A stretch of DNA of 64,000 bases from the NCBI RefSeq assembly GCF_041549525.1, contig NZ_CP157456.1:868001-932000 (forward strand). Direction: 5' to 3'. How positions within the stretch are numbered: position 1 is the first letter of the stretch; every line of letters begins with the position of its first letter. Under the pieces are notes generated by a model. That model was given only the letters and a program-made list of their open reading frames with translations, made no database searches and had not been told where the DNA came from. Shown here piece by piece: positions 1 to 64,000 of this stretch. Both the position numbers and the translations under genes were made by a program. This DNA comes from Paenarthrobacter aurescens (GTDB lineage: Bacteria; Actinomycetota; Actinomycetes; Actinomycetales; Micrococcaceae).

Positions 1-30
1 CCGCTGGGAATTCGTTGGGTGGAAGGCTAG
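1..30 (+). CDS. ispD: C-terminal tail of an upstream gene, probably ispD (partial)
   Basis: The first nine codons of frame 1 read PLGIRWVEG and end at TAG (28-30). The final G of that stop is the first base of a GTG start for ispF, an overlap typical of translationally coupled genes. ispD (2-C-methyl-D-erythritol 4-phosphate cytidylyltransferase) commonly precedes ispF in actinobacteria, so the identity rests on context only; nine residues are too few to recognise the family. Confidence 0.45.
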
Positions 31-581
31 TGGCGCCGGACATGGTCCTTCCTCGCACCGGAGTTGGCATTGATGTCCATGCATTCGCCCCTGAAGACGA
101 CCCGCAGCCGCTGTGGTTGGGCGGGCTTTTCTGGGAAGGCGAGCGAGGGCTTTCAGGGCATTCCGACGGCGATTGCGTAGCCCACGCTGCCGCCGACGCC
201 CTCTTCTCCGCCTGCGGGATCGGGGACCTGGGTACCCACTTCGGCACCGACCGGCCCGAGTACTCTGGCGCGTCCGGGGTCAAGCTGCTCAGCGAGGCCG
301 CCCGCATTGTGCGTGCTGCCGGATTTGAGATCGGCAACGTGGCGGTGCAGTTCGTAGCCAACCGTCCCAAGTTCGGGCCGCGCCGTGAAGAATCCCAGCG
401 GGTCCTGAGCCAGGCCGCGGGTGCGCCGGTCAGCGTCACGGCAACCACCAGCGACGGATTGGGTTTCACTGGCCGCGGGGAAGGAATCTCTGCTGTTGCC
501 ACCGCCCTCGTGTATCCGGTATCCGCCCACGAGGACCACGCAACAGCGCCGGGACCCGCGAAAGGCGCGCCACATGCCTAA
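30..581 (+). CDS. ispF: 2-C-methyl-D-erythritol 2,4-cyclodiphosphate synthase
   Basis: Cytosolic enzyme of the non-mevalonate (MEP) isoprenoid pathway that cyclises CDP-methylerythritol 2-phosphate with loss of CMP. The N-terminus carries the family signature GVGIDVHAF, whose Asp and His bind the active-site metal. [19 protein letters not shown] and the C-terminal [17 protein letters not shown] block are also typical. The chosen GTG at 30 overlaps the upstream TAG and gives 183 residues, slightly longer than the usual ~160 because of a C-terminal extension; ATG at 42 is an alternative start. The stop overlaps the start of the next gene at 574, so ispD, ispF and the lipoprotein gene look co-transcribed. 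Confidence 0.93.
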
Positions 582-927
582 GCCAAGCGCCGGCGTCGTG
601 CGTTCCGTTGTGGTGGCTGCAGCCCTGGCAGCCTCGCTCCTGCTCAGTGGGTGCGGCGGGAGTCAAACCATGGACGTGGCGGCCAGTTGCGCGTTCCTGA
701 ACGAGGACACTTTCAAGCCCGAGGGCAACCAGCAGCAGCAGTCCAAACAAATTGCCGAGCACTATCACCAGATCGCTGGGAAACTGGCGCCGGAGATCGG
801 AAACCCCATCAAGGAGATGGCGGCAATCATGGATGAGGCGGCGGCATCCTCCCTTGGCGCAGCTACCCAGGACCAGCAGGAAAAGCTCAAGGTTCAGTTC
901 AACAAGATCGGCGAATACTGCAAGTAG
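574..927 (+). CDS. Small putative lipoprotein, function unknown
   Basis: A 117-residue protein with a basic N-terminus, a hydrophobic stretch at about residues 9-24 and a lipobox LLSGC, so the Cys should be lipidated and the protein anchored to the outer face of the membrane. The mature part is short, hydrophilic and Gln-rich (NQQQQSKQ) and looks helical. ATG 574 overlaps the end of ispF by 8 nt, supporting co-expression. I recognise no enzymatic motif. A longer upstream extension in the same frame runs inside ispF and is rejected because the lipoprotein signal begins exactly at this ATG. Confidence 0.75.
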
Positions 928-962
928 GCAGGTCACGCTTCGTCATCGGCTAATCTGGAGCG

Positions 963-2417
963 GTGACCCTGCGCTTCTATGACACCGCCTCCGCCGAAGT
1001 CCGTGACTTCGTTCCCATCGAAGACGGCAAGGCCAGCGTGTATTACTGCGGGGCCACTGTCCAGGGAATGCCGCACGTGGGCCACGTCAGGTCGGCTATC
1101 GCCTTTGACCAGCTGACGCGCTGGCTCGAGTTCCGGGGCCTCCGGGTCACGGTGGTACGCAACGTCACGGACATCGACGACAAGATCCTGGCTAAGTCCG
1201 CGCAGTCGTTCGGACCGGACTGGGACGCGGAGCCATCCGCGCGCCAGGCCGAAGAATGGTGGGCACTGGCATACCGCTACGAGCAGGAATTCGAGAACGC
1301 GTACGATTCCCTCGGCGTGCAGCGGCCCACCTATGAGCCCCGCGCCACTGGCCACATCCCGGAAATGCATGCGCTCATCCAGCGCCTCATCGACCGTGGC
1401 CACGCATACCCTGCATTGGACGATTCCGGCGATGTCTACTTCGACGTCCGATCCTGGAGCAAGTACGGCTCGCTGACCCGGCAGAATATTGATGACATGC
1501 AGGGAGCGCCCGACGCTGACCCCCGCGGCAAGCGCGATCCCCGCGACTTCGCGCTGTGGAAGGGTTTCAAAGACGGCGAGCCCGTCACCGCCAAGTGGGA
1601 GTCGCCTTGGGGCGCGGGTCGTCCCGGCTGGCATCTCGAATGCTCGGCGATGGTCACCAAGTATCTTGGTCCGCGGTTTGATATCCACGGTGGAGGATTG
1701 GACCTTCGCTTCCCGCACCACGAAAACGAGATGGCCCAATCCCAGGCTGCAGGCGACGATTTCGCCAACTTCTGGATGCACAACGGCATGGTCACCTACG
1801 AGGGTGAAAAAATGTCCAAGTCCATTGGCAACACCGTGAGTCCGGCCGAAATGCTTGAGCTCGCATCCCCGCGTGTGGTCCGCTATTACCTCGGCCAGGC
1901 CCACTACCGGTCCGTGCTGGACTACCGTCCCACCTCGCTGCAGGAGGCCGCGGCCGCCGTCGAGCGTATTGACGGTTTCATCCACAAGGCATCCGCCAAG
2001 GTGGGCACAGGTTCCTTGGAAGTGTCCCCCCAAGCCAACATGCCCGCCGCTTTCATAACGGCCATGGATGACGACCTCAATGTTCCGCAGGCGCTCGGCG
2101 TGCTGCACGAAACCGTGAGGGCAGGAAACACTGCCTTGGCTTCCGGTGATGTGGACGCTGCCAAGACCGCTCTCTGCAGCGTGCTGTCCATGACCGAAGT
2201 GCTTGGCCTGGATTCGGTGAAACGCCCGGAAGCTGTGCAGGGACGGGAGCATGCCGCTCTGGAAGTGCTGATCGAAGCCCAACTCGAAGCCCGGGCCGCC
2301 GCCAGAGCCGCAAAGGACTGGGCGGCATCCGACGCGATCCGCGACACCCTCGCTGCCGCCGGCGTCGTGGTCGAAGATGGTGCGGACGGCGCCACCTGGA
2401 GCCTCAAACGCGACTGA
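963..2417 (+). CDS. cysS: Cysteinyl-tRNA synthetase
   Basis: Class I aminoacyl-tRNA synthetase charging tRNA-Cys in the cytosol. The HIGH-type motif is seen as [10 protein letters not shown] and the KMSKS loop as EKMSKSIGN. The zinc site is consistent with YYCGATV near residue 28, GWHLECSAM and FPHHENE. The length (484 aa) and the block [10 protein letters not shown] fit CysS rather than the mycothiol ligase MshC, which is shorter. It starts at GTG 963, 35 bp after the lipoprotein gene. Its position between ispF and rlmB is a familiar actinobacterial arrangement. Confidence 0.96.
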
Positions 2418-2497
2418 CAAAACGGCGCGGCGGCCGAATTGCATCGGGTCAGTAGACTTGATTCCAGACTTACTCACAAAATCAAGGATGGAAACTC

Positions 2498-3490
2498 ATG
2501 GCCAATAATGGTCGCCGGTCGGTCAAGCAGAAGAAGGGCCCCACCACCGGAACCGGTGGCCACGGCCGCAAGGCCCTGGAAGGCAAGGGTCCCACGCCCA
2601 AGGCGGAGGAACGCACCTACCACAAGGCATACAAGAACAAGCAGCTGGCTGAGCGCTCCGCCGCCAAGCGCGGCTCGGGCACCCGTCAGGGTGGCGCCGG
2701 CGCCCGCTCCGGTCCCAAGGGCCGTGCCACTGAAGAGCTGGTCACCGGCCGTAACTCGGTGGTCGAAGCCCTCCGCGCCGGTATCCCCGCCAAGGCCCTG
2801 CACGTGGCTATCCGCATTGAGATGGATGATCGCGTCAAGGAATCCCTGAAGCTCGCGGCCGAACGTGGGATCCCGCTGCTCGAAACCGGCAAGGTGGAGC
2901 TGGACCGCATGACTGAGGACGCTGTCCACCAGGGCCTCGTACTGCAGATCCCGCCGTACGAATACGAGGACGCCTACGACCTCGCCGAGACGACTCTCGC
3001 CAAGTGGAAGAAGGGGCACATCTCCAACGCCCCCATCTTCGTTGCACTGGACGGCATCACCGACCCCCGCAACCTCGGCGCGATCATCCGCTCCGTCTCC
3101 GCGTTCAGCGGCCACGGCGTCATCGTCCCCGAGCGTCGCTCCGTCGGCGTCACCGCGTCCGCCTGGAAGACCAGTGCCGGTGCCGCTGTCCGCGTACCTG
3201 TCGCCCGCGCGTCGAACCTCAACAACGCGCTCAAGCAGTTCAAGAACATGGGCATCTACGTCCTTGGCCTGGACGGCGACGGCGACGTCTCGCTGCCGGA
3301 TCTTACCGTGGCAACCGAGCCTGTGTGCATCGTTGTGGGCTCCGAAGGCAAGGGCCTCAGCAGGCTCGTGCGCGAAAACTGCGATCAGATCGTCTCGATC
3401 CCCATCGACTCCGCCATGGAGTCACTCAACGCATCCATGGCCGTTGGTATCTCGCTGTACGAAGTGTCGAGGCAGCGCGCCGCTAAGTAA
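2498..3490 (+). CDS. rlmB: 23S rRNA 2'-O-ribose methyltransferase, SpoU/TrmH family (RlmB-like)
   Basis: SAM-dependent SPOUT methyltransferase expected to 2'-O-methylate a guanosine of 23S rRNA. Residues 1-80 form a Lys/Arg/Gly-rich tail that probably contacts RNA. An L30e-like substrate-binding domain follows (from about ELVTGRNSVVEAL). The SpoU knot carries motif 1 (LDGITDPRNLGAIIRS), motif 2 (VCIVVGSEGKGLS) and motif 3 (IPIDSAMESLNASMAVGI). Length is 330 aa. It starts at ATG 2498, 80 bp after cysS. The exact target base is inferred from the family. Confidence 0.92.
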   Translation: MANNGRRSVKQKKGPTTGTGGHGRKALEGKGPTPKAEERTYHKAYKNKQLAERSAAKRGSGTRQGGAGARSGPKGRATEELVTGRNSVVEALRAGIPAKALHVAIRIEMDDRVKESLKLAAERGIPLLETGKVELDRMTEDAVHQGLVLQIPPYEYEDAYDLAETTLAKWKKGHISNAPIFVALDGITDPRNLGAIIRSVSAFSGHGVIVPERRSVGVTASAWKTSAGAAVRVPVARASNLNNALKQFKNMGIYVLGLDGDGDVSLPDLTVATEPVCIVVGSEGKGLSRLVRENCDQIVSIPIDSAMESLNASMAVGISLYEVSRQRAAK

Positions 3491-3500
3491 TCCTCAAGAA

Positions 3501-3577
3501 GGCGCCGCAAGCGCCATCCTCTGCGTGCTGCTCCACCGTCGCTTTGACGCACGCTTCCGGATGGCCCTTGTGGCGCC
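3501..3577 (-). repeat. 77-nt structured dispersed element, copy 1
   Basis: A 19-nt arm (3501-3519) pairs with 3559-3577 at 17 of 19 positions and encloses a 39-nt core (3520-3558). Read on the minus strand, the core matches copy 2 (7915-7991) at 36 of 39 positions, while the arms of the two copies are unrelated. An inner stem GCGTGC/GCACGC lies inside the core. It sits just after rlmB in a convergent junction. The function is unknown; a structured RNA, a bidirectional terminator or a REP-like repeat are all possible. Confidence 0.75.
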
Positions 3578-3591
3578 TTTCGCATGCCCGA

Positions 3592-3671
3592 CCGTCTCTC
3601 ACATCCCATGGGCTTCCTGCGGACCCTCTTCCACATCCCTCGGGTTTGAGTCGGTCGCTCTCTCATGTCCC
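3592..3671 (+). repeat. Tandem repeat, 32-bp period, three units (array A)
   Basis: Motif starts at 3592, 3624 and 3656 are spaced exactly 32 bp. The conserved part reads approximately CGCTCTCTCACRTCCC, and the middle unit is the most diverged. The same motif recurs inverted at 3755-3800 and directly at 35991-36135. Confidence 0.7.
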
Positions 3672-3754
3672 GCGTGCCTCAGCCTTCTCAGGATCTGTTC
3701 CGAACTTGACGAACGACGTCGACACACGCCTTAGAGGGCCGTCCGCCGCGGCGA

Positions 3755-3800
3755 GGATGTGAGAGAGGGATGGCCGGAAGGGCTCGGGAAGTGAGAGAGG
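3755..3800 (-). repeat. 32-bp-period repeat, two inverted units (array B)
   Basis: Two copies of CCTCTCTCACNTCC lie on the minus strand, beginning at 3755 and 3787 on the plus coordinate, again exactly 32 bp apart. They are inverted relative to array A about 85 bp upstream and end just before the stop codon of the minus-strand hydrolase gene. The remaining bases 3672-3754 show no gene. Confidence 0.68.
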
Positions 3801-3807
3801 GCTGGGG

Positions 3808-4617
3808 TTAGAAGTCGCGGCGGTTGGCCAGCACGGGGAGCTTGGTGCGGGCCTCTTCCACCACGGCGGGGTCGAGGTCGTAGAAGATCATGCCCGGCTC
3901 ACCTTCGAGGGCTTCCAGTACCTGGCCGAACGGGGACACGACGGCGGAGTACCCCACGCCCGTGGGTGCGGCACCTTTGGCTTCGATGCCCCGGGTTGCG
4001 GGATCGCCTTGGCCGCAGGCGAGCACGAACGTGGTGGTGTCCACCGCGCGGGCACGGGCCAGGAGCTGCCACTGATCGGCTTTGCCCGGACCTGATCCCC
4101 ACGAGGCAGAGACGATGTTCACCACAGCTCCGCGCTGGGCGTTGGCGGTGAACAGGGCCGGGAAACGGATGTCGTAGCAGGTAGCCACACCAAAGGTGAG
4201 GCCACCGGCGTCGAACGTTACTGGATCCGTGCCGGCCTCAACGGTGTCCGATTCGGCAAAGCCGAACGCATCAAAGAGGTGGACTTTGTCATAGCTCGTT
4301 TCCACACCCGGGCCTGTGACCAGGAGAGTGTTGCGTACCCGCGGGGACCCGGAGTCTGAGGGAGTTCCCGGGGTGAACATGCCGGCTACGATCACCAGCT
4401 GGAGTTCCCGGGCGAGGGACCTTACCCGGCTTGCCCACGGCCCATCCAAGGGTTGGGCGATGTCCAACAGCGAGTTTCCGAACGCGCGCATCATGGCTTC
4501 GGGGAAGACCACCAACTCCGCGCCGCCTTCCTTGGCCAAGCGGGCGTTCTCCTCAAGGAGCCGCAGGTTGCTGTCCGGATCCCGGCCGGTGATGACTTGG
4601 GCAAGTGCCACGCGCAC
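3808..4617 (-). CDS. Carbon-nitrogen hydrolase (nitrilase superfamily amidase)
   Basis: A 269-aa cytosolic hydrolase expected to cleave an amide or nitrile C-N bond. The full Glu-Lys-Cys triad is visible: Glu40 in VVFPEAMM, Lys111 in SYDKVHLFD and Cys147 in VATCYDIRFP. The ending FYDLDPAVVEEARTKLPVL is typical of the branch that holds omega-amidase and deaminated-glutathione amidase, but the substrate cannot be fixed from sequence. GTG 4617 was chosen because GGAGG lies 7 nt upstream and the family fold begins immediately (VRVALAQ); the frame stays open further upstream without homology-like sequence. It is divergent from glgX. Confidence 0.9.
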   Translation of the reverse strand: MRVALAQVITGRDPDSNLRLLEENARLAKEGGAELVVFPEAMMRAFGNSLLDIAQPLDGPWASRVRSLARELQLVIVAGMFTPGTPSDSGSPRVRNTLLVTGPGVETSYDKVHLFDAFGFAESDTVEAGTDPVTFDAGGLTFGVATCYDIRFPALFTANAQRGAVVNIVSASWGSGPGKADQWQLLARARAVDTTTFVLACGQGDPATRGIEAKGAAPTGVGYSAVVSPFGQVLEALEGEPGMIFYDLDPAVVEEARTKLPVLANRRDF

Positions 4618-4834
4618 GATAAAACCTCCAGTTGTCTTGGTCCCAGTATGCCAAGCGGGCTGGTCCCGGGAGGAGCATGCCGACACAATCGGCCTCGAGC
4701 TTTCGAATGCGCACCCGGTCAGGACAGCATTGCAGCAGGTGAGCGGCGCTTGAAATGCAGCAATCCTGGGGCAAGTAATGAAATCGAGACGCTGATCGTC
4801 GTCACATGGCCGCCCAGCGCGGTACATACTTTGC

Positions 4835-6970
4835 GTGGAACTAAACTTGCAAGCAATGGTTATGCCTATTTTTGACACAGCAGCTGCCCTGGATTCGTCA
4901 ATGCCCAGGCCCCTCGGACTGAGCGCGCCCCAGCCCGGAGTTTTCGACGCCCAAAGCGCTCCGGACAATTCGGTGAACGTGGCCGTCTTCGCACCGGATC
5001 TGGATCGCGTGGAGGTGGTGTTCCAAGCCCCTGGCGAACCATGGCAGTCCCACATCCTGTCCAACACGGAGGACGGTGTGCACTTCGGCCTGGTCAACGG
5101 CATGCCGCCCGGCACCCGCTACGGCTTCCGCGCAGCCCCGGGCGAGGGCGGCCTTCCGCTGTCCATCCCCGCGGTGGATCTGGATGACGACGGCGGCCAG
5201 CCCCTGCTGCTTGATCCTTACGGCCGCGCCGTGGACCAGCGGGGAGAGTTTCTTACCAGCGTCCACGTCGATACTGGCTTTGATTGGGGCGAGGACCACC
5301 CGCCCCGCACACCCATGCGTACCTCGGTGATCTATGAGGCGCACGTCCGTGGGCAGACGATGCTCCACCCGGACATCCCTGAACACCTCCGTGGTACGTA
5401 TGCGGGCATGGCGCACCCTGTGATGATCCAACATCTCACTGAACTTGGCATCACTGCCGTTCAGCTCCTGCCTATTCATTTCCACCTGGATGAGTCCCAT
5501 CTCCAGGATCTGGGCATGACCAATTACTGGGGCTACAACACGGCGGCGTTCTTCGCCCCGCACGCCGCTTACGCCACGGAGGCGGCCCGCAACGCTGGTC
5601 CGCATGCGGTGCAGGATGAGCTCAAAGGCATGATCAAGCTGCTCCATGCGGCAGGGATCGAAGTCATTCTTGACGTGGTGTACAACCACACTGCCGAGGC
5701 GGGGCCTGACGGACCGGCCTTGAGCTTCCGCGGCTTGGCCGAGACGCGTTACTACCGCCATGATGCCCACGGCCGGTACTTGGACACCACCGGTTGCGGC
5801 AATACCTTGGATTTCAGTGATCCCGTAGTGGTGGACCTGGCGCTGGATTCCTTGCGGTACTGGGTGAACGACTTCCATGTGGACGGTTTCCGCTTCGACC
5901 TCGCCGTGACCCTGTGCCGCGATGCCAGCAACACCTTCGATCCTCAGCACCCGTTCCTGCAGGCGATTGCCGAGGACCCGGTACTTTCCGGGGTCAAGCT
6001 GATCGCCGAGCCTTGGGATGTTGGCTACGGTGGCTGGCAGACGGGACGTTTCCCTCAAGGATGGTCGGATTGGAATGACCACTTCCGCGACGGCGTCCGG
6101 AGCTTCTGGCTTTCGGACAGGGCTGCCATGGAAGCCGGTGGCCAAGGTGGCTCAGTTGCTTCATTGGCTGAGCTCATGGCGGGCTCCGCCAACCTCTTCG
6201 CATCCTCAGGACGCACCCGGCTGGCCAGCGTCAACTTTGTCACGGCCCATGACGGTTTTACCCTTAAGGACTTGGTCAGCTACGACCGCAAGCACAACGA
6301 GGCCAACGGTGAGCAGAACCGTGACGGCCACGGGGACAACCGCAGCTACAACCACGGTGTGGAGGGCAGGAGCGAGAACGAGGCCATTGTTGCCGCCCGT
6401 GCCCTTTCCGTCCGCAACCTCATGGCCACCTTGCTCCTGTCTTTCGGCGTTCCCATGATCACGGCGGGTGACGAGATCGGGCGCACGCAGCAGGGCAATA
6501 ACAACGCTTACTGTCAGGACAATCCCACGGCCTGGCTCGATTGGAGCAGGACCCAGGAAGCCAACGCCATGTTCAGGACCACTCGTGAACTGGTGAGGTT
6601 GCGCCGCTGGTTCCTGCGGCATCAGCCGGAGAGCTTCCCGGGCAGCGCCAATGACTCGAGCCTTCAGTGGTTTGATGACAAGGGCAAGAAGATGACTCCG
6701 GCGCGCTGGAATGATCCCAACGTCCGCTCCGTCCAGCTCCTGATGGGTCACGAGGACAGTGAGATCCGCGGGTTGATCTCAGTGAACGGCAGCAACCAGG
6801 ACGTGAAGATGGTGTTGCCGGAGATTTTGAGCGAATCGGGCATAGGAAAGCGCATGTTTGAGCTTCGTTTCACCACCTCGGTGCTGCATGAGCGCAGAAA
6901 GGGCGCGTTGGTGGCCTCCGGCGAGCGGGATATCCTGCAAGCCAACACCATCAACATCTACCGAACGTAG
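4835..6970 (+). CDS. glgX: Glycogen debranching enzyme (GlgX/isoamylase type, GH13)
   Basis: Hydrolyses alpha-1,6 branches of glycogen, acting with phosphorylase. An N-terminal CBM48-like domain (about residues 30-140) precedes the GH13 barrel. Visible regions are DVVYNHTAE, DGFRFDLAVTL (nucleophile Asp about 355), LIAEPWD (acid Glu about 392) and FVTAHDGFTLKDLVSY. The stretch KHNEANGEQNRDG is characteristic of GlgX/isoamylases. Length is 711 aa, as usual. It starts at GTG 4835; ATG 4856 or 4862 are possible alternatives. The preceding divergent gap (4618-4834) must hold promoters for both genes, but I see no clear box. Confidence 0.94.
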   Translation: MELNLQAMVMPIFDTAAALDSSMPRPLGLSAPQPGVFDAQSAPDNSVNVAVFAPDLDRVEVVFQAPGEPWQSHILSNTEDGVHFGLVNGMPPGTRYGFRAAPGEGGLPLSIPAVDLDDDGGQPLLLDPYGRAVDQRGEFLTSVHVDTGFDWGEDHPPRTPMRTSVIYEAHVRGQTMLHPDIPEHLRGTYAGMAHPVMIQHLTELGITAVQLLPIHFHLDESHLQDLGMTNYWGYNTAAFFAPHAAYATEAARNAGPHAVQDELKGMIKLLHAAGIEVILDVVYNHTAEAGPDGPALSFRGLAETRYYRHDAHGRYLDTTGCGNTLDFSDPVVVDLALDSLRYWVNDFHVDGFRFDLAVTLCRDASNTFDPQHPFLQAIAEDPVLSGVKLIAEPWDVGYGGWQTGRFPQGWSDWNDHFRDGVRSFWLSDRAAMEAGGQGGSVASLAELMAGSANLFASSGRTRLASVNFVTAHDGFTLKDLVSYDRKHNEANGEQNRDGHGDNRSYNHGVEGRSENEAIVAARALSVRNLMATLLLSFGVPMITAGDEIGRTQQGNNNAYCQDNPTAWLDWSRTQEANAMFRTTRELVRLRRWFLRHQPESFPGSANDSSLQWFDDKGKKMTPARWNDPNVRSVQLLMGHEDSEIRGLISVNGSNQDVKMVLPEILSESGIGKRMFELRFTTSVLHERRKGALVASGERDILQANTINIYRT

Positions 6971-7000
6971 CCAGCCGAGCATCGAGGGGAGCCCGCCAGG

Positions 7001-7489
7001 GTGAATCGCAACCGCAACAAACTGGTGGCCTTCGCGGCGCTGGTGATCGCCGTCGTCGTGCTGGTGGTCGCCATGGTGGGCGGCGGCTCGCTGACGGCGC
7101 AAACCACGACGCCGGAAGCCGGGTCCACGTCTACGTCACCGGCGGCACGCAGCACCGCAGCGGCCAATACAGCAGCGGCCAGTTCAGCCATTGCCAATCC
7201 GTCCACACTGCCTGCCATCAACGCCTCGCAGCTGCCCAAGGAAGCACGCCAAACGCTGGCCCTGATTGCTCAGGGCGGCCCGTACCCGTACGAGCGCGAC
7301 GGCGTGAACTTCGGCAATTTTGAGGGATTGCTGCCTAAGAAATCCGGTGGTTTCTACAAGGAGTACACGGTGCCAACACCCGGGGAGCCGGACCGCGGCG
7401 CACGCCGGATCATTGTGGGCAAGGACTCAGCCAAGTACTACACCCCGGACCACTACGAGTCGTTCACGTTCATCGAAGAAGACAAATAG
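7001..7489 (+). CDS. Secreted or membrane-tethered guanyl-specific ribonuclease (RNase Sa/T1 family)
   Basis: A 162-aa protein. A basic N-terminus and one strong hydrophobic segment (about residues 8-28) serve as signal or anchor, followed by an Ala/Ser/Thr-rich linker to about residue 75. The C-terminal ~90 residues match the RNase Sa fold: YKEYTVPTPG carries the catalytic Glu, DRGARRIIVG the catalytic Arg and YYTPDHYESF the catalytic His. It cleaves RNA after G by family knowledge. It starts at GTG 7001 with a purine-rich stretch upstream. It lies 17 bp before a barstar-like gene, the expected intracellular inhibitor. Confidence 0.9.
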   Translation: MNRNRNKLVAFAALVIAVVVLVVAMVGGGSLTAQTTTPEAGSTSTSPAARSTAAANTAAASSAIANPSTLPAINASQLPKEARQTLALIAQGGPYPYERDGVNFGNFEGLLPKKSGGFYKEYTVPTPGEPDRGARRIIVGKDSAKYYTPDHYESFTFIEEDK

Positions 7490-7506
7490 CCAACAAGCAG
7501 GAGCCC

Positions 7507-7866
7507 ATGAAGATCTATTCCGCCGACACCTGGACCCTTGAAGAACTGCAGGAGCAAATCTCCGACGCCGGCCGCCGCACCGTCCTTGTCCCGCCGGCGT
7601 CCACCAAGCAGGCAGTCCTTGAGGTTTTCGGCCAGGTCCTCGATTTCCCCGAGTACTACGGCGTGAACCTGGACGCCCTCAACGACTCCTTGCATGATTA
7701 CGCGGATGCCCTTTCAGAGGACGACGGCGGCCCTGTCACCATGATCTGGCAGGTCCCGGCGGTCTACCGCACAGACCGTTCCTTCGGCGTCGTCTGCGAA
7801 ATCCTCCAAGACGCAGAGAGCTACGCCGGCCGCGACCTCAAGGTCATCGCCGTCTTCGAGAATTAG
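7507..7866 (+). CDS. Barstar-family ribonuclease inhibitor
   Basis: A 119-aa cytosolic protein of barstar size and pattern: an N-terminal strand, LEVFGQVLDFPEYYGVNLDALNDSLHD (the helix and loop that plug the nuclease active site, with the family's YYG.N.DAL.D motif) and a C-terminal strand ending DLKVIAVFEN. It should bind and silence the guanyl-specific RNase encoded immediately upstream before export. ATG 7507 has CAGGAG 5 nt upstream. The pair forms an RNase-immunity cassette inserted between glgX and glgP. Confidence 0.93.
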   Translation: MKIYSADTWTLEELQEQISDAGRRTVLVPPASTKQAVLEVFGQVLDFPEYYGVNLDALNDSLHDYADALSEDDGGPVTMIWQVPAVYRTDRSFGVVCEILQDAESYAGRDLKVIAVFEN

Positions 7867-7914
7867 TCGCGCCAACGGGTCCTATGGATCCCAACCGTAG
7901 CGGGCCTTGAGACG

Positions 7915-7991
7915 CAATTGGCGACCGCGACCCGGCAGCGTGCGTCAAAGCGACGAAGGAGCAGCACGCAGAGGGTTACGGTCGCCAATTG
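7915..7991 (+). repeat. 77-nt structured dispersed element, copy 2
   Basis: Arms 7915-7933 and 7973-7991 pair at 17 of 19 positions; the 39-nt core is 7934-7972. Core and arm lengths are identical to copy 1, and the core differs at only 3 positions, yet the arms share no obvious sequence with copy 1. The inner stem is 7938-7943 with 7964-7969. It lies in the convergent gap between the barstar gene and glgP. Confidence 0.75.
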
Positions 7992-8008
7992 GGCGACGTG
8001 GTTCAGGC

Positions 8009-10633
8009 TTAGGCGTTCGCGATCAACCCCAGTTCAGCCTTGGATGCCAACGCCGAGTGCTTCGGGAACACCCGGACGGTGTAACCGAAGGAGCCGGAGC
8101 GGTTGATCACCAGGGAGCCGCTGAACAGGTGGCGTCCGCCGCCGAGGTCTTCAACGGAGTCCAGTTCAGCCACCACCACGTCCTCGAGTTCATCGGATTC
8201 CTCAGCGCGACCGAAGGCCACCTCCACTGAGACATCGTCCGGGGTGAGGTTGTTCAGGGCCACGTAGGCGTTGACTTGGAGGGTGTCGCCCACCTGGGGT
8301 TCCTCTGAGACGCCCACGGAGTCCACGTGTTCCACCACAACCTCGGGCCACGCATTGCGTACCTTGGTGGTCCAGGCGGCGAGTTCCTTGGCTTCCTTGA
8401 AGGACTCAGCAACAGCGCGTCGGCCGGACACTGCGGCCGGGCAGTAGAGGTTGTTGACGTAGTCGTGGAGCATGCGTTCGGCCGAAACTGCGGGGCCCAG
8501 GTTAGCCAGGGTGTGCTTGATCATGGACACCCAGTGGGTGGGCACGGTCTCGCGGCTGGATTCCGATGGCCCTGCGGCACCGGCGCCTTGGGCAACAGTG
8601 GTGCCGTAGAAACGCGGTGCTACCTGAGTTTCCAGGAGTTCGTAGAGCGCTGATGCTTCAATGTCGTCGCGTTCCTCGGAGGATGCGTTGTTGTTGGCGG
8701 TGGGGATTGCCCAGCCGTTTTCGCCGTCGTACATTTCGTCCCACCAGCCGTCCAGGACGGAGAGGTTGAGCGAGCCGTTGATGGCGGCCTTCATGCCGGA
8801 AGTGCCGCAGGCTTCGAGCGGCCGGAGCGGGTTGTTGAGCCAGACGTCGCAGCCGGGGAACAGCGTCCGTGCCATGGCGATGTCGTAGTTGGGCAGGAAG
8901 ACGATCCTGTGCCGCACCTGGGGGTCGTCGGTGAACTTGACCAGGTCCTGGATCATTTTCTTGCCGGCGTCGTCCGCCGGGTGTGACTTCCCGGCGATGA
9001 CCAACTGGATGGGGTGTTTGGGGTCCAGGAGCAGGGCCTTCAAGCGTGCCGGGTCGCGCAGCATGAGCGTGAGCCGCTTGTAGGTGGGCACGCGGCGTGC
9101 GAATCCGATGGTGAGGACGTCGGGGTCCAGCACGGAGTCTGTCCACCCGAGTTCGGCGTCGGCGGCGCCGCGCTTCTTCCAGGAGGCACGGAGCCGGCGT
9201 CGAACGTCGTCGATGAGTTGGGCACGGAGCTCCCGGCGGAGGGCCCAGACGTCTTCGTCGCTGACGTTGTAGGCCAGGTCCCAGCGGCCCATTGCCTCGG
9301 CTTCGGCCCCGAATTGGGTGCGTGCAAGGGCGGAGATCCGGGGATCCACCCAAGTGGGCACGTGGACGCCGTTGGTGACGGAGGTGATGGGGATTTCGGA
9401 GTGATCGAATCCTGGCCAGAGCCCGGCGAACATTTCGCGGGAGACCACGCCGTGCAGTTTGGCCACGCCGTTGGCGCGCTGGGCCAGGCGTAGGCCCATC
9501 ACTGCCATGTTGAACACTGAGGGGTTGCCGCCGTCGAAGTTTTCGCGGCCGAGTTCCAGGATGCGTTCGGTGGGCACAGCGGGCGCCAGCCCGGCTTCGA
9601 AGAAGTGCTTGATCTGCACGGTCTCGAACCGGTCGATCCCGGCTGGGACGGGCGTGTGCGTGGTGAAGACCGTGGATGCGCGGCCGGCGGCGAGGGCTTC
9701 ATCCCAACTGAGCGGGTGCTCGGGGTTGGACATGGCTTCCTGGATGCGTTCTATGCCGAGGAATCCTGCGTGGCCTTCGTTGGTGTGGAACACTTCGGGC
9801 GCGGGTGTGCCGGTGAGTTCCTGGTAGACCCGCAGGGCCTTGACGCCGCCCATGCCCAGGAGGAGTTCCTGCTGGAGCCGGTGATCGCCGCCACCGCCGT
9901 ACAGGCGGTCTGTGATGCCGCGGGCGGCTTCGTCGTTGGAGGGGACGTTGGAGTCCAACAGCAGCAGCGGAACACGTCCGACGTCGGCACGCCACACGTG
10001 GGCGTGAAGCTCGCGTCCGTTGGGCAGCGGCAGCGAGATATGAACGGGCTTGCCTTGGGCGCCGTCCTTGGCCGGGTGGCGGAGAAGCGTCAGGGGGAGG
10101 CCGTCGGGGTCCAGCACGGGGTAGGTTTCCTGCTGCCAGGCGTCGCGGGAGAGGGACTGCTTGAAGTAGCCGGCCTGGTAGAGGAGCCCGACGCCGATCA
10201 GCGGCACGCCGAGGTCCGAGGCAGCTTTGAGGTGGTCACCGGCGAGGATGCCCAGGCCGCCGGAGTACTGCGGGAGCACTTCGGTGATGCCGAATTCGGG
10301 GGAGAAGTACGCGATGTAGGCCGGGGCGTCCTCGTTCAGTCCCTGGTACCAGCGCGGTTCGCTGAGGTAGCGGTCCAGATCGGCTGCGGCGTGTTGAACG
10401 CGTTCCACAACTTCACCGTCGTTGGCCAGGTCCTGCAACTGCTCGCGGCTGATCGAACCCAGAAGGGCTATGGGGTCATGCTGCGAGGCCTCCCAGAGAG
10501 CCGGACTAAGGCTCGCAAAAAGTTCCCGGGTTGGCCGGTGCCAGGACCAGCGCAAATTGGTCGCCAACCGGGCCAGGGGCCGGATGGGCTCGGGGAGGAC
10601 GGTACGGACTGTAAACCTTCGAATTGCCTTCAC
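8009..10633 (-). CDS. glgP: Alpha-glucan (glycogen) phosphorylase, DUF3417-type
   Basis: Releases glucose-1-phosphate from non-reducing ends of glycogen using PLP. The N-terminus (MKAIRRFTVRTVLPE, then LATNLRWSWHRPT) is typical of the actinobacterial phosphorylase with a DUF3417 domain. EVFHTNEGHAGF, VTNGVHVPTW and the PLP-site region LEACGTSGMKAAINGSLN are visible. Length is about 874 aa. GTG 10633 is preferred because family members begin MKA(I/L)RRFTVR; GTG 10642 is an in-frame alternative. It is divergent from glgE, which channels carbon the opposite way, so a shared control region (10634-10764) is likely. Confidence 0.94.
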   Translation of the reverse strand: MKAIRRFTVRTVLPEPIRPLARLATNLRWSWHRPTRELFASLSPALWEASQHDPIALLGSISREQLQDLANDGEVVERVQHAAADLDRYLSEPRWYQGLNEDAPAYIAYFSPEFGITEVLPQYSGGLGILAGDHLKAASDLGVPLIGVGLLYQAGYFKQSLSRDAWQQETYPVLDPDGLPLTLLRHPAKDGAQGKPVHISLPLPNGRELHAHVWRADVGRVPLLLLDSNVPSNDEAARGITDRLYGGGGDHRLQQELLLGMGGVKALRVYQELTGTPAPEVFHTNEGHAGFLGIERIQEAMSNPEHPLSWDEALAAGRASTVFTTHTPVPAGIDRFETVQIKHFFEAGLAPAVPTERILELGRENFDGGNPSVFNMAVMGLRLAQRANGVAKLHGVVSREMFAGLWPGFDHSEIPITSVTNGVHVPTWVDPRISALARTQFGAEAEAMGRWDLAYNVSDEDVWALRRELRAQLIDDVRRRLRASWKKRGAADAELGWTDSVLDPDVLTIGFARRVPTYKRLTLMLRDPARLKALLLDPKHPIQLVIAGKSHPADDAGKKMIQDLVKFTDDPQVRHRIVFLPNYDIAMARTLFPGCDVWLNNPLRPLEACGTSGMKAAINGSLNLSVLDGWWDEMYDGENGWAIPTANNNASSEERDDIEASALYELLETQVAPRFYGTTVAQGAGAAGPSESSRETVPTHWVSMIKHTLANLGPAVSAERMLHDYVNNLYCPAAVSGRRAVAESFKEAKELAAWTTKVRNAWPEVVVEHVDSVGVSEEPQVGDTLQVNAYVALNNLTPDDVSVEVAFGRAEESDELEDVVVAELDSVEDLGGGRHLFSGSLVINRSGSFGYTVRVFPKHSALASKAELGLIANA

Positions 10634-10764
10634 GAGCGCCACACTAACGGACTCACATGGCAGCCGGAACCGGATTGGGTTTCTTTTAGGTAAAAGTCAC
10701 CTTGCGTCGAGTAGATAGGTCGTGTGCTTAGCATTCTGTGATTTTTGTCGCTAACGTCGTGGTT

Positions 10765-12843
10765 GTGACGAAAACCGCGCGAACCATCACCGCCCTGAAA
10801 TCCAAGACGACTACGGACATCACCGAGGGACTTCGCTTCGGCCGGTTCCCCATCACGGCCGTGCAGCCGGTGGTTGAGGGTGGCCGTTTCCCGGCGAAGG
10901 CTTTGCCGGGTGAAGACCTGGCTGTAGGCGCCACGGTCTTCCGTGAAGGCCACGACCAGCTTGGCGTCTCTGCCGTTCTGCTCGATCCCAGAGGCAAGGA
11001 GCGTCAGCGTGTCCGCCTGACCCCGGCCCAGGGCGAGCAGTGGAAGGGCCTGGACCGCTGGGAGGGCTTGATCACCCCCACCGGCACCGGTGCCTGGTCC
11101 TTTGTCATCGAGGCCTGGCATGACCGTTACGGCACCTGGCACCACAATGCCGAGGTCAAGGTAGGAGCCGGCATTGACGTTGAGTTGATGCTCGCCGAGG
11201 GCGCTGCCCTCCTGGCCGAAGCAGCCGACGACGCCGGTCGCAGCGCCGTGGAAAAGCGCACCTTGCGTGCCGCTTCGGTGGTGTTGGCCGATACCACCAA
11301 GACTGCCGAGGAGCGCCTTGGCGCCGGTTTCAGCACTGAGGTGCTGGCCGCCGTCGGACGCGTTCCCATCCGCGAACTGGTGACCGTTTCCGAGCGGTTC
11401 CCGCTGCAGGTGGAGCGCGACCTCGCAGGCCGCGGTTCCTGGTACGAGTTCTTCCCCCGCTCAGAGGGCGCCGTGCTGGATCACTCCACCGGTGTTTGGA
11501 CTTCGGGCAACTTCCGTACGGCGGCCGGAAGGCTCGACGCCGTAGCGGACATGGGGTTCGACATCATCTACCTGCCGCCCATCCACCCGATTGGTTTCCA
11601 GCACCGCAAGGGGCGCAACAACACGTTGACGCCGGGCCCGCAGGATCCCGGTTCGCCGTGGGCCATCGGCTCGAAGGATGGCGGCCATGACGCCATCCAC
11701 CCGGATCTGGGCACGTTTGAGGACTTTGATGCGTTCGTGGCCCGTGCCAACGAGTTGGGGCTCGAGGTTGCTTTGGACCTGGCCTTGCAGGCAGCTCCGG
11801 ACCATCCTTGGGTGACGTCCAACCCGGAATGGTTCACCACCCGTGTGGACGGCTCCATCGCTTACGCGGAGAACCCTCCGAAGAAGTACCAGGACATCTA
11901 CCCCCTGAACTTCGACAACGATCCCGCCGGGCTTTCCAAGGAGATCCTGCGGATCGTGCAGTTGTGGATCAGCCACGGCGTGAAGGTTTTCAGGGTGGAC
12001 AATCCGCACACCAAGCCTGTCTGGTTCTGGGAATGGTTGATTGGCAAGATCAACAAGAAGAACCCGGAAGTTGTTTTCCTGGCCGAAGCCTTCACCCGTC
12101 CGCCGATGATGCACGCATTGGGTCGCGCCGGATTCCAGCAGTCCTATTCCTACTTCACGTGGCGGAACACCAAGACCGAACTGGAGCAGTACTTCCAGGA
12201 GGTCAGCCATGAGACCGCGGCATTCTTCCGTCCCAACTTCTTTGTGAACACCCCGGACATCCTCACCGAGTACCTCCAGTACGGTGGGCCCGCGGCATTC
12301 AAGATCCGCGCAGTCCTGGCCGCTACGGCCAGCCCGTTGTGGGGCGTCTACGCCGGGTACGAGTTGTACGAGCACGTGGCCCGTCCCGGCGCGGAGGAGT
12401 ACATCGATAACGAGAAGTACGAGTACAAGGCCAGGGATTGGGAAGGCGCTGCGGAGTCCGGACGGACGTTGGCGCCGTACATCACCAGGCTCAACACCAT
12501 CCGCAAGGACCACATGGCCCTGGGCGATCTGCAGAACCTGACGCTGCACAGCAGCACTGACGACGCCACGATTGTGTACTCCAAGCACAAGACGCTGCCG
12601 GACGGTACCAAGGACACCTTGATCATTGTGGTCAACGTGGATCCGCACAGCACCCGCGAAAGCACAGTGTCCCTGGACCTCGCGGCACTGCAACTGGACC
12701 CTTCGGACCTCAACGAGGACGGACAGTTCCGCGTTGATGACCTCATCAGCGGCCAGAGCTGGGCGTGGGGCGAGCACAACTACGTGCGGCTGGACGCGCA
12801 TGTTGAACCGGCGCACATTCTGAGCATCCGGAGGCAGCCTTAG
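10765..12843 (+). CDS. glgE: Alpha-1,4-glucan:maltose-1-phosphate maltosyltransferase
   Basis: GH13 enzyme that extends alpha-1,4-glucans with maltosyl units from maltose-1-phosphate. The N-terminal domain contains LRFGRFPITAVQPVVEGG. The diagnostic blocks are YEFFPRSEGA, IYLPPIHPIG, HRKGRNN, VFRVDNPHTKP (nucleophile Asp about 412) and FLAEAFTRPPMM (acid Glu about 441). Length is about 692 aa. The start is uncertain: GTG 10738, 10759 and 10765 are all in frame and none has a strong ribosome site; I chose 10765 (MTKTARTITAL). The TAG stop overlaps the GTG of treS, indicating coupled translation with the next step of the pathway. Confidence 0.95.
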   Translation: MTKTARTITALKSKTTTDITEGLRFGRFPITAVQPVVEGGRFPAKALPGEDLAVGATVFREGHDQLGVSAVLLDPRGKERQRVRLTPAQGEQWKGLDRWEGLITPTGTGAWSFVIEAWHDRYGTWHHNAEVKVGAGIDVELMLAEGAALLAEAADDAGRSAVEKRTLRAASVVLADTTKTAEERLGAGFSTEVLAAVGRVPIRELVTVSERFPLQVERDLAGRGSWYEFFPRSEGAVLDHSTGVWTSGNFRTAAGRLDAVADMGFDIIYLPPIHPIGFQHRKGRNNTLTPGPQDPGSPWAIGSKDGGHDAIHPDLGTFEDFDAFVARANELGLEVALDLALQAAPDHPWVTSNPEWFTTRVDGSIAYAENPPKKYQDIYPLNFDNDPAGLSKEILRIVQLWISHGVKVFRVDNPHTKPVWFWEWLIGKINKKNPEVVFLAEAFTRPPMMHALGRAGFQQSYSYFTWRNTKTELEQYFQEVSHETAAFFRPNFFVNTPDILTEYLQYGGPAAFKIRAVLAATASPLWGVYAGYELYEHVARPGAEEYIDNEKYEYKARDWEGAAESGRTLAPYITRLNTIRKDHMALGDLQNLTLHSSTDDATIVYSKHKTLPDGTKDTLIIVVNVDPHSTRESTVSLDLAALQLDPSDLNEDGQFRVDDLISGQSWAWGEHNYVRLDAHVEPAHILSIRRQP

Positions 12844-14639
12844 TGAGTTTTTCTCCGCAGAACCCCAGCCAGTACTTCACTCCGAAGAACACCTTCGAGT
12901 TGAACGCCCCAGGTCTCCAGCATGATCCGCACTGGTACCGCAAGGCAGTCTTCTATGAGGTACTGGTGCGGGCCTTTGCGGATGCCAACGGGGACGGTTC
13001 CGGCGACTTCCACGGCTTGATCGACAAACTGGATTATCTCCAGTGGCTGGGCGTTGACTGCCTGTGGCTGCCGCCGTTCTTCCAGTCCCCGTTGCGCGAT
13101 GGCGGTTACGACATCGCGGACTATACGTCAGTACTGGACGAGTTCGGCACCATCAGTGATTTCAAACGGTTGGTGGCCGAGGCCCACGCACGCGGCGTCC
13201 GGGTGATCATTGACCTTCCGTTGAACCACACCTCGGACCAGCACCCGTGGTTCCAGGAATCACGGAAGGACCCCACGGGACCTTACGGCGATTTCTATGT
13301 GTGGAGCGATACTGATGAGAAGTACCAGGACGCGCGGATCATTTTTGTTGACACCGAGGAATCCAACTGGACGTTCGATCCCATTCGCCGGCAGTTCTTC
13401 TGGCACCGTTTCTTCAGTCACCAGCCTGACCTGAACTTTGAGAATCCGAAGGTCATTGAGGCTCTCTACGACGTTGTGAGGTTCTGGCTGGACCAGGGGA
13501 TCGATGGCTTCCGTGCTGACGCCATTCCTTACTTGTTCGAAGAGGACGGCACCAACTGCGAGAATCTGCCGGCCACGCACACCTTCCTGCAGGACCTTCG
13601 CAGGATGGTGGACTCGAATTACCCCGGCCGGGTGATCATTGCCGAGGCCAACCAGCCACCGCATGAAGTGGTGGAGTACTTCGGCACTGAGGAAGCCCCC
13701 GAATGCCACATGGCCTTCCATTTCCCCATCATGCCCAGGCTGTACTACGCCTTGCGGGACCAGAAGGCCGCTCCCATTATTGAGACCCTGCGGAACACGC
13801 CGGAAATTCCCAAGGGGGCACAGTGGGGGACCTTCCTGCGCAACCATGACGAGCTGACGCTGGAGATGGTGCCGGCCGAAGAGCGTGCCGCCATGCTCGG
13901 CTGGTACGCCCCGGACCCGCGGATGCGGGCCAACATAGGTATTCGACGCCGGTTGGCGCCGCTGCTGGATAACTCCCGTTCCGAGATCGAGCTGATCAAT
14001 GCGCTGCTGCTGTCCTTGCCGGGCAGTCCTTTCCTGTACTACGGGGATGAAATCGGCATGGGCGACAACATCTGGCTTGATGACCGCGATGCCGTTCGAA
14101 CACCCATGCAGTGGAACCCGGACCGTAATGCAGGCTTCTCCAGCGCTGATCCGGGCCAGCTTTATCTTCCGGTCATCCAGTCTCTGGTTTACAACTACAG
14201 CATGGCCAATGTTGAGGCCGAGGCTGCGCACTCAGGTTCGCTGCTGCGCTGGACCCGGCAGATCCTGAGCGTTCGCAAGAACCATCCGGTGTTCGGTTTG
14301 GGCGGCTTCCGCCACATTGAAGCGGACCATGAGGTGGTGCTCGCGTACGTTCGGGAGTTGCCTGCCGGCAACCACGAAGGGGAAGACGCCGAGACCATCC
14401 TGTGCGTTTTCAACCTTTCCCAGCACCCCGTGGCGGCAAAACTGGACATTCCGGAGTTTGCGGGCCGGGGCCTGCGCGATATTTTCGGCGGCCAGCCTTT
14501 CCCGGCGGTCGGCGACAACGGTCACTTGACCGTGATGCTGGGCAGCCACAGCTTCTATTGGCTGCGGGTCCGCTCAGCATTTTCCAATCCCTCGTCGCCT
14601 TATACTCAGGCGATTCCCGTGGTGACCTCCAAAGGATGA
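12843..14639 (+). CDS. treS: Trehalose synthase (maltose alpha-D-glucosyltransferase)
   Basis: GH13 enzyme that interconverts trehalose and maltose; here it supplies maltose for phosphorylation. The 598-aa protein has WYRKAVFYEVLVRAF at the barrel start, GVRVIIDLPLNHTSD, DGFRADAIPYLFEEDGTNCENLP (nucleophile Asp about 226), IIAEANQPP (acid Glu about 268) and FLRNHDELTLEMV. It starts at GTG 12843, whose first base is the last base of the glgE stop. One base separates its stop from the start of the maltokinase-glgB gene, so glgE, treS and mak-glgB form one unit. Confidence 0.95.
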   Translation: MSFSPQNPSQYFTPKNTFELNAPGLQHDPHWYRKAVFYEVLVRAFADANGDGSGDFHGLIDKLDYLQWLGVDCLWLPPFFQSPLRDGGYDIADYTSVLDEFGTISDFKRLVAEAHARGVRVIIDLPLNHTSDQHPWFQESRKDPTGPYGDFYVWSDTDEKYQDARIIFVDTEESNWTFDPIRRQFFWHRFFSHQPDLNFENPKVIEALYDVVRFWLDQGIDGFRADAIPYLFEEDGTNCENLPATHTFLQDLRRMVDSNYPGRVIIAEANQPPHEVVEYFGTEEAPECHMAFHFPIMPRLYYALRDQKAAPIIETLRNTPEIPKGAQWGTFLRNHDELTLEMVPAEERAAMLGWYAPDPRMRANIGIRRRLAPLLDNSRSEIELINALLLSLPGSPFLYYGDEIGMGDNIWLDDRDAVRTPMQWNPDRNAGFSSADPGQLYLPVIQSLVYNYSMANVEAEAAHSGSLLRWTRQILSVRKNHPVFGLGGFRHIEADHEVVLAYVRELPAGNHEGEDAETILCVFNLSQHPVAAKLDIPEFAGRGLRDIFGGQPFPAVGDNGHLTVMLGSHSFYWLRVRSAFSNPSSPYTQAIPVVTSKG

Positions 14640-14640
14640 G

Positions 14641-17600
14641 ATGAACAAGGAAAACTTGAACCCCTCCATTGAAGGACTTCTCCGGACCTGGCTGCCGGGC
14701 AAGCGATGGTTCCCGGTGAAGAGGCCGGACTTTGCCTTGGAGCAGGTGGGCGGCTTCAGCCTGCCCCCTGCCGGCGGCGAAACGCAGCTGGAAGTTGTGC
14801 TGTTGGCGGTAACCCACAGAACGGCCGACGGCGGCTCGCGGACTGACGTTGTCCAGGTTCCGTTGAGCTTCCGGAGCCGGCCGCTGCCCGAGGCGCCCAC
14901 GGCTTTATTGGGTGAGTTCACGGATCCTGATCTGGGCCTGCGGCTCGTCTATGACGCCGTCTATGATGCTGACTTCGTTACCGCCTGGCTGGAACTGATG
15001 CGCAGTGAAGGGAAGGTCGGCGGCGCCCAAGGACATCTGACGCGTGGCCGGGTGGCACTGCCCGAGCATCCCACGTCAGTGAAGGTCCTCTCCGGCGAGC
15101 AATCCAACACGTCCGTCATCATCGACGACGGTCATTCGGCAGCGATCATCAAAATCTTCCGTGTGCTCGCCGCCGGCAAGAACCCTGAAGTGGAACTCGG
15201 TGCCGCACTGACGGCAGCCGGGACTACCGAGGTTCCGGCCACGCTCGGTTGGATTACCGGCTCGTGGGACGGGCCGTCGTCGAACGGTTCCTCAACGGCC
15301 ACGGGCGAGCTGACGGTCGCCCACGAGTTCCTCCTTGGGGGCTTGGATGCCTGGCGCCTGGCGGTTGAGGCCGCGGCAGCGGGCAAGGATTTCACGGCAG
15401 AAGCCCGCGGGCTCGGTGCCGCTACTGCCACGGTTCACGCCAGGCTGGCGGAGACGTTCGGTACCCTGGACGGGCAAGAGCAGGGTCCGGAGATCATCGC
15501 AACAGTAGACCGGCGTGTCCGGGGCTCATGGGCGGAAGCCTCTTCCGCCGTCGGGCCCCATGACCAGCAACTGAACGAGTTGCTGGCTGCTCTGGACCCC
15601 CGGGATGTGGGCCAGTTGCAGCGTGTCCACGGCGACCTCCACTTGGGCCAGATTCTTTTGGTACCCGGCGCTGAAGGGCAGCCGGGCAGATGGGCCATTC
15701 TGGACTTCGAGGGCGAGCCGCTCCGGACCATTGATGAACGCAATACCCCCGATCTTCCCTTGCGGGATGTCACCGGGATGCTGCGCTCCTTCGACTACGC
15801 AGCGGGTGCCGCCACGCGCGAGAACGCCGATGCCAAGGTGCCTGAAACCTGGGTGGATGACTGCGCTGCCGCGTTCCTTGAGGGTTATAGCGAGGTCACC
15901 CCGGGAACCATCGACCGCCGCTCGCCGCTCTTTGTGGCATTGTGGCTGGACAAGGCCTTATATGAGGTTGTTTACGAGTTGCGGAACCGGCCCGACTGGT
16001 TGTCGATCCCCGTGAATGCATCCCGACGAATCCTCGATAACACAAGCCGCGGCAAGCATGCGGCAGCTACAGCGGAAGGTAATGACATGACTGGCTCTGC
16101 ACGCACCGAACGGCCGCGGGTTCCCCTGCACGTGGACTCCGAGACCTTGGAACGCGTGGCGGCAGGCGCCTACCATGCGCCCCACTCAGTTCTCGGCGCG
16201 CACCTGGACGACCACGGGCACGTCACCATCCGTACTGTGAAGCACCTGGCGAAGTCCGTGGTTGTGGTGACCGAAGCGGGCCGTACGGACATGGCCCACG
16301 AGGCACACGGTGTGTGGACTGCGGTCCTGGAACCGCTCCAGGCAGGCCACGTGCCTGACTACCGTTTGGAAGTGGTGTACGACGTCGAACCGGTCACCAT
16401 TGATGACCCGTACCACTACCTGCCAACGGTGGGCGAGGTGGACCTGCACCTGATCGGTGAGGGCCGCCACGAACGTTTGTGGGACGTCCTCGGCGCACAC
16501 GTTCAGCACTACCGCTCCGTGTTGAGCGAGGTGGACGGCGTCTCCTTCGCCGTCTGGGCACCCAACGCCCAAGCAGTCCGTGTGAAGGGCGACTTCAACG
16601 GGTGGGACGGCCGCTCGCACGGGATGCGTTCACTGGGCTCCTCGGGTGTGTGGGAAATCTTCATTCCCGGCGTTGTAGCAGGGGCGTGCTACAAATACGA
16701 GATCCTTACCAAGTCCGGACACTGGATTGAAAAGGCTGACCCCCTGGCCTTCGGCACCGAGGTCCCGCCACTGACTGCCTCCCGTGTTGTGGACGCCAGC
16801 TACCGGTTCAAGGATGCGGAATGGATGAATGCCCGCGCCGCCAAGGACCCGCACAACTCGCCCATGAGCGTCTATGAAGTCCATTTGGGATCCTGGCGCC
16901 TGGGCCTTGGCTACAAGGAACTTGCCAAGGAACTGGTGGACTACGTCAAGTGGCTGGGGTTCTCCCACGTTGAGTTCATGCCGGTGGCCGAGCACCCGTT
17001 CGGCGGTTCGTGGGGCTATCAGGTCACGTCCTACTTCGCTCCCACCTCGCGGTTCGGGCACCCGGATGAGTTCCGGTTCCTGGTTGATTCACTCCACCAG
17101 GCCGGGATCGGCGTCCTGCTGGACTGGGTACCTGCCCACTTCCCCAAGGACTCCTGGGCACTGGCGCAATTCGACGGCCAGCCGCTGTATGAGCATTCCG
17201 ACCCCGCCCTGGGCGAACACCCTGACTGGGGAACCCTGATCTTCGACTTCGGTCGCAGCGAGGTACGGAACTTCCTGGTGGCCAACGCGCTGTACTGGCT
17301 GGAGGAATTCCACATCGATGGCCTCCGCGTGGACGCCGTTGCCTCCATGATTTACCTGGATTACTCCCGTGAAGAGGGGCAGTGGAGGCCCAACAAGTTT
17401 GGCGGCCGAGAGAACCTCGAAGCTATTTCCTTCATGCAGGAAGTCAACGCCACCGTCTACAAGTCCCACCCCGGCGCCATCATCATTGCGGAGGAATCCA
17501 CCGCATTCCCTGGTGTCACGGCTCCCACCAACCACGGCGGGCTCGGCTTCGGCCTGAAGTGGAACATGGGCTGGATGCACGACTCCCTGAAGTACATCTC

Positions 17601-18297
17601 CGAGGACCCCATCAACCGCAAGTGGCACCACGGCACCATTACGTTCTCCTTGGTGTACGCCTTCACCGAGAACTTCCTGCTGCCCATCAGCCACGATGAA
17701 GTTGTTCACGGCAAGGGCTCCATGCTGCGCAAGATGCCCGGTGACCGCTGGCAGCAGCTGGCAAATCTGCGGGCCTTCTTCGCCTACCAGTGGGCGCACC
17801 CTGGCAAGCAACTGATCTTCATGGGCACTGAGTTCGGCCAGGAAGCGGAATGGTCCGAACAGTACGGGCTGGATTGGTTCCTCGCTGACATCCCCGCCCA
17901 CAGGGGACTGCAACTCCTGGTCAAGGACCTCAACGAGCTCTACACGTCGACGCCGGCCCTTTACCAGCGCGACAACGAGGCCGGTGGTTTCCAATGGATT
18001 AACGGCGGCGACGCTGATCACAACGTCCTGACCTTCATCCGTTGGGACCATGAGGGCAAGCCTCTGGTCTGCGCGGTGAACTTCTCCGGCGGCCCGCACA
18101 AGGACTACATCCTGGGCGTGCCGGCGGCAGGGGAGTGGACTGAGGTCCTCAACACCGATGCTGAGACATATGGCGGCTCGGGCGTCGTGAATGCGGGATC
18201 GCTGAAGGCAACAACTCCTGGAACCGATGGCCAACCTGCAGCACTGTCTGTAACGCTGCCGCCGCTTGGTGCCTCGTGGTTCGCGCCGGCTGAGTAG
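14641..18297 (+). CDS. glgB: Fusion of maltokinase and 1,4-alpha-glucan branching enzyme
   Basis: A 1218-aa reading frame with two enzymes. Residues 1 to about 470 are a maltokinase (Mak/Pep2): RTWLPGKRWFP at the N-terminus, kinase loop VHGDLHLGQILLV near 330 and metal site ILDFEGEP near 356. From about 483 a GlgB begins: MTGSARTERPRVPL, an N-terminal domain, a CBM48 (FAVWAPNAQAVRVKGDFNGW), then the GH13 barrel with HIDGLRVDAVASMIYLDY (nucleophile about 897) and IIAEESTAFPGV. The internal ATG at 16087 has GGAAGG 7 nt upstream, so GlgB might also be made separately. The product makes maltose-1-P for GlgE and branches the resulting glucan. Confidence 0.95.
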   Translation: MNKENLNPSIEGLLRTWLPGKRWFPVKRPDFALEQVGGFSLPPAGGETQLEVVLLAVTHRTADGGSRTDVVQVPLSFRSRPLPEAPTALLGEFTDPDLGLRLVYDAVYDADFVTAWLELMRSEGKVGGAQGHLTRGRVALPEHPTSVKVLSGEQSNTSVIIDDGHSAAIIKIFRVLAAGKNPEVELGAALTAAGTTEVPATLGWITGSWDGPSSNGSSTATGELTVAHEFLLGGLDAWRLAVEAAAAGKDFTAEARGLGAATATVHARLAETFGTLDGQEQGPEIIATVDRRVRGSWAEASSAVGPHDQQLNELLAALDPRDVGQLQRVHGDLHLGQILLVPGAEGQPGRWAILDFEGEPLRTIDERNTPDLPLRDVTGMLRSFDYAAGAATRENADAKVPETWVDDCAAAFLEGYSEVTPGTIDRRSPLFVALWLDKALYEVVYELRNRPDWLSIPVNASRRILDNTSRGKHAAATAEGNDMTGSARTERPRVPLHVDSETLERVAAGAYHAPHSVLGAHLDDHGHVTIRTVKHLAKSVVVVTEAGRTDMAHEAHGVWTAVLEPLQAGHVPDYRLEVVYDVEPVTIDDPYHYLPTVGEVDLHLIGEGRHERLWDVLGAHVQHYRSVLSEVDGVSFAVWAPNAQAVRVKGDFNGWDGRSHGMRSLGSSGVWEIFIPGVVAGACYKYEILTKSGHWIEKADPLAFGTEVPPLTASRVVDASYRFKDAEWMNARAAKDPHNSPMSVYEVHLGSWRLGLGYKELAKELVDYVKWLGFSHVEFMPVAEHPFGGSWGYQVTSYFAPTSRFGHPDEFRFLVDSLHQAGIGVLLDWVPAHFPKDSWALAQFDGQPLYEHSDPALGEHPDWGTLIFDFGRSEVRNFLVANALYWLEEFHIDGLRVDAVASMIYLDYSREEGQWRPNKFGGRENLEAISFMQEVNATVYKSHPGAIIIAEESTAFPGVTAPTNHGGLGFGLKWNMGWMHDSLKYISEDPINRKWHHGTITFSLVYAFTENFLLPISHDEVVHGKGSMLRKMPGDRWQQLANLRAFFAYQWAHPGKQLIFMGTEFGQEAEWSEQYGLDWFLADIPAHRGLQLLVKDLNELYTSTPALYQRDNEAGGFQWINGGDADHNVLTFIRWDHEGKPLVCAVNFSGGPHKDYILGVPAAGEWTEVLNTDAETYGGSGVVNAGSLKATTPGTDGQPAALSVTLPPLGASWFAPAE

Positions 18298-18312
18298 TTC
18301 TTTGGATTCAGG

Positions 18313-18350
18313 GAGGGCCCGGAGCACGGCTTCGGGCCCTCTTTCCCTTT
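18313..18350 (+). terminator. Rho-independent-like terminator after mak-glgB
   Basis: Stem GAGGGCCCG (18313-18321) pairs perfectly with CGGGCCCTC (18333-18341), loop of 11 nt, followed by the T-rich TTTCCCTTTG. It separates the glycogen operon from the rRNA operon. Confidence 0.7.
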
Positions 18351-18397
18351 GTTTCCGGGGATTTTCCTCGGAGAACAGGGTGTGTCGTTGACGGGTT

Positions 18398-18426
18398 TTG
18401 CGATCCCGGGCAAGTAGGGGTATAGT
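18398..18426 (+). promoter_or_regulatory. Candidate rrn promoter P1
   Basis: A -35-like TTGCGA (18398-18403), a 17-bp spacer and a good -10 TATAGT (18421-18426). It lies about 365 bp upstream of the 16S gene and after the glgB terminator. Confidence 0.45.
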
Positions 18427-18505
18427 TAGTACCCGCGCTGCTCCACGAGTAGAGATCGCAAGCTGACAAGAAACCGCAAGGAAAAATCAAGTCAAGCTTG
18501 CCGAT

Positions 18506-18534
18506 TTGACTCGGAGGAAGCCAGCCGGTAACTT
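18506..18534 (+). promoter_or_regulatory. Candidate rrn promoter P2
   Basis: TTGACT (18506-18511), a 17-bp spacer and TAACTT (18529-18534). Two tandem promoters would be normal for an rRNA operon. The -10 is weaker than that of P1. Confidence 0.45.
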
Positions 18535-18596
18535 TGAAAAGTTGCTCCGGAGCGATCTTGGCCCCTTTGTGGGGGTTGAGTGGTGCCGGGTGTGTC

Positions 18597-18622
18597 TGTT
18601 GTTTGAGAACTCAATAGTGTGC
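18597..18622 (+). promoter_or_regulatory. rrn leader boxA-like antitermination site
   Basis: The sequence TTGTTTGAGAACTCAATAGT recurs with two base changes in the 16S-23S spacer (20724 onward). Duplication in leader and spacer is what is expected for a Nus-factor antitermination signal. Confidence 0.55.
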
Positions 18623-18789
18623 CAAGTTTGTTGATGCCGATTGTTTTATTGATTGGTTGAAATTATGGCCGGATTGTCGCGCACCCCCGTGTGTGGTGGT
18701 CTGGTTTTCAGCTGGTTTCGAATTTTGTGCAGCCGTGTCTTGCCGTTATTTCCGGTGGGTGTGGTTGTGTCTGTTTGATTTGTTTTACT

Positions 18790-24010
<5,221 letters not shown>

Positions 24011-24088
24011 CACACAACACACTGCACGCGTCCACTATGTGGTTCCCGAACAACAACCAATGTTCCAGGAACCAACACAACAAAATAA

Positions 24089-24139
24089 CAACACCACAGT
24101 TGAAACAACACCACAGTTGAAACAACACCACAGTTGTAA
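24089..24139 (+). repeat. Three 17-bp tandem repeats in the 23S-5S spacer
   Basis: The unit CAACACCACAGTTGAAA is repeated exactly at 24089 and 24106, with a third slightly changed copy at 24123-24139. Each unit holds a short dyad CAAC/GTTG. It probably arose by slippage and may influence rRNA processing. Confidence 0.85.
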
Positions 24140-24176
24140 CCCAAAGATTTCCCACCCCACGGGGTCGGGTAACAGA

Positions 24177-24293
24177 GTTACGGCGGTCATAGCGTGGGGG
24201 AAACGCCCGGTCCCATTCCGAACCCGGAAGCTAAGACCCACAGCGCCGATGGTACTGCACCCGGGAGGGTGTGGGAGAGTAGGACACCGCCGG
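24177..24293 (+). rRNA. 5S ribosomal RNA
   Basis: It runs from GTTACGGCGGTCATAGCGTG to GGACACCGCCGGAC, and the two ends pair (GGCGGT with ACCGCC). CCCATTCCGAACCCGGAAGC is the conserved loop segment. About 117 nt. Confidence 0.95.
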
Positions 24294-24304
24294 ACATAAA
24301 TTCA

Positions 24305-24342
24305 GGGAAGCCCCGACCATTAGGTCGGGGCTTCCCGCATTT
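24305..24342 (+). terminator. rRNA operon terminator
   Basis: Perfect 14-bp stem GGGAAGCCCCGACC (24305-24318) with GGTCGGGGCTTCCC (24323-24336), loop ATTA, then GCATTTA. It lies 11 bp after 5S. Confidence 0.9.
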
Positions 24343-24396
24343 AACGCTGGTTATCCCACCTGCACGCACCTGCTGCCACCGGTAGAGTTGGTGGTC

Positions 24397-24891
24397 ATGG
24401 AAGATCTGTTTAGCCACCCAGAGTCCCAGCCCGAGGCGTCCAGGCAGGGCGAGGACGGTTTGGAACCCCTCATCATCACAGTGGTGGTGCCCACCAACGT
24501 TTCGCACGCCTTCCAGGGTTTCACCGATCATCCGCACCTCTGGTGGCCATTGGAATTTGAGAGTGTGTACGGCGAAGGATCCCACGTTGAGTTCGAAGAG
24601 AACCTGATCCTGGAGACTGCCGAGGATGGCCGCACATCCGTATGGGGAACAATCGACGACTGGCAGCCCCCGCTGTCCTTCCACGCCAGCTGGTACCCCG
24701 CCGGTACGCCGCTGTGGTCTACGGAGATCCGTGTGGTGTTCCGTGCTGTGGAGGAAGGCACGGAAGTACGCCTGATCCATGACGGTTGGGAAGGCGCGGA
24801 GGACCCCGCAGCTTCGCGGGCGTCCTACGCAGAAGGCTGGCCTAGGGTCCTTGACCGGTACGTGAGGTTCATGGGCGGAGCAGTTGCCTAG
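24397..24891 (+). CDS. SRPBCC/AHSA1-like domain protein
   Basis: A 164-aa cytosolic protein with the layout of the START-like SRPBCC fold: an early strand (IITVVVPTNVSHAFQGFTD), WWPLEFESV, a run of strands ending in EVRLIHDGWEG, and a C-terminal helix (GWPRVLDRYVRFM). The pattern of the HDGW turn followed by the long helix resembles the AHSA1 branch. The ligand is unknown. ATG 24397 is preferred over TTG 24388 and GTG 24391, which are in frame. Its stop overlaps the next gene by 8 nt, suggesting co-translation. Confidence 0.75.
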   Translation: MEDLFSHPESQPEASRQGEDGLEPLIITVVVPTNVSHAFQGFTDHPHLWWPLEFESVYGEGSHVEFEENLILETAEDGRTSVWGTIDDWQPPLSFHASWYPAGTPLWSTEIRVVFRAVEEGTEVRLIHDGWEGAEDPAASRASYAEGWPRVLDRYVRFMGGAVA

Positions 24892-25405
24892 GATCCGCAG
24901 GCTCCGCGCGGGCGATTGGCAGTTGTTGAAGGCAGTACGGCTGGAGATGCTCACGGACACGCCCATGGCGTACGGGGAGAGCGTGGTTGCAGCGCGCCGG
25001 CAAACGGACACCCAATGGCAGGAGCGTGCAGCCGCAATGTCCGGGGATGACAGCATCACCCTGGTGGCAGATTTGGGCGTGGACGGCAGTAAACTGTGTG
25101 GCTTGATGCGTGTGGTGGTCAAGCATCCGCAAGCCCCGGAGAAGCCGTTGCAGGCCATGCTGATCAGTGTCTATGTAGCGCCTGCCCATAGAGGGCTGGG
25201 GCTGGCCGATCAACTGCTCAACGAATCATGTAAAGCTGCGGCGGAGGAGTTGGGTGCCGGAGGCATTGAGCTTGGCGTTCATGAGGAGAACGTCAGGGCG
25301 CTTGCGTTCTACCGGCGCCAGGGATTTGAGACTACGGGGGCCAGCCGTCCCTATCCGCAGGACGCCTCAAAGCTGGAGCTGGTGATGGAGCGGCACTTGC
25401 CCTAG
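24884..25405 (+). CDS. GNAT-family N-acetyltransferase
   Basis: A 173-aa acetyl-CoA-dependent transferase. The GNAT fold is seen from IRRLRAGDWQLLKAVRLEML through strand 4 (QAMLISVYVAPAHRG), the acetyl-CoA loop HRGLGLADQLL and the C-terminal VHEENVRALAFYRRQGFETTG. The acceptor substrate is unknown. The start is TTG 24884, inside the end of the upstream gene; the fold begins immediately after, so a later start would remove strand 1. Its stop faces the lacI-type gene 41 bp away. Confidence 0.87.
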   Translation: MPRIRRLRAGDWQLLKAVRLEMLTDTPMAYGESVVAARRQTDTQWQERAAAMSGDDSITLVADLGVDGSKLCGLMRVVVKHPQAPEKPLQAMLISVYVAPAHRGLGLADQLLNESCKAAAEELGAGGIELGVHEENVRALAFYRRQGFETTGASRPYPQDASKLELVMERHLP

Positions 25406-25446
25406 GGAAGGCTTACGGGCAGGGAGGGCTCAGGAACCGGTAAGGC

Positions 25447-26469
25447 TCAGGAGCCGCTGGCCTTGGGTACGGCTGTGCTTGTCCGGACCACCAGTTTGGT
25501 GGGGTGCCGGGTATCGGCCGGTTCCAGGACCAGCCCGTTGTTGATCGCGCCGAGCAGTGTCCGGACAGCCAACGCCCCCTGTCCCTTGGCGTCCTGATCG
25601 ATGGTGGTGAGGCCGAGGACTTTGCCGAGGTCGTGGCCGTCGATGCCCATCACCGAGAGGTCCTCAGGGATGCGCAGGCCAAAATCCCTGGCCGCAAGTA
25701 TGGTGCCGATCGCCATTTCGTCTGACGCCGCGAAAACTGCGGTGGGCCTTTCGGGTGCGCTGGCCAGCAGCTGGCGGGCGGCAGCGTAAGCGCCTTCTAT
25801 GGTGAAGTCCGCAGAAACGATCCATTCGGGCCTGACCGGGCAACCGGCGTCGTCCATTGCTTTTTCAAAACCGCTGCGGCGGGTTCCGGGCAGGCGGAAG
25901 TCCTGGTCATAGGCTTCGAGCCCAGTGATGTGGGCGATCTTGGTGTGTCCCAAACCGAGCAGGTGGTTGGTGGCTTTGAGCGCGATTCCGGAGTCGTCAA
26001 TCCTGATGGTGGATGCTCCGGGCAAGGGGCCGCCGATCCCCACAATGGGCCGATGCACTGCGTGAAGCTGCTGGATCTCGTCCTCGCTGAGCTCGAGCGA
26101 TACAGCAATGACCGCGTCCACCCGTTTGCGCAGCAGGAAATCGTTGAAGACGCTTTTTCGGTGCTCGGGGTTTTCTCCGATGTTGTACAGGGTGAGGTCG
26201 TAGCCGGCTTCAAGCAGCGCCGCGGAGGCTCCCTCGATCACCGCTGAGAAGAACCAGCGGTGGACCGAGGGAACCACCAATCCAACATTGTGCGTGCGCC
26301 CGGAGGCCAGGCTGGATGCATGGTAGGACAGGACGAATCCCAGCTCGGCGGCGGCGGAGCGGGCACGTTCCCGGCTGGCGGGGGAGACGTTTCCCTTGCC
26401 GCTCAGGGCCCGCGAGACCGTGGCAACGGACAGCCCAGCCCGCTCGGCGACGTCCTTGATGCCGGTCAT
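25447..26469 (-). CDS. LacI-family transcriptional regulator of the alpha-glucoside locus
   Basis: A 340-aa repressor-type protein. The N-terminal HTH and hinge read IKDVAERAGLSVATVSRALSGKGNVSPASRERARSAA, followed by a periplasmic-binding-like sensor domain (NVGLVVPSVHRWFFS, VIGIDGHD-like VMGIDGHDLGKVLGLTTIDQ). It is encoded 19 bp downstream of the GH13 glucosidase gene on the same strand. It very likely binds the two palindromes at 28262-28275 and 28349-28362 and responds to a maltose or trehalose-type sugar; the effector is inferred from neighbours only. Confidence 0.9.
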   Translation of the reverse strand: MTGIKDVAERAGLSVATVSRALSGKGNVSPASRERARSAAAELGFVLSYHASSLASGRTHNVGLVVPSVHRWFFSAVIEGASAALLEAGYDLTLYNIGENPEHRKSVFNDFLLRKRVDAVIAVSLELSEDEIQQLHAVHRPIVGIGGPLPGASTIRIDDSGIALKATNHLLGLGHTKIAHITGLEAYDQDFRLPGTRRSGFEKAMDDAGCPVRPEWIVSADFTIEGAYAAARQLLASAPERPTAVFAASDEMAIGTILAARDFGLRIPEDLSVMGIDGHDLGKVLGLTTIDQDAKGQGALAVRTLLGAINNGLVLEPADTRHPTKLVVRTSTAVPKASGS

Positions 26470-26488
26470 GCTGCTCCTTGGTGGAAAG

Positions 26489-28231
26489 TTAGCTGGCAGT
26501 GAGCCAGATTGTCTCCCCTGAGCCTAGTAGATCAACGCCCGGAAAATCTGCGCTGTTCGCTCCTGTGCTCCGCAGGATGGTCTGTCCTGCCGGCAGCGGC
26601 ATGGCCTCCTCCCCAACGTTCATGATCACCAGGGCGTTGCCGTTGAGGTAGGCCAGCGAGGTGTCGCTGCAGTAGTCCTCCACCCAGGCGAGGGAACCCT
26701 CGCCAAGGCGATGTGTAGCGCGGAGGGCGAGCATGTGGCGGTAGAGGTTAAGGTGCGACGCCGGATCTGCCTCCTGCTTGTCCCTCGCCAGCGCGGGCCA
26801 GGACTCCGGTTGGGGCAGCCAGGGATCCTGGCCGTTGCCGAATCCGGAGTGCGGCTCGGAGGAACGCCAAGGCAGCGGCACACGGCAGCCATCGCGGCCG
26901 ATGCGCGCTCCGCCGGTCCTGGCGAACGTGGGGTCCTGGCGCATGTTTCCCGGGATGCTGAAGGAGTCGGGGAGGCCCAGTTCTTCGCCTTGGTAGATGT
27001 AGGCGCCGCCAGGCAGGCCCAGCATGAACATGGTGGCTGAGGCAGCCCGTCGTCGTCCGAGTTCCTCGTTGGGCTGGACGTCGTCAGGGCCGATTCCGTC
27101 GCCGTCCCGGGGTCCTGGTCCGTCGTAGCCGAAGCGGGAGACGTGCCGGACGACGTCGTGGTTGGACAGCACCCAGGTGCTCGGGGCACCCACGGCATCC
27201 AAGGAGACCAAGGAGTCAGTGATGATGTGGCGGAGGCGGTTTACGTCCAGTCCTGCGTGCAGGTAGGGGAAGTTGAAGGCCTGGTGCATTTCATCGGGCC
27301 GCACCCACTGTGCCAGGCGGGGAAGCGGGTCCACGTTGGCTTCTGCGCACAGGATGCGGTCTGGTCCGTACTCTTCCAGGATGGAACGCCAGCGGCGATA
27401 GATATCGTGCAGGGCAGGCTGGCCAAACATGGGTGCGTCGTGGCCCGGGAAGCCATCGGTGCTGTTGCCGTCTGCCCGGCCACCCCAGTTGGGCAGTCCT
27501 GTGGCTTTGACCAGGGCGTGGGCCACGTCCACGCGGAAACCGGAGATTCCGCGGTCCAGCCAGAAGCGGAGCACGCGTTCAAACTCGGCGTGGACGGCGG
27601 GGTTGTCCCAGTTGAAGTCCGGCTGCGAGGAGTCGAAGAGATGCAGGAACCACTGACCGGCTTGCCCGTTCGGCTCCGTGATGCGTGTCCAAGCAGGGCC
27701 GCCGAAGTGTGATTGCCAGTTGTTGGGAGGCTCATTGCCATCCGGACCTTGTCCGTCCCTGAAGATGAACATGTCCCGCTCCGCGCTGCCGGCCCCGGCA
27801 GCAAGGGCTGCCTGGAAAGCTACGTGCTGATCCGAGCAGTGGTTGGGGACAAGGTCAGCGATGACGCGCAGGTTGAGTCTGTTGGCCTCGGCAATGAGGG
27901 CATCGAAGTCGGTCAGGGTGCCGAAGAGGGGATCGACGTCGCAGTAATCACTGACGTCATATCCTGCATCGCGCTGGGGCGAGCGGTAGAAGGGCGACAA
28001 CCATACGGCGTCCACGCCCAGCCCGGCCAGGTGGGTGAGCTCGGCAGTGATTCCCGCCAAGTCTCCTACACCGTCACCGTTGAGGTCGCGGAAAGAGCGC
28101 GGGTAGATCTGGTAGATCACAGCGGAACGCCACCAGCCGTGCGCCATGGAGGCGTCGTGGACCGGGGTCAGCTGCGTGAAAGCTGCAGTGGGCTCGTGGG
28201 TCGCAACCGAGAGCAAGGAATCAACGGACAT
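26489..28231 (-). CDS. GH13 alpha-glucosidase (oligo-1,6/alpha-1,4-glucosidase type)
   Basis: A 580-aa cytosolic GH13 enzyme expected to hydrolyse imported malto- or isomalto-oligosaccharides to glucose. The catalytic regions are YQIYPRSFRDLNGDGVGDL, RVIADLVPNHCSDQH, GFRVDVAHALVK (nucleophile), LCAEANVDP (acid) and VLSNHDVVRH. The start at ATG 28231 (MSVDSLLSV) is preferred; the frame is open to 28339, but that extension would run through the operator at 28262. No signal peptide is seen. It forms an operon with the downstream LacI gene. Confidence 0.9.
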   Translation of the reverse strand: MSVDSLLSVATHEPTAAFTQLTPVHDASMAHGWWRSAVIYQIYPRSFRDLNGDGVGDLAGITAELTHLAGLGVDAVWLSPFYRSPQRDAGYDVSDYCDVDPLFGTLTDFDALIAEANRLNLRVIADLVPNHCSDQHVAFQAALAAGAGSAERDMFIFRDGQGPDGNEPPNNWQSHFGGPAWTRITEPNGQAGQWFLHLFDSSQPDFNWDNPAVHAEFERVLRFWLDRGISGFRVDVAHALVKATGLPNWGGRADGNSTDGFPGHDAPMFGQPALHDIYRRWRSILEEYGPDRILCAEANVDPLPRLAQWVRPDEMHQAFNFPYLHAGLDVNRLRHIITDSLVSLDAVGAPSTWVLSNHDVVRHVSRFGYDGPGPRDGDGIGPDDVQPNEELGRRRAASATMFMLGLPGGAYIYQGEELGLPDSFSIPGNMRQDPTFARTGGARIGRDGCRVPLPWRSSEPHSGFGNGQDPWLPQPESWPALARDKQEADPASHLNLYRHMLALRATHRLGEGSLAWVEDYCSDTSLAYLNGNALVIMNVGEEAMPLPAGQTILRSTGANSADFPGVDLLGSGETIWLTAS

Positions 28232-28261
28232 GGAGACATCGTAGAAGAGTTTTCCTCCGAT

Positions 28262-28275
28262 TGTAAACGTTTCCA
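28262..28275. promoter_or_regulatory. LacI-type operator 1
   Basis: TGTAAACGTTTCCA matches the palindromic pattern TGnAA(A/G)CG(T/C)TTnCA with the central CG typical of LacI/GalR operators. It lies 31 bp upstream of the GH13 glucosidase start. Confidence 0.75.
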
Positions 28276-28348
28276 GTCCTAAGGCTGCTGTCTTTGCCGT
28301 GCAATCGAAGCTTGGGCTTTCCAAATACTCATTCGGCACGGTAGTGTG

Positions 28349-28362
28349 TGGAAGCGCTTGCA
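28349..28362. promoter_or_regulatory. LacI-type operator 2
   Basis: TGGAAGCGCTTGCA is the same palindromic pattern as operator 1, with AAGCGCTT at the core. It lies 78 bp upstream of the binding-protein gene and 87 bp centre to centre from operator 1, so one regulator could control both divergent transcripts. Confidence 0.78.
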
Positions 28363-28439
28363 GTTGTGAGCCATGTCACCGGCGATGCGAAGGTCCAGAG
28401 TCCTAGCCGTCGAAGCAGAAAAGAACGAAAGGGACACCA

Positions 28440-29738
28440 ATGAAGGTGCACAATACCCTCGCGACTCAGACCACCCGGCGTGTTTTCGCCACTGGTGCGA
28501 TTTCCGTAGCAGCAGCCTTGGCGCTGAGTGCCTGCGGTGGAAGCGCATCCACTGCCCCCGCTTCGGCAGAGGCAAAACCGGACCTCAAAGCTGCGGGAGC
28601 CGGTGTGATCACCATGTGGGTTGACGCTGAACGCTCCCCGGCGCTGAAGGACATCACCGAGAAATTCAAGTCAGATGCCGGCATTGAAGTGAAGCTGGTT
28701 GTCAAAGACTTCGCGGCTGTCCGTGACGACTTCATTACCCAAGTACCCACCGGTCAGGGCCCGGACTTGATTGTTGGACCTCACGACTGGATTGGAAAGT
28801 TTGTCCAGAACGGTGTGATCGCGCCGATCGAGCTGGGCGACAAAGCCGGACAGTTCCAGGACTCCTCCATCAAAGCCATGACCTACAACGGTGCTGTCTA
28901 CGGTGTTCCGTACGCGATCGAAAACATTGCCCTGCTCCGCAACACCAGCATCGTGGAGAACAAAGCTGCCACGTTCGATGAAGTGGTGGCCAACGGAAAG
29001 AAGGCTGTTGCAGAGGGCAAAGCCACGTTCCCGTTCCTGGTAGGTATGGACCCGAAACAGGCCGATCCCTATCACCTCTACCCGCTGCAGGCCTCCATGG
29101 GTTCGCAGGTGTTCGGCAAGAACGCCGACGGCGGTTACGACGCCAAGCAGCTCCTGATCGGTGACGCGGCCGGCGTCGAATTCGCCAGGAAACTGGCCGC
29201 CTGGGGTGACGCCGGTGAGAAGATCATCAACTCCAACATCACCGGGGACATTGCCAAGGAGAAGTTCCTGGCCGGCGAATCTCCGTATTTCCTGACGGGT
29301 CCGTGGAACGTCCCGGACGTTCAGAAGAAGGGCATCAAGTTTGCCGTCGATGAGCTGCCCACCACCGGCAGCCAGCCCGCCCAGCCGTTCATCGGCGTCA
29401 ACGGCTTCTTCATCAGCGCCAAGAGCGCCAATGCTTTGGCCACCAACGAGTTCGTCACCAACTACCTCACCTCAGAGTCGGCACAGGACTCCATGTACGC
29501 CGCAGGCGGACGTCCCCCGGCACTGAAGGCTTCGTTCACTAAAGCAGCCAGCGATCCCGTAGTGGAGGCGTTCGGCAAGATCGGTTCCACCGGCGTACCC
29601 ATGCCTGCAGTTCCGGAGATGAGCGCGGTATGGGCTGACTGGGGAGCCACCGAGCTGGCCATCATCAAGGGTCAGGGTGATCCGGCTGAAGCCTGGACCA
29701 AGATGGCCGACAGCATCAAGTCCAAGATCGGCGGCTAG
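28440..29738 (+). CDS. Sugar ABC transporter substrate-binding lipoprotein (MalE-like)
   Basis: A 432-aa family-1 solute-binding protein. The N-terminus has a twin-Arg-like TTRRVF, a hydrophobic segment and the lipobox ALSACGG, so it should be lipid-anchored outside the membrane. The mature region shows MalE-like blocks: ITMWVDAERSPALKDITEKF, GPDLIVGPHDWIGKF, YGVPYAIENIALL, FLTGPWNVPDVQKKG and FIGVNGFFISAKS. It is the first gene of the plus-strand operon (binding protein, two permeases, GH13 enzyme) and lies downstream of operator 2. The substrate is probably maltose or maltodextrin. Confidence 0.92.
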   Translation: MKVHNTLATQTTRRVFATGAISVAAALALSACGGSASTAPASAEAKPDLKAAGAGVITMWVDAERSPALKDITEKFKSDAGIEVKLVVKDFAAVRDDFITQVPTGQGPDLIVGPHDWIGKFVQNGVIAPIELGDKAGQFQDSSIKAMTYNGAVYGVPYAIENIALLRNTSIVENKAATFDEVVANGKKAVAEGKATFPFLVGMDPKQADPYHLYPLQASMGSQVFGKNADGGYDAKQLLIGDAAGVEFARKLAAWGDAGEKIINSNITGDIAKEKFLAGESPYFLTGPWNVPDVQKKGIKFAVDELPTTGSQPAQPFIGVNGFFISAKSANALATNEFVTNYLTSESAQDSMYAAGGRPPALKASFTKAASDPVVEAFGKIGSTGVPMPAVPEMSAVWADWGATELAIIKGQGDPAEAWTKMADSIKSKIGG

Positions 29739-29769
29739 TACCGCAACCGGATAACTCCACCGGTCTGCC

Positions 29770-29801
29770 AGGGCCGGGCGGCACACCCACCGTCCGGCCC
29801 T
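29770..29801 (+). promoter_or_regulatory. Intercistronic stem-loop between binding-protein and permease genes
   Basis: Arms 29770-29781 and 29790-29801 pair at 11 of 12 positions with no T-run after. Such hairpins between malE and malF-type genes usually protect the 3' end of the abundant upstream mRNA and lower permease expression. Confidence 0.6.
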
Positions 29802-29835
29802 GCGTGCCGTCAACCGCTCCACCCAAGGATCCACA

Positions 29836-31491
29836 ATGCCAAAACCAGAACTCCGTGAACTGCCAACCACCCCAGCCCCCGCAGGCCCGGCCCGGCCGGA
29901 CATCAACGGCAGCAGCGCGGGTCAATCCGTACGCCCAAAGAAACCCACCCGCCATCCGGATTCCCTCAAAGGCACCATTGCCAAAGTTGTCCTGCTGGGA
30001 CTGGTGGACGCATTCGCGGTGTACGTCCTGATGATGCTGTTCCTCAGCCAGTCGTGGGCTGCGCTGGCAGTGTCCTCGCTGGTGGTTCTGGCGATTAACT
30101 GGATCTACCTCCGCAAAGGTGGGCTACCGGCCAAGTACCTGGCTCCCGGGGTGCTGTTCCTCCTGGTGTTCCAAGTCCTGGTGGTGGTGTTCAGCGGTTA
30201 CATAGCCTTCACCAACTACGGCGACGGCCATAACAGCACCAAAGATGATGCCATTTCGGCCATCCAACTCACAGCCCAAAAGCGCGTACCGGACTCACCT
30301 GCCTACAAGGCTTCCGTCCTGACCAAAGGCAACGATTACTACCTGCTCTTTACCGATCCCTCAGGGAAAGCCCAAATAGGCAGCACGGAACAGCCGCTCA
30401 CAGAAGCTCCGGACGCCGGCAAGGATTCAACAGGCAAAGCCACCACCCTGCCGGGCTACCAGACGCTGAAGTTCCAGGAGATTGTGGCCAGCCAGCAGGA
30501 GATCCTGAAAATCACGGTGCCGGTTTCGGACAATCCCGCCGATGGAACGTTGCGCACAGCGGACGGCAGTACCGCGTACCAGTTCAAGCCGGCACTGAAC
30601 TACGACGCCGCCACGGACACCTTCACGGACACCGAAACGGGCCGGGAATACCGCGATAACGGAAAGGGCGCCTTCGCAGATGCAAACGGCGAAACCCTGG
30701 CCACCGGCTGGAAGATCGATGTTGGCATGGACAACTTCGTCCGGGCCTTCACAGATCCCAGCCTGCGCGGACCCCTCCTGGGCGTGATCCTCTGGACGTT
30801 CACCTTCTCCATTGCCTCCGTTGCCCTGACGTTTGTGATGGGTCTTTTCCTGGCCACAACGTTCAACCGCGAGGACCTCCGCGGTAAGAAGGTTTACAGG
30901 ATTCTCATGATCCTGCCGTACTCATTCCCCGCGTTCCTGTCCGGCCTGGTGTGGTCCGGCATACTGAATCCCGAGTTCGGCTGGCTCAACCAAACATTGC
31001 TGGGCGGCGCGAACATCGGCTGGCTCACGGACCCGGTCCTGGCCAAGATCAGCGTGCTGGTGGTCAACGTTTGGTTGGGTTTCCCGTACATGTTCCTGGT
31101 GTGCACCGGTGCGCTGCAATCGTTGCCCTCAGAGATTGACGAGGCAGCCCGCATGGATGGAGCTTCTGCCTGGCGGGTGTTCCGCTCCATTAAGCTGCCA
31201 CTTCTGTTGGTCTCCGTAGCGCCGTTGCTCATCTCATCCTTCGCCTTCAACTTCAACAACTTCAACGTGATCTACATGCTCACCGGCGGTGGCCCGCGCT
31301 TTGCGGACACTGACCGGGACATCGGATCCACGGACATCCTGATCACGCTGGTTTACAAGGTGGCGTTCGGCCAGGGAACGGGACGCGACTACGGCCTGGC
31401 CAGCGCTCTGGCCATCATCATCTTCATTATTGTGGCCACCATTTCGGCCATCAGCTTCAAGCAGACCAAAGCACTCGAGGACGTGAACTGA
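29836..31491 (+). CDS. Sugar ABC transporter permease (MalF-like)
   Basis: A 551-aa membrane protein. A Pro-rich cytoplasmic N-terminus is followed by about three membrane segments, then a large extracytoplasmic insert (about residues 135-300) like the P2 domain of E. coli MalF that contacts MalE. A permease core with the EAA loop EIDEAARMDGASAWRVFRSIKLP follows. MLTGGGPRFADT near the end is also typical of MalF. The start is ATG 29836. Its TGA overlaps the ATG of the next permease by one base, so the two subunits are translated together. Confidence 0.92.
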   Translation: MPKPELRELPTTPAPAGPARPDINGSSAGQSVRPKKPTRHPDSLKGTIAKVVLLGLVDAFAVYVLMMLFLSQSWAALAVSSLVVLAINWIYLRKGGLPAKYLAPGVLFLLVFQVLVVVFSGYIAFTNYGDGHNSTKDDAISAIQLTAQKRVPDSPAYKASVLTKGNDYYLLFTDPSGKAQIGSTEQPLTEAPDAGKDSTGKATTLPGYQTLKFQEIVASQQEILKITVPVSDNPADGTLRTADGSTAYQFKPALNYDAATDTFTDTETGREYRDNGKGAFADANGETLATGWKIDVGMDNFVRAFTDPSLRGPLLGVILWTFTFSIASVALTFVMGLFLATTFNREDLRGKKVYRILMILPYSFPAFLSGLVWSGILNPEFGWLNQTLLGGANIGWLTDPVLAKISVLVVNVWLGFPYMFLVCTGALQSLPSEIDEAARMDGASAWRVFRSIKLPLLLVSVAPLLISSFAFNFNNFNVIYMLTGGGPRFADTDRDIGSTDILITLVYKVAFGQGTGRDYGLASALAIIIFIIVATISAISFKQTKALEDVN

Positions 31492-32423
31492 TGAGCGTAC
31501 GCACCATCGCCGCCACTAAGGAAACAACGCTCGACGCCGGCGCCCGGCCCCTGCAGGCAAAACGACGTCCTTTCGGGGCTTGGTTCAAGGACAAAGGCTG
31601 GCGGCACGTGGTTGGGGTTCTCACCACCATCTTTGCCGTGTTCCCGCTGCTCTACGTGTTGTCCGCCGCCCTGGATTCCAACGGCACCCTGGTGGGTTCC
31701 AACGGACTGTTCACCAGATTCGATACCGGCAACTTCGTGGCTCTGTTCAGCGACCCCACCCGTCCTTTTGCCCGCTGGTTCCTCAACACCCTGGTGGTGG
31801 GAACAGTGACATCGGCCGCCACCGTATTCCTGGGGGCCATGGCCGCTTACGCTTTCTCCCGCATGCGCTTCAAGGGGCGCCGCATGGGACTCTTGACCCT
31901 GCTCCTGCTGCAGATGTTCCCGCAACTGCTGGCCGTCGTCGCCATCTTCCTGCTCTTGAGCGGCATCTCCCAAGTGATCCCGGCCTTGGGGCTGGGCAGC
32001 CAGCTGGGCCTGATCATGGTCTACCTTGGCGGTGCGCTGGGTGTGAACACCTACCTGATGTACGGGTTCTTCAACACGGTCCCGCAGTCATTGGATGAAG
32101 CAGCCAAGATTGACGGCGCCAGTCATGTGCAGATCTTCTTTGGCATCATCCTGCGCCTGGTCACCCCCATCCTTGCCGTGGTGGGCCTGCTTGCCTTCAT
32201 TGGCATCTCCAGCGAATTCGTGATCGCCAGCGTGGTGCTGACCGATCCGGACAGCCAGACGCTCGCCGTCGGCCTTTACTCCTATGTGGCGCAGCAGCGC
32301 TCCGAGAACTGGGGCGTTTTCGCCGCAGGTGCCGTGATCGCCGCGATCCCTGTCATGGCACTGTTCCTCTTCCTGCAGAAGTACATTGTCAGCGGCCTGA
32401 CCGCGGGCTCAGTGAAAGGCTGA
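31491..32423 (+). CDS. Sugar ABC transporter permease (MalG-like)
   Basis: A 310-aa inner-membrane subunit with about six hydrophobic segments, pairing with the MalF-like protein. The EAA loop is SLDEAAKIDGASHVQIFFGIILP-like, and the C-terminus QKYIVSGLTAGSVKG is the classic MalG ending that reaches into the ATPase dimer. There is no ATPase gene in this operon; the MsiK-type ATPase at 42515-43597 is the likely partner. The downstream GH13 gene begins 2 bp after the stop. Confidence 0.92.
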   Translation: MSVRTIAATKETTLDAGARPLQAKRRPFGAWFKDKGWRHVVGVLTTIFAVFPLLYVLSAALDSNGTLVGSNGLFTRFDTGNFVALFSDPTRPFARWFLNTLVVGTVTSAATVFLGAMAAYAFSRMRFKGRRMGLLTLLLLQMFPQLLAVVAIFLLLSGISQVIPALGLGSQLGLIMVYLGGALGVNTYLMYGFFNTVPQSLDEAAKIDGASHVQIFFGIILRLVTPILAVVGLLAFIGISSEFVIASVVLTDPDSQTLAVGLYSYVAQQRSENWGVFAAGAVIAAIPVMALFLFLQKYIVSGLTAGSVKG

Positions 32424-32425
32424 CC

Positions 32426-34384
32426 ATGACAACCGCCCTCCCTCACCATGACGGCTCCGGACTCCATGCTCCCCACACCGCCACCCTTGGCGACACCGTT
32501 CGCCTCAGGGTGCGTATCCCGCAGGGGTGGGGCCCGGCGTCTAAGGTGTGGGTCCGTTCAGTCCAGGACGGTGAGCCCCGCTATGACGCCGCGATTCGCC
32601 GCGGCTCCGCCGGCGGGTGGGAATGGTGGGAAGCAGCCATGCTCGTGGCGAATCCCGTGGCCAAGTACCGCTTCCTGCTGGAAGAACCACAAACGCACGA
32701 CGACGGCGCTGCCGCCACCGTAGCAAGCGGAAGTACGGTTGGGCGACGCTACTGGAACCTCAACGCCCAAGGGCTGTTCAACAGGGACGTTTCAGACTCG
32801 GCTGACTTCAGGCTCACGGCGTTTGCTCCGGGACCGGAGTGGCTGCGCAAGGGCACCATGTACCAGGTGTTCCCGGACCGCTTCGCCCGATCCGCGCAGG
32901 CGGATGACCATCCCACACCAGATTGGGCCATCTCATGTTCCTGGGAAGAACCAGTAGCAGGAACGGGCCGGGAAGCCTCCACCCAGTTCTACGGTGGAGA
33001 CCTGCCAGGGATCACGGACAAACTCCCTCACCTGGAGGAATTGGGCGTGACCATCCTCTACCTGACGCCGTTCTTCCCCGCCCGCTCCAACCACCGTTAT
33101 GACGCTTCCACCTTCGATTCGGTGGACCCGCTCCTGGGCGGCGACCAAGCCCTGGTGGATCTTGTTGAAGCCGCACACGCGCGGGGGATCAAAGTGATGG
33201 GAGACCTCACCGCCAACCATTCCGGGGACGCGCACGAATGGTTCGTCAAAGCGCTCGCGGACCCGGGCTCGGAGGAAGCCGGTTACTACTATTTCAGCCC
33301 GGACCATTCCAGCTACGAATCGTGGTGGGGTGTACCGTCCCTGCCTAAGTTCAACTGGTCCTCGGCAGCCCTCCGCCGGCGCTTCATCACCGATGACGAC
33401 TCCGTGGTGGCCCGCTGGCTGAAGCCGCCCTTCAACCTGGACGGGTGGAGGATCGACGTCGGCAACATGACCGGGCGCCTGGGCGCAGTGGACCTCAACC
33501 ACGAGGTAGCGCGGCTCATCGCTGCCAGGGTGCGGGAAATCAACCCGAACGCGGCTTTGCTCGCCGAGTCCACGTCCGACGCCGCTCCCGACTTCACGGG
33601 CGAGCATTGGCACGGTGCCATGAGCTACTCCAACCTGACCCGCCCGTTGTGGTCCTGGCTTGCCAAAGATGCACCGAACGTGAACTTTTTCGGCTCACCA
33701 CAAGCCGGGCCAAACAGAATCCCCGCTGAAGACTTCCTCGCCACCCATCAGGACCTTGCCGCCGGATTTAGCTGGGGTGTGCTGCAAAACAACATGAACG
33801 CCCTCAACACGCATGACACCGCGCGGGCGGCAACCGTCATGATCGACGGCGGCCCGGAAGTGGGCGCTGTGCTCACCTTCTGCCTGCCGGGCGTTCCTGT
33901 CATGTTCGCGGGCGACGAGTTCGGACTCGAAGGGTTCAACGGCGAGGACTCCAGGACACCCATGCCATGGTCCGGCTCCAGACGTGAGCACAAGGACCTG
34001 CGATCACTCTACGCACGGCTTGCACAGCTGCGCCGGGAATTGCCGGGCCTGACCAATGGCGGGGTTCGTTGGATTCATGCCGAAGGCCACTGCTTGGTCT
34101 TTGTCCGGGAAACCCCCGAATCATCGGTCCTGGTGTTCGTTGCCCGGGATACCGCCTCTGTAGTGCTGGACCGGTCCGTTCTCAGCAAAGCCCAGCTCGG
34201 GGCGCTGCTGGACTCGCCACTGCACCAATCCGGAACCGTGACGTCGGCACCCTCCGGGGCGGACGGCGTCGTTTCTCTGCGCTCTGAAGGAGTGTCCGCC
34301 GGAATCTGGGCGATTCCCGGAACCGCGATTCCCCCTCACCAAAGGAGTTCTGCCGCCGTGCCGGCCACCTGCGACGCTGACTAG
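32426..34384 (+). CDS. GH13 alpha-amylase family enzyme (cyclomaltodextrinase/neopullulanase-like)
   Basis: A 652-aa cytosolic enzyme without a signal peptide. An N-terminal beta-domain (about residues 1-130) of the type used for dimerisation or carbohydrate contact precedes the barrel: GTMYQVFPDRFARS, GIKVMGDLTANHSGD, DGWRIDVGNMTGR (nucleophile), LLAESTSDAAPDF (acid) and NTHDTARA. The WRIDVGNMTGR variant differs from the more common FRxD and marks a distinct subgroup. Coupled to the permeases, it probably linearises or trims imported dextrins. The substrate choice among cyclodextrin, pullulan and maltodextrin is open. Confidence 0.87.
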   Translation: MTTALPHHDGSGLHAPHTATLGDTVRLRVRIPQGWGPASKVWVRSVQDGEPRYDAAIRRGSAGGWEWWEAAMLVANPVAKYRFLLEEPQTHDDGAAATVASGSTVGRRYWNLNAQGLFNRDVSDSADFRLTAFAPGPEWLRKGTMYQVFPDRFARSAQADDHPTPDWAISCSWEEPVAGTGREASTQFYGGDLPGITDKLPHLEELGVTILYLTPFFPARSNHRYDASTFDSVDPLLGGDQALVDLVEAAHARGIKVMGDLTANHSGDAHEWFVKALADPGSEEAGYYYFSPDHSSYESWWGVPSLPKFNWSSAALRRRFITDDDSVVARWLKPPFNLDGWRIDVGNMTGRLGAVDLNHEVARLIAARVREINPNAALLAESTSDAAPDFTGEHWHGAMSYSNLTRPLWSWLAKDAPNVNFFGSPQAGPNRIPAEDFLATHQDLAAGFSWGVLQNNMNALNTHDTARAATVMIDGGPEVGAVLTFCLPGVPVMFAGDEFGLEGFNGEDSRTPMPWSGSRREHKDLRSLYARLAQLRRELPGLTNGGVRWIHAEGHCLVFVRETPESSVLVFVARDTASVVLDRSVLSKAQLGALLDSPLHQSGTVTSAPSGADGVVSLRSEGVSAGIWAIPGTAIPPHQRSSAAVPATCDAD

Positions 34385-34453
34385 ACTGGCACTGAAAAGA
34401 CTGCGAAGACTGCCGGTTTGGCGTGTCCGCAGAGCTCATGTGGAGGGAAAGTC

Positions 34454-35917
34454 TTGTCGGACGAAACGGCCGTTGCCGGAACATCAGAGGAAAGCATCAA
34501 GGCCCGGGCCGTGGACGCCGGGGAAACCGCGCAACCCACCGCAGCACAACATGCTTTTCTGCGGGATCTCCAGGCCGGACTGGGCACCGGGCAAACAGCG
34601 GTCGATCAAGAAAACCTCACCGTTTACTCCGCCGATCAAGGCCCCATCCTTGAGAGGAAACTGCCGCTCGCTGTTGTCTGGGCGGAATCTGTGGAAGACG
34701 TCCAACACGTTGTCCGGGTTTGTGCCGCGCACCAAGTGCCCATTGTTCCGCGGGGTGCCGGCACAGGTGTTTCCGGCGGCGCACACGCCACCCAAGGCTG
34801 CATCATCCTGAGCCTTGAACGGATGACCCGCATCCTGGACCTCAACCCGGACGACGAGACCGCCGTCGTCGAGCCCGGCGTCATCAACGCCGATCTGAAC
34901 GCCGCCGCTGCAGAGCACGGCCTCATGTATGCGCCTGACCCCGCAAGCTACAAGATGTCCACAATCGGCGGTAACGTGGCCACCAACGCCGGGGGACTGC
35001 GGTGCGCCAAATACGGCGTGACCCGCGACTCCGTACTGGCACTGGACGTGGTGATGGCCGACGGATCACTGATGCACACGGGCCACCAAACCTTCAAAGG
35101 CGTGGCAGGCTACGACCTCACTGCGCTCCTGGTGGGCTCAGAAGGAACACTGGGGATAGTGGTGGGTGTAACAGTCCGGCTCAAGTACCTGCCCCGCGAG
35201 GTTCACACCATCGCCGCGTTCTACCAGGACTTCCGCAGCGCCGCCGCAGGAGTGCTCGCCGTGGGCAAGGCCCGGGTCCAGCCCGCCATCATGGAACTCC
35301 TGGACAACGGCACCCTGGTGCAACTCGACGAACTCCACGGCGGCGACCTCCAACAGCGCGGCAAGTCCCTGTTGCTCATCCAGACAGACGGTTTTGGAGC
35401 CGCTGCCGAGGCCGACGTCGTACGGCAGGTCCTCGCCGACGGCGGCGCCACCGTAACCACCGAAGCCAGCGCTGAAGCCGAGATGCTGGTGGAAATGCGA
35501 CGCAACAGCCGCGGCGTGGAAGTTGACGACGAATTCCGTGTGGGCGAAGACATCGCCGTCCCGCGCTCGCGGTTGGTGGATTTCGTGGCCGAGCTCGAAG
35601 CCATGGCCAACAGATTCCAGGTGCGCCTCAAAGTGGTGGCCCACGCCGGTGACGGCAACCTGCACCCCACTTTCTGGATGGACCGCGTGGACCCCACCAC
35701 CGACGCCCACGCCTTGCAGCGACTCAACGCTGCCTTGGACGAATCCATCCGGGTAGGCCTGGACATGGGCGGCACCATTACAGGCGAACACGGTGTTGGC
35801 CAGTACAAGCTGCGCTGGCTCGGCCTGGAACAGCCCCAACCCGTGCGGGAACTGCAGCGTCGGATCAAGGAGCTTTTCGATCCCCAGGGAATCCTGAACC
35901 CGGGCAAGGCCATCTAA
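34454..35917 (+). CDS. FAD-linked oxidase (glycolate oxidase GlcD / D-lactate dehydrogenase type)
   Basis: A 487-aa flavoenzyme oxidising a 2-hydroxyacid. The PCMH-type FAD domain shows PRGAGTGVSGGAHA, ETAVVEPGVINADL, DPASYKMSTIGGNVATNAGG and LLVGSEGTLGIV. The C-terminal domain has AHAGDGNLHPTF and GEHGVGQYK, both involved in substrate or metal contact. TTG 34454 is chosen because GGAGGG lies 8 nt upstream; GTG 34418 would add 12 residues. No GlcE/GlcF partners are adjacent. Glycolate, D-lactate and D-2-hydroxyglutarate are all possible substrates. Confidence 0.88.
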   Translation: MSDETAVAGTSEESIKARAVDAGETAQPTAAQHAFLRDLQAGLGTGQTAVDQENLTVYSADQGPILERKLPLAVVWAESVEDVQHVVRVCAAHQVPIVPRGAGTGVSGGAHATQGCIILSLERMTRILDLNPDDETAVVEPGVINADLNAAAAEHGLMYAPDPASYKMSTIGGNVATNAGGLRCAKYGVTRDSVLALDVVMADGSLMHTGHQTFKGVAGYDLTALLVGSEGTLGIVVGVTVRLKYLPREVHTIAAFYQDFRSAAAGVLAVGKARVQPAIMELLDNGTLVQLDELHGGDLQQRGKSLLLIQTDGFGAAAEADVVRQVLADGGATVTTEASAEAEMLVEMRRNSRGVEVDDEFRVGEDIAVPRSRLVDFVAELEAMANRFQVRLKVVAHAGDGNLHPTFWMDRVDPTTDAHALQRLNAALDESIRVGLDMGGTITGEHGVGQYKLRWLGLEQPQPVRELQRRIKELFDPQGILNPGKAI

Positions 35918-35990
35918 GGCTGGCTCTTCGTGGGGCGGCCCACGGGGCCGCAACGCTCGGCCCGCTCGGTGGTACCTCCCTTAGACGCCA

Positions 35991-36135
35991 CGCTCTATCA
36001 CTTCCCGGGCGCTTTCTCCTGTCGCTCTCTCACGTCCCGGGTGCTTTCTCCTGTCGCTCTCTCACGTCCCATGTGCTCGGGCGCGACGCTCTCTCACTTC
36101 CCGGGGTGCTTGGGTGCGACGTTCTATCACTAGCG
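35991..36135 (+). repeat. Tandem repeat, 32-bp period, 4.5 units (array C)
   Basis: Units begin at 35991, 36023, 36055, 36087 and 36120 (spacing 32, 32, 32, 33). The conserved part is CGCTCTCTCACGTCCCGG; the first two units also share GCTTTCTCCTGT in the remainder. It is the same family as arrays A and B. It occupies most of the 350-bp gap before the MFS gene, upstream of the GntR-type sites. Confidence 0.85.
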
Positions 36136-36140
36136 TCCTC

Positions 36141-36152
36141 TTGGTATTCCAA
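36141..36152. promoter_or_regulatory. GntR/FadR-type operator, imperfect copy
   Basis: TTGGTATTCCAA differs by one base from the perfect palindrome at 36236-36247, 95 bp downstream. Both lie upstream of the MFS gene. Confidence 0.6.
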
Positions 36153-36235
36153 AGAGTTGTCACACCCAGACCTAGTCACATCTGTGTTGCTTATTCGGTG
36201 GCATTTACTTTCTACCACGCTCCTTCTAGCCTTAC

Positions 36236-36247
36236 TTGGTATACCAA
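36236..36247. promoter_or_regulatory. GntR/FadR-type operator, perfect palindrome
   Basis: TTGGTATACCAA is a perfect 12-bp palindrome ending 20 bp before the MFS start, so a bound repressor would block initiation. A related GTATACCAA half is found before the GntR gene at 38599. Confidence 0.72.
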
Positions 36248-36267
36248 AATTGACGAGGGGGATTGAC

Positions 36268-37557
36268 ATGCGCGAGAAGCGGCAGACTGGTGTGGGACCG
36301 AGTCCGAGGCTGATGGCGGGGCTGGTGCTGCTTGCGCTCTTCATGGTTTCCATTAATCTTCGGCCTGCCATCACAACCATTGCCGGGGTAATGAGTCAGC
36401 TGCCGGGGCTATTTGGCCTTGATCCAGCTCTGCTCCCACTGCTGGGAACTCTGCCTGTGTTGGCCTTCGGCCTTTCGGGTCCGATCGGGCCTTGGCTGGC
36501 CCGGAGACTGGGCACTGGGCGGGCAGTGGCTGCTGCGTTGCTGGTTCTCGCTGCAGCCCTTATTGTCCGGGCTACTGTGCCCGCGCTTCTGTTGCCCGGA
36601 ACGTTCTTGGCCGGTATGGCGATCATGACGGCAAGTGTCCTGGTGCCACAGATCGTCAAGGCAAACCGCGGCACGGGCTGGTGGACGGGGCTATGCACCA
36701 TGGGCTTCGGGCTCGGAGCGGCGCTTGGGGCCGGGCTGGTCCAACCACTTGCTGCGGCTTTTGGCGGCAACCTTCAATCGGCACTTGCTGTGTGGGCGGT
36801 ACCGGCGCTGCTGGGCGCCTTCCTGATTCACCGATCCAAAGGCAGCGCCCAGGGCGGCGTTCCTCAGGCACAAACGGGGGACGCGCCGTCGTCGGCTGTT
36901 GTACGGAAGCCTGCGCCTCTTCGGAAGCAGCGCACGGCGTGGGCGGTGACCGCATTCTTCGGGCTGCAAGCCATGCTGTACTTCGCAATCACGTCCTGGC
37001 TGGCGGTGTATCTGGTCTCCCGGGGACTGGAACCCGCCGATGCCGCTGCTCTGCTTGCGTGGTTCAGCCTGGCGGGCCTCCCGGCCAGTCTGCTGGCACC
37101 CGTACTGGCCAGCCGTCCCGCCATCCTGAGGATCATGGCTCCCGGGCTTGGCTTGTCCGTGGCGGCCGCACTGTTGGGAGTTTTGATGGCGCCGGTTGAA
37201 TCACAGGTGTTCATGGTGGGCATTTTGGGAGTGGTGCAGAGCGCCGGATTTGGTCTGGCAATGGCGTTGGTGGTCATCCGATCCGACGGCCCGGAGTCCG
37301 CGGGCAGGCTCTCCGCCATGAGCCAAGGATTTGGCTTCGCTTTGGCGTCCCTCGGTCCGCTGGGCGCCGGAATGCTGCACGCTATGACAGGTGGCTGGGA
37401 GTTAACGTTTTGGGTGCTCGCCGCCGAAGCCGTAGTACTGGCCGGGGCAGGGTTCCTTGCCATTCGTGGCCCGCTCGTCAGCGTGGGCGCAGCAGGACAA
37501 ACTGTACAGACTGAGCAAATAACCGCCCATGAGCCGAGAGCCACATTCGTCCCGTAG
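36268..37557 (+). CDS. MFS transporter, CynX/NimT family
   Basis: A 429-aa membrane protein with about 12 hydrophobic segments. The N-terminal ALFMVSINLRPAITTIAGV and the central GLQAMLYFAITSWLAVYL are hallmarks of the CynX/NimT branch (cyanate- and nitroimidazole-type exporters). The transported compound is unknown. ATG 36268 is preceded by GAGGGGG; the frame is open back to 36073 but that portion overlaps the operators. Two TTGGTAT(A/T)CCAA sites upstream suggest control by the GntR protein encoded at 38651. Confidence 0.87.
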   Translation: MREKRQTGVGPSPRLMAGLVLLALFMVSINLRPAITTIAGVMSQLPGLFGLDPALLPLLGTLPVLAFGLSGPIGPWLARRLGTGRAVAAALLVLAAALIVRATVPALLLPGTFLAGMAIMTASVLVPQIVKANRGTGWWTGLCTMGFGLGAALGAGLVQPLAAAFGGNLQSALAVWAVPALLGAFLIHRSKGSAQGGVPQAQTGDAPSSAVVRKPAPLRKQRTAWAVTAFFGLQAMLYFAITSWLAVYLVSRGLEPADAAALLAWFSLAGLPASLLAPVLASRPAILRIMAPGLGLSVAAALLGVLMAPVESQVFMVGILGVVQSAGFGLAMALVVIRSDGPESAGRLSAMSQGFGFALASLGPLGAGMLHAMTGGWELTFWVLAAEAVVLAGAGFLAIRGPLVSVGAAGQTVQTEQITAHEPRATFVP

Positions 37558-37664
37558 TGCTCCTCGTCCAACCCACCCTGTTGCTGCAACTGGGGAGGCT
37601 CAGCGGATGCTGGAGCCTCTGCTGCGCGGTTAGACTCATGTGACGCTTACGAAATGGGGAAACA

Positions 37665-37973
37665 GTGAGTGTGTCATCTACCAAAGCACCGCCGACCACT
37701 GGCCGGATCAACCTGCTGGCCATGGCTGCCATTGCCCTGGGCGCTCTTGCCTTTGCCGGTATCTGGTTCTTTGGCCTGGGAATTCTTGCCACCTTTGCAG
37801 TGGGTGCCGGACACGTCTCCCTGAATCAGATCAGACGAAGGAACGAGAGGGGCCGCACTGTGGCCATACTGGCCCTCATCCTCGGCTATGGACTTGCTAC
37901 CTGGGCGCTGCTCAACGTTCTGACCTACATTCCTGTTGCACTGGAGCAGATGGCAAACCAGCCACCGATGTAG
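37665..37973 (+). CDS. Small DUF4190-like membrane protein
   Basis: A 102-aa protein with two hydrophobic segments (about residues 15-48 and 66-92). GAGHVSLNQIRRRNERGRTVAILALILGY matches the DUF4190 pattern, in which a G.xH..L..I...GRG-like loop joins two helices. The function of the family is not established. It starts at GTG 37665. Confidence 0.72.
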   Translation: MSVSSTKAPPTTGRINLLAMAAIALGALAFAGIWFFGLGILATFAVGAGHVSLNQIRRRNERGRTVAILALILGYGLATWALLNVLTYIPVALEQMANQPPM

Positions 37974-38075
37974 CGGCCCCGGGATGCTTACGCGCAGATA
38001 AGTTCAGAGGCGACTTGTTGCGACGTTCGTTGGCGGGCCTGTTCGGGCAGCAACTCCGCGCGTATCCTCTGCGAT

Positions 38076-38567
38076 ATGACCAATTCAGCAGCACCAGGAA
38101 CCAATCAGCCGGAAACGCCAGCAACCGAAATCCTTGAGACCAACGAGTGTTGGGAACTTCTCCGCGGCGTGTCAGTGGGCAGGTTGGCCGTGGTGGTGGA
38201 CGAACACCCGGACATCTTCCCGGTCAATTACAAAGTTGACCACGGGACCATGGTGTTCCGGACTGGCGAAGGCACCAAACTCCATGCCGCCCTCGGCGAT
38301 GCTCCGGTGGCGATTGAAGCCGACGGCGTCAACGCCGAAACCGGGGTGGCGTGGAGCGTGGTGGTCAAAGGCCAAGCGACGGCCGTGAAGCTCACCGAGG
38401 ACGTCCTGGATACCATAGGACTCCTCTTGTTCCCTTGGGAGGCGGGCCAGAAGGATCAGTTCATCCGCATTACCCCGAGCAAGGTGACTGGGCGCCGCTT
38501 CAAAGTGACGCCACCGGTCACATGGTGGTCGCCCCTGGATGATGCTCCGACGGCGCGGAACGAGTGA
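38076..38567 (+). CDS. Pyridoxamine 5'-phosphate oxidase-family (FMN-binding split-barrel) protein
   Basis: A 163-aa protein of the PPOX class: CWELLRGVSVGRLAVVVDEHPDIFPVNYKVDHGTMVFRTGEGTKLHAAL is the split-barrel with its FMN-contact pattern, and RITPSKVTGRRFKVTPPVTWW closes it. Members bind FMN or F420 and carry out varied reductions, so the substrate is open. ATG 38076 is the chosen start. Confidence 0.83.
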   Translation: MTNSAAPGTNQPETPATEILETNECWELLRGVSVGRLAVVVDEHPDIFPVNYKVDHGTMVFRTGEGTKLHAALGDAPVAIEADGVNAETGVAWSVVVKGQATAVKLTEDVLDTIGLLLFPWEAGQKDQFIRITPSKVTGRRFKVTPPVTWWSPLDDAPTARNE

Positions 38568-38596
38568 GGCTAAGGCCATTCCGGACACTGTGAATT

Positions 38597-38610
38597 TCTT
38601 GTATACCAAA
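38597..38610. promoter_or_regulatory. Degenerate GntR-type operator before the GntR gene
   Basis: TTCTTGTATACCAAAG keeps the GTATACCAA half of the TTGGTATACCAA palindrome found before the MFS gene; the left half is altered. It sits about 45 bp before the regulator's start, fitting autoregulation. Confidence 0.5.
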
Positions 38611-38650
38611 GTAGTGTAGGGGTCGCCACTCATAGGACTGGCGCGTCTGC

Positions 38651-39352
38651 ATGAAGGGAAGTTTTTCATTGGCTGAGGCAATGCCGGAAACCGGAAACGG
38701 CCGCGACGAAGAGGCTCGTGCGGAGAACGTCTACCAACTGGTGTTGGAGGGCATTGTCACCGGGACCTACGCGCAAGGAATGCGGTTGCGGGAACGCGAA
38801 CTTTCGGAGCTTTACAACGTCTCCCGTATTCCTGTGCGCGAGGCCATTCAGCGCCTGGAGCAGGATGGCTTTGTGGCAACGTTCCCCCGGCGCGGGGCAG
38901 TGGTGCGTCAACTGACCCTCACGGATGTCAACGAGCTCTTTGACGTTCGCCTCTGCCTGGAAACCTTTGCTGCACGCATGGCGGCCACCCGTGTGGCCGA
39001 AGGCAGCGACGGTGGACGGCTGGAAGTTCTCCTGGAGGCCTCCAGGGCAGCCATCGACGACGAACGGGCCGACGACGTAGCCCTGATCAGCGCCGAGCTG
39101 CACGCCGAAATAGTGCGCCTCTCCGGGAACAGGCTGCTCGTTGAATCCGTGAAACCCCTGTTTGGGCGGATGCGGTGGATCTTCGGATTGGCACACAACC
39201 GCAGTAATGAACTCCAGCGTGATGAACACACCGAACTCTGCAACGCAATCCTGAAGGGTAAGCCGGACCTGGCCTACTCCCTGGCGTACTCGCACATCGA
39301 GCTGGGCCGGGAACCCGTTCTGGCCGGGCTGGCCGAGACACTGGAACCGTGA
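38651..39352 (+). CDS. GntR-family regulator with FCD effector domain
   Basis: A 233-aa regulator. The N-terminal winged helix reads YQLVLEGIVTGTYAQGMRLRERELSELYNVSRIPVREAIQRLEQDGFV. The C-terminal FCD domain (about residues 95-225) has FDVRLCLETFAARMAA, HAEIVRLSGNRLL and the metal-ligand-type AHNRSNELQRDEHTEL, so it likely senses a carboxylic acid through a bound metal. It starts at ATG 38651; ATG 38681 is an alternative. It probably binds TTGGTATACCAA-type sites here and before the MFS transporter at 36268. Confidence 0.88.
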   Translation: MKGSFSLAEAMPETGNGRDEEARAENVYQLVLEGIVTGTYAQGMRLRERELSELYNVSRIPVREAIQRLEQDGFVATFPRRGAVVRQLTLTDVNELFDVRLCLETFAARMAATRVAEGSDGGRLEVLLEASRAAIDDERADDVALISAELHAEIVRLSGNRLLVESVKPLFGRMRWIFGLAHNRSNELQRDEHTELCNAILKGKPDLAYSLAYSHIELGREPVLAGLAETLEP

Positions 39353-39413
39353 GTTTTTGTACAGCTAACGCCCTTTAGAAGCCCTCTTAGGGGCGTTAGC
39401 TGTACAAAAACTC
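39351..39413. terminator. Perfect 23-bp inverted repeat at a convergent junction
   Basis: Arm 39351-39373 is an exact reverse complement of 39391-39413; the loop is 17 nt. The first base of the left arm lies in the GntR stop codon, and the right arm ends 2 bp before the stop of the minus-strand DUF4032 gene. It probably terminates both transcripts, although the A/T run lies within the stem rather than after it. Confidence 0.8.
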
Positions 39414-39414
39414 G

Positions 39415-40830
39415 CTAGTCGTCCGCGTCCGGGTACTCGTCCTCGTCGTCGTACCGGCCGGATTCCTCTACCTCAACTTCAAGGATCTTGAGCAGCTCCG
39501 TGTCAGGGTTCAGCATGATGGCGGCCTCGTCGCGGCGGTGCTGCAGCACCGTGTCCAGGTAAGACTGGACTGTCTCCGCCAAGGGCACATACCTGTCCTG
39601 CTTCTGGCTCATGTACCAGCGGTGCTCCAAAACCTCGTGCACCACTTCGGCCGGCTCCAGCTTCCCGGCCAGGTGCCGCGGAATGGAACGGACAATGGGT
39701 TCGAAAATCTGGCTGACCCAGATGTGGGCGCTGATTTCCTCGTCAAGGTCCGGGTTGTTGTCCGCACGGAATTGATCCATGTCGTTCAGGAGCCTGCGGG
39801 CCTGGTTCTCCTGGGCGTCCAATCCGGTCAGGCGCAGCAAACGGCGCTGGTGGTGTCCGGCGTCCACCACTTTGGGTTGGAGCTGGATGGTGGATCCGTC
39901 CGCGGTGGTCTTGATGGCGTACTCTTCAACATCGAAGCCGAGCTCGTTGAGACGGCGGATGCGGGCAGCCACGCGCCACCGCTCGCCGAGTTCGAAGGAC
40001 TCCTTCTCCGTCAGCTCAGTCCAGAGCCGGCGGTAGCTGTCCATGATCAGCTCGCTGGTGGCTACAGGATCCACCTTCTCCTCGATCAGCCCGCCGTCCA
40101 ACAGGTCCATCAGTTCACCAGCGATGTTCACTCGAGCGATTTCGAGATCGTATTCACGCTGGCCCATGGACAGATCCGGGTACAGCTCACCGGTTTCGGC
40201 ATCCACAAGGTAGGCGGCAAAGGCGCCGGCATCACGGCGGAACAGTGTGTTGGACAGCGAAACATCGCCCCAGTAGAAACCTACGAGGTGCAGGCGAACC
40301 AGCAGCAGCGCCTGGGCATCAATCAAACGGGTCAGCGTGTCCTTGCGGAGCATCTGGGAGAACAGCGCGCGGTACGGCATGGAGAATTTCAGGTGCCGGG
40401 TGACCAGCACAGGGTTCAGGGGTCTGCCGTCCACAGTGGTCCTGCCGGTAATGACAGCCACCGGCTCCACGCAGGGAACGTCCAGCCGGGCCAGCTTCCG
40501 CAGCATGTGGTACTCATGGCGGGCAACGTGCTCAGAGGTTTCCTTGATGGCGATGACCGAGCCGCCCAAATGCGCGAAACGGACAATATGCCGGGAAATA
40601 CCGCGGGGGAGCGCCGCCAGGTTTTCGGCCGGCCAATCTTCCAAGGCAATATGCCACGGCAGATCCAGAAGTTCAGGATCTGCGGCAGCAGCGGTGATGT
40701 TCAGCGATCCGATGACACTCGCCGGCGGCGCGGTGTCCTGCGCACTGGCCGCTTCAGTTCTGGGGAGCTTGCCGATCTGCCCGTAATCGGTGGGTTCGTC
40801 GTGCCACTGGGCTTCGTTTTGCTCGCTCAT
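39415..40830 (-). CDS. DUF4032 protein with kinase-like fold
   Basis: A 471-aa protein. The N-terminal half has a small-molecule-kinase or RIO-like pattern: SVIAIKETSEHVARHEYHML (Lys and Glu of the nucleotide pocket), VGFYWGDVSLSNTLF (catalytic loop with Asp and Asn) and YLVDAETGEL (in place of DFG). The C-terminal half (DUF4032) contains RDxxxxD-like helices and a very acidic tail (DDEDEYPDADD). The function is not established; phosphotransfer is inferred from the loops. Its ATG overlaps the stop of the upstream hexosaminidase gene (ATGA at 40827-40830). Confidence 0.8.
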   Translation of the reverse strand: MSEQNEAQWHDEPTDYGQIGKLPRTEAASAQDTAPPASVIGSLNITAAAADPELLDLPWHIALEDWPAENLAALPRGISRHIVRFAHLGGSVIAIKETSEHVARHEYHMLRKLARLDVPCVEPVAVITGRTTVDGRPLNPVLVTRHLKFSMPYRALFSQMLRKDTLTRLIDAQALLLVRLHLVGFYWGDVSLSNTLFRRDAGAFAAYLVDAETGELYPDLSMGQREYDLEIARVNIAGELMDLLDGGLIEEKVDPVATSELIMDSYRRLWTELTEKESFELGERWRVAARIRRLNELGFDVEEYAIKTTADGSTIQLQPKVVDAGHHQRRLLRLTGLDAQENQARRLLNDMDQFRADNNPDLDEEISAHIWVSQIFEPIVRSIPRHLAGKLEPAEVVHEVLEHRWYMSQKQDRYVPLAETVQSYLDTVLQHRRDEAAIMLNPDTELLKILEVEVEESGRYDDEDEYPDADD

Positions 40831-42407
40831 GCCTCAATTGTTCCGTACTTGGGAGATGAAGACGGCGCCGCGACCACAAACGGCCATGTAGATGCAGCGG
40901 ACCACTCGACGTCGGGTGCTTCCTGGAAGGCGACGCCCTGCTTGGCGAGCCGCTCGCCCAAGGCGCCCAGCCGACGTCGGAAGTCACCTGCGTTGCGGAC
41001 CTCCGGACCGGACCAGGCTACTTCCGCCAAGGAAACCGCCCTCGGGTAGAGGAGCCATTGGGCCTGCTGATTGTTGCGGACAGTTTCAGACCACAAGGGC
41101 CCCTCCACGCCGAGGATGTGGTGGTCCTGCAGACCGCCTTGCGCGGGATCCCAGTTGTAGTACTCGGACCATGTGAAGGGTCCGCCTTCCACCCATTCCA
41201 AGCCAACAGGGCTGTCCGATGAGTATTTTTGATCCAAATAGCTGTTGGCCGCCGGAGACATGACTACTTTGGCCGCGTTCTGTTCCGCCTGCTGGAGGGT
41301 GGGGGCGAAGTCGCCGTGCCAGTACTGAATGACGGCACCCTGCGGGAGTTCGACGGCGGCGTACTCGTTCCAGCCCACCACGGTCTTGCCCGTGTGGGCG
41401 CCAATCCGTACGAACTCCTGAACCATGGCGATGTAGTGCTCACGGGTGGTGACGTGGGCTTCGTCGCCACCGATGTGCAAGTACGGTCCCACGGTAATGG
41501 CCGCGAGCTGGCTGAGGACTTCGCGGACAAACTCGTACGTGGTGGGAAGGTCCGCGTTCAGCGTTGACCAGCCTACCTCTGCCGTGGTGCTCATGGGCTT
41601 CGCCTGGCCGTCGGGATTGAGTTGCGGAATGGCAGCGAGGGCGGCGTTCACGTGGCCCGGGAGGTCAATTTCCGGAACCACCAAGACGTTCTTCGTGGCG
41701 GCGTACGCCTGAATTTCCCGGAAATCCTGCTGGGTGTAGAAACCGGAATTGCCCCGGACAGGCACTGCCGTTGGAACCTCCACGGCTCCCTTCCCACCCA
41801 GGGCAGTGAGGTTGGCGTAATCCAGCCCCGACGGGTTCTCTACGGGCTCCAGGATCTCGATGCGCCACGCCTGGTCATCGGTCAGATGGAGGTGCAGGGC
41901 GTTGAACTTGAACTGCGTCATCACGTCAATCTGCTCCTTCACCTCGTCCACGGTGAAGAAGTTGCGGGCAACGTCCAGCATCAGGCCCCGGTACGCGAAG
42001 CGTGGAGCGTCCGCAATCTCGACGGCGGGAATCACCCAGGAGCCGTTGCCAGGTTCTGTGTCCTCAATAGTTGCGGGGAAAAGCTGGCGCAATGTCTGGA
42101 CGCCGTTGAAGAGTCCGGCGGCCGTGGAGGCAGACAACATGACACCGGACCCGGTGACTGTGAGGGCGTAAGCCTCTGGGCCGCCGTCGAACGTTTCTTC
42201 CAGCTCCAAGGTGATGTCACCTGGGTGAGTTTCCTGGACTATGGGCAACTCGAATCCGGTGGCGCGGCGCAGCAGTGCCGCGAGCTGCCCGGCGACTGGC
42301 ACGCCTGGGTCCGCGGCGATCCGGGCGGTGGATGCGAGCGTGTAAGCCGGGCCGTCCAGGAGTGCGACGTGGGAGGGGCGGGGGATCAGGTGATCTGTGG
42401 TGTTCAT
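40827..42407 (-). CDS. Beta-N-acetylhexosaminidase (GH20)
   Basis: A 526-aa glycosidase that removes N-acetylglucosamine-type residues, probably from chitin or peptidoglycan fragments. The N-terminal GH20b domain (residues 1-130) precedes the barrel: FAYRGLMLDVARNFF, NALHLHLTDDQAWRIEI, VVPEIDLPGHVNAAL and the catalytic Asp-Glu pair in YLHIGGDEAHVT. EVAWSG near the end is also typical. No signal peptide is present, so action on imported oligosaccharides is likely. It is co-translated with the DUF4032 gene. Confidence 0.93.
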   Translation of the reverse strand: MNTTDHLIPRPSHVALLDGPAYTLASTARIAADPGVPVAGQLAALLRRATGFELPIVQETHPGDITLELEETFDGGPEAYALTVTGSGVMLSASTAAGLFNGVQTLRQLFPATIEDTEPGNGSWVIPAVEIADAPRFAYRGLMLDVARNFFTVDEVKEQIDVMTQFKFNALHLHLTDDQAWRIEILEPVENPSGLDYANLTALGGKGAVEVPTAVPVRGNSGFYTQQDFREIQAYAATKNVLVVPEIDLPGHVNAALAAIPQLNPDGQAKPMSTTAEVGWSTLNADLPTTYEFVREVLSQLAAITVGPYLHIGGDEAHVTTREHYIAMVQEFVRIGAHTGKTVVGWNEYAAVELPQGAVIQYWHGDFAPTLQQAEQNAAKVVMSPAANSYLDQKYSSDSPVGLEWVEGGPFTWSEYYNWDPAQGGLQDHHILGVEGPLWSETVRNNQQAQWLLYPRAVSLAEVAWSGPEVRNAGDFRRRLGALGERLAKQGVAFQEAPDVEWSAASTWPFVVAAPSSSPKYGTIEA

Positions 42408-42440
42408 GCCGTTCTTTCGCCGGAGTTAGGTTAACGCGAG

Positions 42441-42470
42441 AGCGGCCCGACCGGGAGGGGTCGGGCCGCT
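42441..42470 (-). terminator. Hairpin between the ABC ATPase and hexosaminidase genes
   Basis: Perfect 12-bp stem AGCGGCCCGACC (42441-42452) with GGTCGGGCCGCT (42459-42470), loop of 6 nt. It lies 45 bp after the stop of the minus-strand ATPase gene; the T-run is weak. Confidence 0.65.
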
Positions 42471-42514
42471 ATCAAAATGCGGAACGTACAGACGCAGTAG
42501 CGCCGGGGTGGGGA

Positions 42515-43597
42515 TTAGTCGCCCAGGCGGAGGCCGGTCTTGGTGTCGAACAGGTGCACGTGGCCGGACTGCGGACGAACGAAGATGGACTCACCCTTCA
42601 TCGGAGGGCGGCGGCCATCAACGCGCGCTACGATGTCGTGGCTCTTGCCATCAAGGATGGTGTGGCCGTAGACGTAAGCGTCGGCACCGAGTTCTTCAAC
42701 CACGTCAACCTCAACCTGGAGGCCTTCGCCGTTGCCCACAGTCTCGAGGTCTTCCGGACGGGAGCCGACGGTGACGGTCTGGCCGTGAGCCTCTTCGAGG
42801 ACATCGCGCGGCACGGGGTAAACCGTTCCACCGAACTGGACGCCGCCGTCGACGACCGGCAGTTCAAGCAGGTTCATGGCCGGGGAGCCAATGAATCCTG
42901 CAACGAAGACGTTCTTGGGCTTGTCGTAGAGGTTGCGCGGGGTGTCAACCTGCTGCAGGAGACCGTCCTTCAGGACAGCAACGCGGTCGCCCATGGTCAT
43001 GGCCTCAACCTGGTCGTGCGTCACGTAAACGGTGGTGACGCCGAGGCGGCGGGTCAGGGATGCGATCTGCGTACGGGTCTGGACGCGGAGCTTGGCGTCA
43101 AGGTTGGAGAGCGGCTCATCCATGAGGAAGACCTGCGGGTTACGGACGATTGCGCGGCCCATGGCAACACGCTGGCGCTGGCCACCGGAGAGAGCCTTCG
43201 GCTTGCGGTCCAGGTACTGCTCCAGGTCAAGGAGCTTGGCGGCTTCGCGGACACGCTCGGCGCGCTCTTCCTTGGAGACGCCGGCGATCTTCAGTGCGAA
43301 GCCCATGTTGTCCGCAACGGTCATGTGCGGGTACAGGGCGTAGTTCTGGAAGACCATTGCGATATCGCGGTCCTTCGGCGGAACGTCAGTGACGTCGCGG
43401 TCGCCGATCAGGATACGGCCTGCGTTGACGTCCTCAAGGCCTGCGAGCATGCGCAGCGAGGTTGACTTACCGCAACCGGAGGGTCCAACGAGGACGAGGA
43501 ATTCGCCATCGGCGATGTCGATGTTGAGTTTATCGACGGCGGGCTTATCTGTGCCCGGGTACAGACGCGTAGCGTTATCAAAAGTAACTGTAGCCAC
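42515..43597 (-). CDS. msiK: Sugar ABC transporter ATP-binding protein (MsiK/UgpC-like)
   Basis: A 360-aa ATPase: Walker A GPSGCGKST, Q-loop FQNYALYPHM, signature LSGGQRQR, Walker B VFLMDEPLSNLDA and H-loop VYVTHDQVEAM. The C-terminal TOBE-type domain (about 240-360) is typical of the CUT1 sugar ATPases. It stands alone, without permease or binding-protein genes, like the shared MsiK of streptomycetes, and probably energises several sugar uptake systems, including the two in this window. GTG 43597 (MATVTFDNATRLYPG) is preferred; ATG 43615 adds six residues. Confidence 0.92.
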   Translation of the reverse strand: MATVTFDNATRLYPGTDKPAVDKLNIDIADGEFLVLVGPSGCGKSTSLRMLAGLEDVNAGRILIGDRDVTDVPPKDRDIAMVFQNYALYPHMTVADNMGFALKIAGVSKEERAERVREAAKLLDLEQYLDRKPKALSGGQRQRVAMGRAIVRNPQVFLMDEPLSNLDAKLRVQTRTQIASLTRRLGVTTVYVTHDQVEAMTMGDRVAVLKDGLLQQVDTPRNLYDKPKNVFVAGFIGSPAMNLLELPVVDGGVQFGGTVYPVPRDVLEEAHGQTVTVGSRPEDLETVGNGEGLQVEVDVVEELGADAYVYGHTILDGKSHDIVARVDGRRPPMKGESIFVRPQSGHVHLFDTKTGLRLGD

Positions 43598-43669
43598 AGT
43601 TATCAATCCCTTCACCGGCAGGTACGTGCCGGACGATCCGTTGTGAATGGTTCATTTTCTTCAGTTGAA

Positions 43670-43692
43670 CTCCCCGGCCAATGGCCGGGGAG
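43670..43692. terminator. GC-rich hairpin between otsB and msiK
   Basis: CTCCCCGGCCA (43670-43680) pairs perfectly with TGGCCGGGGAG (43682-43692). It lies 111 bp past the otsB stop and 72 bp before the msiK start, so it is either the otsAB terminator or part of the msiK leader. The rest of the 43598-43803 gap shows no gene. Confidence 0.5.
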
Positions 43693-43803
43693 GATCGCAT
43701 GATGCCGCACGGTACTGTGCGTCACATCACATCCAAGAGTATGTCAGACTTTTTGACTAACTACCTAAATGTTACGAACATCACATGTTGCGCTCGTCAC
43801 GCA

Positions 43804-44604
43804 TCAGGACCCCGAAGTGACCTGCCGCCGCTCGCGCAGCAAGGCTTCGAGCAACTCCGCCACATGCACCGGCGCTTCCACTCGATACTGCGCCTGGGTG
43901 AAGTCGAGGCCCACTTTGATGCCAACATCATCACCCATCAGCCGGCCGAGGGCGTCCTCATCAGTGACGTCGTCACCGGCAAACAAGATGGCAGTGGCAC
44001 CGGTAGCCTGGCGCAGGAACTCCACAGCCTCGCCCTTTGACGCATGGACCACCGAGGTTTCCAGGACGCGCTTGCCCGTTTTCAGGTAAACCCCCGGATG
44101 CTCGCGGAGCACCCGCATGGCGGCCTCGACGGCGTCTTCCGCAACGTCGTCGTCGGCCATCCTCGTGTGAAGGACCACGCCCGCGGGTTTGTCCTCCAGC
44201 AACGTTCCCGGGGCGATGTTCACGATTTCTGCAAGGACCTCGCGGACCGCAGCCAGTTTGGTGCGCTGCTGTTCGTCCAGTTCCAGGCCCAAAGACCCCT
44301 CGCCAAGCCACACCTCCGCGCCATGGCTGCCGATGAGCAACGTGCCGGCAGGGGGCGAGGCAACCAGCCGCAGACTGTCCAATGCGCGGCCTGAGATGAG
44401 TGCCGTCGTCGTGCGCGGAAGCTGCGCCAAGGCCTCCAACGCTGCAGCGGACCGCGGCAGGGGCCTCGCGTCCTCGGCGTGATCCACCAGGGGAGAGAGG
44501 GTGCCGTCAAAATCGAGGGCGACCAGGAGGTGCTCTGTGCTGGAAATGCGACGGACGGCGTCCAGCAATTCCGGGGAGAGGGTGAGATTCTCAGCTGTCA
44601 TCAC
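43804..44604 (-). CDS. otsB: Trehalose-6-phosphate phosphatase
   Basis: A 266-aa HAD-superfamily phosphatase that converts trehalose-6-P to trehalose. Motif I is VALDFDGTLSP with the nucleophilic Asp, motif II ALISGR, and motif IV FAGDDVTDEDAL. VYLKTGKRVLETSVVHASKGEAV is typical of OtsB. ATG 44604 or 44601 is the start; it overlaps the end of otsA by 14 nt, indicating translational coupling. Confidence 0.93.
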   Translation of the reverse strand: MMTAENLTLSPELLDAVRRISSTEHLLVALDFDGTLSPLVDHAEDARPLPRSAAALEALAQLPRTTTALISGRALDSLRLVASPPAGTLLIGSHGAEVWLGEGSLGLELDEQQRTKLAAVREVLAEIVNIAPGTLLEDKPAGVVLHTRMADDDVAEDAVEAAMRVLREHPGVYLKTGKRVLETSVVHASKGEAVEFLRQATGATAILFAGDDVTDEDALGRLMGDDVGIKVGLDFTQAQYRVEAPVHVAELLEALLRERRQVTSGS

Positions 44605-46084
44605 GCACTACCTTTTCTTCGAGTGCGGCCAGGAACTCAGCTGACCAGTGATCGACGTCGTGGTCAAGGATCTGCTTGCGCATCAACTTCATGCGGCGCC
44701 GGGCTTCCTTGGGATCCAAGGTGATGGCCTTGAGCACTGTGGACTTGAGGCCATCGATGTCATGCGGATTGATCAGGAACGCTTGCTTGAGCTGATCAGC
44801 AGCGCCGGCGAACTCGCTGAGGACCAACGCGCCGTCGTCGTTTTGCCGCGCGGTGACATATTCCTTGGCAACAAGGTTCATGCCGTCGCGCAGCGCGGTG
44901 ACCAGCATGACGTCCGCCGCGAGGTACAAGGCGACCATTTCTTCCACCGGGTAGCTGTGGTGAAGGTAGCGGACAGCCGTGTTTTGGATGGTGTCGTAGG
45001 TGCCGTTGATATGGCCCACGGTGCCTTCGATCTCCTCGCGGAGCAGCCTGTACTGTTCAACCCGCTCCCGGCTGGGGCTCGCCACCTGGATCAGGGTGGC
45101 GTCCTCCACCTTGATGTGGCCGTCCGCCAACAGTTCCTCGAACGCCTTGAGCCGGTGCCTGATGCCCTTGGTGTAGTCCAGGCGGTCCACGCCCAGGAGG
45201 ATGGTCTTGGGATTGCCCAGATCCTTGCGGATCTGCTGGGCGCGTTCGATGATGTCCGGCCGGTCGGCGAGCTCACGGATCTGGGCAACATCGATGGAAA
45301 TCGGGAAGGCCTGGGCCCGCGCGATGTGGGTGACCTGGCCGTTGGCGCCCTTGACGTGGACTTGCTGCTGCTTGACGCTGGCGCCCAGGAAGCGGCGTGC
45401 GGAACGCATGAAGTTGCCGGCGTCGCTGGGGCGCTGGAAGCCCAACAGGTCTGCGCCGAGCAAACCGTCAATGATTTCGCGGCGCCACGGGAGCTGCGCA
45501 AAGATCTCCGGCGGAGGGAACGGGATGTGGTTGAAGAAGCCAATCTTCAAGTCCGGGCGGGATTCGCGCAGAAGCCTTGGAACAAGCTGGAGCTGGTAGT
45601 CCTGTACCCAGACAGTGGCGCCGTCCGCTGCATGGCGGGCGACGGCGTCGGCGAACTTCCGGTTGACCTTGCGGTAGGAATCCCACCACGTACGGTGGAA
45701 CTCCGGCGGCGCAATGACGTCGTGGTAAAGCGGCCAAATGGTCGCGTTGGAGAAGCCCTCGTAGAAGAGTTCAACGTCATCGCTGCTCAGCTGGACAGGG
45801 AGTAGATCCATGCCTTCGTGGCTGAACGGACGCACAGTCTCATCCGGGGCGCCATGCCAGCCCACCCACGCGCCGTCGGACTTGGTCATCATCGGCGCGA
45901 GCGCTGTGACCAGGCCGCCGGGCGAGCGACGCCAGCCACTTTCTTCGTTGTCATCGCTGATGCGATCCACCGGCAACCTGTTGGAGACCACCATAAAATC
46001 GAACGTGCTCGCCGTGGGCTTCTTGGTTGGAGAAGCCTTGGCGTTTTGTTCGGCGGTGAGTTTTTCGCTTGCCAAATCCTGCAT
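44591..46084 (-). CDS. otsA: Trehalose-6-phosphate synthase (GT20)
   Basis: A 497-aa glycosyltransferase joining UDP-glucose (or another NDP-glucose) with glucose-6-phosphate. Visible blocks are [68 protein letters not shown] (phosphate contacts) and [18 protein letters not shown] 46084 is chosen because GGGAG lies 6 nt upstream; the frame is open to 46183 (ATG), which would add 33 poorly conserved-looking residues. It is the first gene of the otsA-otsB unit and is divergent from the DsbA-like gene. Confidence 0.94.
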
Positions 46085-46260
46085 TAATGCTCCCTGGGGT
46101 TGCTGTGACTCAACTCCCAGCCTACTAGCGGAATCATCCGCGGCACTTGATCGTTCAACAACAGGGTCACGAGGCATGGGCAAACCTTCAAGTTTGCTCC
46201 CGTAAACTGGCCCCGTTGCCCCAAGCTATGCACGTTGACGTCGAATACCCCGAGGAACTG

Positions 46261-47139
46261 ATGAGCCCCGCAAACGAATCACGCCTGTCCAAGGCCGAAA
46301 GAACCGCCCAGGCGCGGGAGAAAGCGCGCGCAATCCGCGAAGCACAGCTGAAAAAGGAGAAGCGCAACAAGCTTCTTGTCGGCTGGGGCATCGTGGCGGC
46401 CGTGGTGGTCATCGGCGTCATCATTGCTCTCGTGTTCGTCAACGGTTCCCAGAACAACACAACCGTGGCCGATCAGGGTCCGACGCCGGCCAACGGCAAC
46501 GTCCACGGCGGCATCACGCTGCTGGCCAACACCGAAGTGGTGAAAACGGAACCAGCCACCGTCAACGTCGCCGACGTCCCGGCTCCCCTTGAAACCAAGC
46601 CCGCCACAGTCACCGTTCCCGGCGGCGAGGCCGAAGCCGGCAAGCCCGTGAAGGTCATCGCCTACATCGACTTCATCTGCCCCGTCTGCAAGCAGTTCGA
46701 AACCGCCTACGGTGAGTCCCTCACGAACCTCCGCAACGAAGGCAAGATCTCCGTCGAGTACCGCGCCCTCGGCTTCCTGGACCGCCAGTCCACCACCAAC
46801 TACTCATCCCGCGCAGCCAACGCTGCTGCCTGCGTAGTGAACTCCTCGCCTGAGAAGTACGCGGAATTCTTCAACCTGCTCTTCGAGCGCCAGCCGGCCG
46901 AAGGCGGAGCAGGCATCTCCGACAATGACCTCAAGAAAATGGCCACCGAAATCGGTGCAGCCAACATTGACTCATGCATTGACAGCAAGCAGTTCCGGCC
47001 CTGGGTAAAGGTTGCCACCCAGGAAGCAGCGGCAATCGGTGTTACGGGTACGCCCACCGTGTTCATCGACGGCAAGCAGTGGGACGGCAGGTCCGACCTG
47101 AACGCCGAGATCCAGACGGCCATCACCGCCAAGGGCTAA
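46261..47139 (+). CDS. Membrane-anchored thioredoxin-fold (DsbA/DSBA-like) protein
   Basis: A 292-aa protein. A charged cytoplasmic N-terminus (about residues 1-38, Ala/Lys/Arg/Glu-rich and helical), one membrane segment (LLVGWGIVAAVVVIGVIIAL), a Thr/Pro-rich linker and an extracytoplasmic DsbA-like domain. The active-site CPVC lies in IDFICPVCKQFE and the cis-Pro loop is GVTGTPTVFIDGK. It probably forms or exchanges disulfides in exported proteins. ATG 46261 follows GAGGAA; ATG 46228 is in frame upstream. Confidence 0.88.
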   Translation: MSPANESRLSKAERTAQAREKARAIREAQLKKEKRNKLLVGWGIVAAVVVIGVIIALVFVNGSQNNTTVADQGPTPANGNVHGGITLLANTEVVKTEPATVNVADVPAPLETKPATVTVPGGEAEAGKPVKVIAYIDFICPVCKQFETAYGESLTNLRNEGKISVEYRALGFLDRQSTTNYSSRAANAAACVVNSSPEKYAEFFNLLFERQPAEGGAGISDNDLKKMATEIGAANIDSCIDSKQFRPWVKVATQEAAAIGVTGTPTVFIDGKQWDGRSDLNAEIQTAITAKG

Positions 47140-47160
47140 CACCCTCAGAAGGCACGACGA

Positions 47161-47190
47161 CGGCCGGTCACCTTTACGGGTGGCCGGCCG
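47161..47190 (+). terminator. Hairpin after the DsbA-like gene
   Basis: Arms 47161-47172 and 47179-47190 pair at 11 of 12 positions, 22 bp past the stop codon; only a short T-containing tail follows. Confidence 0.55.
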
Positions 47191-47282
47191 TTGCTGCTTG
47201 GCGGCGAATTTCGTCGACGGGGATGGTGTGGGCTAACCTTATCTAGCGCTGTTTCGCGCTTTGCTTCGGGTGACCGAAGCTT

Positions 47283-47359
47283 GCCTCCTTAGCTCAGTTG
47301 GCCAGAGCACCGCTCTTGTAAAGCGGGGGTCGTCGGTTCGAATCCGACAGGGGGCTCCA
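47283..47359 (+). tRNA. tRNA-Thr (anticodon UGU)
   Basis: A full cloverleaf: the acceptor GCCTCCT pairs with AGGGGGC, the D-arm is AGCTCAGTTGGCCAGAGC, the anticodon stem CCGCT/AGCGG holds the loop CTTGTAA (anticodon TGT), and the T-arm is TCGGTTCGAATCCGA. CCA is encoded (47357-47359). It reads ACA codons. The accessory-looking stretch begins right after it. Confidence 0.95.
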
Positions 47360-47361
47360 CG

Positions 47362-47405
47362 AACCCCTCCATTCCGGCGATTTTGCCCGGAATGGAGGGG
47401 TTTTT
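47362..47405 (+). terminator. Rho-independent terminator of the tRNA gene
   Basis: Perfect 16-bp stem AACCCCTCCATTCCGG (47362-47377) with CCGGAATGGAGGGGTT (47387-47402), followed by TTTTT. Confidence 0.93.
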
Positions 47406-47458
47406 AGTATTTGCCATGCAGGGCACTGCGCGAACCGGCCCGGAATAGCTCTCTCCGC

Positions 47459-48733
47459 TCAGCGGTGCCTGTTCCGGCGTCCTGCCCGGTCAGCGAAGGC
47501 ATCCAGGGCTGCGATGATGTCTGGAGCCACCCAGACACGGGTGCCGCGGATTTTTCCGGCGGACGCCAGGACACCGGCTTCCTCCAGGCGCTCCACTGCG
47601 CGGTATGCGGTGGCCAGGGATGCTCCGGTGTGTTCTGCGACCATCTCAGCGGTCAGTGCCGGCTCGCGTGGTATCAGGTGCAGGACTTTGCGGACGGACG
47701 AGGGACCGCCGGCCAGGCGTTCCTGGTAGCTTGCCTCTACGGCCTCGATGTCGGTTGCGAGTTGTCGGCCATTGTCGACGGCCTGGACAGCGGATTCTGC
47801 AAAGCGCTCCACGATCGGCTTGATGTCCCCTTCCCGGTAGGCACCCAGTGCATCGAAGTACAGGCGGGTATCCGTCAGCAACCCCGAGGATACGGGCACG
47901 GTGACGTTCTCGGTTACGCCCTTGGCCCGCAGCAGGGCGCTGACGATGGCCCGCCCGGTGCGGCCGTTGCCGTCAGCGAACGGGTGGATGGTTTCGAATT
48001 GGGCGTGTGAGATCGCAGCCTGGGTCAGTGCCGGGATGTCGTCGCGCTGCATGAAGGCCACCAGGTCCTCGACTGCCGGCATCACCCGGTCGGGATGGGG
48101 CGGGACGAACTCGGCCGTGCGTGGGGAGCTGCCCCGGATCCAGGTCTGGGCGTCCCGGTACTCACCGGCGATGCTTTCGTCGGAGGCGTTCAGTAGGGCG
48201 TGGTGCATGACAGCAATGTTCTGCGCGGACAGATTCTCTGACAGGTCGATCGCTGCCTGCAGGGCCCTGACGTTGGAGGCGATCAGTGAAGCGTTTGAGC
48301 TGGAGGTGTCACCCAGCTGGGCCAGGGCGATTTTGCGGGCGCCGGCGGTCAGGTTCTCGATTTGGGAACTGGATGCGGACTCGCTTCGCAGCAGCAGTGC
48401 CGCGAATGGTGAGGTGTCCCGGCCAAGCTCGGCGTCGAAGCGCACCGTCTCCACCGTTGCCGCTTCTGCGAGTGCCTGGGTTCGGGAGTCAACGGCCGGG
48501 TCCAAGCCGGCGATCTTTGGGGCGACTGCTGCCTCGTAAGGTCCGCGGGCCAGCAGCCGCTGCCGTCGGGAGGCGCCACGGTCGGGGCCGGATTCCCAGG
48601 GATGCGCCTCGTAGCCGACGGTAGGCCAGCCTCCGGCGCCAGCGGACGGGGAGGTACCCGGTTCGGCGTGTGCGCTGGTGGCAAACTCTCCGCCCGCAGA
48701 GATGCCGGGGGGCTGTCGGTGACGGGAATCCAT
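47459..48733 (-). CDS. Fic-family protein (class II), probable AMP transferase
   Basis: A 424-aa protein. The Fic motif HPFADGNGRTGRA carries the catalytic His and the phosphate anchor. An inhibitory helix SSSQIEN (S/TxxxE(G/N) type) lies near residue 120, before the Fic core, which defines class II. The N-terminal ~60 residues are disordered-looking. The C-terminal ~80 residues form a winged-helix-like domain (LTAEMVAEHTGASLATAYRAVERLEEAGVL), common in Fic proteins of this type. It is likely cytosolic and self-inhibited; the target is unknown. It is the first gene past the tRNA-Thr. Confidence 0.9.
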   Translation of the reverse strand: MDSRHRQPPGISAGGEFATSAHAEPGTSPSAGAGGWPTVGYEAHPWESGPDRGASRRQRLLARGPYEAAVAPKIAGLDPAVDSRTQALAEAATVETVRFDAELGRDTSPFAALLLRSESASSSQIENLTAGARKIALAQLGDTSSSNASLIASNVRALQAAIDLSENLSAQNIAVMHHALLNASDESIAGEYRDAQTWIRGSSPRTAEFVPPHPDRVMPAVEDLVAFMQRDDIPALTQAAISHAQFETIHPFADGNGRTGRAIVSALLRAKGVTENVTVPVSSGLLTDTRLYFDALGAYREGDIKPIVERFAESAVQAVDNGRQLATDIEAVEASYQERLAGGPSSVRKVLHLIPREPALTAEMVAEHTGASLATAYRAVERLEEAGVLASAGKIRGTRVWVAPDIIAALDAFADRAGRRNRHR

Positions 48734-49031
48734 GGCTTCCTTTGAGAAGACTTAACCCTGATTTTCTCATAATCGATCTGGAATGAGAATATTAACGTCT
48801 CTTTTCATTTGTTCGTTGTGCGGCTAGGCCCTCAGTCATCAAGACCCCTTGACGGGAAATCGCGCCAAGGTCCGCGAAAGCCACAAACTTTCAACATTCA
48901 CGCGTCGCTGCGTCATGGACATGCACACAGAACTAAAGCCGGGCGGCCATTGTTCGTCGACCAAGGACAGAACGCGTCAGGGCTCCCGAGCCTGCAGGGC
49001 CACATCACGTCCTGTCCTTAGCTGCGGTCCT
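48734..49031. other. Gap upstream of Fic gene, no gene seen
   Basis: It contains the promoter side of the Fic gene. I see no convincing coding signal or repeat. The frame of the next ORF is open here but shows a non-protein-like composition. Confidence 0.4.
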
Positions 49032-49346
49032 ATGCGGCAGTGGCTACCCAGGCCGAGCAACCGTAGATGCCAGCTGAACCATGCCGAAGTCAACCTTGAG
49101 GACCCGGCCAGCGTGGGTGAGTTTTACGAGCTCGTCTACGCAACCTGGCAGGCCTCCCCGGAGGGTACTCATGCGGAGCTTCAGGAGCCGTACTGCAACG
49201 CGGCTGGCGTTGCCTACGGCGAGCTGCTGGTACGCACGACTCCTCTGCTGTGGGTCATTGCCGAGGACTCCCTGGGCCGGGAAATGGCGCTGCACCCAGG
49301 AAGGCATTCGCTAATTGACACATATCCCTACAACTGTAGGGTTTAG
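49032..49346 (+). pseudogene. Truncated DUF3806-like ORF
   Basis: The stretch GVAYGELLVRTTPLLWVIAEDSLGREMALHPGRHSLIDTYPY resembles the DUF3806 domain (a conserved ..GE.LV....L.W......G....L........ pattern), preceded by a plausible helical region (DPASVGEFYELVYATWQ). The reading frame ends at TAG 49344-49346, only about 10 residues after the last recognisable strand, inside the palindrome of the next gene; the upstream frame looks random. I read this as a gene remnant cut at both ends, though a short intact protein from ATG 49032 cannot be excluded. The function is unknown. Confidence 0.4.
49326..49341. promoter_or_regulatory. Perfect palindrome before the HTH/nucleotidyltransferase pair
   Basis: CCCTACAACTGTAGGG has 7-bp perfect arms and ends 8 bp before the ATG of the HTH gene. 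The position suggests an autoregulatory operator, with a very short or absent leader. Confidence 0.6.
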
Positions 49347-49349
49347 TGT

Positions 49350-50039
49350 ATGCAGTATAAGAATGGGATGACGGTCGGGGAGGTCGGGGAGAGGCTAGGT
49401 ATTACGCGCGCCTCGGTGCATGACCTGCTCGACTCTGGCCAGTTGACGGCCAGTGGCCGCGCTGGCCGCATGTTGCTCATCGATCGTTCGTCGGTGGAGC
49501 GCCTGGCCCTGGCCGGCACACGTCGTGGCCGCGCCTGGACGGCCAAGACTGCTTGGGCTGCATTGGCGCTCCTCTCTGGCCAGAACCCCACCTGGATCAG
49601 CTCTTCGGAGAAGTCCCGGTTGAAGAGGCGACTGCGTGAGCTGGACGCCGACGCCATTCGTGTTCTTGCCCGGAACAAGGACAAGACCCACCGCTACAGG
49701 GCAACCCCGGACGGGCTCGCGGCACTTTATGACCACCTGATCCCAAGTGGCGCCTCGGCCATGCGCGAGGAATCCATTGCAGGGACCTTCGGGATGGCCG
49801 GCGGGAGCGGGACTGCCGAAGGCTATGTCATGGCCGGTGACGTATCAGCCCTGGCGGACGCGTTCGGCCTGGTTGAAGATCCCGACGGCAACACCATCAT
49901 TCATGAAGTCGATTTGCACGAACCCTTCGTCGGCGGCCAGGCGCCGGTGGCAGCCATCGCCGTGGACCTCATGGACTCATTGGCAACCCGCGAACGCAGC
50001 GCCGGGCAACGCGTCATCAACGAACTGCTCCATGACTGA
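49350..50039 (+). CDS. HTH protein, probable antitoxin of an AbiE-like pair
   Basis: A 229-aa protein. The N-terminal excisionase/MerR-type helix-turn-helix is MTVGEVGERLGITRASVHDLLDSGQL, followed by SGRAGRMLLIDRSSVERLA. A basic helical middle (KSRLKRRLRELDADAIRVLARNK) and a C-terminal alpha/beta region (about 150-229) follow. The stop overlaps the next gene by 8 nt. Gene order (DNA-binding protein, then nucleotidyltransferase) is that of type IV AbiEi/AbiEii systems, but this HTH differs from the usual winged AbiEi. An autoregulatory palindrome lies just upstream. The antitoxin role is inferred. Confidence 0.65.
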   Translation: MQYKNGMTVGEVGERLGITRASVHDLLDSGQLTASGRAGRMLLIDRSSVERLALAGTRRGRAWTAKTAWAALALLSGQNPTWISSSEKSRLKRRLRELDADAIRVLARNKDKTHRYRATPDGLAALYDHLIPSGASAMREESIAGTFGMAGGSGTAEGYVMAGDVSALADAFGLVEDPDGNTIIHEVDLHEPFVGGQAPVAAIAVDLMDSLATRERSAGQRVINELLHD

Positions 50040-50850
50040 ACCTGAACAGGACGCGGTCGCCGAAGGCTCCGATGACCGCGAGACCTGGGACGCGCCCGTA
50101 CCTCCTGGAGGCTGGGGAACTCCATGGCCACAGTGCGTGGAACTGGCCCGGGCCCTGCCGTCCACCCAATGGACGTTGGTCGGAGGGCTCATGGTCCAGC
50201 TGCACGCTGCAGCTACCGGCCTCCCCGTCTCCCGGCCAACAGTGGATGTCGACATTGTGCTGCACATCGAGACCGGTGCGGCGACGACGGCTGCAGTCAG
50301 TGCTGTCCTGAACGGGCTCGGGTACACGCTGGAAGAGTCCATCTCTCATGACGCACCAGCCCACCGCTTCCTGCGCGGCAAGCAGCAGATCGACGTGATG
50401 GTGGCCGATCACCTGCCCCCGGCGAAGATACCGACCCTGGGTGGCCGCAAACCATTCCAAGTTTCCGGCGGCACGCAGGCGCTGCAGCGGACGGTGAACT
50501 GCCGAATGACCGTCGACAACGACCAACCGGTACTCATCAGCATCCCGAACGCCCTCGGGGCGTTGGTCTTGAAAGGCGCGGCCTACCGCGAAGACTCCCG
50601 GGACAGGGGCAGGCACCTCGATGATGCCGTCGTTCTCTGCGCGACCATCAGAACACCCCTGGTCACGGCGGCCCAGATGAAGGGCAGCGATAGGTCGCGG
50701 GTTCTTTCCCTACACAAAGAACTGGCCAACCCGGGGCACCGATCTTGGCAGCTGCTGGACCCGGCCGACCGAACACCGGCCACGGACGCGCTGCGCATAC
50801 TTGCCGCCAATCACAGTCTGCCGCCAGCCAACCGCCTCAAATCAGGCTGA
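50032..50850 (+). CDS. AbiEii-like nucleotidyltransferase, probable toxin
   Basis: A 272-aa protein. The pol-beta-type nucleotidyltransferase signature is seen as TLVGGLMVQLHA followed by RPTVDVDIVLHIE (the DxD metal pair). The later ALVLKGAAYREDSRDRGRHLDDAVVL carries the Lys and RD..D pattern of the AbiEii/MenT group. Such toxins transfer nucleotides to tRNA or to other targets. ATG 50032 is chosen because it overlaps the HTH stop; the frame is open to 49747, inside the HTH gene, and that part is not protein-like. Toxicity and partner are inferred. Confidence 0.68.
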   Translation: MTEPEQDAVAEGSDDRETWDAPVPPGGWGTPWPQCVELARALPSTQWTLVGGLMVQLHAAATGLPVSRPTVDVDIVLHIETGAATTAAVSAVLNGLGYTLEESISHDAPAHRFLRGKQQIDVMVADHLPPAKIPTLGGRKPFQVSGGTQALQRTVNCRMTVDNDQPVLISIPNALGALVLKGAAYREDSRDRGRHLDDAVVLCATIRTPLVTAAQMKGSDRSRVLSLHKELANPGHRSWQLLDPADRTPATDALRILAANHSLPPANRLKSG

Positions 50851-51066
50851 CGACGCCGAGGAACGGCTGTCAAATGCCAATGGACAGAAAAATCAGGACA
50901 TTGTTATTTGACCTGACGGCCAATCGCGGACTGCGCCTACGCATGGTCAATGGTGAAGGGGTTGATGCCCGAAATTTACGCCGTCGGGAAAAGTAAGCGG
51001 CCGGCGACCATCCGGCCCGTAGACCCTGCTGATCGGTCACTGCAGCGAAGCATTCCAGGAAGGTAC
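50851..51066. other. Gap with only a doubtful 40-codon ORF
   Basis: An ORF from ATG 50874 to 50996 (+) encodes MPMDRKIRTLLFDLTANRGL and so on, rich in Arg and Leu; there is no clear ribosome site or family. I do not call it a gene. Confidence 0.3.
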
Positions 51067-51468
51067 TCATGATGACACCTTTGGGCCAGCAGCCCTGGCC
51101 TCCTCCAATTCGACATCAACTGAGGCGGCGCTGACCTCGGCTAGCCCAAAATCGCCCTCCAAGCGATAGACGTCGTCTTCGATTGTGAAGGAGTCGATTC
51201 CGCCGTAATCGATCTCGTCGTTGGCGCCGGTCGCCGCCTTAATGCGGCCCTGTCCGCTCCATGAAATGTCTTTGACGCCACTGAACACCAGGCGGCCTTT
51301 TCGATAGCAGCACTGTTCTCCCGGCAGGGGAGAGGCATACTGCAGGTGGCCTTCGCGGAGGACAAAGTCGAGCACGATGGAAAACCTGCCCGGGGTGGCC
51401 TGCAGGTCCAGCACGAAGCTGTCCTCCAGGTAGTACTCGCTGAGTGGCTCGAGGTCCCAGTACTGCAT
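51067..51468 (-). CDS. Hypothetical protein of about 133 residues
   Basis: An acidic, strand-rich protein starting MQYWDLEPLSEYYLEDSFVLDL and containing FSIVLDFVLREGHLQYASPLPGEQCCYRKGRLVFSGV. I do not recognise a family. ATG 51468 is chosen because the longer frame (to 51699) would overlap the cold-shock gene and adds low-complexity Ser/Arg sequence. It lies 100 bp downstream of the cold-shock gene on the same strand and may be co-transcribed. Small acidic proteins in accessory stretches are often immunity proteins, but nothing here proves that. Confidence 0.6.
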   Translation of the reverse strand: MQYWDLEPLSEYYLEDSFVLDLQATPGRFSIVLDFVLREGHLQYASPLPGEQCCYRKGRLVFSGVKDISWSGQGRIKAATGANDEIDYGGIDSFTIEDDVYRLEGDFGLAEVSAASVDVELEEARAAGPKVSS

Positions 51469-51568
51469 CAACAATTTCGCCCCGGCCTCATTTGGGTGGC
51501 CTGGCACCCGGAGTGGCACTTCGGTACTTGGTCCATCGGCTGGCCAGTGCTGATCGGGCGACCGAGCC

Positions 51569-51802
51569 TCATGAGTGGTTCTCGCTCTCAGCTGTCCTGA
51601 CTGAGACCGCACTGAAGCCATACCCGTCCTGCTCAACGGCTTCCCACTCCAACTCCACTTCTTCCCCGGGGGTGAGTGAGCGGTAGCCGGCGACTTCAAC
51701 GACGCTGAAATGGGCCCAGCAGCCGCCGGAAGTCAGTGGGGAGTCGATGACGCCCCACCCGTGTTCGTCGTTCCAGAAACGAACGACACCTTGAGATTCC
51801 AT
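51569..51802 (-). CDS. Divergent cold-shock-domain protein
   Basis: A 77-aa single-domain protein. The CSD frame is clear: GVVRFWNDEHGWGVIDSP replaces the usual KGFGFI RNP1 with HGWGVI, CWAHFSVV replaces VFVHFS in RNP2, and YRSLTPGEEVELEWEAVEQDGYGFSAVSV completes the barrel. Aromatic RNA-stacking positions are partly changed (Trp for Phe). It probably binds single-stranded nucleic acid. ATG 51802. Confidence 0.82.
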   Translation of the reverse strand: MESQGVVRFWNDEHGWGVIDSPLTSGGCWAHFSVVEVAGYRSLTPGEEVELEWEAVEQDGYGFSAVSVRTAESENHS

Positions 51803-51945
51803 CGCACCAGTCTAGGTCCGCTCCCTATAGGAGCGATGGCATGAAATCCACGTGACTCTGCCATCGTCAAGCACAGGGCCATCTCGGGGAACGACGAGCC
51901 AACGCAGCGTCTCCACGGACGGTGGCAAACGCCGAAGGGGCGGCT

Positions 51946-52310
51946 CTAGTTTGTAACCGAACCGATCTTGGTTGCGACAGCATCAGCCTGAAGATATATG
52001 CGCATCAGAAGCACGACCAGGACTGCAGTGACGCCAAGGCCAGTGAAGAAGATCAACGGCCCGCTGGCGTCATCCTTGGGCAGGACGGCGAAGAGAACCC
52101 ACAGGGCTGTCGTGCACACGAGCAAAAAACGACTGTCCCTCTCAGAATCCTCAAAGAAGCCTCATGCGTAGCTATCCAGGCCTCATCGGAGGCCATGGTT
52201 GCCTTGGACCGTATGCCGAAAGTGGGATTCGGTTTGGACTGCCCCGCCTCGATCTGTGAAGCCAACATCTTCAAGAGCCCGGCAACGACCAGGAAAGCGA
52301 TGCTGAACAT
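51946..52310 (-). pseudogene. Frameshifted SdpI-like membrane protein gene
   Basis: The 5' part (from ATG 52310) encodes MFSIAFLVVAGLLKMLASQI, then KPNPTFGIRSKATMASDEAWIATHEASL, the SdpI-family pattern. The frame then breaks near 52150. In the adjacent frame the protein resumes as DSERDSRFLLVCTTALWVLF, has two further membrane segments (ILPK loop, PLIFFTGLGVTAVLVVLLMRIYL) and ends at the stop 51946-51948. A single base lost in the TCTTTGAGG stretch explains the break. It was probably an intact three-segment membrane protein; TTG 52334 is an earlier start option. Confidence 0.72.
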
Positions 52311-52532
52311 GGTCGTGCTGAAAGCTGCCCCCAAAAGCTACCCTTCCGTGGTGTCACTCATCCGATGGCCAACGCTAACCCAATCGGGATGCAGAGTGGT
52401 GGCGTCTCATGCACCCTGTGTCGCCAAGCGCTAGAAGACGGTCTCCCTCCATAAACGGCATCCCCCAGAAAAGCGTGCCACAACGGAACCGGGATTAGCG
52501 CCAGCGTACCGGGACGACTGGACGGTCTTCAT

Positions 52533-53024
52533 TCAACCGTCCACACGGGCAACGTCAGCCTTTCGTCGTAGTTGCGACAGCCCGGCGACGGTCAGGCCGG
52601 CAGTGAGCGCGAGGGCCCCTACCCAGAGAGTCAGGCCCGCCAAGTCGTGGATGGCCATCTGGGGGAGTCGCCTGTCCGGCACGGCAACGACGCCGATGAA
52701 TGCGCCGACGAGGCCGAAGTAGCTGCCGGTCATGAACCGCTGATGGGCGCGGATGTTGCCGCGGCGGACGGCTACCAAGCCTAAGGTCAGGGTGCAGAAC
52801 GTCAGAACGGACAGGGCGTGGAGCCAGTTGAATCCGCCGTCGATGGTCCGGATCCCGAAGGAGGTGAGAACCACGATGTACATGGCTACCGCCCAGATGC
52901 GGCCCAGGATCTTGTGCGCTGCGCTGCCCTTGTTGAGGCGGAGCAGGTTCACGGCACCGAAGATCAGGGCGTAACCCGCTGCGATGGCATGCAGGGCGAT
53001 CAGGAAAGTCCACGGCGAAGGCAT
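52533..53024 (-). CDS. DUF2306-type membrane protein
   Basis: A 163-aa protein with four membrane segments. HAIAAGYALIFGAVNLLRLNKGSAAHKILGRIWAVAMYIV and RAHQRFMTGSYFGL carry the two conserved His-containing loops typical of the DUF2306 family. The function is unknown. ATG 53024. The gap to the upstream pseudogene (52311-52532) shows nothing. Confidence 0.82.
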   Translation of the reverse strand: MPSPWTFLIALHAIAAGYALIFGAVNLLRLNKGSAAHKILGRIWAVAMYIVVLTSFGIRTIDGGFNWLHALSVLTFCTLTLGLVAVRRGNIRAHQRFMTGSYFGLVGAFIGVVAVPDRRLPQMAIHDLAGLTLWVGALALTAGLTVAGLSQLRRKADVARVDG

Positions 53025-53326
53025 GTGGCCAGCCTAGCGAGTCGGATGGGGCTCACCAGACCGTGGCGGCGGGGGCGGCTGAGGACTTTTCAGGGAACTG
53101 TAGAAGAGCTCAGGGTCGTCGTCATCCAATCACGCGGAGCAAGGTCGAGCAGTCCCGTCCCGGCGAGGTCCTAAATAAGCCCACCGGGCCGAGTGCCGCC
53201 GTCGTGAGTTCTTCGCCTTGGCGGACAGGGTAGAACTCCCCATGGCACTGCGGCGGGCCGACGCCTAGCATGGCAGGGGACCGCTCGGTCTGCTCAGTCA
53301 CTTTTTTGGGGAAAAGGACCTTACCC
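53025..53326. other. Intergenic region before the secreted repeat protein
   Basis: Divergent gap of about 300 bp that should contain promoters for both flanking genes. I see no RNA gene, repeat or clear promoter box. Confidence 0.4.
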
Positions 53327-55777
53327 ATGCCGTTGCCTCGACCTGCCACTCACCATCCGCTTCGAAGGACACGGCAAGGGGTGTGGGCCGCCCTGGTGAC
53401 CGCCGTCCTGGTGGCCGCTGGCCTCTTCGCCGGCGCCGCACCAGCTTCGGCTGCAACCTACACCTTCAAGGGAGTGGTCAAAGGAAAACTGACGGCCACT
53501 GCAACCGCCACTGCGCTGGGTGATGTGTGGGTGGGGGCTTACACCAATGACGACCGCGCCTCCCTGGTTGCCGGTGCGTGGTCTGCCCCCGACGGCTCGT
53601 ACAGTTTCAGCGTGCCGGCTGCCGGCAGCTACAAATTGTGGACCACGTGCAGTAGCGGACCTTGCTCCGCCACGTACGCGGACGAGTGGAACGTCAATCA
53701 GTCCAGTTCATATGGTTCGACGCCGGTCGCCGTCACCGATGCTGCCCCCACCACCACGTACAACCCTCAGCTGGAAGCGTTCGGCAGCATGAGCGGCAGG
53801 GTCACCAATAAGGCCGGCCAGCCGGTGACGGCGGTGTCCGTCTCAGCTTCGCCCAACAATGGCGGACAAGTGAGCAGCACCACGCCCGATGCCAACGGCT
53901 ATTTCACCCTCACCAGGATTCCGCCCAATCAGGCATACATCAGTGTCCGGGACGAGTCGGGCCAGCGTCTTTACCTGGAGCAGTATTGGAACGGCACCGG
54001 CACTGTGGACACCTACACCACAGCTACCGTCCCGCCCGGTGTGCAGTGGACCAACGTGAACTTTGTCCTCAAGGATGAAACCCTCATGGAGGCCACCGTA
54101 GTCGATCCCGCAGGCGCGCCGATTGCCGACGTCGGGTATGTCCCGTGGGTTTACAACGACGCGACTGCAGCCTGGGAAGGACCCCAGATGGGCCCGCTGA
54201 CCTCGAATGCGCAGGGCAAGATTTACTGGCGTATGACGGTTGGCAAGAAGTACAAGCTGTGCGTTTCGGACACGGTTTACGAGGGCGCGCCCCGCGAAAA
54301 GCGGTACAAAGCCGAGTGTTACGACAACACGCCCACCAAGGACACTGCCACGGTTCTGACAGCAACCGCTGCCGGCCAGCGTGTAAAGCTGACCATGCAG
54401 CTGGACGTTGAGGGGTTGTCGCTGACACCTGGCAGGCCGTTCGTTTATGGTTCTGCCCAAGCCGGACAGAAACTGACCGTTGATCCCGGGGTCTGGGGAC
54501 CGGCTCCGGTGACCCTTGCCTACCAGTGGCAGCGTTCCAAGGACGGCACAGCTGTCCAGGATATTGCGGGGGCCACAACCACCGCCTACGTTCCCACGGC
54601 AGCTGACGCCGGGTACGACATCTGGGCGAAAGTCTCAGGGACCAAGGCAGGATATGCGTCCTATTCCACCTCCGTGCATGGCGGTAAGTCGGGTGCCGAG
54701 GCCGTGACGGCTTCCAAGCCCTTCACGCTTCTGGGGACGCCCAGCGCGGGGAACACCCTCACCGTTGACCACGGCACCCTGAGCCCTGTCCCTGATTTTG
54801 GCCCCTACTACGACTGGTTCGTGGACGGTGTGCAGGACTACAGGACCAACGGGCCCTCGTTCCTTCTCCAGGCCGCCGACGCCGGTAAGAAAGTCACTGC
54901 CCGGCTGAGCGTCCACGACTGGCCCCTGCAGCCCTATTACGGCCAGGCCACAGTCACCGTCTCCGCGGGGACCATAACGGCTCCGGTCCCCACGGTTTCC
55001 GGGACGGTGAAGGTGGGCTCGGTGTTGACGGCTGTTCCGGGTGCGTGGGGTCCTGCTCCTGTGACGTTGGCTTATCAGTGGTTCCGCAGTGGTGTTGCTG
55101 TTACGGGTGCTACGGCAGCTACTTACTCGTTGACTGCCGCTGATTTGGGCAAGACCATGACCGTTCGGGTGACGGGAACCAAAGCTGGATTTACGACGGC
55201 GGCGAAGACGTCCGCCGCGACGGCTGCTGTGGCGGTGGGGACCTTGACGGCTCCGGTGCCCACGGTTTCCGGGACGGTAAAGGTGGGCTCGGTGTTGACG
55301 GCTGTTCCGGGTGCGTGGGGTCCTACTCCTGTGACGTTGGCTTATCAGTGGTTCCGCAGTGGTGTAGCGGTGACGGGTGCTACGGCAGCTACTTACTCGT
55401 TGACTGCCGCTGATCTGGGCAAGACCATGACCGTCAAGGTCACGGGTTCGAAGGCTGGATTTACGACGGCGGCGAAGGCTTCCGCTGCGACGGCTGCTGT
55501 CGCTGCCGGTACCCTAACCGCTCCGGTCCCCACGGTGTCCGGCACCAACACCGTGGGCAGCACGCTCACCGCGGCCCCCGGCACGTGGGGTCCTGCTCCT
55601 GTGACGCTGAGCTACCAATGGTTCCGAGGAAGCACTGCCATTTCCGGGGCCACTGCCCAAACGTACAAATTGGTGGCCGCGGACAAGGGCAGCGCCATCA
55701 AAGTTCGTGTGACAGGCACAAAGACTGCTTACTCCGCACTTGCCCGTTATTCGGCGGCCACGGCGTTGATCGGCTGA
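53327..55777 (+). CDS. Large secreted protein with carboxypeptidase-regulatory-like and Ig-like repeats
   Basis: An 816-aa exported protein. A long signal peptide ends at PASA (about residue 42). Carboxypeptidase-regulatory-like beta-sandwiches follow (FKGVVKGKLTATAT, SMSGRVTNKAGQPVTAVSVS), then from about residue 385 a series of ~90-residue Ig-like repeats of the pattern VGS.LTA.PG.WGPAPVTL.YQWFRSG, ending RVTGTKAGF. The last three units are in tandem with an exact 270-bp period (starts 54977, 55247, 55517). No LPXTG or transmembrane anchor is present, so it is probably secreted or loosely wall-bound. ATG 53327 follows AAAAGGA. The function is probably adhesive or carbohydrate-binding. Confidence 0.85.
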   Translation: MPLPRPATHHPLRRTRQGVWAALVTAVLVAAGLFAGAAPASAATYTFKGVVKGKLTATATATALGDVWVGAYTNDDRASLVAGAWSAPDGSYSFSVPAAGSYKLWTTCSSGPCSATYADEWNVNQSSSYGSTPVAVTDAAPTTTYNPQLEAFGSMSGRVTNKAGQPVTAVSVSASPNNGGQVSSTTPDANGYFTLTRIPPNQAYISVRDESGQRLYLEQYWNGTGTVDTYTTATVPPGVQWTNVNFVLKDETLMEATVVDPAGAPIADVGYVPWVYNDATAAWEGPQMGPLTSNAQGKIYWRMTVGKKYKLCVSDTVYEGAPREKRYKAECYDNTPTKDTATVLTATAAGQRVKLTMQLDVEGLSLTPGRPFVYGSAQAGQKLTVDPGVWGPAPVTLAYQWQRSKDGTAVQDIAGATTTAYVPTAADAGYDIWAKVSGTKAGYASYSTSVHGGKSGAEAVTASKPFTLLGTPSAGNTLTVDHGTLSPVPDFGPYYDWFVDGVQDYRTNGPSFLLQAADAGKKVTARLSVHDWPLQPYYGQATVTVSAGTITAPVPTVSGTVKVGSVLTAVPGAWGPAPVTLAYQWFRSGVAVTGATAATYSLTAADLGKTMTVRVTGTKAGFTTAAKTSAATAAVAVGTLTAPVPTVSGTVKVGSVLTAVPGAWGPTPVTLAYQWFRSGVAVTGATAATYSLTAADLGKTMTVKVTGSKAGFTTAAKASAATAAVAAGTLTAPVPTVSGTNTVGSTLTAAPGTWGPAPVTLSYQWFRGSTAISGATAQTYKLVAADKGSAIKVRVTGTKTAYSALARYSAATALIG
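54977..55777 (+). repeat. 270-bp tandem repeats within the secreted protein gene
   Basis: The first two units (54977-55246, 55247-55516) are nearly identical at DNA level, including synonymous positions. The third is more diverged. This indicates a recent duplication. Confidence 0.85.
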
Positions 55778-55802
55778 TCTGCCAGCGCAGAAAGCTTGTG
55801 CG

Positions 55803-55833
55803 GTAGGCGGCCCAACCAGATTGGGCCGCCTAC
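55803..55833. terminator. Bidirectional terminator hairpin
   Basis: Perfect 13-bp stem GTAGGCGGCCCAA (55803-55815) with TTGGGCCGCCTAC (55821-55833), loop CCAGA. It lies between convergent genes, and the stop of the minus-strand gene falls inside the right arm. Confidence 0.8.
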
Positions 55834-56138
55834 TGAGTCTTGAACGATGCCAGTTGGCTGATTCGACGCCGCACTACGGCAACGAGAGGACGTGCCGCAC
55901 CAGCCCACGCCTTCAAAGAAACAAGAACCTTGTTGATGCTGCCGGAGAAGCGGCCCCTGGTGCGCCAGCTTTGCATCAGTTCCCACGTCATTCGGATGAA
56001 GTGAACAGCCAGCACAACGATGAAGAGGGAGATCACCAACCCGGCAACGGAGGCGGCTACGATCATCACACCCGTGATGTGCACCAGGAGGACGGCAGAG
56101 ATCACAACTGTGTGGGCGTCAAGAAGTTCCATGTTCAT
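55830..56138 (-). CDS. Small hypothetical membrane protein
   Basis: A 102-aa protein with two hydrophobic segments (TVVISAVLLVHITGVMIVAASVAGLVISLFIVVLAV region, about residues 10-46) followed by a basic cytoplasmic-looking tail (TWELMQSWRTRGRF ... VVRRRISQL). No family is recognised. The two in-frame ATGs at 56138 and 56132 are both possible starts. It is convergent with the secreted repeat protein and shares its terminator. Confidence 0.6.
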   Translation of the reverse strand: MNMELLDAHTVVISAVLLVHITGVMIVAASVAGLVISLFIVVLAVHFIRMTWELMQSWRTRGRFSGSINKVLVSLKAWAGAARPLVAVVRRRISQLASFKTQ

Positions 56139-56444
56139 TTCTCGTTTTGTGGGATGGTGGTTCGATCGGGCGTGGATGCCGGCGGCTAGGCGCTTGGGCG
56201 GCTTGTGCCCGCGCGCTAGCCAGCAGGCCGGGCTGGGGATGACTGTGAAAGTCTTAGGCTCCCGGATTCTTTCCGGGCAGCACTCTTACCGGGTTGTTCC
56301 CCCACAACACCAAGCCTTCCTGACCTGCAGTTTTGTCTAATCATAGCTACGGGCGCCAAAGCATTTGTTAGCCACGCGTCACGTACTTGTCAGAAGAGCC
56401 GGGGGAGGGTGCATGGCAAGCTTGGCGGCCGTCTGATGGCCCTT
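56139..56444. other. Intergenic region, no gene seen
   Basis: It includes a short hairpin CCCGGATTCTTTCCGGG near 56260. No coding or RNA signal is convincing. Confidence 0.35.
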
Positions 56445-57047
56445 TCAGGCTGAAGTCCGGCATCCTATTTGCTCGGCAAACGCGAGCATTGCCGCACGGG
56501 CCATATCTACAGTAACGAGCCTGTTTCCTGCCACGATGTGCAGGCTGTAGGCGTCTTCGAGCGCAACCATGTTCATGGTGGCTTGTTCCAGGTCCGTGGA
56601 GATGGTGAAGGCGCCGGAGGCATTGCCTTCCTCAAAAATTGCGCGGTACGTGGCGGTCTGCCGCAAGTACATTTGCTGAACCAAGGTGTCGTGAAGTTCC
56701 GACTGGCCGGCCATGAAATCGAATTCGTAGAGCAAGCGCATGAGGGCGTCGTCCGGTCCGCTGGGCAGTCCCGCGTCGATGGCTGCCCGTAGCTTCTCAG
56801 CCGGCGATTCCAGTCCCGCCACAACGTTGTCCCGGTGATCGCAGAAGCGCTCTGTTCCGGCGCGGTGAGCCTCAACCAGAAGCGCGTCCAGGTCATCGAA
56901 GTAGTACAGCAGCGCGCCTCTGGTCAGTCCGGCTCTTTTGGCGACGTCGGTCAGGGACAGGGAGCGCAGGCCCTGTGTGGAGGCTTCCTTGAGTGCCGCT
57001 TCCACGAGCTCGGAGCGACGCCGTTCCTGCGTGTTGGGTCTTGCCAT
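56445..57047 (-). CDS. TetR-family regulator
   Basis: A 200-aa regulator. The N-terminal HTH is RRSELVEAALKEASTQGLRSLSLTDVAKRAGLTRGALLYYFDDLDALLVEAH; an all-helical ligand domain follows. ATG 57047 (MARPNTQ) with AAGGG upstream is preferred over the open frame to 57080. It is divergent from the APC permease and amidohydrolase genes and probably represses them through the inverted repeat at 57092-57109, with an amine or amino-acid derivative as effector (inferred). Confidence 0.87.
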   Translation of the reverse strand: MARPNTQERRRSELVEAALKEASTQGLRSLSLTDVAKRAGLTRGALLYYFDDLDALLVEAHRAGTERFCDHRDNVVAGLESPAEKLRAAIDAGLPSGPDDALMRLLYEFDFMAGQSELHDTLVQQMYLRQTATYRAIFEEGNASGAFTISTDLEQATMNMVALEDAYSLHIVAGNRLVTVDMARAAMLAFAEQIGCRTSA

Positions 57048-57091
57048 GCCCTTGACACTATCCGATGTGAACTGCCACACTCCAATAGTTA

Positions 57092-57109
57092 TTTGACACT
57101 GACGTCAAA
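57092..57109. promoter_or_regulatory. Candidate TetR operator
   Basis: TTTGACACTGACGTCAAA: arms TTTGAC and GTCAAA separated by 6 bp, in the 90-bp divergent gap between the regulator and permease starts, 29 bp before the permease ATG. Confidence 0.65.
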
Positions 57110-57137
57110 AAACTAAATTCGACCTGAATGGACTCCC

Positions 57138-58586
57138 ATGGAACAGCCCATTACCTCCGTTCCCGCACAGCCTCCCAAGCCTGCAATCGGGGCAGCGAAC
57201 TATGACGCCTCGCTCTCCCGGAGCTTGGGACTAGGCGGCAATATCCTTATTACTTTGTCCTCGATTTCGCCTGCTTCCAGCGTTTTCATCCTTGGCGGAG
57301 CAGCCTTGACTGCATTCGGCACCGGGGTGGTGTGGGGATTTCTGATTGCCGGTGTTGTCAGCATCCTCGTAGCTTTCTGTTACGCGGAACTAGCCTCGGC
57401 CTACCCCGTGGCCGGCGGCGACTATTCGCTGGTTTCCCGGGCGCTGGGGCCGGCGTTTGGCGTCGTCACTTTTTTCATCAGTTTGGTGTCCCTGCCCTTG
57501 ATTGTGGCGGTCTTCGCACTGGGCGTTGCCGACTACCTCGGCGTGGCCATTGCAGGGCTGTCACCGCAGCAAACGGCATTGGTGGTGGTGGTTCTCACTA
57601 CCGTCACCGCCTGCTTCAACATCCGGACGAATGCGTGGCTCACCGGCGTCTTCCTGTTCATTGAAATGGCCGCGCTGGTACTTCTGGCCGTTCTGGGCTT
57701 CGTCCACATGGAGCGCCCTGTGGAGTCTCTCTTCACTGCCCAGGCTTTGGACCCTGCCACGGGCACCTTGGCTCCGCTCGCCATCTCGGGGCTCATGATT
57801 GCCGTGACCCAGGGGATCTTTGCCTACAACGGCTACGGGGGAGCGGTCTACTTCGCAGAGGAGACCAAGAACCCCACCAAGACCTTGGCCCGAGCAGTGA
57901 TTTGTAGTGCAGCGGTGACTATTGCCGCAGAGATAATCCCGTTGGCAGCGATCCTGCTGGGAGCCTCATCCCAGGAGGAACTGTTTGGCTCAGCACTACC
58001 AGTGGAAGCCTTCCTGAGTGAGCGTGCGGGGGAAGCCGTCACCATGTTGGTGCTATTGTCCGTGGCGTTTGCCATCATCAACGCCATTATTGCCATCACG
58101 CTGCAGGCCGGTCGTCTGCTCTACGCGGCCGCACGTGATCAGGCGTTGCCCGGGCGTCTTTCCCTCAGACTGCGCAAAGTGAGCAGCAAAGGCCAAGTGC
58201 CCGTCGTCGCCACAGCGGTCATGGGCGTCTTTGCCTTTGCGGCGTGCTTCGTTCCCATTGACGTTCTCCTGACCGCCACAGGATCCACGCTCACTTTCAG
58301 CTATCTCTTCATCGCGCTGGCCGCCATCAACCACCGCCGGACAAACCGGAATCGGGCAGGCTACCGGATGCCGTGGTGGCCTTTGCCTCCGGCCCTGTGT
58401 ATTGCTGCCCTGGGCTTGGTATTCATTGTTGCCATCCTGGATCCGGCGCAGTGGCTGAGCCTGGGCATTTCCTTGGTATTCGTGGCCGCCGGTTTCACGT
58501 ATTACTTCCTGTACCTCAGGCCGCGGAGTGGGACCCACCTGCTGTTGCTTGACGCTGTTATTGACGAGGAGAACCACAATGCTTGA
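57138..58586 (+). CDS. APC-family amino acid/amine permease
   Basis: A 482-aa membrane protein with 12 predicted segments. The APC-type first helix is NILITLSSISPASSVFILGGAAL, then FCYAELASAYPVAGGDYSLVSRALG and FAYNGYGGAVYFAEETKNPTKTLARAV, all conserved in APC-superfamily transporters. It probably imports the amine or amidated substrate that the downstream amidohydrolase processes. ATG 57138. Its TGA overlaps the next ATG by 8 nt, so they are translated together. Confidence 0.88.
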   Translation: MEQPITSVPAQPPKPAIGAANYDASLSRSLGLGGNILITLSSISPASSVFILGGAALTAFGTGVVWGFLIAGVVSILVAFCYAELASAYPVAGGDYSLVSRALGPAFGVVTFFISLVSLPLIVAVFALGVADYLGVAIAGLSPQQTALVVVVLTTVTACFNIRTNAWLTGVFLFIEMAALVLLAVLGFVHMERPVESLFTAQALDPATGTLAPLAISGLMIAVTQGIFAYNGYGGAVYFAEETKNPTKTLARAVICSAAVTIAAEIIPLAAILLGASSQEELFGSALPVEAFLSERAGEAVTMLVLLSVAFAIINAIIAITLQAGRLLYAAARDQALPGRLSLRLRKVSSKGQVPVVATAVMGVFAFAACFVPIDVLLTATGSTLTFSYLFIALAAINHRRTNRNRAGYRMPWWPLPPALCIAALGLVFIVAILDPAQWLSLGISLVFVAAGFTYYFLYLRPRSGTHLLLLDAVIDEENHNA

Positions 58587-60273
58587 CCTGTTGCTTCACA
58601 ACGGAGCTGTCCGCACGTTTGATGAGGCCGGGTGGGCCCAGGCAGTCGGCATTACCGGTGGCGTCATCACTTATGTGGGGACGGACAGTGACGCTCCAAA
58701 GGCCCGACGGCGGATCGACTTGAGCGGGCGGCTGCTGACACCGGGTGTCATCGACAGCCACAACCACTTGCTCCTCGGATTCGATCCTGACGCCGTCAGT
58801 CTGGAGGGTGCCCACTCCTTGGCCGAGGTCCGCCGCCGGATCGCTGATCACGCGAAGGAGCGTCCGGACCTGGACTGGGTGTGCGCCGAGAACGCCGTGT
58901 ATTCGGTAGTGGAGGGTCGGCGGCCCAACGCCGGGGACCTTAGGGGCCTGACTGACCGCCCGGTGTTCATCACCACCTATGACCAGCACTCAGTGTGGCT
59001 CAACGACGTCGCCCTGCGGGTGCTGGGAATTGATGGGGGCACTTCCATCCCATGGGGTCGCCCGGAAGTCGGGGCCGATGGGCGGCCGACCGGCTGGGTC
59101 ACGGACTTTTACACAAGTGCAATGACCACCGCAGGCTTGCGGGGACTCCAGCGCGACATTCCCATGTATTCTCCTGACCGCCGCTATCGTCGGATCACCT
59201 CAAGTTTGGCAATGGCGGCAGCCAGCGGCATCACCACGGTGGTGGAGCCTCAGGTGCCGCTCGCGGAGCTTGACCTGATGTACCGGGCGCGTCGGGAAGG
59301 GAAAATGCACTCCCGGGTGATAACCGCGCTATTCCACCCCGTTGGTTCCGATGCGGAGTTCCGCAGGGATCTGCGCGAGGCAGTTGACAGTGCACCCATG
59401 GACGACATGCTGCGGCTTGGGCCGGTCAAGCTCTACGCCGACGATGTGATCGAACCGCACACCGCGGCCATGCTTGCCGACTATGCCAACAGGCCGGGCC
59501 ATCGGGGAGCCCCGAGCATGCCGCCCAGCGAGTTCACGGCGATGCTTGGCGAGTTGGACCGTATGGGTTTCCAGACGCACACTCACGCAACGGGAGACCT
59601 GGGTGTCCGGATGGCACTTGATGCGATCGAGCAGGCCCAGCACCATAACCGCACCACCGACCGCCGGCACGGGATCGTCCATGTGGAGTGTTTGGACGAC
59701 GCCGACTTGCCCCGGTTCGCCCAGCTGGGGGTTGTTCCGGCCATGCAACCACGGCACTGCTCGCCCGATCTCGTGGCAGGTACCTGGATGGACAATGTTG
59801 GCGAGGAGCGCTGGAACCGTGCCTGGCGGTTCAAGTCCCTTGCCGGGTCCGGTGCCCGTTTGGCCTTCTCCAGCGATTGGCAAGTGGGTGAGATGGACCC
59901 GATCGTGGGCTTTTACTCGGCACTGACGAGGGCTGGACTCGACGGGGTCTCGGCCTGGACCCCCAGTGAGCGGCTTGATCTGGACACAACCATCCGCGCC
60001 TACACGCACGGCGGCGCTTGGGCTTGGCACGCAGAAGATGAACTGGGCGTCATCCGCGTAGGCGCGAGGGCCGACGTCGTGGTCTGGTCGGCGAACCTGT
60101 ATGCGCTTGGAGCGGACGAACTCCTGGGTGAGCGAGCTGATCTAACGATCGTCAACGGCGCAGTGGTCCACGATGCCCGGAAAGAATACGGAGAGGAGCC
60201 ACCCGTGCAGGCCACCGCGGCGTATGCGACCAACGGCGTCCCGTCCGCTGCGCATTCAACATGTTCGCATTGA
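58579..60273 (+). CDS. Amidohydrolase (YtcJ/Amidohydro_3 family)
   Basis: A 564-aa metal-dependent hydrolase. The first metal-binding HxH is in TPGVIDSHNHLLLGF. Later ligands are seen in THATGDLGVRMALDAIE, HGIVHVECLDDADLPRFAQLGVV and FSSDWQVGEMDP (the conserved Asp). The C-terminal small beta-domain is GVIRVGARADVVVWSANL. The substrate is unknown; exoenzyme-type amides are usual. ATG 58579 overlaps the permease stop; the frame is open to 58528 but that part is inside the permease. The operon is under the TetR regulator. Confidence 0.87.
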   Translation: MLDLLLHNGAVRTFDEAGWAQAVGITGGVITYVGTDSDAPKARRRIDLSGRLLTPGVIDSHNHLLLGFDPDAVSLEGAHSLAEVRRRIADHAKERPDLDWVCAENAVYSVVEGRRPNAGDLRGLTDRPVFITTYDQHSVWLNDVALRVLGIDGGTSIPWGRPEVGADGRPTGWVTDFYTSAMTTAGLRGLQRDIPMYSPDRRYRRITSSLAMAAASGITTVVEPQVPLAELDLMYRARREGKMHSRVITALFHPVGSDAEFRRDLREAVDSAPMDDMLRLGPVKLYADDVIEPHTAAMLADYANRPGHRGAPSMPPSEFTAMLGELDRMGFQTHTHATGDLGVRMALDAIEQAQHHNRTTDRRHGIVHVECLDDADLPRFAQLGVVPAMQPRHCSPDLVAGTWMDNVGEERWNRAWRFKSLAGSGARLAFSSDWQVGEMDPIVGFYSALTRAGLDGVSAWTPSERLDLDTTIRAYTHGGAWAWHAEDELGVIRVGARADVVVWSANLYALGADELLGERADLTIVNGAVVHDARKEYGEEPPVQATAAYATNGVPSAAHSTCSH

Positions 60274-60315
60274 CGGTGAACCTCTCAGCCGCGTGCAAAA
60301 GCAAAAGTCGCTCAG

Positions 60316-60960
60316 CTACCGGGCGCTTTCCTTGCGCTTCTTGATTCTCCGGATGATGAGCCAGACGATGAACGCAGCGAGCCCCGCGTACACGGCGTAA
60401 TTGAGGAATCGCGAGTACTGGTCAACCAGGTGGTATTGCTTGCCGAGCAATGCGCCCGCGCCGATGAGCAGGGCATTCCATACGCCGGTGCCGGCCACAG
60501 TAAAAATGCTGAACGTGGCCAGGTTCATTCGTTCGGCGCCGGCCGGGAGGGAGATGAGGCTGCGCACTCCGGGTAGCAGCCTGCCAAAGAAGATGGCTGA
60601 CTTACCGTGGCGTTCGAACCATTTGGCGGCTTTCTCATAGTCTTCCCGGTCAACCAGCGGCAACTTTGACAGCAGCTTGATGGATCTTTCCAGTCCCACC
60701 TTGTATCCCAGCCAATACAGGAGCATTGCGCCCGCATAGGCGCCGAGAGTGCTGGTGAGAAACACCAGGATCAGGTTCATGCCGCCCTGCTGGGTGAGGA
60801 AACCGGCCAGGGGGAGGATCACTTCACTGGGTATGGGGGGAAACACGGTCTCCAACAGCGTGAGCAGGCCCACGCCCCATTCTCCAAGGGCCTCGATGAC
60901 CTGTGCAGCGATTCCTACAATCCCGGTTAACTCATCGGCTGCAGCGGTCGCCTTGAGCAA
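60316..60960 (-). CDS. DedA-family membrane protein
   Basis: A 214-aa SNARE-associated/DedA protein with about five hydrophobic segments. ETVFPPIPSEVILPLAGFL holds the conserved membrane-inserted acidic motif, and FFGRLLPGVRSLISLPAG the conserved Arg pair. The family takes part in lipid (undecaprenyl phosphate or phospholipid) translocation. TTG 60960 is chosen because a perfect hairpin terminator (61037-61069) lies within the longer open frame, which reaches 61107. Confidence 0.82.
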   Translation of the reverse strand: MLKATAAADELTGIVGIAAQVIEALGEWGVGLLTLLETVFPPIPSEVILPLAGFLTQQGGMNLILVFLTSTLGAYAGAMLLYWLGYKVGLERSIKLLSKLPLVDREDYEKAAKWFERHGKSAIFFGRLLPGVRSLISLPAGAERMNLATFSIFTVAGTGVWNALLIGAGALLGKQYHLVDQYSRFLNYAVYAGLAAFIVWLIIRRIKKRKESAR

Positions 60961-61036
60961 GCTGATCAGGTCGATCTCCGTTCGTAAAGGATGGTGCCGT
61001 AAAAGTCTGAAGCGCAGCGAGCTGACGTTTCCAAAG

Positions 61037-61069
61037 GGAAGCCCAGTGATGGGGGACCACTGGGCTTCC
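61037..61069 (-). terminator. Terminator hairpin of the lacI-type gene
   Basis: Perfect 12-bp stem GGAAGCCCAGTG (61037-61048) with CACTGGGCTTCC (61058-61069), loop of 9 nt, followed on the minus strand by TTTGG. It is 56 bp past the LacI stop. Confidence 0.8.
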
Positions 61070-61124
61070 ACCTCAACGCTATGCCCATCCAGGCCCTCGG
61101 GCAACAAGCAATGTCAAGAGGTTT

Positions 61125-62246
61125 TCAGGCTGGCAGGTGCACTGCCACAGAGGCGCGCTCCACTGCAGGGCAGGCGATCTTCACAGCAGAATCGAGGGGC
61201 GCCGCATCCAGGCCCAACAGCATGCGAACACCGGCAGCGCCAAGTTCGTAGTGGGGTAGTGACACGGTTGAAAGTGGAGGACGCAGGTGGGCTGCGATGA
61301 CTTCCTGGTTGTCGAAACCCACTACGGCAATGTCATCCGGAATGGAGAGGCCGTTCTCCCTCAGGCCATCGTAGAGTCCCATTGCCATCCGGTCGTTGTA
61401 GCAATAGACGGCGCTGACCTTGAGCTTAAGCAGGTCATCGGTGGCGCCGTAGCCACCTTCCTGATCCGGGTAGGCTTCGAGCACCAAATCGGGGTTGAAG
61501 GGAATTCCGGCGCCCTCGAGTGCGAACTTGTAGCCCTGGAGGCGACCGTCCTTGGCAGGTGCGGGGGTGGTGGTGTTGATGAAGGCAATCCGCCGGTGGC
61601 CTTCGCGAAGCAGGATTTCCGTGGCCGACTGTCCGCCCTGTGCCTCATCAGGTACCACGGCGCGGGCGGCACCGGCCTCGGGGGAGAAACAGTTGACCAG
61701 GACAAAATCCGCCTCGCGAAGGGTCTCCGGGACATCAGTGGGGCGGTGGAACCACGTGGAGTACAAGATGCCACGTACTTTGTACTCCAGCATCATGGCG
61801 ATTGCGTCTTTTTCGAGGTCCTTGTTGCCTTCTGTGTTGGCGATCAGTAAGGCGTACCCATGCTTCCACGCTTCGTCCTGGGCCCCATGGATGATCTGGC
61901 CGGCGAAAGGCGTAGTGGCGACGCCGTCGGCTACCAAACCGATGAACTTTGAGGTTCCGCTGACCAGCGTTTTGGCCATGGCATTTGGGCGGTAGCCCAG
62001 CTTGGCTATGGCCTCGGTGACCCGTTGACGCGTCTCGTCCGCGATGCGCGCGTTCTTCTTTTTATTTATGACCAGCGAGACTGTGGCAGTGGAAACGCCA
62101 GCCAATTCAGCGACTTCACGGAGGGTCACCGGATGGGCGCGGTCTGCTCTGGCATGGACCGCCGGGCTGCCCGGGTTGCCTGAATTTTTCTCCTGCGAAA
62201 TCATCTGTCCTCCGTCTGGAGTATATCCGTCTGCCGCGGTGGTCAT
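61125..62246 (-). CDS. LacI-family transcriptional regulator
   Basis: A 373-aa regulator with a 35-residue N-terminal extension, then the HTH and hinge VTLREVAELAGVSTATVSLVINKKKNARIADETRQRVTEAI. The sensor domain has FIGLVADGVATTPFAGQII and IAVVGFDNQEVIAAHLRPPLSTVSLP. ATG 62246 overlaps the permease stop (ATGA at 62243-62246), so it is translated with the transporter it probably controls. ATG 62204 is an alternative start. The substrate is unknown. Confidence 0.9.
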   Translation of the reverse strand: MTTAADGYTPDGGQMISQEKNSGNPGSPAVHARADRAHPVTLREVAELAGVSTATVSLVINKKKNARIADETRQRVTEAIAKLGYRPNAMAKTLVSGTSKFIGLVADGVATTPFAGQIIHGAQDEAWKHGYALLIANTEGNKDLEKDAIAMMLEYKVRGILYSTWFHRPTDVPETLREADFVLVNCFSPEAGAARAVVPDEAQGGQSATEILLREGHRRIAFINTTTPAPAKDGRLQGYKFALEGAGIPFNPDLVLEAYPDQEGGYGATDDLLKLKVSAVYCYNDRMAMGLYDGLRENGLSIPDDIAVVGFDNQEVIAAHLRPPLSTVSLPHYELGAAGVRMLLGLDAAPLDSAVKIACPAVERASVAVHLPA

Positions 62247-63145
62247 CCCTTGGTCGCCCCGCTTTCCAGGCCTTGGATCATGGCCTTGTTCAGGACAAGG
62301 AAGACCAGGAGCAATGGAGTGATGGTCACGCACACTGCAGCAAACGTGGCAGTCCAATCCACCTTTCCCATGGCGCCGATGTAATTTTGCAGACCCAGTG
62401 GGATGGTCTTCAGGTCCTCGGACAGGACAAAGGTGTTGGCAAAGATGAAGTCGTTCCAAATGAAGATGCTGTTCACCAGCACAACAGTGACCACGGTGTT
62501 GAGTGAGAGCGGCAGGGTGATCAGACCAAAAATCCTGTAGGGTCCGGCGCCATCCAAGGATGCGGCTTCGTAGGTTTCACGCGGAATGTATTCGAAGAAG
62601 GAGGAGAACAGATAGATGGACATGGGCAGGGCGAAACCGGCCAAGGGGATAATCATGGACTGATAGGTGTCCAGCAGGTTCACGGCGGAGTAGTCGATGA
62701 ACAGCGGGACCAACGCGATCTGAACCGGAACAATGATCCCGATCAGGAAAAGGGCACGGACGAAGCGGCTCAGCCGGAATCCCAGAACCTGTATGGCGTA
62801 GGCGGCCATCATGCCGAACAACACAATGAGGATGTTGGCGCCCATAGTCACAATGAAACTGTTCAGGATGTTCCGGCCCAAGTCGCCTGTTTCAAAGGCC
62901 CTCGCGTAGTTTTCCCACGTCAACGAACTGGGAAGTGCGAACGGATCGCCGGTTGCAAAGTCCTGTTCTGTCCGCAGGCTGGTGAGGAACAGCCAGGCGA
63001 GCGGGTAGACCTGAACGATCACGATAAGCAAGATCAGGACGCGCGATAGTGTCCGGTACAGGCTCGGCTTACGCCGGCGTCGTTGATGAACCGGCGAGGA
63101 TGGAGCTGACGCGCGCGGGGTAGACGGGGCTGTCTGGGTGATCAT
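62243..63145 (-). CDS. Sugar ABC transporter permease (MalG-like)
   Basis: A 300-aa permease with six hydrophobic segments. The EAA loop is PRETYEAASLDGAGPYRIFGLITLPLS, and the end NKAMIQGLESGATKG is typical of CUT1 permeases. ATG 63145 is chosen because of the ATGA overlap with the upstream permease (63142-63145); the open frame beyond it to 63427 reads through that gene and is not protein-like. The ATPase partner is not in this operon and may be MsiK. Confidence 0.9.
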   Translation of the reverse strand: MITQTAPSTPRASAPSSPVHQRRRRKPSLYRTLSRVLILLIVIVQVYPLAWLFLTSLRTEQDFATGDPFALPSSLTWENYARAFETGDLGRNILNSFIVTMGANILIVLFGMMAAYAIQVLGFRLSRFVRALFLIGIIVPVQIALVPLFIDYSAVNLLDTYQSMIIPLAGFALPMSIYLFSSFFEYIPRETYEAASLDGAGPYRIFGLITLPLSLNTVVTVVLVNSIFIWNDFIFANTFVLSEDLKTIPLGLQNYIGAMGKVDWTATFAAVCVTITPLLLVFLVLNKAMIQGLESGATKG

Positions 63146-64000
63146 GAATCTGCCTTCCGCTTGAGCATGAACAAGATGAGGCCGACGGCGACGAGGCACT
63201 CGATCACGATGAAGACGGAGATGGTACTTGCGTAGCCGAAGTCCGTGCTGGTGAAGGCTGTCTTGTACATGTAGGTGGTGAGAAGCTCGGAGGACTGCCC
63301 GGGGCCACCGTTGGTCATGAGGTAAGGGATGTCGAAACCGCGCAGGCCGTAGGTGGTGGCCATGATGGTGGTGGTGATCCACACGGGACGTATATAGGGG
63401 AAGCGGATCTTGGTGAAGAGTGTCCACTTCGAGGCACCGTCCAGCACTGCGGCTTCTTCCAATTCCTTGGGCACGGCGATCAAGGCCGCGTAAATGATGA
63501 GCATGTAAAGCCCCGTGAACCGCCAGCCTTCGGGGGCGGATACGGCGGCCAGTACCGTGTTCACATCGGAGAGCCAGGCCCGTTCAAGGGAACCCAAGCC
63601 AACCCAGTGCAGCAGCTGATTCAACAGGCCAACCGGGTCAATGGAGTAGATGCGGACAAAGAGGAAAGCAATCGCGACGGTGGAGATCACCGCTGGCAGC
63701 AAGTACAGGGTCTTGATGAGTTCCCGTCCCCGACGCAGTGATGTGAGCAGGCTGGCTACAACCAGTGCCCCGCCAAGCTGCAGCACCAGGCAGATGGCCA
63801 GGTAGAGGAGCGCATTGAAGAAGGACCGCCAAAAGATATCGTCTGCGGTGAGCATCCGGACGTAATTTTGGAGCCCAACGAACTCCATCTCGCTGATGCC
63901 GTTCCATGAGAAGAAGCTCAGGAACAGTGACTGAAGAATCGGGAAGAGTACGGCTGCGCAGTAGAGCAGCAGTGGTGGAAGCAGGAAGACCAGGACGGAG
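63142..64000 (-). CDS. Sugar ABC transporter permease (MalF-like), 5' end cut by window
   Basis: The frame is open to the window edge: residues before MEFVGLQNYV read FLLPPLLLYCAAVLFPILQS, a first membrane segment, so the start lies beyond 64000. Further segments and the EAA loop KELEEAAVLDGASKWTLFTKIRFP are visible, as is YLMTNGGPGQSSE, the usual TxGGP block. It forms the pair with the MalG-like protein. A binding-protein gene presumably precedes it outside the window. Confidence 0.9.
   Translation of the reverse strand, partial: SVLVFLLPPLLLYCAAVLFPILQSLFLSFFSWNGISEMEFVGLQNYVRMLTADDIFWRSFFNALLYLAICLVLQLGGALVVASLLTSLRRGRELIKTLYLLPAVISTVAIAFLFVRIYSIDPVGLLNQLLHWVGLGSLERAWLSDVNTVLAAVSAPEGWRFTGLYMLIIYAALIAVPKELEEAAVLDGASKWTLFTKIRFPYIRPVWITTTIMATTYGLRGFDIPYLMTNGGPGQSSELLTTYMYKTAFTSTDFGYASTISVFIVIECLVAVGLILFMLKRKADS

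Follow-up and report, generated by a model that had tools for sequence, protein, structure and literature searches.

Intrinsic terminators of convergent genes are built as a GC-rich stem-loop that is followed by a T-run. The CGTC-tagged REPs of Di Nocera et al. (2013, PMC3733652), which include RPE-4 and RPE-6 of Rickettsia, have an unpaired CGTC at one end, a stem of 8-9 bp whose first two positions are AT pairs, a loop of 4-5 and a CCA tail; according to the available text of that paper they lie mostly downstream of genes and at few divergent sites, some copies are located in genes, and no dedicated transposase is known. In REPIN/RAYT systems, as presented in the accessible part of PMC3116915, it is the spacer that varies, between conserved outer parts, and the REP-targeting insertion sequences IS1397 and IS621 carry transposase genes (available text of PMC1525189). 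For high-GC Actinobacteridae, the accessible portion of PMC6006769 gives the IS200-type subclass of Y1 enzymes only, and that of the RepRanger paper (PMC12306157) is confined to figures in a table for a single species of Arthrobacter. At the level of titles and abstract openings, the literature on Arthrobacter repeats and on REPs yielded no published description of the hairpin family reported here.

The window, a stretch of 64,000 nucleotides from Paenarthrobacter aurescens (NZ_CP157456.1, positions 868,001 to 932,000), contains two hairpins that a first-pass annotation had described as 77-nt elements with 19-nt arms around a 39-nt core. Direct reading of the sequence and an inverted-repeat scan bear out their positions and pairing (Table 1), and likewise the claim that the cores are identical at 36/39 positions (3 differences) while the arms are unrelated. 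The arm boundaries needed refinement: the arms of copy 1 extend to 21 nt, and the inner arm pairs are shared by the whole family. Both copies follow shortly after a stop codon in a convergent junction, as had been noted; we refer to the homes of copy 1 and copy 2 as junctions 1 and 2. Folding of both copies and both strands with RNA parameters gives z-scores of -6.2 to -7.2, with 0/200 shuffles as good, and folding with DNA parameters gives -5.3 to -6.1. A bidirectional terminator, as proposed earlier, would agree with the position and the GC-rich stem-loop, but the conserved 39-nt tip sets the elements apart from intrinsic terminators, and no long T-run could be read after the arms of either window copy: by eye, copy 1 is adjoined by no more than TTT or TTCTT, and copy 2 by nothing of the kind. 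The computed terminator scan takes loops of 3-8 nt, so that longer loops are out of its reach. Comparison with Rfam returned no match at the element positions of the window at gathering score, nor in the elements of 6 loci at E≤5, and we therefore reject a known RNA family, in line with the earlier remark that no named family matches. Elsewhere in the window the Rfam scan locates an msiK RNA (RF01747; 43600-43659, minus strand) and a 16S-23S-5S rRNA operon (18790-24295, plus strand). A GTGAGAGAGCGTC-like motif recurs at window positions 35989-36130 and 3590-3666, with 8 matches at ≤2 mismatches vs. 1.98 expected (0/100 shuffles as many) and five matches spaced 32-33 nt; similar arrays lie between genes of relatives (L075, L336, L402, L403, L414, L425).

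Table 1. Positions of the two window hairpins, their neighbouring genes and the ~102-nt class (window numbering, or numbering within the named locus).
Feature	Position	Strand	Remarks
Copy 1	3501..3577 (arms reach 3499-3579)	-	sequence, inverted-repeat scan, alignment, covariance model, folding
Copy 1, arms by inverted-repeat scan	3499-3519/3559-3579		21 nt, 90% complementary
Copy 1 parts, 5' half	arm 3577-3559, GGAA 3558-3555, P2 3554-3549, GTCAAA 3548-3543	-	
Copy 1 parts, 3' half	P3 3542-3530, A 3529, P2' 3528-3523, AGA 3522-3520, arm 3519-3501	-	
Copy 2	7915..7991	+	sequence, inverted-repeat scan, alignment, covariance model, folding
Copy 2, arms by inverted-repeat scan	7915-7933/7973-7991		19 nt, 89% complementary, 17/19
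Copy 2 parts, 5' half	arm 7915-7933, GGCA 7934-7937, P2 7938-7943, GTCAAA 7944-7949	+	
Copy 2 parts, 3' half	P3 7950-7962, A 7963, P2' 7964-7969, AGA 7970-7972, arm 7973-7991	+	
SpoU/rlmB-like methylase gene	2498..3490	+	stop 10 nt ahead of copy 1
Carbon-nitrogen (CN) hydrolase gene	3808..4686	-	converges on copy 1; stop at 3808
Barstar-like gene	7507..7866	+	stop 48 nt ahead of copy 2
Phosphorylase gene (DUF3417 + PF00343)	8009..10642	-	converges on copy 2, stop 17 nt away
~102-nt class with GTCCGCNCAGCGGGCG-like hairpin	L069 3451-3552, L075 1899-2000, L103 1514-1616		
~102-nt class, further copies	L066 1955-2056 and 2580-2681		

The hairpins are members of a dispersed repeat family of Arthrobacter-type soil actinobacteria. 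As a DNA query, copy 2 finds 6 places in its own 4.36-Mb genome, itself counted; an 18-base core pattern with ≤3 mismatches finds 12, and since the reversed-pattern control gives 8, most of these weak matches may be chance. Covariance model R1, built from 11 aligned own-genome copies including both window copies, returns 19 matches in the own genome at E≤1, of which 18 reach E≤8.2e-5, and, at E≤0.01, matches in 26/39 genomes, made up of 25/25 of the genus (own included) and 1/14 others. In a family-level sample 26/295 genomes match at E≤1e-5, spread over 2/32 genera, and 22/24 of the genus members listed carry a match, in a listing that leaves out most genomes lacking one; model R2 at E≤1e-4 matches 11/396 genomes of the order (4/109 genera) and 2/396 of the phylum, both of the own genus, all searches of >40 genomes being run with stricter filters. 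Among the distant matches, G607 and G095 retain the whole P3 motif (described below) and G028 retains its outer half. One core pattern occurs in at least 118 stretches of named genomes, and the 80 matches listed by title all come from Arthrobacter, Pseudarthrobacter or Paenarthrobacter; the same single pattern gave 0 matches in viral contigs, on which ground a phage origin was rejected. Match pairs ~1.9 kb apart had suggested the ends of insertion sequences, a candidate dismissed on finding that in the loci read these pairs flank glycine-cleavage genes (presumably gcvT, gcvH, glyA and sdaA) or other non-transposase genes. A tandem triplet with progressively shorter arms occupies positions 3966058-3966422 of the own genome (L067 1559-1923), and G607, from another family of the order, has three consecutive relatives of the element in which the surround of the core differs (L276 1501-1754).

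The collected matches number 155, reduced to 154 for the pair and arm-cluster analyses after the weak match L036 was dropped, and since the 155 fall into 47 arm clusters they are non-independent. They define a conserved core of ~53 nt that consists of G, a mismatch, CATCC, the internal loop GGMA/RGA, P2, GTCNAA/(G)A and P3, the latter following the scheme GC-GA-S-GNA-S-GA-GC. The inner five arm pairs (consensus CATCC/GGATG) are common to the family, a G-C pair beyond the frequent mismatch (86/105) is also part of the shared element, and only ~11 outer arm pairs are free to differ between loci. Covariation was counted on alignment A2 (109 matches, 108 distinct, fitted to the model), not on the 46 of A3. 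Over P1, P2 and three P3 pairs, 93.5% of the pair cells are standard, 23/26 pairs show a double change, and the covariation score is 0.653 vs. 0.156 for shuffled alignments (0/500 as high) and at most 0.099 for slid ones, strong covariation that upholds the earlier proposal of a structured family. The third position of P2 shows all four Watson-Crick pairs, with G.T scarce. The tag and P3 with tandem GA on both sides could be parsed in 132/154 copies, those with long P3 inserts being among the other 22. In the parsed copies, the outer pairs of P3 are GC/GC (115), GG/CC (13) or others (4), the closing pair is GC (81), CG (47), AT (3) or GT (1), and the triloop is GAA (111), GCA (11), GGA (5), GTA (3) or another (2). 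At base 32, T or C goes with a 3' GA in 65/66 cases and A with a 3' A in 52/54, and an extra outer P3 pair, if present, is Watson-Crick in 12/12 (G-C 8, A-T 4). Read from its letters, P3 is probably a GNA-triloop hairpin that contains tandem G.A pairs. Copies with similar arms show double-sided changes of a pair at 446 positions vs. 155 expected under independence, with both copies Watson-Crick at 317 of the 446, and changes between Watson-Crick and G.T outnumber those between Watson-Crick and A.C by 186 to 49 (180 copy pairs, counts not corrected for descent). The strict covariation claimed earlier is seen as paired change inside P2, inside P3 and among similar-arm copies; it does not extend to the arms of the window copies, which belong to two loci whose stems vary from species to species even in the absence of the core.

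Gene contexts were assigned with a simple gene caller of our own, in which a neighbour beyond the analysed stretch counted as opposite, a rule that applied to 6 upstream neighbours and 1 downstream neighbour in the intergenic rows. The majority of intergenic copies are located at the 3' ends of genes, a placement that supports the earlier notion of a REP-like repeat: the 118 intergenic matches comprise 50 antisense to both neighbours (6 with the upstream neighbour unseen), 46 convergent, 21 sense to both and 1 divergent. Counted as arm clusters, the contexts are antisense 17, convergent 16, sense 3, divergent 0 and in called genes 11. The distance from the opposing stop to the 3' end of the element has a median of 20 nt (≤30 nt in 67/95), and that from the upstream same-strand stop a median of 75 nt (≤30 nt in 22/67). 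Called genes are overlapped by 37/155 matches, some merely from a start called too early (GcvH copies). In-frame copies are found in the linker of an HMA/E1-E2 ATPase, in a DUF4194 protein and in a variable stretch of a Peptidase_S58 protein, and one copy lies antisense within an FAD-binding gene, which we take to be nadB-like; relatives hold remnants. A core inside a coding frame, which the first-pass annotation had named as a possible refutation, thus holds for a minority of the loci, where the element is inserted in frame into a variable region, and because most copies are intergenic, coding does not explain the family. In the Peptidase_S58 loop the core is reversed in place in three genomes (L194, L208, L219). 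The ATPase and DUF4194 copies have their arms and adjoining residues in common, so the arms travelled along there. In some copies other hairpins are nested inside P3. A second, CGAGCTTGCGAGG-like hairpin motif occurs within the P3 loop of L222, L237, L247, L198, L076 (1022-1143) and L035 (1501-1622), and in a class of ~102 nt P3 encloses a conserved GTCCGCNCAGCGGGCG-like hairpin (Table 1).

How does the family compare with the described systems? It shares with the CGTC-tagged REPs (available text of PMC3733652) a short palindrome, a CGTC tag beside a hairpin and placement at gene 3' ends, only 1/118 intergenic matches being divergent; the presence of some copies within genes and the lack of a known dedicated transposase are further common traits. 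Unlike in those REPs, the CGTC is internal, between P2 and P3, with its C paired in P2; P3 has GC/GC or GG/CC outer pairs, tandem G.A and a triloop on a stem that is not AT-started; and there is no CCA tail, the whole unit measures ~77 nt and the arms differ between loci. The in-frame insertion into unrelated genes (HMA/E1-E2 ATPase, DUF4194, Peptidase_S58) resembles, by description in the accessible text, that of Rickettsia palindromic elements. With REPIN/RAYT (available part of PMC3116915) it has in common a hairpin composed of inverted parts, a variable part with compensatory changes, and tandem clusters, whereas its tip is conserved and its outer arms vary. Like IS1397 and IS621, the elements are located specifically within palindromes, as far as the accessible text of PMC1525189 describes these, but the family is a short non-coding core. 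By the definitions given in the available texts of PMC3733652 and PMC3116915, the family is not one of CGTC REPs or REPINs, on the grounds of tag position, stem, tail, architecture and transposase; its likeness to REPs lies in where it is placed, in its dispersal and in its insertion in frame. The Y1/RAYT transposase PF01797, the one mobilising-enzyme family searched for, was found in 0/24 genomes (16 of the genus), with a control giving matches in 5/14 named genomes, and a RAYT-driven REP was rejected because PF01797 is absent.

To follow the same junctions across relatives, junction 1 was matched in 46 genomes, with 30 loci taken and 24 parsed, and junction 2 in 45/46 genomes, with 30 loci taken, own included; several of the latter had misplaced boundaries, and for L437 and L439 the reading comes from the first of two comparisons. 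At junction 2 the core is present in 6 of the 30 genomes, a plain hairpin in 7, a composite in 1 (L434) and neither recognisably in 16, and core and plain hairpin occur together in 0/30. The core carriers have four arm sequences (L432 equals L433, and L439 nearly equals L454); among the plain hairpins L435 and L437 are alike and the others different, for example 21 pairs around GGGC in L435 and 18 pairs around CGTC in L442. Since junction 2 has the core in 6 genomes and a plain hairpin in 7, the core sits at the apex of terminator-like stem-loops, and their stems vary among species whether or not the core is there. The 16 genomes with neither indicate that the hairpin is dispensable there. At junction 1 the core is present in 4/24 parsed loci (own included), with similar arms; L407 has the same arms closed by a short loop without the core, keeps letters of the element end and could have arisen by deletion; in L405 the plain hairpin is another one, and the hairpin scoring at this junction covers these loci. 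The comparison yielded no clean empty counterpart, with identical arms, of a filled site. Some copies stay at the same junction across species, and for 135/154 copies core type is tied more closely to locus (z 6.7) than to genome (z 1.9; 32/1000 shuffles as high), which led us to reject recent homogenisation within genomes. Given this and the paired changes in similar-arm copies, many copies look like old residents under structural constraint.

Mismatches within the arms differ between the two strands. On the strand reading GCGTGCGTC, the outer columns hold 87 G.T vs. 27 A.C over all copies and 22 vs. 14 with one copy per arm cluster, and purine-purine mismatches exceed pyrimidine-pyrimidine ones by 98 to 9 (22 vs. 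4 per arm cluster); when the cut is widened beyond the stem, outer G.T and A.C show no difference (36 vs. 38). By context, outer G.T/A.C counts are 36/0 for copies sense to both neighbours (20/0 intergenic and 16/0 in called genes), 23/11 for convergent copies, 13/7 for those antisense to both, and 12/4 and 2/5 in two further called-gene classes. In the inner part G.T is favoured in every class having any, with 34/8 in the antisense class, and purine-purine mismatches in copies antisense to both neighbours favour the same strand (20 vs. 3). Because the mismatches are asymmetric and inner G.T is favoured throughout, the strand reading GCGTGCGTC is probably the one that matters. The gradient of G.T/A.C with context speaks for RNA, and the antisense copies speak for single-stranded DNA; an RNA role of the element is possible.

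The reading that we favour, with a probability of roughly one half, is that of a REP-like dispersed palindromic repeat built inside out, with the conserved core at the tip, ~11 locus-specific outer stem pairs and the core spreading between hairpins. The core would spread as a non-autonomous element and settle in, or replace the tip of, terminator-like hairpins; a putative trans-acting factor would read the GTC tag and the P3 hairpin on one strand; and the stem-loop, once in place, would be retained as the 3'-end hairpin of its locus. We count for this reading the covariation, the P3 pairs, the 3'-end placement, junction 2, the in-frame copies, the nesting and the tandem triplet, and against it the missing same-arm empty site, the dispensable hairpin at junction 2, the arms shared by the ATPase and DUF4194 copies and the failure to find a mobilising enzyme of the one family searched for. 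The tracking of core type by locus more than by genome also speaks for old residence and against active spread.

Tentatively, the ~53-nt non-coding core might insert copies of itself specifically in loops of terminator-like stem-loops without a REP-type transposase; other hairpins would likewise copy into its own P3 loop, and the core would be recognised as a single strand via its tagged tandem-G.A/GNA hairpin. If so, the arms would be the host's, and cross-locus covariation a record of the hairpins entered. It is rather doubtful that the elements are cis-acting structured RNAs at transcript 3' ends (a terminator or stabiliser with a protein-bound conserved apical motif) spread by ordinary duplication. 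The double changes and the excess of changes to G.T over A.C among similar-arm copies (not corrected for descent), the absence of outer A.C in copies whose folded strand has the sense of both neighbours, and the persistence of certain copies at one junction across species would all fit such an RNA, but 50/118 intergenic matches are antisense to both neighbours, with the purine-purine bias on the same strand there, in-frame copies lie within unrelated genes, and the window copies have no long T-run. Mobility of the whole ~77-nt hairpin (or more), with the arms carried along by the core and diverging afterwards through paired changes, could account for the many double changes among similar-arm copies and for the arms and adjoining residues shared in frame by the ATPase and DUF4194 copies; the nearly identical cores and unrelated arms of the window copies, and the plain hairpins that vary as much as the arms at the same junction, make this unlikely. 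If template switching neutrally corrected an imperfect palindrome, without selection on folding, it would yield double changes and in-place core reversal as in the Peptidase_S58 loop, but this reading is very improbable given the strand asymmetry of the outer mismatches, which holds with one copy per arm cluster, and the conserved unpaired core letters, a case weakened by the even counts of the wider cut.

On the favoured inside-out reading, REP-like repeats would extend to bacteria without the Y1 enzymes that accompany REPs, none having been found in 24 genomes. Comparing carriers and non-carriers of the core at a single junction is feasible over many species, and such a comparison makes the turnover of terminator-like hairpins and the transposase-free spread of palindromes testable. 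The family also carries a warning, namely that covariation of arms across loci can reflect different host stems and not compensating mutation.
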